A stretch of 41,363 nt of DNA from an uncultured Erysipelotrichaceae bacterium (lineage in GTDB: Bacteria; Bacillota_I; Bacilli_A; Erysipelotrichales; Erysipelotrichaceae). The notes under the pieces were generated by a model. That model had not been told where the DNA came from. It saw nothing but the letters and a program-made list of their open reading frames with translations, and ran no database searches. Every line of letters begins with the position of its first letter. The stretch's first letter is position 1. Positions 1-41,363 of this stretch are shown piece after piece. The DNA lies in the NCBI GenBank assembly GCA_944327135.1, contig CALVGQ010000117.1:1-41363 (forward strand), read 5' to 3'. Both the position numbers and the translations under genes were made by a program.

Positions 1-212
1 CAATAAGATAAAAAATTGTAGACGTTACAGATGGAGTTGGTTGCGCTGACTGCACTGAGCGCTGTTGTGGAAATGTAATTGCCGACGATAAAAGAATTGG
101 TAATATTATAGAAATTTTGAAAGATGCTGGAAAGCAAGATCGGCCAGGCAAAGCGCAGGATCTGGCTTTGAATATTGCCTTCCGTCAATTTTGTGATTCC
201 CTGTTTAGCCAT
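1..212 (-). CDS. MATE family multidrug/Na+ antiporter, N-terminal part (cut by window edge)
   Basis: Only the first 70 codons are in the window; the gene runs off the left edge. The protein starts MAKQGITKLTEGNI and continues with LLSSIFQNFYNITNSFIVG and a stretch rich in Ala and Ser. This is the classic opening of MATE-type efflux proteins: a short polar N-terminus, a first helix containing P-I-L-L, then the Q-x-x-Y-N-x-x-x-x-x-x-V-G signature. MATE proteins export drugs or metabolites in exchange for Na+ or H+ in the inner membrane. The ATG at 212 is preceded by a G-rich ribosome site (AAGGATG). It is a different protein from the MATE at 22.1 kb. Family assignment is good; substrate is unknown. 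Confidence 0.8.
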   Translation of the reverse strand, partial: MAKQGITKLTEGNIQSQILRFAWPILLSSIFQNFYNITNSFIVGNYISTTALSAVSATNSICNVYNFLSY

Positions 213-244
213 GTTCTCATCCTTTTCCCCCTTTTTCTATTTCA

Positions 245-272
245 ATTTTACCATTCTTTAACACTTTGTTAA
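245..272 (-). promoter_or_regulatory. Promoter with overlapping palindrome for the MATE gene
   Basis: On the minus strand, TTAACA (272-267), a 16-bp spacer and TAAAAT (250-245) lie about 33 bp upstream of the MATE start codon. The -35 hexamer forms one half of a perfect inverted repeat, TTAACA-CTT-TGTTAA (258-272), a position where a repressor would block RNA polymerase. Seen directly: the hexamers and the repeat. Inferred: that they act as promoter and operator. Confidence 0.45.
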
Positions 273-284
273 CGAAATTTTAAC

Positions 285-297
285 ATATTCCGAATAT
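285..297. promoter_or_regulatory. Perfect 13-bp palindrome, possible operator
   Basis: ATATTC-C-GAATAT is a perfect palindrome 12 bp upstream of the TTAACA palindrome in the same intergenic space. Two different palindromes before one transporter gene suggest local control by one or two regulators. No regulator gene is adjacent inside the window; it may lie beyond the left edge. Confidence 0.3.
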
Positions 298-308
298 TGA
301 AAATGAAT

Positions 309-336
309 AAAAAAAAACTGCATGTAAATCATGCAG
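309..336 (-). terminator. Rho-independent terminator of the deoC-nagA operon
   Basis: CTGCATG (318-324) pairs perfectly with CATGCAG (330-336) around a 5-nt loop. On the minus strand the hairpin is followed by a run of nine U residues (309-317). The hairpin overlaps the nagA stop codon (329-331). Confidence 0.85.
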
Positions 337-1501
337 GGAAGGAAGAAGAATAAACCGGGATTCCGTCAATGAACGTCATCAGTAAGCGCAGCTCGGCATC
401 AACCAAGATCATGTCTGCATCTTTTCCTGGTGCCAGAGAACCTTTCTGATCGGCGTGGATCAATTTTGCCGGATTGACGCAAGCCATTTGGACCAGATCG
501 TTAAAGGAGCAGCCGGTGAACTGGCGCAAATTGCGAAGCGCATCCAATTGAGTAATCGCGCTGCCAGCAATTCTTCCAGTTTCGATCACTTGAACGGTAT
601 TGCCGCGTTTTCGACAGTTCAGATTGGAAAAACAATAATCCCCATCCGGCATTCCTTTGCCAAGCATGGCATCAGTAATGAGAATCAGCCGCCGCGGTCC
701 AAGGATCTTCATGGTGGCACGAACGATATCTGGATGCGAATGAAAGCCGTCAACGATCAGCTCTGCCATGGCATCCGGATGAAGAAAGGCAGCCGTTACT
801 GCTCCTGGATCGCGATGACTATGCTGGCTCATGGCATTATAGAGATGAGTAAATCCCTGAGCACCTTGACTTAAAGCATCCAGGGCTTCCTTGCAGGTGC
901 AGGCGGTATGGCCCAGCATGACGGTGACTTTGGCTTGTTTCAAAGCGGGAATCAGCTGCTTCATCCCTTTTCGCTCAGGGGCAACGGTCATCATTTTTAA
1001 ACAGCCGTTAGCCGCTTCCATCATCTCACGAAATTCTGATTCACACGGATCACGCAGCCAGCGTTCATCCATCAGGGCCTTGTATTCCTTAGAAAGATAG
1101 GGGCCTTCGCTATGGACTCCAAGAAAATGTGCGGTTTTCTCAGGAGAGCGACAAAAGGAATACTGATGCAGCAGATCACATAGTTCAGGATGGCTGACTA
1201 CTGTTAAAGAGGCTAAAAAAGACGTGGTCCCTTCTTGGATCAGCCCAGCGGCGACTGTATTGATCGATACTTGCGGCTGGCGGATAAAATCAGCACCATA
1301 GCTGCCATGCAGATGCAGGTCGATCAGACCGGGAAGCAGCCAGGCACCGTGGCCATCTATTCGCTGAACTGATTTTTCATTGGAAAGAAGAATCTTTTCA
1401 GGACTAAGCTGGATGATCTTTCCATTTTCACAAAGCAGGCTGCCTTTGAAGGCATGTTTTCCATCGGGAACAAGATGAACATTTTCAATGAGCGTTGGCA
1501 T
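329..1501 (-). CDS. nagA: N-acetylglucosamine-6-phosphate deacetylase
   Basis: This enzyme removes acetate from GlcNAc-6-phosphate to give glucosamine-6-phosphate, the first committed step of cytoplasmic amino-sugar and cell-wall sugar recycling. The 390-residue length is typical. Visible metal and substrate motifs of the amidohydrolase fold are HLH (residues 63-65), HSEGP (130-134), GHT (197-199), HLYNAM (219-224) and the catalytic Asp in LITDAM (about residue 277). It is the last gene of a three-gene minus-strand operon; its start codon lies 17 nt inside the end of deoC, so translation is probably coupled. No nagB is present in the window. The family call is secure. Confidence 0.93.
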   Translation of the reverse strand: MPTLIENVHLVPDGKHAFKGSLLCENGKIIQLSPEKILLSNEKSVQRIDGHGAWLLPGLIDLHLHGSYGADFIRQPQVSINTVAAGLIQEGTTSFLASLTVVSHPELCDLLHQYSFCRSPEKTAHFLGVHSEGPYLSKEYKALMDERWLRDPCESEFREMMEAANGCLKMMTVAPERKGMKQLIPALKQAKVTVMLGHTACTCKEALDALSQGAQGFTHLYNAMSQHSHRDPGAVTAAFLHPDAMAELIVDGFHSHPDIVRATMKILGPRRLILITDAMLGKGMPDGDYCFSNLNCRKRGNTVQVIETGRIAGSAITQLDALRNLRQFTGCSFNDLVQMACVNPAKLIHADQKGSLAPGKDADMILVDAELRLLMTFIDGIPVYSSSFPA

Positions 1502-2177
1502 GGCGGAATTCCTCCAGAATCTTCAGTGAGCTGCTGGTTCCAATTCGCTCTGCACCGGCTTCCAACATGGCGCGGCAGGTATTCCAATCCCGAATCCCGC
1601 CAGCGGCTTTGACTTTGACCGTGCTGCCGACGATTCGTTTCATCAGCTGGACATCTTTGACCGTTGCTCCTCCGGTTCCAAATCCAGTACTGGTTTTGAT
1701 AAAATCCGGTTTGCATTCCCGCGCGATTTCTGCCAGCCGGATGATTTCCTGCTCGCTCAAGTAACAGTTTTCGAAAATGACCTTGCAGATCCGCTGATGG
1801 CTGTGGCATAGCTCAACCATTTGTCTCATTTCTAAAGTAACGGCTTCCCATTTTTTTTCTTTGACGGCGGTGAGGTTGACAACATAATCAATTTCATCTG
1901 CACCGTTTTTGATGGCATCGATCGTTTCAAACAATTTAACGGCCAAGGATGTCTGACCTAATGGAAAGCTGATGGCCGCTCCTACATGAATCCCGGTCCC
2001 TTCCAACAGCTTTTTGCAAAAAGCTGTCTGGGAAGAATTGATTGCGACCATAGCGGCTTTGATTTCGCTTGCTTCTTGGCAAAGCTTTTTCATCCTCGCT
2101 TCATCTGCATCTGCTTTCAAATAGGTGTGATCGAACATGGAAGCCAATTGGGCTTCAGTTAAAACGGCAAGATTCAT
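1485..2177 (-). CDS. deoC: Deoxyribose-phosphate aldolase
   Basis: DeoC cleaves 2-deoxyribose-5-phosphate to glyceraldehyde-3-phosphate and acetaldehyde in deoxynucleoside catabolism. At 230 residues it is of normal size for the short bacterial class. The Schiff-base lysine lies in the motif KTSTGFGTGGAT, and the second conserved lysine in VKAAGGIRD; the phosphate-binding GTSSS sequence is near the C-terminus. The ATG is preceded by AGGAGG and overlaps the previous gene's TGA by four bases (ATGA). Its 3' end overlaps the nagA start by 17 nt. The pairing with nagA suggests salvage of carbon from DNA and cell-wall debris. Confidence 0.95.
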   Translation of the reverse strand: MNLAVLTEAQLASMFDHTYLKADADEARMKKLCQEASEIKAAMVAINSSQTAFCKKLLEGTGIHVGAAISFPLGQTSLAVKLFETIDAIKNGADEIDYVVNLTAVKEKKWEAVTLEMRQMVELCHSHQRICKVIFENCYLSEQEIIRLAEIARECKPDFIKTSTGFGTGGATVKDVQLMKRIVGSTVKVKAAGGIRDWNTCRAMLEAGAERIGTSSSLKILEEFRHANAH

Positions 2178-2572
2178 ACGTCTTTTCCTCCTTTATTGAT
2201 GGATGATGCTGGGATGCCGGCAAATTGACGGGCCTGTTCAATCCACGTTAATAGCCCTTCATCCAGCTTTCCGTCTTTTAATAGAATATGCCATGTCCAG
2301 CGATGCTCATGAATTTTAGTGCAGGCAAAGATCTTTTTGAAAGTACAGGGATAAGCCATCCCTAATGTAAAGATCAAAGCTGTCCCGTCGGCTTTTTTTC
2401 GGGGCAAAGAGACAATAGCATAACTGAGCGGATCCAGAAAATTGATCTGGGTCTTCAGGACTCGCAGGCGAGTCGTAGGGTATTGTTTTAGCAGTTCAGC
2501 ATATAAAGCATCAAACAAGGCTCGTTCTGCCGGATGACCCGAGAAAAAACGCTGCAGTTCCATTTCTTCCAT
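2174..2572 (-). CDS. DUF5655-like protein of unknown function
   Basis: This 132-residue soluble protein has no signal peptide or membrane segment. The pattern KTQINF, a central hydrophobic LIFTLGMAYP and a C-terminal RWTWHILL followed by an acidic-to-WIEQA helix resembles DUF5655, a family often found alone or after zinc ribbons and thought to bind ligands or nucleic acids; no biochemical role is established. It is the first gene of the deoC-nagA operon, with AAGGAAG placed 7 nt before its ATG, and overlaps deoC by four bases. The family call is from recalled sequence pattern only; the function is unknown. Confidence 0.6.
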   Translation of the reverse strand: MEEMELQRFFSGHPAERALFDALYAELLKQYPTTRLRVLKTQINFLDPLSYAIVSLPRKKADGTALIFTLGMAYPCTFKKIFACTKIHEHRWTWHILLKDGKLDEGLLTWIEQARQFAGIPASSINKGGKDV

Positions 2573-2684
2573 CTTATCGCTTCCTTTTTTTCATTTTATC
2601 ATTGTTTTGAAAGAAAAAAGCAAGTTTTTTTCAGGTTTTATCCACAAGAAGAGGGAAACATCGTATACTGAAAGGGGTGATCCT

Positions 2685-2894
2685 ATGAAAGAATATGTGT
2701 ATCGAACGATCCTTTATCTTAGTTGTTTTTTTGTGAGTTTCTGGGCTTTGATGGGATTGGATTTTGAACGGCTGATCCGTCGCGGAAGAACACGTCAGGC
2801 CCAGGTGATTTTATTTCTGCTTTCGATGGCGATTGCTTATCTGGTCGCTCAGTTTCTGATGGGCCTGCTTTATCGCAATATTTTTCTTGGATAA
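2685..2894 (+). CDS. ywzB: DUF1146 (YwzB-like) small membrane protein
   Basis: This 69-residue protein has two predicted transmembrane helices (about residues 5-22 and 43-62) joined by a short basic loop containing GLDFERLIRRGR and ARQ-like residues. Length, topology and this loop match the DUF1146/YwzB family, which in Bacillota lies close to sporulation and mbl-type genes, as here. Its function is unknown. I chose ATG 2685 rather than the upstream ATG at 2607 because AAGGGGTGATCCT precedes it and the extra N-terminus is basic and unlike the family. A -10-like TATACT lies at 2664-2669. Confidence 0.72.
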   Translation: MKEYVYRTILYLSCFFVSFWALMGLDFERLIRRGRTRQAQVILFLLSMAIAYLVAQFLMGLLYRNIFLG

Positions 2895-2922
2895 GTATAA
2901 CTTTCTCTGATCCGGACATACT
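2895..2922 (+). promoter_or_regulatory. Possible sigma-F type promoter for the spoIIQ-like gene
   Basis: GTATA (2895-2899), 14 nt, then GGACATACT (2914-2922). This matches the known forespore sigma-F pattern GYATA-N(about 15)-GGnnAnAnT at nearly every fixed position. spoIIQ is sigma-F controlled in Bacillus subtilis (established). The predicted start would lie near 2929, leaving a very short leader just including the AGAGGTG ribosome site. No better sigma-A promoter is seen between the two genes. Confidence 0.45.
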
Positions 2923-2942
2923 CACTACCAGAGGTGAAATCT

Positions 2943-3566
2943 ATGTATGTTTATGAGAGAAAAAACAACAAAGCGAAAAGCTTGATCACGATCGGGTTTG
3001 TCATGGTGTTTTTATTTGTCTGTGCATTCTTTTTGTGGCAGCAGAATCAGGAACGGATCCTGAGCGTTTCCAAACAGGAGGAGAATGTTCGGCTTCAGCT
3101 GCCTGGAATTTCTTATGAGGAGGCTTTTGTTTTGCCGTATACGATCAATGCCACGACACTGACCCATTTTTTCGATTCTTCCAAGGATCCCAGCATTCTT
3201 GAAAATGCTGTAGTAGAATTCGAGGGAGTCTATCGTCCCAGTCAAGGAGTTGATTACGGATTTGAAAATCAGGTTTTTGAGGTCAATGCCATGCTTTCAG
3301 GAGAAGTAATTGAGATTCGTGATGACAGTCTGATGGGAAAAAGTGTGACCGTGCAAAGCAAAGAGGTTTTGATTACCTATCAAAGTCTTTCGGCCGTTTC
3401 AGTTGAGGAAGGACAGCAGATTGCCCAGCATGCGCTGATTGGTTTGGCAGGAGAAAATCTGTATAATTCTTCTTTAGGAATCCATTTGCATGTGGTGGCT
3501 GAAAAAGAGGGAAAATTAATCGATCCGGCCAGTCTGATCGGATTAAAAATCAGTGAATTGGAGTAG
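2943..3566 (+). CDS. spoIIQ: SpoIIQ-like forespore engulfment protein (degenerate LytM/M23 domain)
   Basis: A 207-residue membrane-anchored protein: basic N-terminus, one transmembrane helix (about residues 13-33), a linker, then a LytM/M23 peptidase fold. In SpoIIQ this domain binds mother-cell SpoIIIAH across the engulfment space to form the feeding channel. In the first zinc motif, the expected His of H-x-G-x-D is replaced by Gln (SQGVDYG); the second motif GIHLHVV is kept. A broken zinc site is known in B. subtilis SpoIIQ, while clostridial forms keep it. The position before mbl supports the name; spoIIID, often between them, is absent. ATG 2943 is preferred over GTG 2934, which lies inside the AGAGGTG ribosome site. 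Confidence 0.75.
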   Translation: MYVYERKNNKAKSLITIGFVMVFLFVCAFFLWQQNQERILSVSKQEENVRLQLPGISYEEAFVLPYTINATTLTHFFDSSKDPSILENAVVEFEGVYRPSQGVDYGFENQVFEVNAMLSGEVIEIRDDSLMGKSVTVQSKEVLITYQSLSAVSVEEGQQIAQHALIGLAGENLYNSSLGIHLHVVAEKEGKLIDPASLIGLKISELE

Positions 3567-3596
3567 CCCATCCTTGGATGGGCGATTTTCTTTTTT
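3566..3596 (+). terminator. Rho-independent terminator after spoIIQ
   Basis: GCCCATCC (3566-3573) pairs with GGATGGGC (3576-3583) and is followed by a T-rich tract to 3596. The first base is the last base of the spoIIQ stop codon. It separates spoIIQ from mbl. Confidence 0.85.
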
Positions 3597-3629
3597 GAGC
3601 AAGAAAAGAGGTGTAATAATTATGAACTG

Positions 3630-3638
3630 TGCTATAAT
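3630..3638 (+). promoter_or_regulatory. Extended -10 promoter for mbl-tagO
   Basis: TGCTATAAT is a perfect extended -10 (TGnTATAAT) 34 bp before the mbl ATG and downstream of the spoIIQ terminator. No clear -35 is visible at the right distance, as expected for extended -10 promoters. Confidence 0.6.
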
Positions 3639-3672
3639 ATCTAATGATTGAATATTTTTGTGGAGGACCAAT

Positions 3673-4662
3673 ATGTTATTTTCAAAAGAAGTGGGTATCG
3701 ATTTAGGTACAGCTAATACATTGATTTATGTCCGCGGAGAGGGAATCGTACTGGATGAGCCTTCCGTGGTTTCGTTAGATGCAGAAACCAAGCGCTGTCT
3801 GGCAGTAGGGCAGGATGCGAAGGAAATGCTGGGAAGAACACCGGGACGGGTTTTGGCTATTCGGCCATTGAAAGACGGCGTCATTGCCGATTTTGAGGTG
3901 ACGGAGATCATGCTGAGCAAATTCATCCGTAAGCTGAAGCTGAAAGGAATGTTTAGCCGGCCGACGATCTTGATTTGCTGCCCGTCCAACATTACCTCGG
4001 TAGAGCGCAATGCGATTCGCGATGCGGCTTATCGCTGCGGAGCTAAAAAGGTTTATATTGAAGAAGAGCCTAAAGTGGCCGCAATCGGAGCAGGATTGGA
4101 TATTTCCAAGCCTTCGGGAAGCATGGTCCTGGACATTGGCGGCGGAACGACAGATGTGGCGATCTTATCGCTGGGAGAAATTGTAACGAGCACCTCACTG
4201 AAAATTGCTGGCGATAAAATGGATCGGGATATCATCAATTACATCAAGAATTCATATAAACTGCTGATTGGAGAAAGAACGGCAGAAGAAATCAAAAAGC
4301 GGATCGGAACTGCCTGGAAGGGAACCACTTCGGAGTCGATGGATGTTTCCGGACGAGATTTGGTGAATGGTCTTCCGCATACGATTACGATCAATTCCGA
4401 AGAGACGGAGCTGGCGATGCGGGAAAGTCTTCAGGATATCGTTCGTGCTTGCCGGACGGTACTAGAACAGACACCTCCGGAACTGTCGAGCGACATCGTT
4501 TCCCGTGGAATTGTTTTGACCGGCGGCGGGGCTCTTTTGCGTGGTTTGGATCAGCTGCTGATGAATGAATTGAATGTTCCGGTCTATATTGCTGAAAATG
4601 CACTTTCCTGTGTTGCGATCGGAACCGGGGTCATGCTGGAAAATCTGGATAAAGCCCGCTAA
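3673..4662 (+). CDS. mbl: MreB/Mbl-family actin-like cell-shape protein
   Basis: A 329-residue bacterial actin that polymerises on the membrane with ATP and guides lateral cell-wall synthesis. The five actin-fold motifs are visible: phosphate-1 GIDLGTANT near the start, connect-1 around PLKDGVIADFE, phosphate-2 VLDIGGGTTDVA, and the adenosine motif IVLTGGGALLRGLD near the C-terminus. The N-terminal MLFSKEVGIDLG is typical of Mbl. I set the start at ATG 3673, with TGGAGG 6 nt upstream, instead of TTG 3658. MreB and Mbl cannot be told apart with certainty by eye; the neighbouring spoIIQ and ywzB favour Mbl. It is cotranscribed with the downstream tagO-like gene (30-bp gap). Confidence 0.93.
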   Translation: MLFSKEVGIDLGTANTLIYVRGEGIVLDEPSVVSLDAETKRCLAVGQDAKEMLGRTPGRVLAIRPLKDGVIADFEVTEIMLSKFIRKLKLKGMFSRPTILICCPSNITSVERNAIRDAAYRCGAKKVYIEEEPKVAAIGAGLDISKPSGSMVLDIGGGTTDVAILSLGEIVTSTSLKIAGDKMDRDIINYIKNSYKLLIGERTAEEIKKRIGTAWKGTTSESMDVSGRDLVNGLPHTITINSEETELAMRESLQDIVRACRTVLEQTPPELSSDIVSRGIVLTGGGALLRGLDQLLMNELNVPVYIAENALSCVAIGTGVMLENLDKAR

Positions 4663-4692
4663 GAGCCTGAATTCGTTCCGGGAGGTGAATGC

Positions 4693-5799
4693 ATGGTTCA
4701 ACTGATCAGGGGTGCCTTCCCTTACTTCATCGTTCCATTCATTCTGAGTGTTGTTTTGGTTCCGATCTGTAAGCAATTCGGTTTTAAGCTGAAAATCTAT
4801 GCTTTGGAAAACAATCGTACAGTCCACCATGGCCGGATGGTTCGAATGGGAGGAGTGGCGATATATCTGGCCTTTATGATTGCAATGGCCATCTTTGTGG
4901 AAGCCGATTATACTTGGAATGGGATCGTGCTGGGCGGATCCATCGTATTTTTCTGTGGGTTGATTGATGACTGTTTGGATATCAAACCCGTGACCAAGCT
5001 GATTTTCCAGTCGGTGGGCGCATTGATTGCGATCCTGATCGGTCAGATTTCATTGGAGCTGATTACCTTGCCGTTTGGAATCACGATCGATACCACGCTG
5101 GTTTCTTTCTTTATTTCATTTATTTGGATTGTGGGAGTGACCAATGCCATCAATCTCTTGGATGGTCTGGATGGATTGTCTTCGGGGGTCTGTTTCATTG
5201 TTTTGTGTACGATCGGATTGATTGGTTTTTTTCAAGGAAGACGGGATGTCTGTGTGGTGACGCTGATTTTAGCTGGAGCGACACTGGGATTTTTGCCGTA
5301 TAATTTTCATCCGGCATCGATTTTTATGGGAGATTGCGGAGCTTTGTTTCTAGGCTTTGTGATTGCTTGTGTTTCCTTGCTGGGATTTAAGACCACGGCC
5401 TTTATTTCTTTGGGATTTCCCATCATGATCTTATTTGTGCCGATTTCGGATACCTTGATTGCGATCGTGCGGAGAAAGCTGTCGGGAAGAAAGTTTTCTG
5501 ATGCCGATCGGTCCCATCTGCATCATATTTTGATGTATAAGCTGCATTTTGGTCATACAAAAACAGTGTTGATCCTTTATGCGGTCACAGGAATTTTTTC
5601 AGCTTGTGCGGTTTTGAATTTTTTTGATCAGGAAATTGGATTTATTGTTTTGCTGATTCTTTTGTTTTTTGCTGAGATTTTTATAGAAGTAACGGAAATG
5701 ATCAATCCGAAGTTTCATCCGGTGATTGGCGTAATGCGCCGGCTGACTGGATGGCCGAAAAAAAAGGAGATCGTTCGGAAAAAATCCGATGAAAATTGA
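4693..5799 (+). CDS. tagO: TagO/WecA-type undecaprenyl-phosphate sugar-1-phosphate transferase
   Basis: A multi-pass membrane enzyme of 368 residues that transfers a sugar-1-phosphate (GlcNAc-1-P in TagO/WecA) to undecaprenyl phosphate, starting wall teichoic acid or surface polysaccharide synthesis. Signature sites on the cytoplasmic loops are present: HHGRMVRMGG (45-54), the Mg-binding DD in GLIDDCLD (92-93), NAINLLDGLDGL (151-162), FMGDCGA (211-217) and HLHH (275-278). About ten hydrophobic segments are visible. The ribosome site GGGAGGTG precedes the ATG. Lying in an operon with mbl suggests that envelope polymer initiation and the lateral cell-wall machinery are co-expressed. The TagO name is chosen over WecA because of the Gram-positive context. 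Confidence 0.85.
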   Translation: MVQLIRGAFPYFIVPFILSVVLVPICKQFGFKLKIYALENNRTVHHGRMVRMGGVAIYLAFMIAMAIFVEADYTWNGIVLGGSIVFFCGLIDDCLDIKPVTKLIFQSVGALIAILIGQISLELITLPFGITIDTTLVSFFISFIWIVGVTNAINLLDGLDGLSSGVCFIVLCTIGLIGFFQGRRDVCVVTLILAGATLGFLPYNFHPASIFMGDCGALFLGFVIACVSLLGFKTTAFISLGFPIMILFVPISDTLIAIVRRKLSGRKFSDADRSHLHHILMYKLHFGHTKTVLILYAVTGIFSACAVLNFFDQEIGFIVLLILLFFAEIFIEVTEMINPKFHPVIGVMRRLTGWPKKKEIVRKKSDEN

Positions 5800-5809
5800 A
5801 GAAAAATGA

Positions 5810-5843
5810 AACAGCAGGGAAATCTGCTGTTTTTTGTTTTTTT
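5810..5843 (+). terminator. Rho-independent terminator of mbl-tagO
   Basis: AACAGCAG (5810-5817) pairs with CTGCTGTT (5824-5831) around a 6-nt loop, followed by a long T tract broken by one G. Confidence 0.88.
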
Positions 5844-5903
5844 GCTGGTTTTTCTGATAAAATATAAGAGATTAGTGTTTTCACGCAGAAATGGGGGATT
5901 TCG

Positions 5904-6734
5904 GTGATTGAAAGAGTTCGTTTGGTTCTTTGTGATATTGACGGGACGCTGGTCCCGGATCATCAGCCGCCAACAGAGCATACCAAGCAGATCATAGAAC
6001 GGCTTCATCGTCAGGGGGTCTATTTTGGAATTGCTTCCGGACGCTCGATTGAGCAGCAATTGATCAAGCAGGCGGCTGCATGGGGATTTGATTTTGATTT
6101 TGAAATTTTGATTGGAATGAATGGTTCTGAGCTTTATGATGGGCTTCATCATCAGCGGCATGATTATTATAAGCTGAAACGGGAATGGATCAAAGAAATC
6201 ATGGATATGATGGTTCCTTTTGATTTAAATCCATTCATCTATCATCATGATCGGATGCTTTGTTTAAGGATGGATGCTTCAACTGAGCGTTCTTCGCGAC
6301 GGAATCATACGGCGGCTAGGGTAGCATCCGATCCTTCTGAACTGTATGCCGAAGATAATGCAAAAATCATGTTTCGGATTCCGGAAGAGAAGATGCCTAT
6401 CGTGGAAGCTTATGTAGCAAAGCATCCTTCTTCGCATTACAAGGCTTTCAAAACTCAAACGACGATGTTGGAGTTTACCGATCGACGGGTATCAAAAGCT
6501 GTTGCGCTGCGTGAATTTTGTCGGATCAATGCAATTGATTTGCAAGAAGTGCTCTCTTTTGGAGACATGACCAATGACAATGAGATGCTGATGGCCAGCG
6601 GATGGGGAGTCTGTTTGATCAACGGCGGTGAGGACACCAAAGCAATCGCGGATGAAATCACTGAGAAATCCAATGAGGAAGATGGTTTTGCTGATTATAT
6701 GGAAAAGAAGGTCATGTCTCGGTTTGGCTGGTAG
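5904..6734 (+). CDS. Cof-type HAD-IIB sugar-phosphatase
   Basis: A 276-residue HAD-superfamily phosphatase of the Cof/YidA type, probably acting on sugar phosphates or similar metabolites in the cytoplasm. Motif I is CDIDGTLVPD with the nucleophilic Asp and the acid/base Asp; motif II is IASGR; motif III lysine lies near RRVSKAVAL; motif IV is SFGDMTNDNEM. The large cap domain between motifs II and III marks the IIB class. The start is GTG 5904, with GGGGG 8 nt upstream. Substrate cannot be predicted. It is followed after 39 bp by an unrelated lipoprotein gene. Confidence 0.85.
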   Translation: MIERVRLVLCDIDGTLVPDHQPPTEHTKQIIERLHRQGVYFGIASGRSIEQQLIKQAAAWGFDFDFEILIGMNGSELYDGLHHQRHDYYKLKREWIKEIMDMMVPFDLNPFIYHHDRMLCLRMDASTERSSRRNHTAARVASDPSELYAEDNAKIMFRIPEEKMPIVEAYVAKHPSSHYKAFKTQTTMLEFTDRRVSKAVALREFCRINAIDLQEVLSFGDMTNDNEMLMASGWGVCLINGGEDTKAIADEITEKSNEEDGFADYMEKKVMSRFGW

Positions 6735-6773
6735 TTGAATTTTAAAATTTGAATTTGGGGGGGAGAAAAGAAA

Positions 6774-7871
6774 ATGAAAAAAATAGGGATGAGCTTATTG
6801 CTTTTTGCACTTTTGTTTACAGGATGTCAGAGCTCGAAAAATCAGGAAGAGGCATCGAATCAGAAATTGGAAGAGGCCCGGTTGTTGGCAGAAGAAACAC
6901 GTTGGGAAGAAGCTATTGCGGCTTATGAGGAAGCGGTCGCCTTAAGCCCAGACGAAGGAGCCGTTTATCTTGAAAAGGGAGCGGCAGAAGAACAAGCCGG
7001 CCGGCTGTCGGAAGCCATCGCAGATTATCAAAAGGCATTGGAGCGAATGCCTTCTGATGCAGAAGTGTATTTGAAATTAAGCGCTGCGCAAATCGCTGCG
7101 CAGGATTTGTAGGGAGCCCAAAAAACGCTTGAACAGGGAATTGCGGCAACTCAGGATGCGCGTCTGCAGGCCCAACTGGATCAGCAAGCGGCCTTGGCTT
7201 TGATTGAAGATGGGATCAATCGTACGTCGGTGACCTTGTCCAGCGCAGAAGCTTTGCTGGATTACACAGAAAATCAGCCGTTGGATAATACAGAGATCCA
7301 TCTTGAAGAAGGAATTTATAATGTGGGCATGCTTTTTTTGAATGAGGTAGAAAATCTGACCCTGATTGCCGATGGGGAGGTTCAATTAATTTCAGAAAGC
7401 GGGGAGGATACGATTCTTGTTGCCAACAATTGTACCAATCTTCAGTTGGTCGGATTGACGATGGGACATGATGTAGCTCCGGAATTAGGATGTACCAGCG
7501 GGGTCATTTTGTTTTATGGCGGAAAAGAGATCAAGATCATTGACTGTGATCTCTATGGCTGCGGCTTGATCGGAATCAGTTCGACCTTGACCGATTATGC
7601 GGTGTATTCCAGCATCATTCGGGATTGCAGTGAGGCGGCCGTGAGCCTCTATGATGGAACGGCTTACTTTGAAAATACGGTGTTTAGCGGAAACTGTTAT
7701 CGTTCCACGCAGGGAGCGCTGTTTATTTTTGGCGGTGGAGAAACGGCTGAATTTGAATCGTGTACCTTTGAGGAAAATAGTCTTGCAACTGCCAAGATTA
7801 AAAATTGGTCGACTTCCAAAACGGTCAATTGGATCGAAAATCATTGTACAGAGGACCAAAACGGCTGGTAA
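6774..7871 (+). pseudogene. TPR plus beta-helix lipoprotein gene interrupted by an in-frame TAG
   Basis: Two pieces lie in the same frame, separated only by a TAG codon at 7110-7112. Read through, they give one protein of about 365 residues. It has a lipoprotein signal (MKKIGMSLLLFALLFTGC, lipobox LFTGC), TPR-type helix pairs (EAIAAYEEAVALSPDEG, then EAIADYQKALERMPSDAE, the third cut by the stop), and a C-terminal region of short beta strands with spaced Cys and Gly typical of NosD/pectate-lyase-like parallel beta-helices. Codon use on both sides is alike. TPR spacing suggests the TAG was CAG (Gln). TAG is a normal stop in neighbouring genes (spoIIQ, the HAD gene, spoIIE), so general recoding is unlikely. 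It may be a recent nonsense mutation, a sequencing error, or suppressed. It would act on the outer face of the membrane; function unknown. Confidence 0.75.
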
Positions 7872-7883
7872 GTGCAGGCAAAG

Positions 7884-7903
7884 AAAGATGCTGCAGCATC
7901 TTT
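7884..7903. repeat. Perfect 20-bp palindrome
   Basis: AAAGATGCTGCAGCATCTTT reads the same on both strands. It begins 12 bp after the stop of the lipoprotein gene and just before a strong terminator. As RNA it could only form a hairpin with a small loop; as DNA it would suit a dimeric protein. It may simply be a first transcription-stop hairpin without its own U tract. Confidence 0.5.
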
Positions 7904-7914
7904 GAAAGTGACAG

Positions 7915-7952
7915 AGTCCCTTCTTCTAGTAATCTAGAAAAAGGGGCTTTTT
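7915..7952 (+). terminator. Strong rho-independent terminator after the lipoprotein gene
   Basis: The arms 7915-7929 and 7934-7948 pair over 15 positions with one mismatch and one G-U, around a TAAT loop, followed by a T run to 7952. Confidence 0.85.
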
Positions 7953-8036
7953 ATATGAAATCTTTTTGTACAAAAGTAGAATTCAAAGGAAGGAAATCGG
8001 AAAAAGTGGACAAAATAACAATAGGAGGCTGATAAG

Positions 8037-8612
8037 ATGAGCAGTAAAACGAATGTTCAGGATCTGATCAGACCGATGTTGGATCTGCGTTCTGAAAATC
8101 CTTCTCAGGGAGTACAATGGAATCGGTATTTGGAATTAAAAAAACGGGCTTATAATGATTTGAATCCTAAAGAGCTGGAGGCCCATTTGATTTCTGAGGT
8201 GAATTGGGTGATTCGCAATCGGGCCAAATCCTGTGAGCAGTTTCGGGTAAAAATCCATGTTGGCGATATTTGTTATATTGATTTTGGGCCTGCATATTTG
8301 AATGAGGCCGGGTTTCAGCATTTTGGATTGATTCTTTCTATGATGAACAGCAAGGCCTTTGTTGTTCCGATGACCAGCAACAGCGCTACTTATCATCAGG
8401 CTTATGATCCAAAGGCATACCCGTGTGGGAAAAAGCATTTGATGCGGCTGGGACGAATCGAGGGCATGCGCAAGGAGTCCGTTTTGTTTCTGAATGACTG
8501 CAAGTACATCAATACGGCAAGAATTATAGATGTGAAAGCGCACCTGGATGTGGAAGGGGAGCTCTTTCAGGCCATAAAAAAAAGAGTAGTGGACAGTTTG
8601 GTCAGTTCTTAA
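8037..8612 (+). CDS. Orphan PemK/MazF-like protein with long N-terminal extension
   Basis: A 191-residue cytoplasmic protein. Residues about 75-190 resemble the PemK/MazF fold: VGDICYIDFGPAY, then a buried strand HFGLILS and VVPMTSN, the counterpart of the IxxTSQ strand in MazF toxins (sequence-specific mRNA endonucleases). The usual catalytic Arg before Pro (G-x-RP) is replaced by Gln-His-Phe here, so nuclease activity is doubtful. The first 74 residues are charged and helical and are not part of standard MazF. No antitoxin frame precedes it; upstream is a terminator, and downstream is the spoIIE promoter region. A good AGGAGG site fixes the ATG. It may be a domesticated RNA-binding or processing protein, or a toxin with a fused control domain. 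Confidence 0.65.
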   Translation: MSSKTNVQDLIRPMLDLRSENPSQGVQWNRYLELKKRAYNDLNPKELEAHLISEVNWVIRNRAKSCEQFRVKIHVGDICYIDFGPAYLNEAGFQHFGLILSMMNSKAFVVPMTSNSATYHQAYDPKAYPCGKKHLMRLGRIEGMRKESVLFLNDCKYINTARIIDVKAHLDVEGELFQAIKKRVVDSLVSS

Positions 8613-8619
8613 GACAGTC

Positions 8620-8653
8620 TACGACAAATTTCGCTGGATCAGGACTCTAGAAT
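8620..8653 (+). promoter_or_regulatory. Candidate Spo0A box and promoter for spoIIE
   Basis: The reverse complement of 8620-8628 is TTTGTCGTA, one mismatch from the Spo0A box TTTGTCRAA. A -10-like TAGAAT lies at 8648-8653, 20 bp before the GTG start. In B. subtilis spoIIE is transcribed by sigma-A with Spo0A~P bound near the -35 (established), which is the arrangement seen here. No good -35 hexamer is visible, also as expected for an activated promoter. Confidence 0.4.
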
Positions 8654-8673
8654 GATTCTATGAGGTGAGGAAT

Positions 8674-10572
8674 GTGAAAGCGCAAAATACATCCCTGTTT
8701 TATCATCAAAAAGAGAAGTTTATGGTTTCAAAAAGTGATGCCGGAATTTTTGCTGGTAGTTTTTTTCTGGGACTGCTTTCTTCTGAAAGCATGGCGTTAT
8801 GTTTTACGCTGATCATCATGACAGCGTTTTATCATCGTGATGGGAATAAAACCTGGATTTCCGGAGGAGCGTTTTTGATCGGATCCTTTTTTATTTCTTT
8901 TTGGAATTTCTACTTTCATGCCGTTTTGCTTTGTATTTTTGCTTTGATGCTGGCTTTTGTCCGTCTTCTGCGGGGGAATCTTTATTTCTTTTTTCCGATC
9001 ATGACCGCATTGACGACCCTGATTCATGCGTTGGTGCTTCAGCAGGATTTTCTGATTGCTTTTCAGGCGATGCTTTTGGGATATGTGCTTTGTATCTTTT
9101 CAATCAAGCATATGAATGTTTCTGCGGATTCATTCCGATTAAATGGATTAATTTTCGGAATTCTGCTGCTTTCCTGCGGAAAGATAGCAGCTCTTCTACC
9201 ATCGCCTTTGGAAACATGGGTGATTGTTGGGATTTATGCTTTGCTGGCTCAGACGATTGATATGGGTTCGTTGGTTTTGCTGCTGATGGCAGGCAGCCGC
9301 TTGTTTTCAATGGGAGAGTATGGCTTTAGCTGGATCATTGCGATGATTCTGGTGAATAGCATGAAGGAATGCGGAAAAGGAGCGCAGTTGTTTGGTTTTG
9401 CCTTGCCGATGGTCTTGGCTTCCCAGCGGTTTGATATTTTGGCTATCGCGATCCTTTTGTTTCTGCTGACGGCGGCGCCGCTTTTTGGCCCGCTTCAGGA
9501 GCTGACCCAGACCGATCATGATCTGCAGTATGAGCGTTTGCAGCTGGCCAGTCAGAAACGGCTGCTGGAACATCAGCTGCTGCAGTTTTCTCAGATCTTC
9601 CATTCGATCGCTCATTTTTTTGAAAAGAGCCATGAGCCGGAAATGGAATTTGTTCAAGGAATGGCGCAGTCTTTAGAATTGCTTTCGATGCAGCTGAAGC
9701 AATCGGCCACCACGGCTCAGGAGGAGCAGGTTCGGATCTATCATCTTTTAAAAGGCTATCATTTTCCTGTTACGCGGGTACAGGTGAGAGAAACAGAGAA
9801 GGGCCAAAAACAGATTGAGCTGTTTTTGGAAGAGTGCCGCCGTCAGGATGTGGAAGAGGTGATCCTTCCTTTGCTGCAGGTCCTGATCGACCGCAATCTG
9901 AAAGTAGTCAGCCGCTATCGGCCGCAGTTATTGGGATCATCTGTTCGGATAGAGCTTTGCGGCACAATTCCGTATCAATTGAAGACCCAGCAGTTTCAAA
10001 AACGCAAGATGGAAGAGGCCAACGGGGATACCTGCAGCGTCTTTCGGTTTCGCCACAGTACGATCTGTACTTTGAGCGATGGAATGGGAGCTGGCGAGGA
10101 AGCAGCGCGATCCTCATCATTCATTACTCAGTTGACCCAGCGTCTTTTTGCGGCCGGAATTCCGGTCGAAATGGCAGTGCAGTCGATGAACGCCTTGCTG
10201 CGTCTGCATCAGGAGGAATCGTTCGCTACCTTGGATTTGTTTGTTTTGGATGGTTTGGGGCGGCAGGCGTATTTATCCAAATCAGGAGCCTGTGCAACCT
10301 TTCTTTTGCGTAATCATCAGGTTTTGAAGATCCAAGGGGAATCATTGCCGCTTGGCATCATACGGCAGGTGGCCCCAGATTGTTATCAGATTGAGTGTTA
10401 TCCTGGGGATGTCTTTGTGATGTTCAGCGATGGAATTGCAGAGGAAAAACTGGAAAGCTGGCTTCTTTCGGCCGATCGCACAGTGCTGGCTGAGGAGCTA
10501 AAAAAGCATTTGGAAACAATGGAAGCGGAGGATGATGTGACGGTGCTTCTGGCAGAGATCGATTCTCGCTAG
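8674..10572 (+). CDS. spoIIE: Stage II sporulation protein E (membrane PP2C phosphatase)
   Basis: SpoIIE dephosphorylates SpoIIAA to release sigma-F in the forespore and interacts with FtsZ at the asymmetric septum. The N-terminal region (to about residue 270) has about ten hydrophobic helices; a helical linker (275-440) follows, then a PP2C domain with the metal motifs SDGMGAGEEAARSS (about 468-481) and MFSDGIAE (near 590) and the central ATLDLFVLDG. At 632 residues it is shorter than the 827 of B. subtilis, mainly in the central region. GTG 8674 is placed 6 nt from GAGGTG; GTG 8665 is the alternative. Its position before tilS-hpt-ftsH reproduces a widely conserved order. Confidence 0.92.
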   Translation: MKAQNTSLFYHQKEKFMVSKSDAGIFAGSFFLGLLSSESMALCFTLIIMTAFYHRDGNKTWISGGAFLIGSFFISFWNFYFHAVLLCIFALMLAFVRLLRGNLYFFFPIMTALTTLIHALVLQQDFLIAFQAMLLGYVLCIFSIKHMNVSADSFRLNGLIFGILLLSCGKIAALLPSPLETWVIVGIYALLAQTIDMGSLVLLLMAGSRLFSMGEYGFSWIIAMILVNSMKECGKGAQLFGFALPMVLASQRFDILAIAILLFLLTAAPLFGPLQELTQTDHDLQYERLQLASQKRLLEHQLLQFSQIFHSIAHFFEKSHEPEMEFVQGMAQSLELLSMQLKQSATTAQEEQVRIYHLLKGYHFPVTRVQVRETEKGQKQIELFLEECRRQDVEEVILPLLQVLIDRNLKVVSRYRPQLLGSSVRIELCGTIPYQLKTQQFQKRKMEEANGDTCSVFRFRHSTICTLSDGMGAGEEAARSSSFITQLTQRLFAAGIPVEMAVQSMNALLRLHQEESFATLDLFVLDGLGRQAYLSKSGACATFLLRNHQVLKIQGESLPLGIIRQVAPDCYQIECYPGDVFVMFSDGIAEEKLESWLLSADRTVLAEELKKHLETMEAEDDVTVLLAEIDSR

Positions 10573-10606
10573 AAACACTGTTTTTTTATGATCAAAAAGC
10601 GGGAAA

Positions 10607-10636
10607 CTGGCAGTTCTTTATTCATTATGCTAAAAT
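10607..10636 (+). promoter_or_regulatory. Promoter for tilS
   Basis: CTGGCA (10607-10612), an 18-bp spacer and TAAAAT (10631-10636), the latter preceded by TG to form an extended -10 (TGCTAAAAT). The tilS ATG lies 17 bp downstream of the -10. Confidence 0.5.
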
Positions 10637-10652
10637 AAGGCGGGTGAGGAAG

Positions 10653-11852
10653 ATGCTGGAAGAATATCGCAATGAAAAAGTCATTCTTGGAATTTCTGGT
10701 GGACCGGATTCAATGGCTTTGCTGGAAATGGCAGCACGGGCACAGGTCCAGGTGATTGGAGCCCATGTGAATTATCATTGCCGTCCAACGGCAGATCGGG
10801 ATGAAGGCTTGGCAAAAGCGCTTTGTCAGCAGCATGGTTTTCCTTGCTTTGTTTTGAAGGCCGGGATAGCACAGGGCAATTTTCAGGCCTGGGCGCGGAA
10901 GGTGCGTTATGATTATTTTGCAGCGCTGGCTAGGCAGCTGCAGGCGAAAGCGATTTTCGTTGCGCATCATGAGGATGATCTGTTAGAAACGTATTTGCTT
11001 CAAAAACAGCGCGGGAACCAGCCAGAATGGTGGGGACTTCGTGAAAAAAGCGAATGGCAGGGAATTCCGGTCGTTCGCCCGCTGCTTTCTTTTCGCAAAG
11101 AACAGCTGCTTTGTTTCCTTGATGCAGAAAGGATCGCTTATGGGATCGATGAATCCAATTTGACCGATCATTATGAGCGCAATCGCCTCCGCCATGCGGT
11201 GGTGGAAAAATTGAACCCTGCACAACGGCAGGCTTTGTGTCAGGAAATTGAGACGAGGAATAAGAAAAATCAGCAGGAGCAAATCAGGATTACAGCTGAA
11301 CTGAAAGAGCCACTAACAGTCGATCGATTATGGGCTTTCCCTTTTCCGGGTCGTTTGCTTCAAGCCTGGATCTTTGAGAAAACTCAGCTTCGCATGGGGA
11401 AAAGAAGGATTCAGGATGTGCTTCGTCAGCTTCATTCAGAGCGAAATGTGGAAATTGATCTAGACGATTGTGTGAAGTTGTCAAAAATGTATGGTCAGCT
11501 TGAAATTCATTCTAAAACAGAGGTATCGTATTGTTATGTCCTGGATAAAATAGAACTGTTGAAAACTCCTTATTTCGTGATTCAAAATAGTGGAAAAGGG
11601 ACAGAAGCCGTAACCCTTTATGAAGAGGATTTTCCGATTTGTATCCGCAATGTTCAAAAATCAGATGCAATTGTCCTTCGATTTGGTACAAAAAAGGTAT
11701 TCCGCTGGTTTATTGATCGAAAAATTCCAAGAGAAGCGCGCAAAAGCTGGCCAGTTGTGGTAAACTGTCATGGTGAAATTGTTTTAGTGCCGCAAATTGG
11801 GTGTGATGTCAAACATTATTCTCAACATCCGACTTGTTTTGTGGTAAAATAA
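10653..11852 (+). CDS. tilS: tRNA(Ile)-lysidine synthetase
   Basis: TilS attaches lysine to C34 of tRNA-Ile(CAU) using ATP, changing its decoding from AUG to AUA; it is usually essential. The 399-residue protein has the PP-loop SGGPDS at residues 15-20, the conserved HVNYHCRP and HHEDDLLETYLLQ motifs of the N-terminal catalytic domain, and a linker plus a C-terminal domain that is poorly conserved. ATG 10653 is preferred to GTG 10644, which is part of the GGTGAGG ribosome site. It sits between spoIIE and hpt as in Bacillus. Confidence 0.92.
   Translation: MLEEYRNEKVILGISGGPDSMALLEMAARAQVQVIGAHVNYHCRPTADRDEGLAKALCQQHGFPCFVLKAGIAQGNFQAWARKVRYDYFAALARQLQAKAIFVAHHEDDLLETYLLQKQRGNQPEWWGLREKSEWQGIPVVRPLLSFRKEQLLCFLDAERIAYGIDESNLTDHYERNRLRHAVVEKLNPAQRQALCQEIETRNKKNQQEQIRITAELKEPLTVDRLWAFPFPGRLLQAWIFEKTQLRMGKRRIQDVLRQLHSERNVEIDLDDCVKLSKMYGQLEIHSKTEVSYCYVLDKIELLKTPYFVIQNSGKGTEAVTLYEEDFPICIRNVQKSDAIVLRFGTKKVFRWFIDRKIPREARKSWPVVVNCHGEIVLVPQIGCDVKHYSQHPTCFVVK
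11822..11850 (+). promoter_or_regulatory. Possible promoter for hpt-ftsH inside the end of tilS
   Basis: TCAACA (11822-11827), 17 bp, TAAAAT (11845-11850). The -10 overlaps the tilS stop codon and lies 26 bp before hpt. Confidence 0.4.
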
Positions 11853-11876
11853 GACTGCTATGACGGAGGAAGAAGT

Positions 11877-12413
11877 ATGCATCAGAACGTAGAAAAAATT
11901 CTGGTTTCTGAAGAGGAAATCATCCAGCGCTGCCGGGAAATGGGACAAAAGATCAATCGGGATTATGCGCAAAAGGAACCGCCGCTGCTGGTTGCTTTGC
12001 TGAAAGGATCAGTTCCTTTTCTGGCTGAGCTGATTAAACATATCGATCTGGATATCGAGTTTGATTTCATGGATGTTTCCAGCTATGCTGGAACAGAATC
12101 GACTGGAGAAATCAAGGTGATCAAGGATCTGGACCGGCCGATCAAAGGGGCGGAGATCTTGATCGTTGAGGATATCGTGGATACAGGAAGAACACTGAAA
12201 ACCGTGCGTGAACTGCTTTTGAGCAAAGGAGCTTCTTCGGTCAAGGTGATTACTTTGCTGGATAAGCCTGATCGACGGGTCGTAGAGCTGGAAGCGGAGT
12301 ATGTTGGATTTACGATTCCCAATGAATTTGTAGTCGGTTATGGACTGGATTTTAATCAGAAATATCGCAATCTTCCTTATATTGGAGTCTTAAAAGAGGA
12401 ATGTTATAAATAA
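11877..12413 (+). CDS. hpt: Hypoxanthine phosphoribosyltransferase
   Basis: A 178-residue purine salvage enzyme that joins hypoxanthine or guanine to PRPP to give IMP or GMP. The PRPP-binding signature ILIVEDIVDTGRTL is near residue 95, ALLKGSVPF forms the pyrophosphate loop, and GYGLDFNQKYRNLPYIGVL is the conserved C-terminus. The ATG is preceded by GGAGGAAG. The tilS-hpt-ftsH order is conserved in Bacillota. Confidence 0.96.
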   Translation: MHQNVEKILVSEEEIIQRCREMGQKINRDYAQKEPPLLVALLKGSVPFLAELIKHIDLDIEFDFMDVSSYAGTESTGEIKVIKDLDRPIKGAEILIVEDIVDTGRTLKTVRELLLSKGASSVKVITLLDKPDRRVVELEAEYVGFTIPNEFVVGYGLDFNQKYRNLPYIGVLKEECYK

Positions 12414-12436
12414 AGCTGTGAGAAGGAGTGTGAAGG

Positions 12437-14290
12437 ATGAAAAATAATAAGTGGGTTAATTATGTGCCGTATTTGATCGTGGCATTGACGATTACCGCTA
12501 TCTTATATATGGATCCGGGAAATACTGTGAAGACGCTGTCTTATAATGAGTTTAAGACGATCGTGGAAACACAGGAAGTGACCCAATCCACGGTAACTGT
12601 CGGGGATAATGTCATCTATGTCAAGGGTGTTTATCTAGAGAATGGCAATGAGATCAGTTTTTCGACCCGTTTGCCGCGCACAGATGCCGAAGTAGATGGA
12701 CTGATGGAATTATTGAAAAATTCCAATGAAGCAACGATCAAGGATGAAAATGAGTCCAACTTGCTGGTGGACACGCTGATTTCAACAATTCCGTTTCTGG
12801 CCTTGGGCGGCTTTGCGATTTATATGCTGATGAAGCTCAATGCTGCCGGAGGAAACCAGAAAGCCTTTGAGTTCAGCAAATCACGGGCCCGTCTGGAAGG
12901 CGACATCAAGGTCCGTTTCAGTGATGTTGCCGGCTGCGATGAGGAAAAAGAAGAGATGGCGGAGATCATTGACTATCTGAAGAGTCCAAAGAAATTTGCC
13001 AAGATGGGGGCTCGGATTCCAAAGGGAATTTTGATGGTCGGGCCTCCGGGAACTGGTAAGACCTTGCTGGCCAAAGCGGTTGCCGGAGAAGCAGATGTTC
13101 CGTTTTACTCGATTTCTGGATCGGACTTTGTTGAAATGTTTGTCGGTGTGGGCGCCAGCCGGGTGCGCGACATGTTTAAAAAAGCTCAGCAAACAGCGCC
13201 ATGCATGATCTTTATTGATGAAATCGATGCCGTTGGACGTCAGCGGGGAGCTGGTTTGGGCGGCGGCCATGATGAACGGGAACAGACCCTTAATCAGCTG
13301 CTGGTAGAGATGGATGGTATTACGGACAATGCTGGGATCGTGATTATTGCGGCCACCAATCGTCCGGATGTTCTGGATCCGGCGTTGCTTCGTCCGGGAC
13401 GTTTTGACCGTCAGATCACGGTATCGCTTCCAGATCGCCGCGGACGTCGGGAGATCCTGCAGGTTCATGCGCGCAACAAGATTTTGTCTGATGAAATCAA
13501 CCTGGATGCTTTGGCGAAGCGGACCCCGGGCTTTAGCGGTGCAGATCTGGAAAACGTCTTGAATGAAGCAGCTATTCTGGCTGTGCGGGAGAATAAGGAT
13601 CGAATTGAGATGAGCAATCTGGATGAGGCGATTGACCGGGTCATGATGGGACCGGCTAAAAAGTCTCGTAAGTATGATGAATCTTCCAAACGTCTGGTGG
13701 CTTATCATGAAGCGGGGCATGCGATCATCGGTCTTTTCCATAAGGAAGCGGAGCAGGTTCAGAAAGTGACGATCATTCCGCGGGGAACAGCTGGAGGCTA
13801 TAATCTGATGACGCCGAAAGAAGAAAAAATGATGGTGACGAAAAACGATTTGATGGCCCAGATCACCGGATTGATGGGCGGGCGTGTCGCCGAAGAAATT
13901 TTTATCGGGGATATCAGCACAGGGGCTTCCAATGATATCGAACGGGCGACAAAGACTGCCCGCGACATGGTTACCTTGTATGGAATGAGCGAATTGGGTC
14001 CGGTTCAGTATGATCACGGACAGCAGAATGTTTTCTTAGGAAGGGATTACAACAGCTCCATGAATGTTTCTGGACAGGTTGCCTTTGAAATAGACCAGGA
14101 AATCCGCAAAATTATTGATACCTGTCATGCTCAGGCGCATGAAGTGATAGCTTCACACAAAAATGAATTGGAAAAAATCGTGGCGGCCTTGCTGGAAAAT
14201 GAAACCATTACGGCAGAAGAAATTGAAGAATTGCTGAAAGATTCTCTGCCGCCAAGCACCGACAGTGAAGTTAATCCGGATAATGTATAA
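12437..14290 (+). CDS. ftsH: ATP-dependent zinc metalloprotease FtsH
   Basis: A membrane-anchored hexameric AAA+ protease that extracts and degrades membrane and regulatory proteins. Of 617 residues: two transmembrane helices (about 8-24 and 113-133) flank an extracytoplasmic domain; Walker A GPPGTGKT is at 202-209, Walker B FIDEIDA at 259-265, the second region of homology includes RPGRFDRQ, and the zinc site HEAGH is at 424-428 with the third ligand in the later [13 protein letters not shown] region. The C-terminus ends in a Glu-rich coil. The AAGGAG site precedes ATG 12437. It closes the spoIIE-tilS-hpt-ftsH block. Confidence 0.97.
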
Positions 14291-14320
14291 AACAGCTCAT
14301 TGAGCTGTTTTTGCGTTTTT
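14289..14320 (+). terminator. Rho-independent terminator after ftsH
   Basis: AACAGCTCA (14291-14299) pairs with TGAGCTGTT (14301-14309), followed by T runs to 14320. Confidence 0.85.
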
Positions 14321-14356
14321 ATAGGATTAGAAAACACAAGAGAAAGAGGTTTTGTA

Positions 14357-14941
14357 ATGATTGCCTTGATTGCTGCAGTGAGCCTCAATGGGGTGATTGG
14401 AAAAGACGGAAAGATTCCATGGCATTTGCCGCAGGAGCAGCAGCGTTTTAAACGATTGACGATGGGACAGAGCGTGATCATGGGACGCAGAAGCTTTGAG
14501 GAGGTGGGGCATGCCCTTTTGCATCGGCAGAATATCGTACTGACACGAAATCCTGATCTGCATTGGGAAAACGTGGAGACCGCAGGTTCCTTGGAAGAAG
14601 CACTGGCTTTGCGGCGCGGTTTGGATTGTTATATTGCAATAGGACAGCAGGTTTTTGAAGAAGCGCTTCCGCTTGCGGATTTTTTGGTGCTATCCCGAGT
14701 GCTGACGACGGTGTCGGGAGATCCTTTTTTTCCTTCTTTAGCGGGACGGCCTTTTGTGCGTGCAAAGGCCCCTCTTTTGGCGCCAAGCGGATTATGGCAG
14801 GAAGAAATCTGGGTGCGGCAGCGCTGTTTGTTTTCCTTGGAAAAAAAAGCAGCAACAGTCAGGAGTCTTTCCTATAGACTTTCAAAAAGAGACGTTTCAA
14901 ATCATGATAGAAGGAAACGCAGTTGGAGATTTTGTCTATGA
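14357..14941 (+). CDS. folA: Dihydrofolate reductase
   Basis: DHFR reduces dihydrofolate to tetrahydrofolate with NADPH for thymidylate, purine and formyl-Met synthesis. The N-terminal MIALIAAVSLNGVIGKDGKI has the catalytic loop, PWHLPQEQQRFK the folate-binding region, VIMGRRSFE the NADPH-binding segment and IAIGQQVFEEAL the second nucleotide motif. The Asp/Glu of the active site appears in the PQEQQRF helix. The annotated frame runs 194 residues, about 30 more than usual; the extra Arg/Lys-rich tail follows an A8 run at 14841-14848 and covers the start of the next frame. With nine A residues the gene would end at the TAG at 14875-14877. Start ATG 14357 has AAAGAGG upstream. Confidence 0.88.
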   Translation: MIALIAAVSLNGVIGKDGKIPWHLPQEQQRFKRLTMGQSVIMGRRSFEEVGHALLHRQNIVLTRNPDLHWENVETAGSLEEALALRRGLDCYIAIGQQVFEEALPLADFLVLSRVLTTVSGDPFFPSLAGRPFVRAKAPLLAPSGLWQEEIWVRQRCLFSLEKKAATVRSLSYRLSKRDVSNHDRRKRSWRFCL

Positions 14942-15200
14942 ACAAAAAGACGGTATGTTTTGGCTAGGCCCGATTCGAATTTCTCCAATACGGCAGCAGC
15001 AAGAGCTTGTGAAAGATCTTTTATGCTATTGCTTTGCCCGAAGCCCGCTTCCTTTGATGCTGAAACTGGAGCCTCATCAGAAAATGATCGGTCTGCTGGC
15101 TCGAAAGATGGGATTTCAGTCGGTCGAAAATCAAGGCCCTTCGCCAATTCTGATGACTCGTTCAGGATTAAAATCAAACTATGGAAACAGCGAAATGTAG
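14874..15200 (+). CDS. Small GNAT-like protein with a possible ATA start
   Basis: The frame reads (I)DFQKETFQIMIEG, then a strand pair ending in FWLGPIRISP, a helix QQELVKDLLCYCF, LMLKLEP and GLLARKMGFQS. This beta-alpha order, ending in L-x-x-K-M-G-F, resembles compact GNAT acetyltransferases, but the usual acetyl-CoA loop R-G-x-G-x-G/A is not present, so activity is uncertain. The first ATG in frame is 14904, with only a weak ribosome site and loss of the first beta strand. An excellent AGGAG (14861-14865) lies 8 nt before ATA 14874, which may be the true start, or a mutated ATG. It overlaps the folA tail. Length about 108 residues. Confidence 0.5.
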   Translation: MDFQKETFQIMIEGNAVGDFVYEQKDGMFWLGPIRISPIRQQQELVKDLLCYCFARSPLPLMLKLEPHQKMIGLLARKMGFQSVENQGPSPILMTRSGLKSNYGNSEM

Positions 15201-15205
15201 CTTGA

Positions 15206-15391
15206 AAACGAAGAATACAGGATTATGATCTTGTAGAAGATGGAGCTGATCCTGTTTTTAATCTTGCAGATTTTGCTCAGGAGGCACCAGGAATCAAACG
15301 GAGCGAAATGGAACTCTTTTTTAAAAGCGGACTCAATGAAAAAGGCCGAATCCGGATGGATCAGGCCTTTGGAAATGTCCTATCTTTTTAA
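15206..15391 (+). pseudogene. Stop-free remnant without a start codon
   Basis: A 61-codon open stretch with protein-like composition (VEDGADPVFNLADFAQEAPG, then KSGLNEKGRIRMDQAFGNVL) but no ATG, GTG or TTG with a ribosome site at its beginning; a TGA closes it upstream at 15203-15205. It lies between the GNAT-like frame and the convergent aldo/keto reductase gene. It may be the 3' end of a decayed gene or chance. I do not recognise the family. Confidence 0.25.
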
Positions 15392-15419
15392 ATCAGGAAT
15401 CATGCAAAGATTTACAGGC

Positions 15420-16448
15420 TTAAACCTTGACTTCTCCTGCCAGGACTTTTTTATAATCTTCATAATTGCGTTCCAATAGATGAGGAGTATCCAGACCATA
15501 TGGACAACGAGAAGCGCATTGACCACAGTGGAGACAGTTTTCGATTTTCTTCATCATGGCTTGGGAGGCTTCTGATAGATGGCCCGCTGAAGGCGACCGG
15601 CGCAGCAGCAACGACATGCGGGCGCAGGTATTGATTTCAATTCCGACCGGACATGGCATGCAGTAACCGCAGCCGCGGCAAAACTCTCCCATCAGTTCCT
15701 GACGGTCTTGTTCGATGACTTTCATCAGGACTTCATTCATGACAGGCGGATGATCCATGTAGCTTAAAAATTCTTCGAGCTCACTTTCACGCTGGATGCC
15801 CCAAATCGGAAGAACATTATCGTATTGGGCAGTAAAGGCATAGGCTGCAGCAGAATTGGTAATCAATCCTCCGGCCAGACTTTTCATGGCCACAAAGCCA
15901 ACGTTGTTTTTTCGGCATCGTTCGGTGAGGGCCAGTTCTTTTTCAGTGCTGAGATAGCTGAATGGGAACATCACGACTTCATATAGTCCGCTGTCGATGG
16001 CTTCTTCAACGAGCTGGATCGAATGATTCGTAAATCCGATATGACGGATTTTTCCTTGTTTTTTTGCTTCCAGCATGCATTCGTACATGCCGGTCCCATC
16101 GCCCGGTTTATAGCATTGTTTTGGCCAATGGAACTGATAAACGTCGATCGTATCGGTTTGCAGCATGGTTAAGGAGGTGTCTAAATCCTTCCAGAAGTCT
16201 TCGGGTGTTTTCGCGGGCGTTTTGGTCGCGAGGATGACTTTTTCGCGTAACCCGTTCTTGAATGCTTCTCCTAGTTTCATTTCACTGTCGCTGTATCCGC
16301 GAGCCGTATCAAAATAGCGCATGCCGCCTTCATAGGCTCTTCTTAATAGTTGGACAGCTGTTTCCAGATCGACCCGTTGGATCGGAAGTGCCCCGAATGC
16401 ATTCTGTTCCAGAACATATCCGGTTTTTCCTAATGTGATCTTTGCCAT
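15420..16448 (-). CDS. Aldo/keto reductase with C-terminal 4Fe-4S ferredoxin motifs
   Basis: A 342-residue oxidoreductase. Residues 1-270 form the AKR barrel, with the catalytic Asp/Tyr in YFDTARGYSDSE, Lys in ILATKTPAK and a His-equivalent in VYQFHWPK. The C-terminal part carries CRGCGYCMPCP and CLHCGQCASRCPYGL, which fit cluster-binding Cys of 4Fe-4S ferredoxin type. This fusion is common in anaerobic gut Bacillota and may allow electron exchange with ferredoxin instead of, or besides, NAD(P)H. It is downstream of, and in the same direction as, the merR gene, with its own promoter. The substrate is unknown. Confidence 0.88.
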   Translation of the reverse strand: MAKITLGKTGYVLEQNAFGALPIQRVDLETAVQLLRRAYEGGMRYFDTARGYSDSEMKLGEAFKNGLREKVILATKTPAKTPEDFWKDLDTSLTMLQTDTIDVYQFHWPKQCYKPGDGTGMYECMLEAKKQGKIRHIGFTNHSIQLVEEAIDSGLYEVVMFPFSYLSTEKELALTERCRKNNVGFVAMKSLAGGLITNSAAAYAFTAQYDNVLPIWGIQRESELEEFLSYMDHPPVMNEVLMKVIEQDRQELMGEFCRGCGYCMPCPVGIEINTCARMSLLLRRSPSAGHLSEASQAMMKKIENCLHCGQCASRCPYGLDTPHLLERNYEDYKKVLAGEVKV

Positions 16449-16469
16449 TGTCTCACCCTTCCTTTTTTT

Positions 16470-16498
16470 ATTATAATATAAAAAGAGGGGTGTGAAAA
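16470..16498 (-). promoter_or_regulatory. Promoter for the aldo/keto reductase gene
   Basis: On the minus strand TTTTCA (16498-16493), 17 bp, TATAAT (16475-16470), 21 bp before the ATG at 16448. The ribosome site is GGAAGGGTGAG. Confidence 0.55.
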
Positions 16499-16505
16499 TA
16501 GAGCG

Positions 16506-17324
16506 TTAATCGTTCTTGGTTTCTGATAACGGAACAATCAGCCGGCAATGCTGCTGCCGACGCTGATTTTCGTGCGAGTACTGATAGACCTCACGATAGA
16601 TGTCGCCTTTGGACTGCAGCCCATGTTGGCGAAGAATGTCGCAAACCAGGCCGACGCAGTCGGTCTGACCGGCTGGCTTCATTTGCGTATAGCGCGTTAA
16701 AGGGACAATCAGACAGCGCTGGGAATGCAGATGGATACAGGGCTTTTCGCAGGGAAGCTGGTGCTTGTGGACGATTTTTTCACTGACAAGAAATCCCCAA
16801 TGGAATTGGGTTTTTCCCTTTTCGAAATCAAAAAGATGCTGGCAGGAGCGGACCATGGGCATCCAGGGCATCCATTGTTCCATGATCGAATATAATCGTT
16901 CATCATAAAGAAAATCGCGGTTATTGGAGTGCGGCAGAAAATACTGCGGTTCGATCCGTTCGATGGTCCAGTCCTGCGGACCGAGCTTTTCGTTGAACCA
17001 GCGTTCTGTGGCGGCCTGGTCTTCCAAAAGTTCTTGATAAAAGTGCAGTTTGTGTTCGATTTCTGTTCTTTTCTGGGCATAGAGCGCACGGATTTCACCA
17101 AGATTCATGGTATTGATGATGGTTTGGATTTCTTTTACTGAAAAATCCCAGTTACGCAGTTTGATGCATTCCAGGGTTTCGGAGGCCATTTCAAAGGAGT
17201 AATAGCGATACCCGTTTTCACTGATGGCCGGAGGAATCAGGTCATATTGCTCATAGTGCTTTAAAAAGTCAGGGGTAACCCCCATGTAGCGTGAAAATTC
17301 TCCGATTTTATATTGCTTTGACAT
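16506..17324 (-). CDS. MerR-family transcription regulator with a large effector domain
   Basis: A 272-residue regulator. The N-terminal winged helix has the MerR pattern KIGEFSRYMGVTPDFLKHYEQYDLIPP followed by ENGYRYYSF; a coiled-coil dimerisation helix spans about residues 75-110. The remaining 160 residues resemble the GyrI-like/BmrR ligand-binding fold, so a small organic molecule is the likely signal. It is divergent from the Tat flavoprotein gene, whose promoter has the 19-bp spacer that MerR proteins act on. This makes the flavoprotein the most likely target; the adjacent aldo/keto reductase may be another. Confidence 0.85.
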   Translation of the reverse strand: MSKQYKIGEFSRYMGVTPDFLKHYEQYDLIPPAISENGYRYYSFEMASETLECIKLRNWDFSVKEIQTIINTMNLGEIRALYAQKRTEIEHKLHFYQELLEDQAATERWFNEKLGPQDWTIERIEPQYFLPHSNNRDFLYDERLYSIMEQWMPWMPMVRSCQHLFDFEKGKTQFHWGFLVSEKIVHKHQLPCEKPCIHLHSQRCLIVPLTRYTQMKPAGQTDCVGLVCDILRQHGLQSKGDIYREVYQYSHENQRRQQHCRLIVPLSETKND

Positions 17325-17389
17325 GAGAAAAGCTCCTTTTTTAATTTTATTTTAGCATAAAAATAATGTTTTAATTTTCACATTATGGA

Positions 17390-17420
17390 TTGACCTGCCT
17401 GTAACCCCCGGCCTTACAAT
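17390..17420 (+). promoter_or_regulatory. MerR-type promoter with 19-bp spacer and inverted repeat
   Basis: TTGACC (17390-17395), a 19-bp spacer and TACAAT (17415-17420). Inside lies an inverted repeat TGTAA-N9-TTACA (17400-17418). Normal sigma-A promoters have 17 bp; 19-bp spacers with a centred dyad are the hallmark of MerR-activated promoters (established), where the activator untwists the DNA. The merR gene is divergent and adjacent. Confidence 0.7.
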
Positions 17421-17449
17421 GAGATCATTCAAAACAGGGAGGAAGAGAA

Positions 17450-19153
17450 ATGAAGAAAACCAATGGAATTACACGTCGCGATTTTTTAAAGGGCAGTGCG
17501 GCCGGTGCGCTTAGCGTTGCTGCTATGGGACTGCTGGGGGCTTGTTCTTCAAAGGAAGGCGCTGGATCTGACAATGATTCGGCAGTGGAATCAACGATTT
17601 CAGAAACGCCTGCTTGGCTGGGACAGGAACCGGAAACTGGAGAAATTGCAGAAACGATTGAAACTGAGGTCCTGGTGGTAGGATCAGGAACGGCCGGTTG
17701 GCCAGCAGCATTAAGTGCGGCCGAAAATGGCGCTAAAGTTCTGATGATCGAACGCTATGCTTATCTCAATAAGCCAAAGGACGATATTGGGGCAATCAAT
17801 TCCAAGCTCCAGCAGGAAACCATTAAAAATTATCCATATCTGGCAATCGATAAGACCAAGCTTTTAAAAGATGCTGTTCGTTATGCCAATGGCTACATCG
17901 ATTCGGATTTGGTGAAACTGTGGATGGAGGAATCCGGGGAAACAGTAGACTGGTATACCGAGATTTTGGAGCGAAAAGGGGATTTCAAGATGTGGCATGA
18001 AGGCGGCATCGGAAATGTTGACGGTGGGGCTCGCGATGCGGCCTATGCAACAGGACACAGTCCGGAAGCATTGACAGAGCGCACGACCGCTGAGGTTTTA
18101 AAAGAATATGCGGATGAGCTGGGAGTTGAAACGATGCTGGAGACAACCCTGATTAAATTGATCAAGACGGAAGGACGGGTCAGTGGCATCATTGCGGAGA
18201 GTGCGGAAAAAGGACGGATTCAGATCAATGCCTCCAAAGGCGTGATCCTTTGTACGGGAGGATATAGCGGCAATGCGGAAATGTTGAAAAGCCTTCAGCC
18301 GGAAACCGTTCGCATCAGCGCCACCGGAATCAACATGACTTCGGCGGATGATGGATCTGGAATCAAGGCGGCTCTTTGGGCAGGAGCAGACATGGATCAG
18401 ATCCACAGTACCTGCAGCTTTAACCGGGCGGCCGTCGATCCGAAAAATGGAAAAGGCGGTGATCCGGGGGTTTGGTATTGGTTTGGAGAGCAGCCATTTA
18501 TGAAGGTCAATACCAAGGGCGTTCGCTTCTGCAATGAATCAGGGCCGTATGATTATATGCTGCATAGCGCTTCCTTGCAGCCGAATCACGTTTATTGTCA
18601 GATTTTTGATGCGAACATGAAGGAACATGTCAAGCAGATGGAGATGGTTGGCTGCTGTCGGTTGTATCCGTTTGATAATGGAGCGCCAAGCAACATGGAT
18701 ATTGATACGGTTGTGGATGGGATGAATGCCGGGTTGATTGAAAGCGGCCATCTGGTGGTTGCCGATACGCTGGAGGAATTGGCAGACGGATTGAATCTTC
18801 CAAAGGAAGCTTTCTTGGCACAGGTCGAACGCTACAACCATTACGCTGAAACCGGTGTGGATGAAGAATATGGAAAAGTGGCGTATCGGATCACGCCTAT
18901 TGATACCCCGCCGTTTTATGGAGCCAGAACCTGTGCGTGGCTGCTTTCCACACTGGATGGAATCCGAATCGATACCAACATGAATGCCATTGACGAAAAC
19001 AATGAGCCGATTCCGGGGCTGTATGTCTGCGGCGATGCTTCTGGAGGATTCTTTGGCAACACGTATTTTAATTTGGTGACAGGAATGGCCTGCGGTCGTT
19101 CAATGACCTTCGGCCGGCGCGCTGGCCGGATCGCAGCAACTACGGCACTTTAA
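17450..19153 (+). CDS. Tat-exported FAD-dependent reductase, lipoprotein type
   Basis: A 567-residue flavoprotein of the fumarate reductase/3-ketosteroid dehydrogenase superfamily. The N-terminus has a perfect twin-arginine motif TRRDFLKG (8-15), a weakly hydrophobic h-region and a lipobox LGAC with Cys32, so it is probably exported folded, with FAD, and then lipid-anchored outside. The FAD Rossmann motif is VLVVGSGTAG (74-83), and the C-terminal FAD motif is PGLYVCGDASGGFFG. The H-x-T-M-G-G and N-R-L-G-G motifs of true fumarate reductases are replaced (STLDGI; NTYFNLVTG), so the substrate differs. No heme or FMN-binding domain is fused. Likely role: anaerobic reduction of an external organic substrate sensed by the adjacent MerR. 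Confidence 0.87.
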   Translation: MKKTNGITRRDFLKGSAAGALSVAAMGLLGACSSKEGAGSDNDSAVESTISETPAWLGQEPETGEIAETIETEVLVVGSGTAGWPAALSAAENGAKVLMIERYAYLNKPKDDIGAINSKLQQETIKNYPYLAIDKTKLLKDAVRYANGYIDSDLVKLWMEESGETVDWYTEILERKGDFKMWHEGGIGNVDGGARDAAYATGHSPEALTERTTAEVLKEYADELGVETMLETTLIKLIKTEGRVSGIIAESAEKGRIQINASKGVILCTGGYSGNAEMLKSLQPETVRISATGINMTSADDGSGIKAALWAGADMDQIHSTCSFNRAAVDPKNGKGGDPGVWYWFGEQPFMKVNTKGVRFCNESGPYDYMLHSASLQPNHVYCQIFDANMKEHVKQMEMVGCCRLYPFDNGAPSNMDIDTVVDGMNAGLIESGHLVVADTLEELADGLNLPKEAFLAQVERYNHYAETGVDEEYGKVAYRITPIDTPPFYGARTCAWLLSTLDGIRIDTNMNAIDENNEPIPGLYVCGDASGGFFGNTYFNLVTGMACGRSMTFGRRAGRIAATTAL

Positions 19154-19168
19154 TTGATTATAAATAGA

Positions 19169-19196
19169 AGACAGGCAGGACTGCTTGTCTTTTTTT
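19169..19196 (+). terminator. Rho-independent terminator after the flavoprotein gene
   Basis: AGACAGGCAG (19169-19178) pairs with CTGCTTGTCT (19181-19190), followed by seven T residues. Confidence 0.82.
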
Positions 19197-19242
19197 GTAG
19201 TAAAGAAAAAAAGAATTTGAACAGGACAGCAATATTTTTTTC

Positions 19243-19271
19243 TTGCATTGCCTTCAATTTCAGTGTAAATT
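19243..19271 (+). promoter_or_regulatory. Promoter of the DAHP synthase leader
   Basis: TTGCAT (19243-19248), 17 bp, TAAATT (19266-19271). Transcription would start near 19278, at the ribosome site of the leader peptide. Confidence 0.5.
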
Positions 19272-19291
19272 AATTACAGGAGCTGATCCTT

Positions 19292-19330
19292 GTGAAACTG
19301 AAAACAGGACGTTTTTATTATTATGAATAA
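19292..19330 (+). CDS. Phe/Tyr leader peptide MKLKTGRFYYYE
   Basis: A 12-codon frame starting at GTG, with AGGAG (19278-19282) 9 nt upstream, ends in Phe-Tyr-Tyr-Tyr-Glu-stop. Directly after the stop codon comes an 11-bp hairpin and then a terminator, before the gene for DAHP synthase, the entry step to Tyr and Phe synthesis. A run of codons for the pathway end product ahead of a terminator is the classical attenuation design. Seen: the frame, ribosome site and hairpins. Inferred: that ribosome stalling at scarce Tyr-tRNA or Phe-tRNA allows read-through. Confidence 0.68.
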   Translation: MKLKTGRFYYYE

Positions 19331-19412
19331 CTCAATATAACCCAAGAAGACTTGGTCATTTTGTGTTATATTGAGAAAAGCCGACATCAATGAAAATTGA
19401 TGTTTTTATTTT
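19331..19412 (+). promoter_or_regulatory. Transcription attenuator ahead of aroF (two hairpins)
   Basis: First hairpin: CTCAATATAAC (19331-19341) pairs perfectly with GTTATATTGAG (19365-19375) and contains a small inner stem CCAAG/CTTGG (342-346/351-355 of 19 kb). Second: ACATCAAT (19384-19391), GAAA loop, ATTGATGT (19396-19403), then a U tract to 19412, a standard terminator. A ribosome stalled on the Phe-Tyr-Tyr-Tyr codons would cover the first arm at 19331. The freed middle segment CATTTTGTGT (19357-19366), or the ATTGA of the 3' arm, can pair with the terminator's 5' arm and so act as antiterminator. No T-box sequence is present. Confidence 0.65.
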
Positions 19413-19430
19413 ATTAAGGAGGAAAAGGAA

Positions 19431-20447
19431 ATGATTTTAACCGTCAAAAAAAATTCAGACAAGCTCTCGGTGGACCGTTTGATCGATCAGCTTTCGGCCC
19501 GCGGATTGGAGATCAATTACAGCGAAGGAGAAAATTTTATTGTGCTGGGGCTGGTGGGGGATACCACAGCGTTGGATGTCAACTGGTTGAAAAGCTTTGA
19601 TTTTGTCGAAGAGGTCACACGGGTTGCAGCACCTTATAAAAAAGCAAATCGAATGTTTCATCCGGAAGACAGCGTTATCATGGTTCAAGATATCCCGGTG
19701 GGGGGAAAGGAACGCATTGTCGTGATTGGAGGCCCTTGTGCAGTGGAAAGCGAAGAGCAGATCCAACGGATTGCCAAGGAGGTCAGTGAGGCCGGAGCAG
19801 TGATGCTGCGCGGCGGTGCTTACAAGCCAAGAACCAGCCCATATACCTTTCAAGGTTTAGGCAGCAAGGGCATTCGCATGATGGAAAAGGCCGGCAAGGA
19901 AAATGGCCTTCCGATCGTTTCTGAACTGATGAGCGCAGACCATTTAGAGGAATTTGTGCAGCATGTCGATTTGATCCAGATCGGGGCAAGAAACATGCAG
20001 AATTTTGATTTGTTGAAAGCGGTTGGAAAAGTCAATAAACCGATTTTATTAAAACGCGGGATGGCCAATACAATTGAAGAATGGATCATGTCAGCGGAAT
20101 ATATTCTGGCAAGCGGAAATCCCAATGTCATCCTGTGTGAACGGGGAATCCGGACCTTTGAAAAATATACCCGCAATACCTTGGATCTGAGCGTTATTCC
20201 GTTGATCAAGCAGAAAACACATCTGCCGATTATCATCGACCCCAGCCATGCTACTGGGGATTGGAGCCTGGTTGAATCGGTCAGCTTGGCGGCAATTGCT
20301 GCAGGGGCAGACGGCCTGATTATTGAAGTGCATGATCATCCGGAATGGGCCTTGAGTGATGGAGCCCAGAGCTTAAAACCGGAGAAATTTAAACGGGTAA
20401 TTGAGAAAGGACGAAAAATTGCAGAAGTGATTGGAAGAAAATTGTAA
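19431..20447 (+). CDS. aroF: 3-deoxy-7-phosphoheptulonate (DAHP) synthase, type I-beta with regulatory domain
   Basis: This enzyme condenses phosphoenolpyruvate and erythrose-4-phosphate, the first step of the shikimate pathway. The 338-residue protein has an N-terminal ferredoxin-like domain (about 1-70), which in the Thermotoga type mediates Tyr/Phe feedback inhibition, followed by the TIM barrel. Conserved active-site stretches are GGPCAVES, RGGAYKPRTSPY, LLKRGMANTIEEW, ERGIRTFEKYTRNTLDLS and DPSHATGDW; the metal ligands Cys, His, Glu and Asp are all kept. AAGGAGG precedes the ATG. No other shikimate genes are nearby, so control relies on its own leader. Confidence 0.94.
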   Translation: MILTVKKNSDKLSVDRLIDQLSARGLEINYSEGENFIVLGLVGDTTALDVNWLKSFDFVEEVTRVAAPYKKANRMFHPEDSVIMVQDIPVGGKERIVVIGGPCAVESEEQIQRIAKEVSEAGAVMLRGGAYKPRTSPYTFQGLGSKGIRMMEKAGKENGLPIVSELMSADHLEEFVQHVDLIQIGARNMQNFDLLKAVGKVNKPILLKRGMANTIEEWIMSAEYILASGNPNVILCERGIRTFEKYTRNTLDLSVIPLIKQKTHLPIIIDPSHATGDWSLVESVSLAAIAAGADGLIIEVHDHPEWALSDGAQSLKPEKFKRVIEKGRKIAEVIGRKL

Positions 20448-20475
20448 GAATTTGGACTTTATCTGGACTATTTTG

Positions 20476-20504
20476 TTGTAAGTCATGGGGATTTCATGTA
20501 AAAT
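20476..20504 (+). promoter_or_regulatory. Promoter of the tat operon
   Basis: TTGTAA (20476-20481), 17 bp, TAAAAT (20499-20504), 21 bp before the first ATG. No terminator is visible between aroF and this promoter, so read-through from aroF is possible. Confidence 0.55.
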
Positions 20505-20524
20505 AAAAAGAAGAAGGTGAAAAA

Positions 20525-21031
20525 ATGAAAATCGGAACGCTGGAACTGGTCGTGATCTTCGTGGTTGCCTTGATTGTTCTTGGACCTGAAAAGATGCCGT
20601 ATTATACCAAAAAACTTGGACAGGCACTGGGGCAGCTGAAGGGTTACAGCAACAAGCTGGCCGAGGATATTCGAGAAAATATCGTCGATCCGCTGGATGA
20701 AACGACCGCTCCGCTAAAGGACGCTGTTGAGCCGCTGACTTCTTTGAAAAAAGAGATAGAACAGCCGATCAAAGAGGTGGAGAAATCAATCAAGAGCGTT
20801 GGCAAACCGAAGCCTTCCGTAAAGGAAGCGCCGCAGGCGGAAAGCACGAATGAGATGCCGGAAAATTCGGCAAGTCAGCAAAACGGTGTGGTGGCCGCCT
20901 TAAAAGAAAAGGGGTACAGCGACGCTCAGATCCAGGAAATCCTGGCGCTGACTGAGAATAAACAAAAGACTGAAACTACTCAGGAAGCAGTACAAAATGA
21001 AAGTGCAGAAGAAAGTAAAAAAGGAGAATAG
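20525..21031 (+). CDS. tatB: TatB-like component of the twin-arginine translocase
   Basis: A 168-residue protein with an N-terminal membrane helix (about 5-19), the hinge LGPEKMP (19-25), an amphipathic helix (26-48), and a long, charged, probably disordered tail ending in a UBA-like ALKEKGYSDAQIQEIL segment. LGP with a charged pair resembles the TatB hinge (LGPxRLP) rather than the FG hinge of TatA. The long tail is also a TatB trait. Bacillota usually have only TatA and TatC, so the call of a distinct TatB rests on sequence pattern and the presence of a separate short TatA gene next to it. Confidence 0.75.
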   Translation: MKIGTLELVVIFVVALIVLGPEKMPYYTKKLGQALGQLKGYSNKLAEDIRENIVDPLDETTAPLKDAVEPLTSLKKEIEQPIKEVEKSIKSVGKPKPSVKEAPQAESTNEMPENSASQQNGVVAALKEKGYSDAQIQEILALTENKQKTETTQEAVQNESAEESKKGE

Positions 21032-21034
21032 GAT

Positions 21035-21211
21035 ATGTTTGGAAAATTGGGAACAACGGAAATTATTGTCATCTTGTTGATTGTTTTGTTGATTTTTGGT
21101 CCGACTCAGCTGCCGAAATTGAGCAAAATGTTTGGAAAATCCATCAAGGGATTTAAAGATGGATTGGAAGAAACAAGCAAGGAAGATAAAGACGATTCTG
21201 ATAAAGCATAA
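21035..21211 (+). CDS. tatA: Twin-arginine translocase pore subunit TatA (58 residues)
   Basis: A short gene beginning MFGKLGTTEIIVILLIVL: membrane helix with a polar Glu at position 9, the hinge IFGPTQLPKL (FGP at 21-23), an amphipathic helix KMFGKSIKGFKDGLEE, and an acidic tail ending DDSDKA. These are the standard TatA features. It starts 4 nt after the TatB-like gene stop with AAGGAG upstream, and tatC follows after 2 nt. Many TatA copies form the transport pore for folded proteins. Confidence 0.92.
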   Translation: MFGKLGTTEIIVILLIVLLIFGPTQLPKLSKMFGKSIKGFKDGLEETSKEDKDDSDKA

Positions 21212-21213
21212 CT

Positions 21214-21978
21214 ATGGCAAAGAAAAAGGGTAACGCGGAAGATCAAGATGTGATGCGTGTGACTGACCATCTAAAAGAGCTCCGCAACCGGATCGTGGTG
21301 GTGGTGGTCGCTTTTTTTGCGTCGATCATTATTGCCTTCAATTACTCGCAGGGAATTGTGGATTACTTGATCAGTATTGCGTCGGACATGGGCTATGTCT
21401 TTGTTTATTTATCGCCGTCAGAACTGTTCATGCAATATATTAAGGTTGCAGTTATTGCGGGAATCGTGATTATTGTTCCGGTAATTTTTTATGAAGTATG
21501 GGCCTTTATTCGCCCAGGACTAAAGTCCAATGAGAATTTCATTGTCTTTATATCCATGGTAATGGGACTCTCTTTCTTTGTGCTGGGCGCGTTGTTTGCT
21601 TTGTTTGTGGTCATTCCGTTCATGCTTCAGTTTTATTTCAACATCAATCAAACCAGTGAGATCATGGCGTCGATCTCGGTGGAAAATTACGTCAGTTTTC
21701 TGATGACGAATTTTCTTTGCTTTGGTGCAATTTTTGAGTTGCCGGTGGTTACGACGCTGTTGACTCAGTTGGGACTGATTCGCTATGAATGGCTGGTCAA
21801 ACTGCGGAAACTTGTGATCGTGATCATCTTTATTCTGGCTGCCATTATTACTCCTCCGGATGTGATTTCACAGATGCTTTGTGCCGTGCCGATGTGCTTG
21901 CTTTTTGAATTGAGCCTGCAGATCAGCCGAGTAATTGGGGTTCGCAAGAAAAAGCGCAGAGCTGCTGAGGAAGAATAG
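21214..21978 (+). CDS. tatC: Twin-arginine translocase receptor TatC
   Basis: A 254-residue protein with six membrane helices that recognises the twin-arginine signal. Conserved features: the N-terminal HLKELRNRI, SPSELFMQYIKV in the first outer loop, FIRPGLKSNE in the first cytoplasmic loop, FELPVV in helix 4 and ITPPDVISQ before helix 6. The C-terminus is basic then acidic. The gene starts only 2 nt after tatA without its own strong ribosome site, so it is probably translated by coupling. A likely substrate, the Tat lipoprotein flavoenzyme, is encoded at 17.5-19.2 kb. Confidence 0.95.
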   Translation: MAKKKGNAEDQDVMRVTDHLKELRNRIVVVVVAFFASIIIAFNYSQGIVDYLISIASDMGYVFVYLSPSELFMQYIKVAVIAGIVIIVPVIFYEVWAFIRPGLKSNENFIVFISMVMGLSFFVLGALFALFVVIPFMLQFYFNINQTSEIMASISVENYVSFLMTNFLCFGAIFELPVVTTLLTQLGLIRYEWLVKLRKLVIVIIFILAAIITPPDVISQMLCAVPMCLLFELSLQISRVIGVRKKKRRAAEEE

Positions 21979-22009
21979 ACAGTTCAAAGATCATGATTTA
22001 TTAGCAAGG

Positions 22010-22042
22010 ACTCTTCTGAATTAAAAAGCAGAAGAGTTTTTT
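22010..22042 (+). terminator. Rho-independent terminator of the tat operon
   Basis: ACTCTTCTG (22010-22018) pairs with CAGAAGAGT (22029-22037), followed by six T residues. Confidence 0.82.
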
Positions 22043-22080
22043 AATCGAAAAGAAAGGATTTTCCGATTTTGAATCAAAGG

Positions 22081-22109
22081 TTAAATAAAGCAAGAAAGCG
22101 TGATACAAT
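22081..22109 (+). promoter_or_regulatory. Possible promoter for the second MATE gene
   Basis: TTAAAT (22081-22086), 17 bp, TACAAT (22104-22109), 30 bp before the ATG. The -35 is weak. Confidence 0.35.
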
Positions 22110-22138
22110 GAAGTTTGTTTTAGAAAAGAGTGAGAATC

Positions 22139-23485
22139 ATGAACGATAAGGTCTATTTATTTGAAAAAGAGGCCATTCCTAAAAGTGTCATGGCCTTGGC
22201 GGTTCCAACGATCTTAAGCTCGTTGGTCATGGTGCTGTACAATTTGGCGGATACCTTTTTTGTGGGAATGCTGAACGATCCGATTCAGAATTCCGGGGTG
22301 ACTTTGGCTGCACCGGTACTGCTGGCATTCAATGCGATCAACAATCTGTTTGGGGTGGGTTCCAGCAGCATGATGGCCCGGGCGTTGGGAAGAAAAGACT
22401 ACACGACGGTAGCAAAGACAAGCTCGATTGGATTCTATTGTGCGCTGTTTTGCAGTGCTGCGTTTTCTTTGATTTGTTTTCTTTTTATGGATCAGCTGCT
22501 GATGATTTTGGGTGCTGACAGCGCGACAAAGCTGGCAACCTATCAGTATTTGAGATGGACAGTCCTTTGCGGCGCGATCCCCGCTATTTTGAATGTGGTG
22601 CTGGCTTATCTGGTGCGCTCTGAAGGCGCTTCCCTGCATGCCAGTATCGGAACGATGAGCGGGTGTGTACTGAACATTATATTGGATCCGATTTTTATTC
22701 TGCCCAACTTTTTGAATATGAAGACAGAAGGAGCGGCCCTGGCGACCTTTATCTCAAATTGCATGGCGTGCTTATATTTCTTTGTACTGCTTTATAAAAA
22801 GCGCAAAGATACTTATATTTCCTTGAATTTCAAGCATTTTTCCTGGGATCGCACGATCATCAAAGGAATTTGCGGAGTGGGAATCCCGGCTTCGATTCAA
22901 AATTTGCTGAATGTTACCGGAATGACCATTTTCAATAACATTACTTCTGCTTATGGTGCTACTGCGGTTGCCAGCATGGGGATTGTACAGAAGGTCTACA
23001 ACATTCCTTGGTACATTTCTTCTGGTATTTCGCAGGGTGTGATGCCGCTGATCAGTTATAATTATGCCAGCGGAAATCGAAAGCGGATGAAAGAGGCGTT
23101 TCTGTTTGCGGTGCGGGTCAGTCTGTCGATCATTTTTGCTTTTGTGATCATCTATTATGTTTTTGCAAAGCAGGTAATCCAGGTATTTATGGACAATCCG
23201 GAAATCATTGATCATGGAACGATCCTGCTAAGAGGTTTCTGCTTGGCTTTGCCGTTTCTTTGCGTGGATTTTATGGCAGTGGGAGTCTTCCAAGCTACGG
23301 GATTGGGAAAATATTCTCTGTTGTTTGCAATCATGCGGAAGATCATTTTGGAGATTCCGGCCATCTTTCTTTTGAATTGGTTATTTCCATTATATGGGTT
23401 GGGCTATTCGCAATTTACGGCAGAGCTGATCCTTTCTGTGGTAGCGGTTTTGATGCTGAAAAAACTGTTTAATCAAGATTTTTGA
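22139..23485 (+). CDS. MATE family efflux transporter
   Basis: A 448-residue inner-membrane antiporter with twelve hydrophobic helices in two related halves. The opening FEKEAIPKSVMALAVPTILSS then MVLYNLADTFFVG is the family signature, and the second half repeats it in GICGVGIPASIQNLLNVTGM. Such proteins export drugs, dyes or metabolites using Na+ or H+. I place the start at ATG 22139, with AGAGTGAG just upstream; GTG 22130 is the alternative. The gene is flanked by terminators and is transcribed alone. Substrate is unknown. It is not a close copy of the MATE gene at the left edge. Confidence 0.9.
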   Translation: MNDKVYLFEKEAIPKSVMALAVPTILSSLVMVLYNLADTFFVGMLNDPIQNSGVTLAAPVLLAFNAINNLFGVGSSSMMARALGRKDYTTVAKTSSIGFYCALFCSAAFSLICFLFMDQLLMILGADSATKLATYQYLRWTVLCGAIPAILNVVLAYLVRSEGASLHASIGTMSGCVLNIILDPIFILPNFLNMKTEGAALATFISNCMACLYFFVLLYKKRKDTYISLNFKHFSWDRTIIKGICGVGIPASIQNLLNVTGMTIFNNITSAYGATAVASMGIVQKVYNIPWYISSGISQGVMPLISYNYASGNRKRMKEAFLFAVRVSLSIIFAFVIIYYVFAKQVIQVFMDNPEIIDHGTILLRGFCLALPFLCVDFMAVGVFQATGLGKYSLLFAIMRKIILEIPAIFLLNWLFPLYGLGYSQFTAELILSVVAVLMLKKLFNQDF

Positions 23486-23498
23486 GGTTTGATTTTCT

Positions 23499-23546
23499 AA
23501 AAAAAAACGATTCTATTTGCTTTAAAAGCAGTGGAATCGGTTTTTT
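23499..23546. terminator. Bidirectional terminator between convergent genes
   Basis: CGATTC (23508-23513) pairs with GAATCG (23534-23539), with an inner TGCTTT/AAAGCA stem. T runs follow on the plus strand (23541-23546), and an A run precedes it (23499-23507) that gives U residues on the minus strand. Confidence 0.78.
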
Positions 23547-26109
23547 ATTTTTCCATTTGTTTTTTTAATTCTGCCAAAGGATGCGGCTTGCTTGGCTGGA
23601 GTGGTCCGGATTGTTTTCGGGCTGACTCGATCCGCTTTTTCAGTTCACGGGCTGAAAGCCGCAGAGCCCCCTGACCAAGGATGATGCGCTGTTCCATGCC
23701 ATCAGAAGTGGCTACCGTTACCTGATATTCTTTGGCTAAATGATGGGTCGTTTTTTCAATATAGCTGTCTGCAGTTTCAGAAGTTTTCGTATAAACCTGA
23801 TAAAAGTTGCCTTGTTGAATGATCTTTCCAGGGTTGTTGGGCACTTTCCAGGCATCAAAGACAACAATCAAAATCCCGTCTGTTCGGCCAAGATAATCAG
23901 AAAGGATCCGAATCAGTTCCTCTCGAGCGGCAAAAAGATCGGTTTGTGCTAAAAGACTTAAGTTTTCCCAGGAATAGATCATGTTGTAGCCATCCACCAA
24001 AAGACAGGCCGTCTTTTTTTCGACGGGTTTGACTTCAATGTGTTCCGGCAATTCTTTTTTAATAGCTATGGGGCGAGGGGCAGGGCGCTCTTTTCGTTTA
24101 TAGGTTCGCTCCATTACTGCATTGAGTTCTTCCTCACTGACCTTGCTTTGACGAATTGGGGATTCCTGGACTTTTTTTTCTTTTTGCCAAAGCCGTTCCA
24201 GATGCATGTGTTCATACACGTCTTGAGCTTTGACTAAAAAACCGGCACCGTGCGCGCAGAAAATCGAATCGGCCGAATGTTCTGGATCGCGCTGGGGATC
24301 ATATCCGCTTTCAGCAACCACGGCTTCCTGATCGCTGCATGGCTGAAAACCGGAAAAAAACCAGCTGAGCTGTCCCTGACCGCGTGTGTAGGCCAGAACT
24401 TCGCTTTGATAATTCTGCATCATGCGCACTGCCGCGGTGCCGACGATCCGACTTTTTCCTTTTTCCAGTGTTTGGAGAGTTGTTTCAGCATGCATCCGTT
24501 CCAGATCATGCAGTGCCCGGCTTAAAAATTCACTGGGAAGAACCAGCTCAAAATGATAGATCGGCTCCAGCAAAAGGGAACGGGTAAAAGTCAGACCATG
24601 GCGCAAGGCACGCAAGGCAGCTTCTCGAAAATCGGAAGATTGGGTGTGCTTTAAATGCGCTTTGCCGCCTAGCAGAGTAATTCTCATGTCGGTTAACGGG
24701 GCATTGATTAAAACACCGGTCAGCTCATTTTGATCCAAACAGTCCAGAATGATGCGCTGCCATTTGGCTTCCAGCATTTCTTCCGGACAGTCAGAATCAA
24801 TGATCAATCCGCTTCCCCGCTCTAAGGGCGTTAGTAAAAGATGGACCTCTGCATAATGGCGCAGCGGCTCATAATGACCGACGCCCTCGACTGGTTCCAG
24901 TATCGTTTCCTTGTAGCTGATTTTTCCCTGATCAAAAGTGACGCTGAGCTGAAAGCGATCAAGGATCATCTGCTGTAAAATTTCAATTTGAATTTTCCCC
25001 ATGACCGCGACGCGGATATCGGAAAAAGAAGGAAGATACTGCAAGTGCAGCTCAGGATTTTCTTCTTCTAATTGTTTTAGCTGACGGAAGACTTGAAAGC
25101 GGTCTTTGTTTGGCGGCAGGATCATTCGATAATCCAGACAGGGAGCCAGCTGAGGTGGAAAATGCCGGGCATCAATTCCTAACGAATCATGGATCTGAAG
25201 TTTTTGGGGCCCTTTTAAGCAGCAGACCGTACCGGCTTTGGCTTCTTGAACGAGGATAAATTTATTCCCAGAATAAATTCGGATCTGATCCACCTTTTCC
25301 TCTTGAAGAAGGCTTTTGGCGCGCAGCGTACCGCCGGTAATTTTTACATGGGTAAGCCGATTTCCCTGGGGATCCCGGCTGATCTTGAAAACATGGGCAC
25401 CAAATTGAGCAGGATAGCTGGGGGCTAGCGTGAATTGATCCAGACCATCTAACAGCTCCCGGATTCCTTCCTGTTTTAACGCTGAGCCAAAAAAGCAAGG
25501 GAACAGCTGGCGCTGCGCAATAGCTTTGGCCAAGGCAGGATCAGGGATCCTGCCCTCTGTCAGATACATCTCCAGCAAGGCTGGACTGCATAGTGCGACG
25601 TTTTCTTCTCGCTGAAGGATCGTTTCGATATCGAGACAGTTTTCACTGAGATTGTTTCTTAGCTCCTCAAGAAGTTCAGCCTGACTGCGATAGGTCTGAT
25701 CCATTTTATTAATGAAAAGAAAAACAGGGATCTGATAGCTTTCCAATAGCTTCCAAATCGTTCGGGTATGCGGCTGGATGCCATCTTGAGCACTAATCAG
25801 CAGGACAGCATAATCCAGAATCTGCAGGGTCCGTTCCATTTCTGCGGAAAAATCGACATGACCAGGGGTATCAATCAAAGTAAAGTGGGTCGTATGCCAA
25901 TCAAAGAGGGCTTGTTTTGAAAGGATCGTAATCCCGCGCTGACGTTCCTGAAGATCATAATCCAGAAAGGTATTTTGATGATCGACACGCCCTAGTGTGC
26001 GGATGACCGCGGCTTCTTTTAGCAGGGCTTCGGAAAGCGTCGTTTTGCCGGCATCGACATGGGCCAGCAGCGCCATGCAGCAGTTTTTTTTCTCTAAGCT
26101 TTCGTTCAC
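23545..26109 (-). CDS. Ribosome-protection-like translational GTPase fused to a Rae1/YacP-type NYN ribonuclease domain
   Basis: An 854-residue protein. Residues 1-680 resemble EF-G/TetM: G1 AHVDAGKTT (16-24), G2 RGIT, G3 DTPGH, G4 NKMD, G5 GSAL, then beta-barrel domain II and the EF-G-like domains III-V. Where TetM has the drug-displacing loop GLYYSPVSTPADF, this protein reads GKAHLKHTQSSDF, so the Pro and Val that displace tetracycline are missing. After a basic, Pro-rich linker (about 650-698), residues 699-830 match Rae1/YacP closely: LLVDGYNMI, VVFDAWK, ETADSYIEK, VATSDGMEQ and GQGALRLSARELKK, all acidic active-site positions kept. Rae1 of B. subtilis cuts mRNA in the ribosomal A site (established). 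The start is GTG 26109 behind AAGGAGGGATCTT; the longer frame to 26316 has no ribosome site. Inference: a ribosome-rescue or mRNA-cutting factor. Confidence 0.85.
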   Translation of the reverse strand: MNESLEKKNCCMALLAHVDAGKTTLSEALLKEAAVIRTLGRVDHQNTFLDYDLQERQRGITILSKQALFDWHTTHFTLIDTPGHVDFSAEMERTLQILDYAVLLISAQDGIQPHTRTIWKLLESYQIPVFLFINKMDQTYRSQAELLEELRNNLSENCLDIETILQREENVALCSPALLEMYLTEGRIPDPALAKAIAQRQLFPCFFGSALKQEGIRELLDGLDQFTLAPSYPAQFGAHVFKISRDPQGNRLTHVKITGGTLRAKSLLQEEKVDQIRIYSGNKFILVQEAKAGTVCCLKGPQKLQIHDSLGIDARHFPPQLAPCLDYRMILPPNKDRFQVFRQLKQLEEENPELHLQYLPSFSDIRVAVMGKIQIEILQQMILDRFQLSVTFDQGKISYKETILEPVEGVGHYEPLRHYAEVHLLLTPLERGSGLIIDSDCPEEMLEAKWQRIILDCLDQNELTGVLINAPLTDMRITLLGGKAHLKHTQSSDFREAALRALRHGLTFTRSLLLEPIYHFELVLPSEFLSRALHDLERMHAETTLQTLEKGKSRIVGTAAVRMMQNYQSEVLAYTRGQGQLSWFFSGFQPCSDQEAVVAESGYDPQRDPEHSADSIFCAHGAGFLVKAQDVYEHMHLERLWQKEKKVQESPIRQSKVSEEELNAVMERTYKRKERPAPRPIAIKKELPEHIEVKPVEKKTACLLVDGYNMIYSWENLSLLAQTDLFAAREELIRILSDYLGRTDGILIVVFDAWKVPNNPGKIIQQGNFYQVYTKTSETADSYIEKTTHHLAKEYQVTVATSDGMEQRIILGQGALRLSARELKKRIESARKQSGPLQPSKPHPLAELKKQMEK

Positions 26110-26137
26110 AAGATCCCTCCTTTTTAAAGATTGGAGA

Positions 26138-26166
26138 ATTATATCACAGATGAGCTCGTTCGTCGA
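26138..26166 (-). promoter_or_regulatory. Extended -10 promoter for the GTPase-NYN gene
   Basis: On the minus strand TCGACG (26166-26161), 17 bp, TATAAT (26143-26138) with TGA before it, forming the extended -10 TGATATAAT. The GTG start is 28 bp downstream. Confidence 0.6.
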
Positions 26167-26200
26167 GTGCAATGAGGAAAAAATAAGAAGCGGTGAAAAT

Positions 26201-26237
26201 AAAAAGATTCCCTGTTTTGGTAGGCAAAACAGGGAAT
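26201..26237 (-). terminator. Rho-independent terminator of the ybhJ-like gene
   Basis: ATTCCCTGTTTTG (26207-26219) pairs perfectly with CAAAACAGGGAAT (26225-26237). On the minus strand a U-rich tract follows. It separates ybhJ from the GTPase-NYN promoter. Confidence 0.85.
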
Positions 26238-26267
26238 TTACGAATAGGTCCAAGCAGTACGGGAGAA

Positions 26268-28541
26268 TTATGACTGCTTTTTTTGACGATTGAAATTGAT
26301 CAGACAGCCGCTGCAAAGAATTTCTTTTTCTTCCTCGCTAAGCGGATCGATGGAGAGGGTAATCGGTTTGATTTCATTTTTAGTGAGAACATAAGCTGGG
26401 ATGGAAGCAAGATCTTCCTGCAGATGCTGACGAATATAAGGAACAAAAAGGTAATCTCCTTCTTCAAAAGAAGGTTCTTCTTTTAGCAGGAAAGGAATCA
26501 TCCCCCAGTTGATCAGATTGGAACGGTAACGCTTGGTAGCATATTCTTGTGCAATGTTGGAACTGCCCAGAAGGACGCGCTGACAGGAAGCTGCTTGTTC
26601 GCGGGCGCTTCCGTCCCCCGGTTTGATGGCATAGATCGTACTGGAAAGATTCACCGTGCTTTCGTCTAATTGTTCAAAATTAGGCAGGGTGCGAATCCGG
26701 TCCAGGATTTGATTGATTTCAGATGAAGGCTGTCCGGCTTTTCGGGCTTTTTCCTCTGCCATGACCGCTTTGGCTTTGGCCACATAAGTAGGAACCCGTC
26801 GGCTTAATGTGAATTCGGCTAGACCAATCGGATTGGATCGATAAGAGCTGGTTTCTCCAGAAGGAATCAGTTCATCAGTGGTCGTGACCGGATCATGGAT
26901 CATCGCGCAGACCTTTATCAGCATGTGGTCATTTAACGCAGGCAGCTCTGGCCAGTCTTTGATGTTCGGACCGCAGATCAAGGATGTTTCTTTGTGACCT
27001 TGATTGAATCCCTGATAGATCCGATGCGCATAGACCGTAGGATCAAAATGATAGGTTGGACAAACAAAATCATAGCCGAGCTCGTCGGCTGCGGTGATTC
27101 GTCCGCCATGGGCAGCCGTTGCGGCAATCGATCGCGCATCCATCAAGGCGACACAGGCCAGCTGGCCTTTTCCAGGATTGGAGCCCTCCCGGTTTGGAAA
27201 GTTTCGGGTCGTATGACGAATCGATAAAGCCCCGTGAGCAGGGGTTTCACCGGCGCCAAAACAAGGACCGCAGATCGCTGTGCGAACTGTTGCACCGGCA
27301 GTGATCAGCTTTTCAAGTGCCTGTTTTCGAAGCAGATCGAGCATGACGGCCTGACTGCTTGGATAGACGCTTAGACTGAAGGCATCTTTTCCTGTGCTTT
27401 TTCCATCAAGCAGATAAGCGGCTTCCATAAGATTCGAGTAGGTGCCTCCGGCACAGCCGGCAATCGTTCCCTGATCGGCATAAAGGGCGCCATCGTGGAT
27501 CTTTTCTTGAAGATGAAGCTGCAAATCCGGGTTTTTGATCAATTTTTTAGCATTCTCTTCTACCTGATGCAGAATTTCGTGGAGATTGGCATTCAGCTCA
27601 CGGATCTCGAAGCCATTGCTTGGATGGAAAGGCAATGCGATCATGCTGTGAATGGTTGACAGATCGATATAAATGCAGCCGTCATAATAAGCAATCTTTT
27701 CTGGTTCCAGCAATTGGAAATCATCTTCCCGGCCATGCAGGGCCAGATATTGGCGGGTATCGTCATCTGTTTGCCAGATGGAAGACAAACAGGTCGTCTC
27801 AGTGGTCATGACATCGATACCATTTCGATAGTCAGTGGATAAGGCAGAGACGCCCGGACCGACGAATTCCATGACTTTGTTTTTTACGTAGCCTTTTTCA
27901 AAGACAGCGCGAATCAAGGCAATCGAAATGTCCTGCGGTCCAATGCCGGGACGAGGTTTTCCGTCCAGATAGACACAGACGACTTCCGGGTAAGGATTAT
28001 CCCAGGTCTGATTTAGGATCTGTTTAACCAGCTCGCCGCCGCCTTCTCCTACGGCCATGGTTCCTAAGGCTCCATAACGGGTATGGGAATCTGAACCGAG
28101 GATCATTTTTCCGCCGCCGGCATAGGCTTCACGCATATACTGGTGGATGACTCCTATATGGGGCGGGACATAAATTCCGCCATATTTTTTGCAGGCGCTC
28201 AGCCCAAAGACGTGATCATCTTCATTGATCGTTCCGCCCACTGCCCCCAAACTATTGTGGCAGCAGGTCAAGATGTAAGGAACCGGAAACTGTTCTAGAC
28301 CGGAAGCCCGAGCCGTTTGAATGATGCCAACATAAGTCAGATCGTGGCTGGTAATGGCATCAAATCGAATTTTGAGTTGATCTGGATCGCCGCTGGTGTT
28401 GTGCGCTTGAAGAATCCGGTAAGCGATCGTGCCTTTTTTGGCTTCACTACGGCTGATTGGGATTTGATTTGTTGCTTCCGGTTCAGCAATCAGCTGTTTC
28501 CCATGAATCAGGTAGACGCCGCTCTCATAAAGTTTTATCAT
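26268..28541 (-). CDS. ybhJ: Aconitase-family hydratase, YbhJ-like
   Basis: A 757-residue aconitase-superfamily protein, close in length to E. coli YbhJ (753). Substrate and cluster motifs include [45 protein letters not shown] (two of three 4Fe-4S Cys), [15 protein letters not shown] and, near the C-terminus, [28 protein letters not shown], the swivel-domain serine loop. It should hydrate or dehydrate a tricarboxylic or related acid, but not necessarily citrate. ATG 28541 with AAAGGAG at 8 nt is preferred to the longer frame. It is divergent from a PrpF-family gene and near a LysR regulator, the same trio as ybhJ-ybhH-ybhD of E. coli. The physiological substrate is unknown. Confidence 0.85.
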
Positions 28542-28575
28542 GGCCATTCTCCTTTGTTTTTCTCTTTCCAGCTTC

Positions 28576-28604
28576 ATCATATCATGGTTCAAATAGGAAG
28601 TAAA
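28576..28604 (-). promoter_or_regulatory. Promoter for the ybhJ-like gene
   Basis: On the minus strand TTTACT (28604-28599), 17 bp, TATGAT (28581-28576), 35 bp before the ATG. Confidence 0.5.
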
Positions 28605-28680
28605 ATGCATGATTTTTATGATTATTATGCTTAATAAGAATAGTAGATCTCAAAAAATAGTTGAAATTATTCATTCAAGC

Positions 28681-28693
28681 TATTTATTAAATA
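28681..28693. promoter_or_regulatory. Palindromic operator candidate in the ybhJ/ybhH divergent region
   Basis: TATTTA-T-TAAATA is a perfect 13-bp palindrome ending 12 bp upstream of the ybhH -35 hexamer, the usual place for LysR-type activator binding. It is AT-rich and so could be chance; the nearby LysR gene makes it a reasonable operator candidate. Confidence 0.35.
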
Positions 28694-28705
28694 AGAAACA
28701 TGAAT

Positions 28706-28734
28706 TTTACAAATAATTTCTTATCCCTTATACT
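28706..28734 (+). promoter_or_regulatory. Promoter for the ybhH/prpF-like gene
   Basis: TTTACA (28706-28711), 17 bp, TATACT (28729-28734), 31 bp before the ATG. Confidence 0.65.
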
Positions 28735-28765
28735 ATGCTTAAAGACAGAAGCAAGGAGGAAAACG

Positions 28766-29911
28766 ATGGAGGAGATACAAGGAAGAAAGCGTCTTCCAGT
28801 CATGATCCTGCGTGGGGGAACAAGCAAAGGAATTTATCTTTTGGAAGAGGATCTTCCAGCGGATCAAACGCAGTGGGAGCCGCTGTTATTAAGACTGATG
28901 GGCAGTCCTGATAAAAAACAGATCGATGGATTAGGAGGAGCCCAGTCTGTCACCAGCAAGGTCGCGATCATCAAAAAATCAAAGCGTGAGGATGCCGATG
29001 TGGATTATACCTTTGCCCAGGTAAGTGTTGATAAACCTCTGGTCAGCTACAAAGGAAACTGTGGAAACATTTCCTCGGGGGTCGGACCTTTTGCGATTGA
29101 GCGCGGGCTGCTGAAGGCCAAAGAGGGGATGACGCCGGTGCGGATCTACAACACCAACACGGACAAGATCATCGTAGCAGAGGTCGAGACGAAAAATGGA
29201 CAGGTCGTTTATCAGGGAAATTTTGCGATTGCCGGAGTTCCTGGGACGGCAAGTCCGATCAAGCTGAAGTTCATGGATCCGGCCGGTACATTGGGGCGCG
29301 GCTTGCTTCCTACAGGAAAGATCATCGATCACTTGGAAATACCCGGATACAAAACGGTCGAAGCCTCCATTGTCGATGCGGCTAATCCGCTTGTCTTTGT
29401 ACGAGCACAGGATCTGGGCTTAACGGGGATGGAACTTCCCGAAGAGCTAAATGGCGATCCGGAAAAGTTAGCTTTATTGGAGACTGTTCGTGGCTTGGCT
29501 GCAGTGAAACTTGGATTAATTGACGATTATACTCGTTCAGCATGGGATACGCCAGGCATTCCGAAGATGACATTTGTTGCGAAGGCGGAAGATTATCCAA
29601 CTGCGGAAGGCGGAATAATCACAAAAGAAAGCATTGATCTTGTTTCAAGGATGATGTCGATGCAAAAAGCGCATCCCAGTTATGCGATGACCGGGGCAAT
29701 GTGCACCGCGGCCGCGGCCGTCATACCAGGAAGCCTTGTTAATCAGATGCTTTCACCTGGAGCTAATCCGCATTTTCTTCGAATCGGCCATCCAAGCGGG
29801 ATCTTAGAATGCGGGGTCGACTATTCAAAGCAGGATGGCAAACTAGTGATCGAGGATACTTTTGGCTTTCGCACAGCCAATTTGCTGCTGGAGGGAATGG
29901 CGATTTTGTAA
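28766..29911 (+). CDS. ybhH: PrpF/YbhH-family isomerase
   Basis: A 381-residue member of the PrpF family (diaminopimelate epimerase fold), enzymes that isomerise double bonds in acids such as aconitate or oxalomesaconate. The N-terminal MILRGGTSKGIYLLEEDLP and the LGGAQSVTSKVAII and NCGNISSGVGPFAIE motifs, with the catalytic Lys and Cys/Ser positions, are clear. AGGAGG precedes ATG 28766; the longer frame from 28700 lacks a ribosome site. It is divergent from the aconitase-like gene and convergent with lysR. Together they probably interconvert an unsaturated tricarboxylate; no transporter of the YbhI type is present. Confidence 0.87.
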   Translation: MEEIQGRKRLPVMILRGGTSKGIYLLEEDLPADQTQWEPLLLRLMGSPDKKQIDGLGGAQSVTSKVAIIKKSKREDADVDYTFAQVSVDKPLVSYKGNCGNISSGVGPFAIERGLLKAKEGMTPVRIYNTNTDKIIVAEVETKNGQVVYQGNFAIAGVPGTASPIKLKFMDPAGTLGRGLLPTGKIIDHLEIPGYKTVEASIVDAANPLVFVRAQDLGLTGMELPEELNGDPEKLALLETVRGLAAVKLGLIDDYTRSAWDTPGIPKMTFVAKAEDYPTAEGGIITKESIDLVSRMMSMQKAHPSYAMTGAMCTAAAAVIPGSLVNQMLSPGANPHFLRIGHPSGILECGVDYSKQDGKLVIEDTFGFRTANLLLEGMAIL

Positions 29912-29913
29912 AG

Positions 29914-29948
29914 AAAAAGCACAATGGATTTTTCCAATGTGCTTTTTT
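29914..29948. terminator. Bidirectional terminator between ybhH and lysR
   Basis: GCACAATGGA (29919-29928) pairs with TCCAATGTGC (29933-29942) with one A-A mismatch; A residues precede and T residues follow, so it can stop both strands. It overlaps the end of lysR. Confidence 0.82.
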
Positions 29949-30840
29949 AAGTGAAATTCTTTACGATGGAGATATATTCCCGTGCATGATAAGGCAGATA
30001 GCTGTTTTTGCGATAAGCGGCGACAAAATCGACGGTCACTCCGCTTTGACCAATGGAGAAGCTGGTAACTCTGGGGCTTAGATGGCGCAGATGGGTATCG
30101 GTCACAAAGAAGCAGCCGTATCCTTTGGCGGCCAGCTGAACTGCGGCCGGGATGTTGCTGGTTTCCAAGCGAATCGTAGGAGCAAATCCGGCTTTTTTAA
30201 ACAGCTGATCGACAGTTTCACGGGTACGCTGACCGGGAATCTGCATGATAAAAGGCTCCTCTTTTAGCTGCTGCAGATCGATCCAGCGCGGATGATTTTC
30301 CTGAGCATTTTGGGCCAAGGGATGATCAAAGGCCATGATGACCAGCAGCTCTTCACGTTTGATAATTTCATAATCAATATCGGTACTTTTGATTGGCAGA
30401 TTGAAAAATGCCAGATCGGTTTCTCCTTGCAAAAGCAGCTCCTCCAGCTGACTGGAATGATCTTCGATGACATCAAGCCGAACATGAGGATAACGCTGAT
30501 GAAAGATCGGAAGCGTACAAGGAAGCATGTAGGTGCCTCGCATGGTAGGAAAAGAAATCTTTAATGATCCGAAGTTGTTTTTGATGATATCATTCATTTC
30601 CTGGTCCAGCTCTTTTTTCAGATTTAAAATTTCTGTGGCTTTTTTGACATAGCGTTCTCCGGCATAGGTCAAGACAAAACGATGACCAAGTTTACGGAAC
30701 AGCTTTTGCCCCATCTGTTTTTCCAAGGACTGCAAAAACTTGGTCAACGTAGGCTGCGTGATGTATAAGGCCTCGGCGGCCTTGGTCATATTTTGATATT
30801 TGGCAATGGCCAGGACATAGGAAAGATCTCGAAAATCCAT
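29947..30840 (-). CDS. LysR-family transcription regulator
   Basis: A 297-residue regulator with an N-terminal winged helix (YVLAIAKYQNMTKAAEALYI then TQPTLTKFLQSLEKQMG) and a periplasmic-binding-like effector domain. ATG 30840 has AAAGGAGG upstream. Being next to the ybhH/ybhJ pair, it probably senses the acid these enzymes handle and controls the divergent promoters at 28.58-28.73 kb, as suggested for E. coli YbhD. No direct proof in the sequence beyond position. Confidence 0.9.
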   Translation of the reverse strand: MDFRDLSYVLAIAKYQNMTKAAEALYITQPTLTKFLQSLEKQMGQKLFRKLGHRFVLTYAGERYVKKATEILNLKKELDQEMNDIIKNNFGSLKISFPTMRGTYMLPCTLPIFHQRYPHVRLDVIEDHSSQLEELLLQGETDLAFFNLPIKSTDIDYEIIKREELLVIMAFDHPLAQNAQENHPRWIDLQQLKEEPFIMQIPGQRTRETVDQLFKKAGFAPTIRLETSNIPAAVQLAAKGYGCFFVTDTHLRHLSPRVTSFSIGQSGVTVDFVAAYRKNSYLPYHAREYISIVKNFT

Positions 30841-30859
30841 AAAAGCCTCCTTTTTTGGG

Positions 30860-31570
30860 TTATTCAATGTTCCTTTTCATTTTTGCACATGGGTTCTTTG
30901 TTTCATTAAACCAGCAAACCGCTTCGCTTAGATCCGGCAAACAGGCGCACACGGATGGTCTTTGCAGCAAAGTCCAAACGCGCTGGGAATCCTCTTCCAG
31001 CATGCAGATCCTGGAAAATCCGGCTGCCTCTGCACAATCCAGTCCTTTGTCGGAATCCTCAAAAATCAAGACCGCTTGCCGATTACAGCCCAATATTTTT
31101 AATGCCGCTTCAAACATTGCGCCTTTATCGGGATAAGATCCATCATCATAGATGGTCTGCTTTCGCTCAAACCAGCGATCTAGCTGAAAGAAATCAAAGA
31201 AAAAATCAATGTTTTCTTCAATCGAGGCACTGGCAATGACAAAAGGAATGCCATGATCGCGAAGCGTTTCGAACAGCTCCACGGCTCCGGGAACCAAGGC
31301 GGCCTTGGTGCGGTCCTGAACGACCAGCTGCCGATAAAGCGCTTCTTTTTTTCTGGACCAGGCTTGATTTTCCTCTTTTGAACAGCGTCCTTGTGTGAGC
31401 CGATCAATGGTTATGGCGTTGCAAACTCCCTGTGTTTTTTGCAGGATCTCTTCACGGCTCATTGGTGAGTGGGTCAGCATTTGAGAGATCTTTTGCCAGG
31501 CAGCTATATGATATTCGCTGTCTTTAAACAATGTTCCATTAAAGTCAAAAATGACACCCTTTATGTTCAT
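30860..31570 (-). CDS. HAD-IA hydrolase, beta-phosphoglucomutase-like
   Basis: A 236-residue HAD protein. Motif I FDFNGTLFKDSEYH carries the nucleophile Asp (with Asn at the following variable place), a helical cap with WQKISQML follows, motif II is VIASAS, motif III Lys is in SYPDKGAMFEAA and motif IV is IFEDSDKGLDCAEAAG. This layout is that of beta-phosphoglucomutase and related sugar-phosphate phosphatases. I set the start at ATG 31570, 6 nt from AAGGATG. It ends 19 bp before lysR begins (same strand), so they may be cotranscribed. Confidence 0.8.
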   Translation of the reverse strand: MNIKGVIFDFNGTLFKDSEYHIAAWQKISQMLTHSPMSREEILQKTQGVCNAITIDRLTQGRCSKEENQAWSRKKEALYRQLVVQDRTKAALVPGAVELFETLRDHGIPFVIASASIEENIDFFFDFFQLDRWFERKQTIYDDGSYPDKGAMFEAALKILGCNRQAVLIFEDSDKGLDCAEAAGFSRICMLEEDSQRVWTLLQRPSVCACLPDLSEAVCWFNETKNPCAKMKRNIE

Positions 31571-31611
31571 GTTCTTCATCCTTTTTTTTATTATAAACGT
31601 TTTTGAAAAAC

Positions 31612-31635
31612 AAAAAAAGCGCAGCAAGCGCTTTT
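31612..31635 (-). terminator. Rho-independent terminator of feoAB
   Basis: AAAAGCGC (31615-31622) pairs with GCGCTTTT (31628-31635) around AGCAA, with a U run on the minus strand. It overlaps the feoB stop codon. Confidence 0.8.
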
Positions 31636-33772
31636 AAAGCAATCGGGCAAAAAAAGTGAAAATAAAGCAAATTGTCAATCCGGTCAGGGTGGGGATCCAA
31701 AAAGCAGCCAGGCCCCATTTCAGACTTCCGCTTTCTTTGCAAAGGGTTAAAAAGGTAGTGGAGCAGGGCCAATGAAAAAGGCAGAACAGCATCGTGCTTA
31801 CTGCGGTAATCCAGGTCCATCCATTAGCAATCAGCAAGGACCGCAGCTCACTGAGCGATGTCATCTCGATTAACACTCCGTTGGAAAGATAAGCCATGAT
31901 CATAATTGGAACTACGATCTCATTTGCAGGAAAGCCTAGAATAAACGCGATAAGAATGATCCCATCCATTCCAAACAGCCGGGCAAAGGGATCCAGCAGC
32001 CGGCTGCAATGCAGTAAAAGCGAAAGATCGCCGATCTTGATGTTGGCAAAGAGCCAGAGGATCATTCCAGCAGGAATTGCAACAGCTACTGCCCGTCCTA
32101 AAACAAACAGCGTGCGGTCCAAAAGAGAACGAAGCAGGAGCGGAAGAAGCTGGGGCTTGCGGTAAGGAGGAAGCTCCAGGGTGAAGCTGCTGACCTCGCC
32201 CTTTAAGAGCGTTCTGGAAAGCAGCCATGATAGAACAAAGGTGGCCAAGATTCCCAAAAGGACAACCCCTGTTAAAATCAGCGTGGAGAACAAGGTGGCT
32301 GAAAAGCCTTGGAAAGAGAAGCTGAAAAACATTGTAATGATAGCAATGATCGTGGGAAATCGGCCATTGCAAGGGACAAAATTGTTGGTGATCATGGCAA
32401 GCAGCCGTTCGCGTGGCGAGTCGATGATCCGGCATCCGACGATGCCGGCAGCGTTGCAGCCAAACCCCATGCACATCGTCAGGGCCTGTTTTCCGCATGC
32501 GCCGCATTTTTTGAATGTTTTGTCTAAATTAAAGGCAATCCGAGGAAGATAGCCGAGATCTTCCAGCAGGGTAAAGAGCGGGAAAAAAATGGCCATAGGC
32601 GGCAGCATGACTGAAATGACCCAGGCAAGCACCCGATAGACTCCAAGAATCAGCATTTCACTGAGTTCAGGCGGAAGATGCAGCCAGTCTGCTCCAGCAA
32701 TCAGTTGATCTTCGATCCAAAACAAGCCAGAAGAAAGCAGGGAAGAAGGATAATTGGCTCCGCTGATGGTGAGCCAAAACACCGCGGCTAGAAGCAGAAG
32801 CATAAGGGGTATGCCGAAGATCCGGCTGGTTAGGATTCGATCGATTCGACGGTCACGGGCTTGATAATTGGTGTTTTTAAAATGGATACAGCGCGAGGCA
32901 ATCGTTTTGGCCGCTAAATTGATTGCGGCAGTTAGTGCGTCTTTGAACCGTTGAGAAGAATACCCGGCCTGAGCCAATTCTGCCTTGACCTGTTGAAGAC
33001 AAAGCTGAAAAGCGGGATTTTCTTGAAAAGAAGGATTCATTTTTTGATTCAAAGAAGCGAGCAGCGTTGGCTCTGCATCCAGCATTTTTAAAGCGATCCA
33101 GCGTGAAGAGAGCGGCGTTGAATTCAAAGGGGCGATTTTCCGTTCGAGCTTGGTTAAGGCAAGCTCGATCAAAGGATCATAGCGCACCAGAAAAGGCTTT
33201 CTTTCTTTGGTTTGCAGCAGCGTTTCAATTTTGTCCAGAATCAAGGCAAGGCTTTTCTTGTTTCGGGCGATGGTTCCTATTACAGGGACGCCAAGCTGTT
33301 GTTCAAGGGCGGCCAGATCCAGCTGAATCTGTTTTTTTTTCGCCTCGTCTAAAAGATTGACACAGACAAGCACTTGATCGGTGATTTCCAGCGTTTGTAA
33401 GACAAGATTCAAATTGCGCTGCAGACAAGTGGCGTCACAAACGACAACGACGGCATCAGGATGGCCAAAACATAGAAAATCGCGGGCAATTTCTTCTTCT
33501 TTTGAATGTGCCATCAAGGAATAGGTTCCGGGAAGATCAACAAAAATGTAGTTTTTCCCTTTGCTTCGCACGATTCCCTGAGCGTTGCTGACGGTTTTTC
33601 CAGGCCAGTTGCCTGTGTGCTGATGAAGACCGGTCAACCCATTGAATACCGTACTTTTTCCAACATTGGGATTTCCAGCTAAGGCAATGATTCGATCTTC
33701 CTTTTTCGTTCGGGTAATCTTCAGCCCTTCATCCAGGGCATGCAGACCGACAGAGTCACGAGTGAGGCCCAT
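31634..33772 (-). CDS. feoB: Ferrous iron transporter FeoB
   Basis: A 712-residue inner-membrane Fe2+ importer. The N-terminal G domain has G1 GNPNVGKST (33-41), G3 DLPGTYSL and G4 NLLD, followed by the GDI-like helical domain and a C-terminal membrane region with paired gate motifs around CGACGKQALTMCMGFGCNAAG and the second gate repeat. The first 25 residues form a polar extension. It starts with GGAGG upstream and lies 16 bp after feoA. Expression is probably repressed by the divergent DtxR-family regulator under iron or manganese sufficiency. Confidence 0.95.
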   Translation of the reverse strand: MGLTRDSVGLHALDEGLKITRTKKEDRIIALAGNPNVGKSTVFNGLTGLHQHTGNWPGKTVSNAQGIVRSKGKNYIFVDLPGTYSLMAHSKEEEIARDFLCFGHPDAVVVVCDATCLQRNLNLVLQTLEITDQVLVCVNLLDEAKKKQIQLDLAALEQQLGVPVIGTIARNKKSLALILDKIETLLQTKERKPFLVRYDPLIELALTKLERKIAPLNSTPLSSRWIALKMLDAEPTLLASLNQKMNPSFQENPAFQLCLQQVKAELAQAGYSSQRFKDALTAAINLAAKTIASRCIHFKNTNYQARDRRIDRILTSRIFGIPLMLLLLAAVFWLTISGANYPSSLLSSGLFWIEDQLIAGADWLHLPPELSEMLILGVYRVLAWVISVMLPPMAIFFPLFTLLEDLGYLPRIAFNLDKTFKKCGACGKQALTMCMGFGCNAAGIVGCRIIDSPRERLLAMITNNFVPCNGRFPTIIAIITMFFSFSFQGFSATLFSTLILTGVVLLGILATFVLSWLLSRTLLKGEVSSFTLELPPYRKPQLLPLLLRSLLDRTLFVLGRAVAVAIPAGMILWLFANIKIGDLSLLLHCSRLLDPFARLFGMDGIILIAFILGFPANEIVVPIMIMAYLSNGVLIEMTSLSELRSLLIANGWTWITAVSTMLFCLFHWPCSTTFLTLCKESGSLKWGLAAFWIPTLTGLTICFIFTFFARLL

Positions 33773-33788
33773 TGATGCTCCCTCCTTT

Positions 33789-34028
33789 TTATTTGATTGC
33801 TAAAAGGATCCCGCGGCAATCCTCAAGACGGATCGCGATGATAGCACCGCTGATGTTGTAGGCAATCGGATCTCCACCGGGACTTTTTAGTACACATTCC
33901 AATTCACAGCCTTCATATAGTCCGATATCCTGCAGTCTTCGGCGGATCGAACCGTTTACATTCATGGCGGTGACCACACCGCGATCACCAAGATTCATTT
34001 TTGACATAGGTATGGGGACAGACATCAT
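33789..34028 (-). CDS. feoA: Ferrous iron transport accessory protein FeoA
   Basis: A 79-residue cytoplasmic SH3-like protein that helps FeoB. Conserved signs are MNLGDRGVV, RRRLQDIGLYEGCELE and a final strand set ending RLEDCRGILL. The start is ATG 34028, with GGAGG at 5-8 nt; a TTG at 34040 lies in the ribosome site itself. First gene of the feoA-feoB operon. Confidence 0.92.
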   Translation of the reverse strand: MMSVPIPMSKMNLGDRGVVTAMNVNGSIRRRLQDIGLYEGCELECVLKSPGGDPIAYNISGAIIAIRLEDCRGILLAIK

Positions 34029-34056
34029 TTTTTCCTCCAACGTATATTTTTAGAGA

Positions 34057-34072
34057 AAGGAAACTTTTCCTT
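34057..34072. promoter_or_regulatory. Palindromic operator candidate in the feoA/DtxR divergent region
   Basis: AAGGAAA-CT-TTTCCTT is a perfect inverted repeat between the divergent start codons of feoA and the DtxR-family gene. The AAGGAAAC half resembles the known MntR box half-site. It is well placed for one dimer to control both genes. Confidence 0.5.
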
Positions 34073-34121
34073 CTGTTTTATCCTATGAGAAAGACAAAGA
34101 AAGGAAATAAGGGGAATGCCT

Positions 34122-34568
34122 ATGTCAAAACCTCATTTTTATACCCTGAAAGGGTATGATATCCTTGAATTAAAAAGAGTCACTTATGCGATGGAAGATT
34201 ATCTGGAAATGATTTGCCGGATCTGTCTTGTAAAAAAAGTGACGCGGGTCAGCGAATTGGCCGCTCTTTTGAATGTGAAGCCTTCCTCGGTGACCAAGAT
34301 GGCTTCCCGATTGAAACAGGAAAATCTGGTAGAATTTGAACGGTATGGATTGATTCGGCTGACTAAGAAAGGAAGGCAGCTGGGGGAATATTTGATTTTT
34401 CGACATGAGGTCGTTCATCGTTTTCTCTGTCAGCTGAATCAGTCTAAGGAGGAGTTGGAACTGACAGAAAAAATCGAACATTATCTGGATCAGCGAACGG
34501 TTCAGAATATGGCTCGTTGGCTGCTTGATCGCGAGAAAAGTTGTGAAATAAAAAAATCTAAGTTATAA
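34122..34568 (+). CDS. DtxR/MntR-family metal-dependent regulator
   Basis: A 148-residue regulator with an N-terminal winged helix (AMEDYLEMICRIC, then SELAALLNVKPSSVTKMASRLKQENLV) and a metal-binding/dimerisation domain (GLIRLTKKGR, RHEVVHRFL). Candidate metal ligands (Glu, His) occur in RHEVVHRFLCQL and ELTEKIEHYLD. It lacks the SH3-like third domain of true DtxR, as MntR does. ATG 34122 is 8 nt from AAGGGG; ATG 34116 is too close. Divergent from feoAB, so it is the likely iron- or manganese-responsive repressor of iron uptake. Confidence 0.87.
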   Translation: MSKPHFYTLKGYDILELKRVTYAMEDYLEMICRICLVKKVTRVSELAALLNVKPSSVTKMASRLKQENLVEFERYGLIRLTKKGRQLGEYLIFRHEVVHRFLCQLNQSKEELELTEKIEHYLDQRTVQNMARWLLDREKSCEIKKSKL

Positions 34569-34569
34569 T
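34541..34569 (+). promoter_or_regulatory. Strong promoter inside the end of the DtxR gene
   Basis: TTGTGA (34541-34546), 17 bp, TATAAT (34564-34569), ending 1 bp after the DtxR-family stop codon and 24 bp before the next start. Confidence 0.7.
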
Positions 34570-34593
34570 TGTGCTACTCAAGGAGTGATGATC

Positions 34594-34725
34594 ATGGAAA
34601 ATTCAGCAAAAAAACAGCTGCGGCAGAAAGAACTGCGTCGTAAAATCCTGGTGATCGGGATCTGTGCAGCGATGGTTATTGTTATGATCCTGCCGTATCT
34701 GGCTGTCTTTTTTAAAGGGCTATAG
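34594..34725 (+). CDS. 43-residue single-pass membrane protein
   Basis: A small gene reading MENSAKKQLRQKELRRKILV then a hydrophobic helix (about residues 19-40) and a short tail FFKGL. A strong AGGAG lies 8 nt before the ATG, its own promoter has a consensus -10, and a strong terminator follows, so it is very likely expressed as a single-gene unit. The basic N-terminus predicts an inside orientation. I do not recognise a family. Closeness to feoAB could mean a small accessory of transport, but this is only position. Confidence 0.72.
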   Translation: MENSAKKQLRQKELRRKILVIGICAAMVIVMILPYLAVFFKGL

Positions 34726-34754
34726 CAGAAAGAATTTGAAAAGGCTCAGAAAAA

Positions 34755-34789
34755 ACTGCCGCATAAACATGCTGATGCGGCAGTTTTTT
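34755..34789 (+). terminator. Strong rho-independent terminator after the small membrane protein
   Basis: ACTGCCGCAT (34755-34764) pairs perfectly with ATGCGGCAGT (34775-34784), followed by six T residues. Confidence 0.9.
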
Positions 34790-34803
34790 ATTACGGAAGA
34801 TCC

Positions 34804-34832
34804 TTGCATCCAGGAAAAGAGACCATTACAAT
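34804..34832 (+). promoter_or_regulatory. Promoter for the SIS isomerase gene
   Basis: TTGCAT (34804-34809), 17 bp, TACAAT (34827-34832), 37 bp before the ATG. Confidence 0.65.
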
Positions 34833-34869
34833 AAAATTAACAAGAGCCAAAGGCAGAGAGGAGAAAAAT

Positions 34870-35937
34870 ATGGTTACCCTTTTGGATTGCATCAACCGTG
34901 TACCGGAATTAACAGAAGCAATTTTGGATCATTATGAGCAGCATTTTGAAGCCCTGCTTCAATCAGGATCCGTTGCCTTATTGCAGGAAATCATTTTAGT
35001 GGGTTCCGGAACATCCAATACCTCAGCAGTCACCGCCCGCAGCTTTATTGAGAAAACAAGCGGATTACGAACGAGTTGTCTTTTGCCGAATGAATTCCTC
35101 TATGAGACCGCCGTGCTGAATCCAATGGCCCTGATCGTAGTTGTATCCCAGTCGGGGACTTCAGCTTTAACTCAGGATGCGGTGAAAAAAGCGCGAAAGA
35201 ATGGGAATCTGACCGTGGCAATCACTGAAAACGATCAGACACCGATTGCCCGGGATGCGGATGTTTCAATCGAGATGGGATGCGGAAAAGAAGAATATGG
35301 AATGCGAACGATCGGTTATTGCACCAGCGTTCTGACGCTCATGCTGATGGGCATGGCGATTGGGAAAAAACGCGGCTTTTTAAGCGTTGAAAAGGAAGCA
35401 GCGCTGCTTTCTCAGGCGGCAGAGGTCCCGGCAAGTCATCGGCAGATGAGCCAGGCAGCGATGCAATGGTTCGATCAAAATAAAGAATCCCTGATGAATG
35501 CGGATTCCTTTACGCTTTATGGTGGGGGCCCGCTTTGGGGAGTTGCGTTGGAGGGGGCCTTGAAGATCCTGGAAATCTCGAAAAGAAAAATGGCGGTTGG
35601 TTATGAGATCGATGATGGAATGCATGGACCGACCATGGGCTTTACCAATACCAATTGTGTGCTTGCCTTGGATGATGGCGGTGTGAATCAGGAAAAATGC
35701 CGCCAGCTGATCCAGTGGGCCAAGCAGGAAAAGCACAATGGATTTTTGATTGGACCAAACGGGCTGGATGAGACAGATCTGTTCTGGATGCCAAAATGTG
35801 ATGAATTCCGGGCGCTGGAAATAGCACCGGCAGTTCAGATTCTGGCATATCGTTTGGCAGTGGATGCAGGGATTGATCTTTCAGACCGTTCGATTCACAA
35901 AGAAAGTCAGTATTTTAAAACCCATCGGGATGCATAA
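34870..35937 (+). CDS. Double-SIS domain sugar-phosphate isomerase/deglycase
   Basis: A 355-residue cytoplasmic protein with two SIS domains like the isomerase half of GlmS and like FrlB/AgaS enzymes. In domain 1, ILVGSGTSNTSA binds sugar phosphate and VVSQSGTSALTQDAVKKA is the classical SIS loop; domain 2 begins near LYGGGPLWGVALEGALKILE. It has no glutaminase domain, so a role in amino-sugar or glycated amino-acid breakdown is more likely than GlmS function. ATG 34870 has GAGAGGAG at 7 nt. It stands alone, between a promoter and a terminator. The exact substrate is not clear. Confidence 0.83.
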   Translation: MVTLLDCINRVPELTEAILDHYEQHFEALLQSGSVALLQEIILVGSGTSNTSAVTARSFIEKTSGLRTSCLLPNEFLYETAVLNPMALIVVVSQSGTSALTQDAVKKARKNGNLTVAITENDQTPIARDADVSIEMGCGKEEYGMRTIGYCTSVLTLMLMGMAIGKKRGFLSVEKEAALLSQAAEVPASHRQMSQAAMQWFDQNKESLMNADSFTLYGGGPLWGVALEGALKILEISKRKMAVGYEIDDGMHGPTMGFTNTNCVLALDDGGVNQEKCRQLIQWAKQEKHNGFLIGPNGLDETDLFWMPKCDEFRALEIAPAVQILAYRLAVDAGIDLSDRSIHKESQYFKTHRDA

Positions 35938-35947
35938 AAAAGACTGG

Positions 35948-35993
35948 ATCAAAGGGGCCCATTGTGTGGCTCCTTTGATTTACAGCCTTTTTT
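35948..35993. terminator. Long bidirectional terminator between convergent genes
   Basis: ATCAAAGGGGCC (35948-35959) pairs with GGCTCCTTTGAT (35968-35979), with one G-U; outer A and T runs allow stopping in both directions. Confidence 0.8.
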
Positions 35994-36000
35994 ATGATAA

Positions 36001-36981
36001 TTAGTTCTGATCAGCTGGGAAAATGACGCCGGCATCCTTGCGGGCTGCCTCGATGATTTCAATGACCGATCGGGATTCTTCCAACAGATCCCAGCAGGCC
36101 TGATAGTCCTGCTGGTTGACGATCTTAAGGAAATCCTGGATCTCATAAAACATTCCATTGGAGATTTCCTGCAAGCCGATGACTGTTTCTTCTTTGTCGA
36201 GATAGGTCGTTACCTGTCCGCATCGTCCAGCCCCCTGATCGATCAGGATATACCCTTGATCGCCCTGGATCTGAGAGAAATTTTTAGAACGGGAATCTTT
36301 GCAGCCAAGCAGTGAAACGAAGAACTTGCCGTAATCCAGAATCACGATTCCGGAAGTATCGATGCCATCCTGAAGATTGGCAAAATAATGAACCTTTTGC
36401 GGAGCGCCAAATAATCCTACAGCGAAATGAATGTTATAGACGTTGATATCCATGATGGCGCCGCCGGAAAATTCCGGATTGAACACATTGGGTTTTTTAC
36501 CGGCCAAAAATGCGTCGTAGCGGCTGGAATACTGGGAATAATTGCATTGTACGAATTTTAGATTGCCGACCTTGTTCCAGTGCTTTTGTAACCATTTATA
36601 ATTAGGCAGATGAAGCCGGATAATGGCTTCAAAAAGGAAACGGTTGCCTTTTTTGGCAATTTCAATCAGCTCTTGTAGCTCTTTGGAGGTCGATGTGAAG
36701 GGCTTTTCACAAATGACATTTTTTCCAGCCAGCAAAGCTTTTTTGGATTGCGGATAGTGCAGGCTGTTTGGCGAAGCAACATAAATGCAGTCGATTTCCT
36801 TATCGCTGAACATCGCATCCAGGTCAGTATACACTTTGCCAACCTGATTTTTTTCAGCAAACGCCTTTCCTTTTTCTTCTGTTCGTGAATAGCAGGCGAC
36901 GATCTCACAGTTTTCATTCATCCTGGCGGCGGCGATGAAGCGTTCGACGATAAATCCGGTTCCGATGGTTCCAATTTTCAT
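36001..36981 (-). CDS. Gfo/Idh/MocA-family NAD(P)-dependent sugar dehydrogenase
   Basis: A 326-residue oxidoreductase. The N-terminal Rossmann fold has IGTIGTGFIVERF, the family's nucleotide-binding GxGxxG-like pattern; YVASPNSLHY and CEKPFTS (catalytic Lys in the EKP motif) follow, then the C-terminal alpha/beta substrate domain. It probably oxidises or reduces a sugar, inositol or related compound. The start is ATG 36981 with AGGAG 8 nt upstream; GTG 36990 is less likely. It follows the HAD gene after 12 bp in the same direction and converges on the SIS isomerase. Confidence 0.88.
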   Translation of the reverse strand: MKIGTIGTGFIVERFIAAARMNENCEIVACYSRTEEKGKAFAEKNQVGKVYTDLDAMFSDKEIDCIYVASPNSLHYPQSKKALLAGKNVICEKPFTSTSKELQELIEIAKKGNRFLFEAIIRLHLPNYKWLQKHWNKVGNLKFVQCNYSQYSSRYDAFLAGKKPNVFNPEFSGGAIMDINVYNIHFAVGLFGAPQKVHYFANLQDGIDTSGIVILDYGKFFVSLLGCKDSRSKNFSQIQGDQGYILIDQGAGRCGQVTTYLDKEETVIGLQEISNGMFYEIQDFLKIVNQQDYQACWDLLEESRSVIEIIEAARKDAGVIFPADQN

Positions 36982-36993
36982 TTTTTCCACTCC

Positions 36994-37794
36994 TTAACTG
37001 TTTAGATATTGCTGAATCACAGTGATCACTCCGCCTTCCTCATTGGAGGGAGCACGGAAACGGGCAAGTTTGGCCAGATCTGGATGAGCATTGGCCATGG
37101 CGTAGCTGTAAGCAGCTAAAGGCATCAATGAGGCATCATTCAGGTAATCGCCAAAAACCATGGTCGTTTCTGGGAGGATACCCATTTGATGCTGAAAAAG
37201 TGCAGCTGCCTTTCCTTTGCATTCCCCCAGATTGCAGATATCCAGCCAGATATCGGCAGAAACAGTAATCTGGACTTGATCTTGGAGGGACTGAAAGGCT
37301 GGCCAAGCCTGCGCTTCGGATCCTGTCAGATCACAGATGGAGATCTTGCATGGCGGTTCCGTTAGCGAATCCAACGAAGCGACGACTTTCAGCTCGGCAT
37401 AATATTTGCGGCATTCCTGAAGCAGACGAGGATCCTCAGATTCGATATAAGCACAGTCTTTGGTACAGAAGACAGGCCAGGCTGTTTTGAGGGCCCGGGC
37501 TCTTTGAAGCAGTTCGGGAATCAACGCTTTATCCAAAGCGGAGTAGTGAATGACTTTTTGACCGTAACGGGCATAGGCCCCATTCTCACCGATGAAGAAC
37601 AGCGAATCTTTCCATTTTTCAAAATAGCGCTGTAGATTGATGAGCTGACGGCCTGAGGCACATCCAAATAAAATCCCTCTTTCCAGACATTGCTGGATCA
37701 CTGCATCGGTTTCTTTTGGAAGTTCTTTTCGGCTGTTTAGCAGCGTTCCATCCATATCTGTGAGAATCAGTCGAATTGCAGGTTGTTTATTCAT
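36994..37794 (-). CDS. Cof-type HAD-IIB phosphatase, possibly translated from a leaderless mRNA
   Basis: A 266-residue sugar-phosphatase-type protein: motif I LILTDMDGTLLNS, motif II GCASGRQ, a large cap, motif III Lys in GECKGKAAALF and motif IV FGDYLNDASLM. The ATG at 37794 has no ribosome binding site; instead a TATAAT ends 6 bp upstream, which places the predicted transcription start at the A of the ATG. The further upstream frame also lacks a ribosome site. First gene of a unit with the Gfo/Idh gene. Substrate unknown. Confidence 0.85.
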   Translation of the reverse strand: MNKQPAIRLILTDMDGTLLNSRKELPKETDAVIQQCLERGILFGCASGRQLINLQRYFEKWKDSLFFIGENGAYARYGQKVIHYSALDKALIPELLQRARALKTAWPVFCTKDCAYIESEDPRLLQECRKYYAELKVVASLDSLTEPPCKISICDLTGSEAQAWPAFQSLQDQVQITVSADIWLDICNLGECKGKAAALFQHQMGILPETTMVFGDYLNDASLMPLAAYSYAMANAHPDLAKLARFRAPSNEEGGVITVIQQYLNS

Positions 37795-37800
37795 AATTTT

Positions 37801-37829
37801 ATTATACTTGAGCCGTCGGACAGAGACAA
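37801..37829 (-). promoter_or_regulatory. Promoter abutting the HAD start codon (leaderless)
   Basis: On the minus strand TTGTCT (37829-37824), 17 bp, TATAAT (37806-37801), then six bases to the ATG at 37794. With the usual 6-7 nt from -10 to +1, transcription would begin at the initiation codon. Confidence 0.6.
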
Positions 37830-37870
37830 CAAAAGAAAACAAGAAATACCCTGAATCGGTATTTCTTGTT
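37827..37870 (-). terminator. Terminator of the O-acetylation operon
   Basis: AACAAGAAATACC (37838-37850) pairs perfectly with GGTATTTCTTGTT (37858-37870), followed on the minus strand by a T-rich stretch. The -35 of the HAD promoter starts within this stretch. Confidence 0.78.
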
Positions 37871-38970
37871 TATTTCAGCCAGGCAAAATTGACATCGCTG
37901 ACAAAGCTTTCAATGCCATAATAGATCAAAACACGGTCCGTCTCTTCCAGCATTTCGCTTACTGTCCCGTGATAATAGCGCAGATCAACAAAGGTGATCT
38001 TGGCATAGTCATGTATCAAAAACGGAGCCAGACTGTGTCCGTAGGAATCGGTGAGAACCAACAACTGTTCATCGTTCGAAGCAGAAGTTGTAATTTCAAC
38101 CAACGCATGGTTGCCGTCCAAATAGTAAGTGTACTTATCTTTGATATTGAGATTTTCTTCCTTGTAGACTGAATCAAACTGCTCTTCTTGTCCGTCATAG
38201 CGCACGCAGACCGTGGTTTCAAGCTCATTGACGGGTTTTAAGATTGGATCGCCTTTGATCCAAAATGCGCCGGATTTGCTGGAAAGGGTCCCTTTAAAGT
38301 TGCTGGCTACCGTTTCAAAGGTAAACTCTGTTACTGGCAGCTGAAGGGCATTGTGATACGCTTGATAAGTCAGATAGGAGCCGAATGCATTCAAATGGTG
38401 ATCGGTCCGGTAAAAAGGATTTTCAGAGGCTTGGGATAAAGCAGAGGTCACCTCGATCCAGTTGACCTCTGTCAGATCCTGCTGGATACGATCCAGCAAA
38501 GCACGCTGATCCAGATCGTCATGGGGGTCAGGAAGCAACTCTTCATTGATCAAAACGGAAGAGGGAATGACCAGCGCATCCACAGGCACATCCACTTGTT
38601 GGGCAAAGTCATTGATTCGCCGAAGATTGATTTGATAGCGTTCTTCGTCCAGGGTATTGAATTGTTGGATTAACGTATCTTGTTTGGCCAGATAAACTCC
38701 GCTGACCAGCCGTTTCCCTTGCAGGATCTCCATTGCGGTTCGGGCGGCAACAAACGGCGAGCGAAATGGAAATTGATCCTGAACGTATTTTTCCAGGCTG
38801 CGTGCGGTTTCTCCAGAAAGAACTTCACCCAATGTGATTTCTGGAAAAACGGCAAGGGTTCGATTTTCATCATCACTGAACGTTTTATCTGGAAGGATTC
38901 CATGCAAAAGTAAAAAGAGAAACAAGAATCCAACAAAAATGAAATTGGTTGCGCGATCGCTTTTTTTCAT
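37870..38970 (-). CDS. AlgX/DHHW-family extracytoplasmic protein for polysaccharide O-acetylation
   Basis: A 366-residue protein with an N-terminal membrane anchor (about residues 10-27) and an outside SGNH-hydrolase-like domain. The motif FYRTDHHLNAFGSYLTY is the Asp-His pair of the AlgJ/AlgX/DHHW group, and LLVLTDSYGHSLAPFL holds the likely catalytic Ser. Such proteins accept acetyl groups passed by an MBOAT partner and transfer them to surface polymers. It follows the MBOAT gene by 11 bp. ATG 38970 has AGGAGG upstream; the longer frame starts inside the MBOAT gene. Confidence 0.83.
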   Translation of the reverse strand: MKKSDRATNFIFVGFLFLFLLLHGILPDKTFSDDENRTLAVFPEITLGEVLSGETARSLEKYVQDQFPFRSPFVAARTAMEILQGKRLVSGVYLAKQDTLIQQFNTLDEERYQINLRRINDFAQQVDVPVDALVIPSSVLINEELLPDPHDDLDQRALLDRIQQDLTEVNWIEVTSALSQASENPFYRTDHHLNAFGSYLTYQAYHNALQLPVTEFTFETVASNFKGTLSSKSGAFWIKGDPILKPVNELETTVCVRYDGQEEQFDSVYKEENLNIKDKYTYYLDGNHALVEITTSASNDEQLLVLTDSYGHSLAPFLIHDYAKITFVDLRYYHGTVSEMLEETDRVLIYYGIESFVSDVNFAWLK

Positions 38971-38981
38971 CTTTGAACCTC

Positions 38982-40364
38982 CTAAAAACGGAAATACAGA
39001 AACGGATTGAAGGACGCTTCTACTAAATATGCGGTACAAATCAGCAAAGAGGCAAGGACCAAGACGGGATTGAGAAACTGTTTGATCTTGGGAGTGATCG
39101 AATCATAAAAAAGCTTAAACAAGGGCGTGCAGGCCAAACCGGCTAAAATCAAAAACAAAGCATTTTCACGCAGCATAAAGAGGAAGGAATCATCGATCCA
39201 CCGCTGAAACTGGAATAAGCTGCGTCCATATTGACTAAGCAGGCTCAGATCATCAAAGGCAAAGATCAGCCATCCGATCAAGATCAGAAACAGGGCGTAG
39301 AAATGACGGATCCCCCGCGGACAGCGGGCCAGCCAGCGTTGAACAAATAGCTTTTCCAGGATCAGCAGGAATCCGAAATAAAGCCCCCATAACACAAAGT
39401 TAAGGGCTGCGCCATGCCATAATCCGGTTAAAAACCAGACAATCAGAAGATTGCGGAGGGTTTGCAGGGTACCATGGCGGTTTCCGCCCAGCGGGATATA
39501 CAGATAGTCACGAAACCAGCTGCCCAAAGAAATATGCCAGCGCCGCCAGAATTCGGTGATCGATTGGCTGATGTAGGGGTAATTGAAATTTTCAAGCAAT
39601 TCAAATCCGAACATTTTGCCCAGTCCGATGGCCATATCGCTATAGCCGCTGAAATCAAAATAAATCTGAAACGCATAGGCAATCAATCCCATCCAGGAAA
39701 GCAGCATGCTTTTTTGGGAAAGAGCGGAAATCGTGGTGAAAATTGCCCCGGCATTGTTGGCAAAAAAAACTTTTTTAAATAGTCCAACCGTAAACCGTCG
39801 AACTCCGGCAGCGAATTTTTCAGACGTTTCGCTGCGGCTTTGAAGCTGGTCGGCAATATCTTTGTAACGGACGATCGGTCCGGCAATCAATTGAGGAAAC
39901 ATGGCAACATAGGTTCCAAAGTCGATGACACTTTTTTGCGCTTTCGCTTGTCCTCGATAAACATCAATGGGATAGGACATCGTTTGAAAGCTGTAAAAAG
40001 AGATGCCCACTGGCAGGGTGATTCCTAAGGGGGTCAGGTTCATGCCAAGCTGATTCAATAGACCGATGATAAAATCCGTATATTTAAAAAAGCCGAGCAG
40101 TCCCAGGTTAAAAATGATTGAAAAAAGAACAAAGCGGAAGGCCTTTTTCCTGTTCTCTGCATACTTCTCGACCATTCTTCCATTAAAATAATCGACAATT
40201 GTGGAAAGAAGCATCAAGACAACATAAAAAGGCTCGCTCCAGCCGTAAAAAAACAGACTCAGGACGAAAAAACAAAAATTCCTATATTTTAGCGGTGAAC
40301 ATTTCATCACCGCTAAAACCATAGGAAAATAGAAAAATAAGAACTCGAGAGAACTGAATACCAT
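38982..40364 (-). CDS. MBOAT-family membrane O-acyltransferase (AlgI/DltB-like)
   Basis: A 460-residue multi-pass protein. Typical MBOAT features: MVFSSLEFLFFYFPMVLA at the start, FFKYTDF, GISFYSFQTMSYPIDVYRG, MFPQLIAGPIVRY, the region YFDFSGYSDMAIGLGKMFG, SITEFWRRWHISLGSWFRDYLY and the catalytic His in LTGLWHGAALNFVLWG. It moves acetyl groups across the membrane for transfer by its partner. The start codon overlaps the stop of the upstream lipoprotein gene (TAATG), so translation is coupled. DltB is less likely because no dltA/C/D genes are present. Confidence 0.92.
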   Translation of the reverse strand: MVFSSLEFLFFYFPMVLAVMKCSPLKYRNFCFFVLSLFFYGWSEPFYVVLMLLSTIVDYFNGRMVEKYAENRKKAFRFVLFSIIFNLGLLGFFKYTDFIIGLLNQLGMNLTPLGITLPVGISFYSFQTMSYPIDVYRGQAKAQKSVIDFGTYVAMFPQLIAGPIVRYKDIADQLQSRSETSEKFAAGVRRFTVGLFKKVFFANNAGAIFTTISALSQKSMLLSWMGLIAYAFQIYFDFSGYSDMAIGLGKMFGFELLENFNYPYISQSITEFWRRWHISLGSWFRDYLYIPLGGNRHGTLQTLRNLLIVWFLTGLWHGAALNFVLWGLYFGFLLILEKLFVQRWLARCPRGIRHFYALFLILIGWLIFAFDDLSLLSQYGRSLFQFQRWIDDSFLFMLRENALFLILAGLACTPLFKLFYDSITPKIKQFLNPVLVLASLLICTAYLVEASFNPFLYFRF

Positions 40365-40879
40365 TATTGGAGCGCTGCTTCCAAATCGGCAGCAATCTTT
40401 TCAGCTTCTTCAGCAACGACTACAATCAGGGTGTTGCCCACTTCTTTGACGATTCGGTTCTGTACCAGCTCGTACTGCTCTGGAAGATACGTGGACCAGT
40501 TTTCTTCCTGAGTGCTCATATAAGCCTCAACAGCTTCTTTTACCGATTCCAGCTTTCCTTCTTTGGCCGTAATTACAATGATTTCCGTGGCATGGACGTT
40601 CATCATTGGCTTATAGATGGCCATTTCCTCGATTTCTTCCGGATCGATCGAATACAGATCCTTTACTTCTGCAGAAGTGACATTCATAAAGCCAGGCAGC
40701 TCATAATTGGCTAAGACATCACTTACTGTTTTGGACAAGCCGCTTTCAGAAGAATCTGATTCCGGAGTCGGAGTGATTTCCGGAGTTGCGGAAGGAGTCG
40801 GTACTGGCTCCTCTTTCTTGGAACATCCGGTCAGCATCATTCCGGCAATCAAGGCAAGGGCTAAGATTTTTTTCATCAT
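40364..40879 (-). CDS. DUF4358-like lipoprotein
   Basis: A 171-residue protein with a lipoprotein signal (ILALALIAGMMLTGC, lipobox MLTGC), a low-complexity Pro/Thr/Glu linker, and a globular domain with IYKPMMNVHATEIIVITAKE and a C-terminal helix. The pattern fits DUF4358, a family seen with MBOAT and DHHW genes in Bacillota; its role is unknown. AGGAGG precedes the ATGATG start (40879). It is the first gene of the operon and likely works on the outer membrane face with the acetylation pair. Confidence 0.75.
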   Translation of the reverse strand: MMKKILALALIAGMMLTGCSKKEEPVPTPSATPEITPTPESDSSESGLSKTVSDVLANYELPGFMNVTSAEVKDLYSIDPEEIEEMAIYKPMMNVHATEIIVITAKEGKLESVKEAVEAYMSTQEENWSTYLPEQYELVQNRIVKEVGNTLIVVVAEEAEKIAADLEAALQ

Positions 40880-40947
40880 TTTTTCCTCCTGTCTGATGAT
40901 AGTATTCCCTGTGGGAAAAAATTCTATGCTCAATTCTGAGCCCTCTC

Positions 40948-40975
40948 ATTATAACAAAATAAATTCTTTGTGCAA
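40948..40975 (-). promoter_or_regulatory. Promoter of the O-acetylation operon
   Basis: On the minus strand TTGCAC (40975-40970), 16 bp, TATAAT (40953-40948). A GCTCA-GAAT-TGAGC hairpin follows in the leader. Confidence 0.65.
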
Positions 40976-40976
40976 T

Positions 40977-41000
40977 AATTGTGGTAATCTTCACACAATT
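40977..41000. promoter_or_regulatory. Inverted repeat upstream of the O-acetylation promoter
   Basis: AATTGTG (40977-40983) and CACAATT (40994-41000) form a perfect inverted repeat just upstream of the -35. It could bind an activator or lie within an unrelated signal on the plus strand. No regulator gene is adjacent. Confidence 0.3.
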
Positions 41001-41084
41001 TGGTAAAATAATAAAAGGATTGAATTTTGTCTTGAGTAGAAAAGAAAAAAATTCCATTCTTTTTAGCGATCGTTTAAGCATGCT

Positions 41085-41124
41085 GCCCCCGTAGTTAAAT
41101 GGAGATAACAAGCCCCTCCTAAGG
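41085..41124 (+). pseudogene. Truncated tRNA-Arg(CCU), 5' half only (copy 1)
   Basis: The sequence begins GCCCCCG, then TA, a D arm GTTA/TAAC with AATGGAGA loop, A26, AGCCC as the 5' anticodon strand and the loop CTCCTAA (anticodon CCU). The expected 3' strand GGGCT is replaced by GGTTG, giving only two stem pairs, and no T arm or acceptor 3' strand follows. Instead there is GTTG-CGTTA-CAAC (41124-41136). It is therefore a tRNA cut exactly after the anticodon loop. Confidence 0.65.
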
Positions 41125-41164
41125 TTGCGTTACAACGGTCATCTCAAAAAAACTAAATAAGGGA

Positions 41165-41193
41165 TTGCAGTTCGATTTTGATCGGGCTATAAT
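41165..41193 (+). promoter_or_regulatory. tRNA promoter
   Basis: TTGCAG (41165-41170), 17 bp, TATAAT (41188-41193), 14 bp before the second tRNA-like sequence. It probably now drives the intact tRNA-Arg downstream. Confidence 0.7.
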
Positions 41194-41207
41194 CATATAT
41201 CAGACAC

Positions 41208-41251
41208 GTCCATATAGCTCAGCTGGATAGAGCACACGCCTCCTAAGGTTG
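41208..41251 (+). pseudogene. Truncated tRNA-Arg(CCU), 5' half only (copy 2)
   Basis: GTCCATA, TA, D arm GCTC/GAGC, A26, CACGC and the loop CTCCTAA (anticodon CCU) are intact. The 3' anticodon strand should read GCGTG but is GGTTG, and the T arm and 3' acceptor strand are missing. GGTTG-TGCT-CAACC (41247-41260) follows, nearly the same as after copy 1. The break point is the same base of the tRNA in both copies. Confidence 0.68.
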
Positions 41252-41308
41252 TGCTCAACCAATCAACTCGAAGCCAAAAGTGATCGTTACCAATTCAATT
41301 TCATATAA

Positions 41309-41363
41309 GTCTCTGTAGCTCAGCAGGATAGAGCGTTCGCCTCCTAAGCGAAAGGCCGTGGGT
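41309..41363 (+). tRNA. tRNA-Arg(CCU), cut by the window edge
   Basis: Acceptor 5' strand GTCTCTG, TA, D arm GCTC/GAGC with AGCAGGATA loop, anticodon stem TTCGC/GCGAA fully paired around CTCCTAA (anticodon CCU), variable loop AGGCC and T-stem 5' strand GTGGG. The window ends in the T loop, so the acceptor 3' strand cannot be checked, but nothing visible is broken. It reads AGG codons. Confidence 0.85.

Follow-up and report, generated by a model that had tools for sequence, protein, structure and literature searches.

How is transcription of a DAHP synthase gene (aroF) controlled when it has to pass an intrinsic terminator lying just behind a short reading frame with consecutive tyrosine codons? 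The question is raised by the window analyzed here, a stretch of 41,363 nucleotides (contig CALVGQ010000117.1) from a genome that is Erysipelotrichaceae-like, near Holdemania, and carries two aroF genes. A preliminary description of the locus had read it as a leader-peptide attenuator that senses Phe and Tyr. Control of termination by a ribosome requires that the ribosome follow RNA polymerase closely, and whether it does so in many Bacillota is in doubt (runaway transcription).

Organization of the aroF leader

The aroF gene occupies 19431–20447 of the plus strand, with its ATG at 19431 and a Shine-Dalgarno sequence (AAGGAGG) at 19416–19422. Its product, a T. maritima-type DAHP synthase, matches NF006421/TIGR01361 above cut-off as well as PF18152 and PF00793, and has an N-terminal ferredoxin-like regulatory domain, recognized as an FXD domain; the nearest solved structures are 1rzm and 3pg9. 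The coding sequence of the upstream flavoprotein stops at 19153 and is followed by a terminator of its own at 19166–19193 of the plus strand (12-pair stem, T-rich tail), which sets the aroF transcription unit apart from it. The flavoprotein that adjoins aroF on this side carries a twin-arginine signal (RRDFLK), and genes for a TatA/B-like protein and TatC lie directly downstream of aroF (17450–21978). Elsewhere in the window, the minus strand at 23545–26316 encodes a translation-factor-like GTPase that resembles ribosomal protection proteins and apparently has extra C-terminal sequence.

Between the two genes, all on the plus strand, lie the parts of a leader. A predicted promoter (TTGCAT, a 17-nt spacer and TAAATT) spans 19243–19271, with the first hexamer at 19243–19248 and the second hexamer at 19266–19271; the pattern TTGC[AT]T-17-TA[AC]A[CT]T aligns at the matching place in leaders L001–L004. 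Transcription from this promoter would begin near 19278, at the ribosome site itself (AGGAG, 19278–19282). The 12-codon peptide with a good ribosome site that had been described is there: AGGAG stands 9 nt ahead of a GTG start, and the frame (19292–19330; GTG AAA CTG AAA ACA GGA CGT TTT TAT TAT TAT GAA TAA) encodes MKLKTGRFYYYE*; the frames of relatives start at the same position with ATG or TTG. Its three Tyr codons (19316–19324), where orthologs have four or five, are the proposed sensor.

Both described hairpins are likewise present, and folding of the leader gives z = −4.2, with none of 200 shuffles equally stable. Hairpin 1 (19331–19375), supported by folding and by comparison, starts at the first base 3′ of the leader stop codon and pairs the arms CTCAATATAAC (19331–19341) and GTTATATTGAG (19365–19375) over 11 bp. 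Within it, at 19342–19362, an inner hairpin (CCAAG-AAGA-CTTGG) is followed by the U-rich TCATTTT; an arrangement of CC..GG and then a U-rich stretch recurs in A/B leaders and would be a candidate pause site for RNA polymerase. A 7-nt spacer (19376–19382) leads to the intrinsic terminator at 19383–19412, GACATCAAT-GAAA-ATTGATGTT with a U-tract, in which a 9-bp stem and a GAAA loop fold at −9.2 kcal/mol; alignment shows that relatives keep this terminator before aroF.

Conservation of the tyrosine run and of the two-hairpin layout

The aroF lineage was compared in seven leaders (window, L001–L004, L120, and L122). The four nearest orthologs of the window aroF are 74–76% identical to it and two more come from the Holdemania-containing genus group; their six leaders (MLNFFSSYYYYQ, MILKHAYYYYR, MLKIKLNHSYYYYR, MLKIKLNHSYYYY, MLKFNLNHSYYYYYR, and MNTIVITRSYYYYR) are each followed by a hairpin and then a terminator, and the alignment extends to the promoter, the ribosome site, the place of the Tyr run and the terminator. 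In one Holdemania-related genome (G171:C28, C30; L120, L121), aroF is partly masked as N, so that frames appear fused or cut. The Tyr run stands next to the stop codon in 7/7 leaders, and the six others share the form Tyr4-5(-X)-stop with differing peptides and compensated stems. Since L001 and L002 exchange TAT and TAC, and the remaining peptide differs between subgroups, it is the amino acid Tyr that is kept. The proposal of a Tyr-reading leader peptide before a DAHP synthase gene is thereby borne out, since the Tyr codons persist amid changes in the remaining peptide and in the hairpin sequences, and loss of the frame or of its Tyr codons among relatives, which would have spoken against it, is seen in none of the six. 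Phe fared otherwise: only the window has it beside the Tyr run among leaders of this lineage, and it is not conserved in this leader, so its part in the window sensor is not upheld. A scan of both strands of 80 aroF loci (0.46 Mb) and of other loci for a ribosome site, a short frame with at least three Tyr codons near its stop and a T-tract returned only aroF/aroB leaders and the stray L036; the combination in the window leader is not chance.

The same layout (25 leaders) is found ahead of aroB or aro operons across Erysipelotrichaceae, including aroB-aroC-aroF-aroA-tyrA operons of other genera and aroE operons; aroB upstream regions were inspected in roughly 90 genomes of the family, and in some relatives these had no recognizable leader. 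A covariance model of the window-type leader gave 19 matches in 268 genomes, 18 of which precede aroF, aroB or aroE operons, the exception (L266) having an unrelated gene downstream. Most positions of hairpin 1 show several standard pair types among 26 leaders. The spacing is narrow throughout the 25: from the stop to the start of hairpin 1 there are 0–2 nt (mean 0.5), and to the end of the U-rich stretch mostly 28–38 nt, and the gap from hairpin 1 to the terminator measures 4–10 nt (mean 6.2, s.d. 1.7). Across the 25, the last aromatic codon lies one codon upstream of the stop, except in L004, where it directly adjoins the stop. Comparison of sequences establishes in this way the frame, the Tyr run, the covariation of hairpin 1 and the fixed spacing from the stop codon through hairpin 1 to the terminator. 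In each of three genomes in which two leaders were compared, one is dominated by Tyr and the other mixes Phe and Tyr (FYYY vs. YYFTF in the window's own genome, YYYY vs. FYFYF in G175, YFYYY vs. FYFYF in G204), suggesting a division of labor between isozymes or operons.

Because all six other leaders of the lineage keep the Tyr run and 25 leaders of the family share the layout, the window leader is very likely a Tyr-reading, ribosome-mediated attenuator; with a discount for its mechanism, an attenuator with a Tyr sensor is still probable.

A proposed link between ribosome position and termination

A more explicit model comes from a sister architecture. The second aro operon of the window's genome (G000:C75) has the leader MKQLVCALHTSYYFTFTN ahead of aroB, followed by a five-segment chain (sequence and covariance model; positions 8951–9105 of that contig, minus strand; L138, 9049–9105). 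Covariance model R1 finds this type in about 48 genomes of Erysipelotrichaceae, and the own-genome copy, which was outside its training, matches with E 2.4e-5; the sister-type leader is a family-wide RNA element without an Rfam entry. Past the stop codon come GGGCARU...AGAUAAUUGCCC (segments 1:2), GUUU, GGCAUUAUCU (segment 3) and the terminator CCAUAUGGAUAAUGCCAUAUGG (4:5), and segment 3 has alternative partners, either segment 2 or the terminator's loop and 5′ arm. Duplex z-scores mark the neighbor pairings (1:2, −2.8; 2:3, −2.6; 3:4, −1.7; 4:5, −5.2) and detect no complementarity between non-neighboring segments. Paired cells reach 93% for 2:3, 90% for 3:4 and 99.5% for 4:5, against 25–48% when slid; since double changes are few, conservation of pairing is clearer than covariation for 2:3 and 3:4. 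Nearly all leaders of alignment A3 have AGATAR or GGATAR as their last codon and stop, even where the amino acid switches between Arg and Gly; the conservation may thus act on the RNA, where UAUC of segment 3 is a possible partner.

Folding of the sister type, taken at the point where all but the final 5 nt of the terminator have emerged, gives P(terminator) of 0.10 with a ribosome stalled on the aromatic codons vs. 0.41–0.51 with a ribosome at the stop (L140, L142, L194, L204, L211, L213, L217, and L222, whose segments were misplaced by automatic helix assignment, were left out of this folding and of the C-type spacing). A stall at the aromatic codons would leave segment 1 free, so that 1:2 forms, segment 3 takes the terminator loop and transcription reads through; a ribosome at the stop would hide segment 1, so that 2:3 forms and the terminator folds. 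The folding model thus predicts that a stall means antitermination and the stop position termination.

In 20 representative leaders of the window type, every pair of segments was scored for duplex energy against shuffles. Two pairs alone stood out, that of the hairpin 1 arms (mean z −4.3) and that of the terminator arms (−2.3); the 3′ arm of hairpin 1 against the terminator arm gave a mean z of +0.48 and no conserved pairing, and a search of 26 leaders (7 close, 19 distant) for a conserved antiterminator between the hairpins gave a mean duplex z of about 0 relative to shuffles. A loop–terminator pseudoknot and a U-run/A-run pairing were rejected from the same segment matrix (mean z about −0.1). 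Sequence comparison hence finds the window type without a conserved antiterminator. Among the features expected of an attenuator, the window leader has the ribosome site, the short frame with tandem Tyr codons and the intrinsic terminator before the gene; a conserved competing antiterminator is lacking in the window type and present in the sister type.

The edge of a ribosome lies about 12 nt beyond the first base of its A-site and was set at 12 nt here. Of the 11 nt in the 5′ arm of hairpin 1, a ribosome whose A-site holds the last Tyr codon would thus cover 4 and a ribosome at the stop 10, which makes the textbook stall scheme awkward; the classical stall geometry does not fit the window leader. 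Constrained folding in competing states, a check named in the preliminary description, gives the complete window terminator P ≥0.95 in each ribosome state, with no change induced by stalling. With 3–4 nt of the terminator 3′ arm yet to be exposed, P drops from 0.94 to 0.32 for a ribosome at the stop but not for one on Tyr.

The reading that we put forward, tentatively and at somewhat less than even weight, is a two-hairpin attenuator without an antiterminator that acts by proximity, in which a ribosome at the stop codon would permit termination and one on the Tyr codons would prevent it. RNA polymerase would start near 19278, transcribe the leader frame and probably pause in the loop of hairpin 1 with a ribosome behind it. 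When Tyr is scarce, the ribosome would linger at the Tyr codons, short of hairpin 1, which could then fold, and aroF would be read through; with ample Tyr, the ribosome would move on to the stop, cover the 5′ arm and hold hairpin 1 open, the terminator would fold alone and transcription would end. Both the response to Tyr and the pausing of RNA polymerase are inferences. The window leader probably has the polarity of the sister type, given that the position of the codons, the anchoring of the stop codon and the target genes are common to both; the energy models stand as a counterpoint, predicting no switch in that sense for the window itself. If the leader is a Tyr-reading attenuator, the chances that hairpin 1 has this role and marks the ON state seem to us evenly balanced. 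The narrow spacing of hairpin 1 and terminator suggests that hairpin 1 sterically hinders the terminator from folding where the RNA leaves the polymerase, and blockage of termination by crowding at 4–10 nt is the most speculative element of the model. If true, it would represent a new mode of ribosome-controlled termination common to many Erysipelotrichaceae.

Other readings have to be weighed against this proximity model. The antiterminator of the preliminary description can be drawn in the window, with a Tyr-stalled ribosome freeing the 3′ part of hairpin 1 (TCATTTTGTGTT) to pair with the terminator 5′ arm (GACATCAATGA), and pairings of equivalent effect are predicted in L003, L004, L120, and L122, with one of 10 bp in L002. 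The pairing does not, however, exceed shuffled sequence in the 7 close or the 19 distant leaders, the stalled ribosome hides too little of the 5′ arm (the 4/11 nt given above), and the segment would be freed solely by the stop-codon position, which gives the wrong sign; a classical attenuator therefore seems unlikely. Timing could instead decide, if the polymerase pauses in the hairpin 1 loop and the outcome depends on when the ribosome arrives at the stop: with Tyr short, a late ribosome would sit at the stop as the polymerase passes the terminator and would free the 3′ arm of hairpin 1 to serve as a transient antiterminator, and with Tyr plentiful the ribosome would have left the stop before that passage. 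Such a switch would draw on the candidate pause element at its near-fixed distance (U-run mostly 28–38 nt past the stop) and on the predicted weakening of early terminator folding by a stop-codon ribosome in most leaders of the window's lineage, a weakening that is not predicted for most distant leaders; it also demands finely tuned times and has no conserved antiterminator to work with, and we hold it to be improbable.

Control by a T-box, a riboswitch or an RNA-binding protein, with the Tyr-rich frame incidental, would be in keeping with the 13 T-boxes that score above cut-off elsewhere in the window's genome, which served as a positive control and show direct tRNA sensing to be in use in the lineage as well. 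The leader itself matches no Rfam family: T-box RF00230 (Stem I/specifier loop, antiterminator) is absent, and Phe_leader RF01859 and other Rfam leaders reach at best 16.4 bits, on the opposite strand, against a gathering threshold of 55. Nor were Rfam families found in 13 sister loci, and pheA of the window's genome has no leader. An RNA of about 150 nt that starts on its ribosome site leaves little room for such structures, and orthologs conserve the Tyr codons as codons, so this explanation is very improbable. Still harder to credit is a constitutive terminator behind a chance frame with no regulation at all, against which stand the conservation of the Tyr run, the specificity of the scan, the covariation of hairpin 1, the covariance-model matches and the fixed geometry.

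Relation to known attenuation systems

Aromatic amino acid synthesis in a family of gut Bacillota thus seems to be governed by ribosome-controlled termination, which comes in two architectures and exists beside T-boxes; because the whole family seems to rely on it, the coupling of transcription and translation becomes directly testable there. The inverted geometry, with control codons upstream of segment 1 and the stop codon on it, challenges the textbook scheme, and one type without a conserved antiterminator challenges it further.

That scheme derives from the leader-peptide attenuators of enterobacteria (trp, phe, and his), in which the control codons lie in segment 1 and a stall hides it, as in trp. 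There, as proposed for the window, the position of a ribosome on codons for the pathway's own amino acid selects terminator or read-through; in the window, by contrast, the control codons lie upstream of segment 1 and the stop codon abuts it, and the conserved 2:3 antiterminator is missing from the window type. The T-box riboswitch (RF00230), a sensor of tRNA aminoacylation common in Bacillota and in the window's genome, shares that putative input with the window leader, which differs in having no T-box structure and a translated frame as its sensor.

The preliminary remark that ribosome-stalling control is rarely described in Bacillota is fair, but leader-peptide attenuators reading His had already been predicted there: in Bacillus (PMC2965389, PMC9413887), before hisS/hisZ paralogs of bacilli (PMC2965389), and in C. 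difficile, B. cereus and six Erysipelotrichales (PMC9413887). A Tyr leader of the Erysipelotrichaceae-type group did not turn up in a literature search that had most subscription journals outside its reach. The probable Tyr leader-peptide attenuator before aroF belongs to a known class, whose predicted His examples in the same order predate it. They share with the window a run of pathway codons, a hairpin just past the leader and a terminator, and differ in reading His instead of Tyr and in having five segments with an antiterminator where the window has two hairpins. By eye, His leaders of the sister family (L300–L319, upstream of his genes, HHHH) have a five-segment chain like that of the second aro leader, and GCCC[AG]TTTT follows hairpin 1:2 as in the aromatic leaders. 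Because their last His codon typically stands 3–4 codons ahead of the stop, a stall would leave segment 1 free here too, and the sequences suggest that His and aromatic leaders are one ancestral design, retargeted by codon change. Closest in target gene is the uORFC-13-1 motif, known before aroF in Acholeplasma and environmental sequences only (PMC8632094); compared by its published description, it resembles the window in its uORF with promoter, ribosome site, terminator before aroF and a further paired element, and differs in that its uORF has a U-run encoding at least one Phe.
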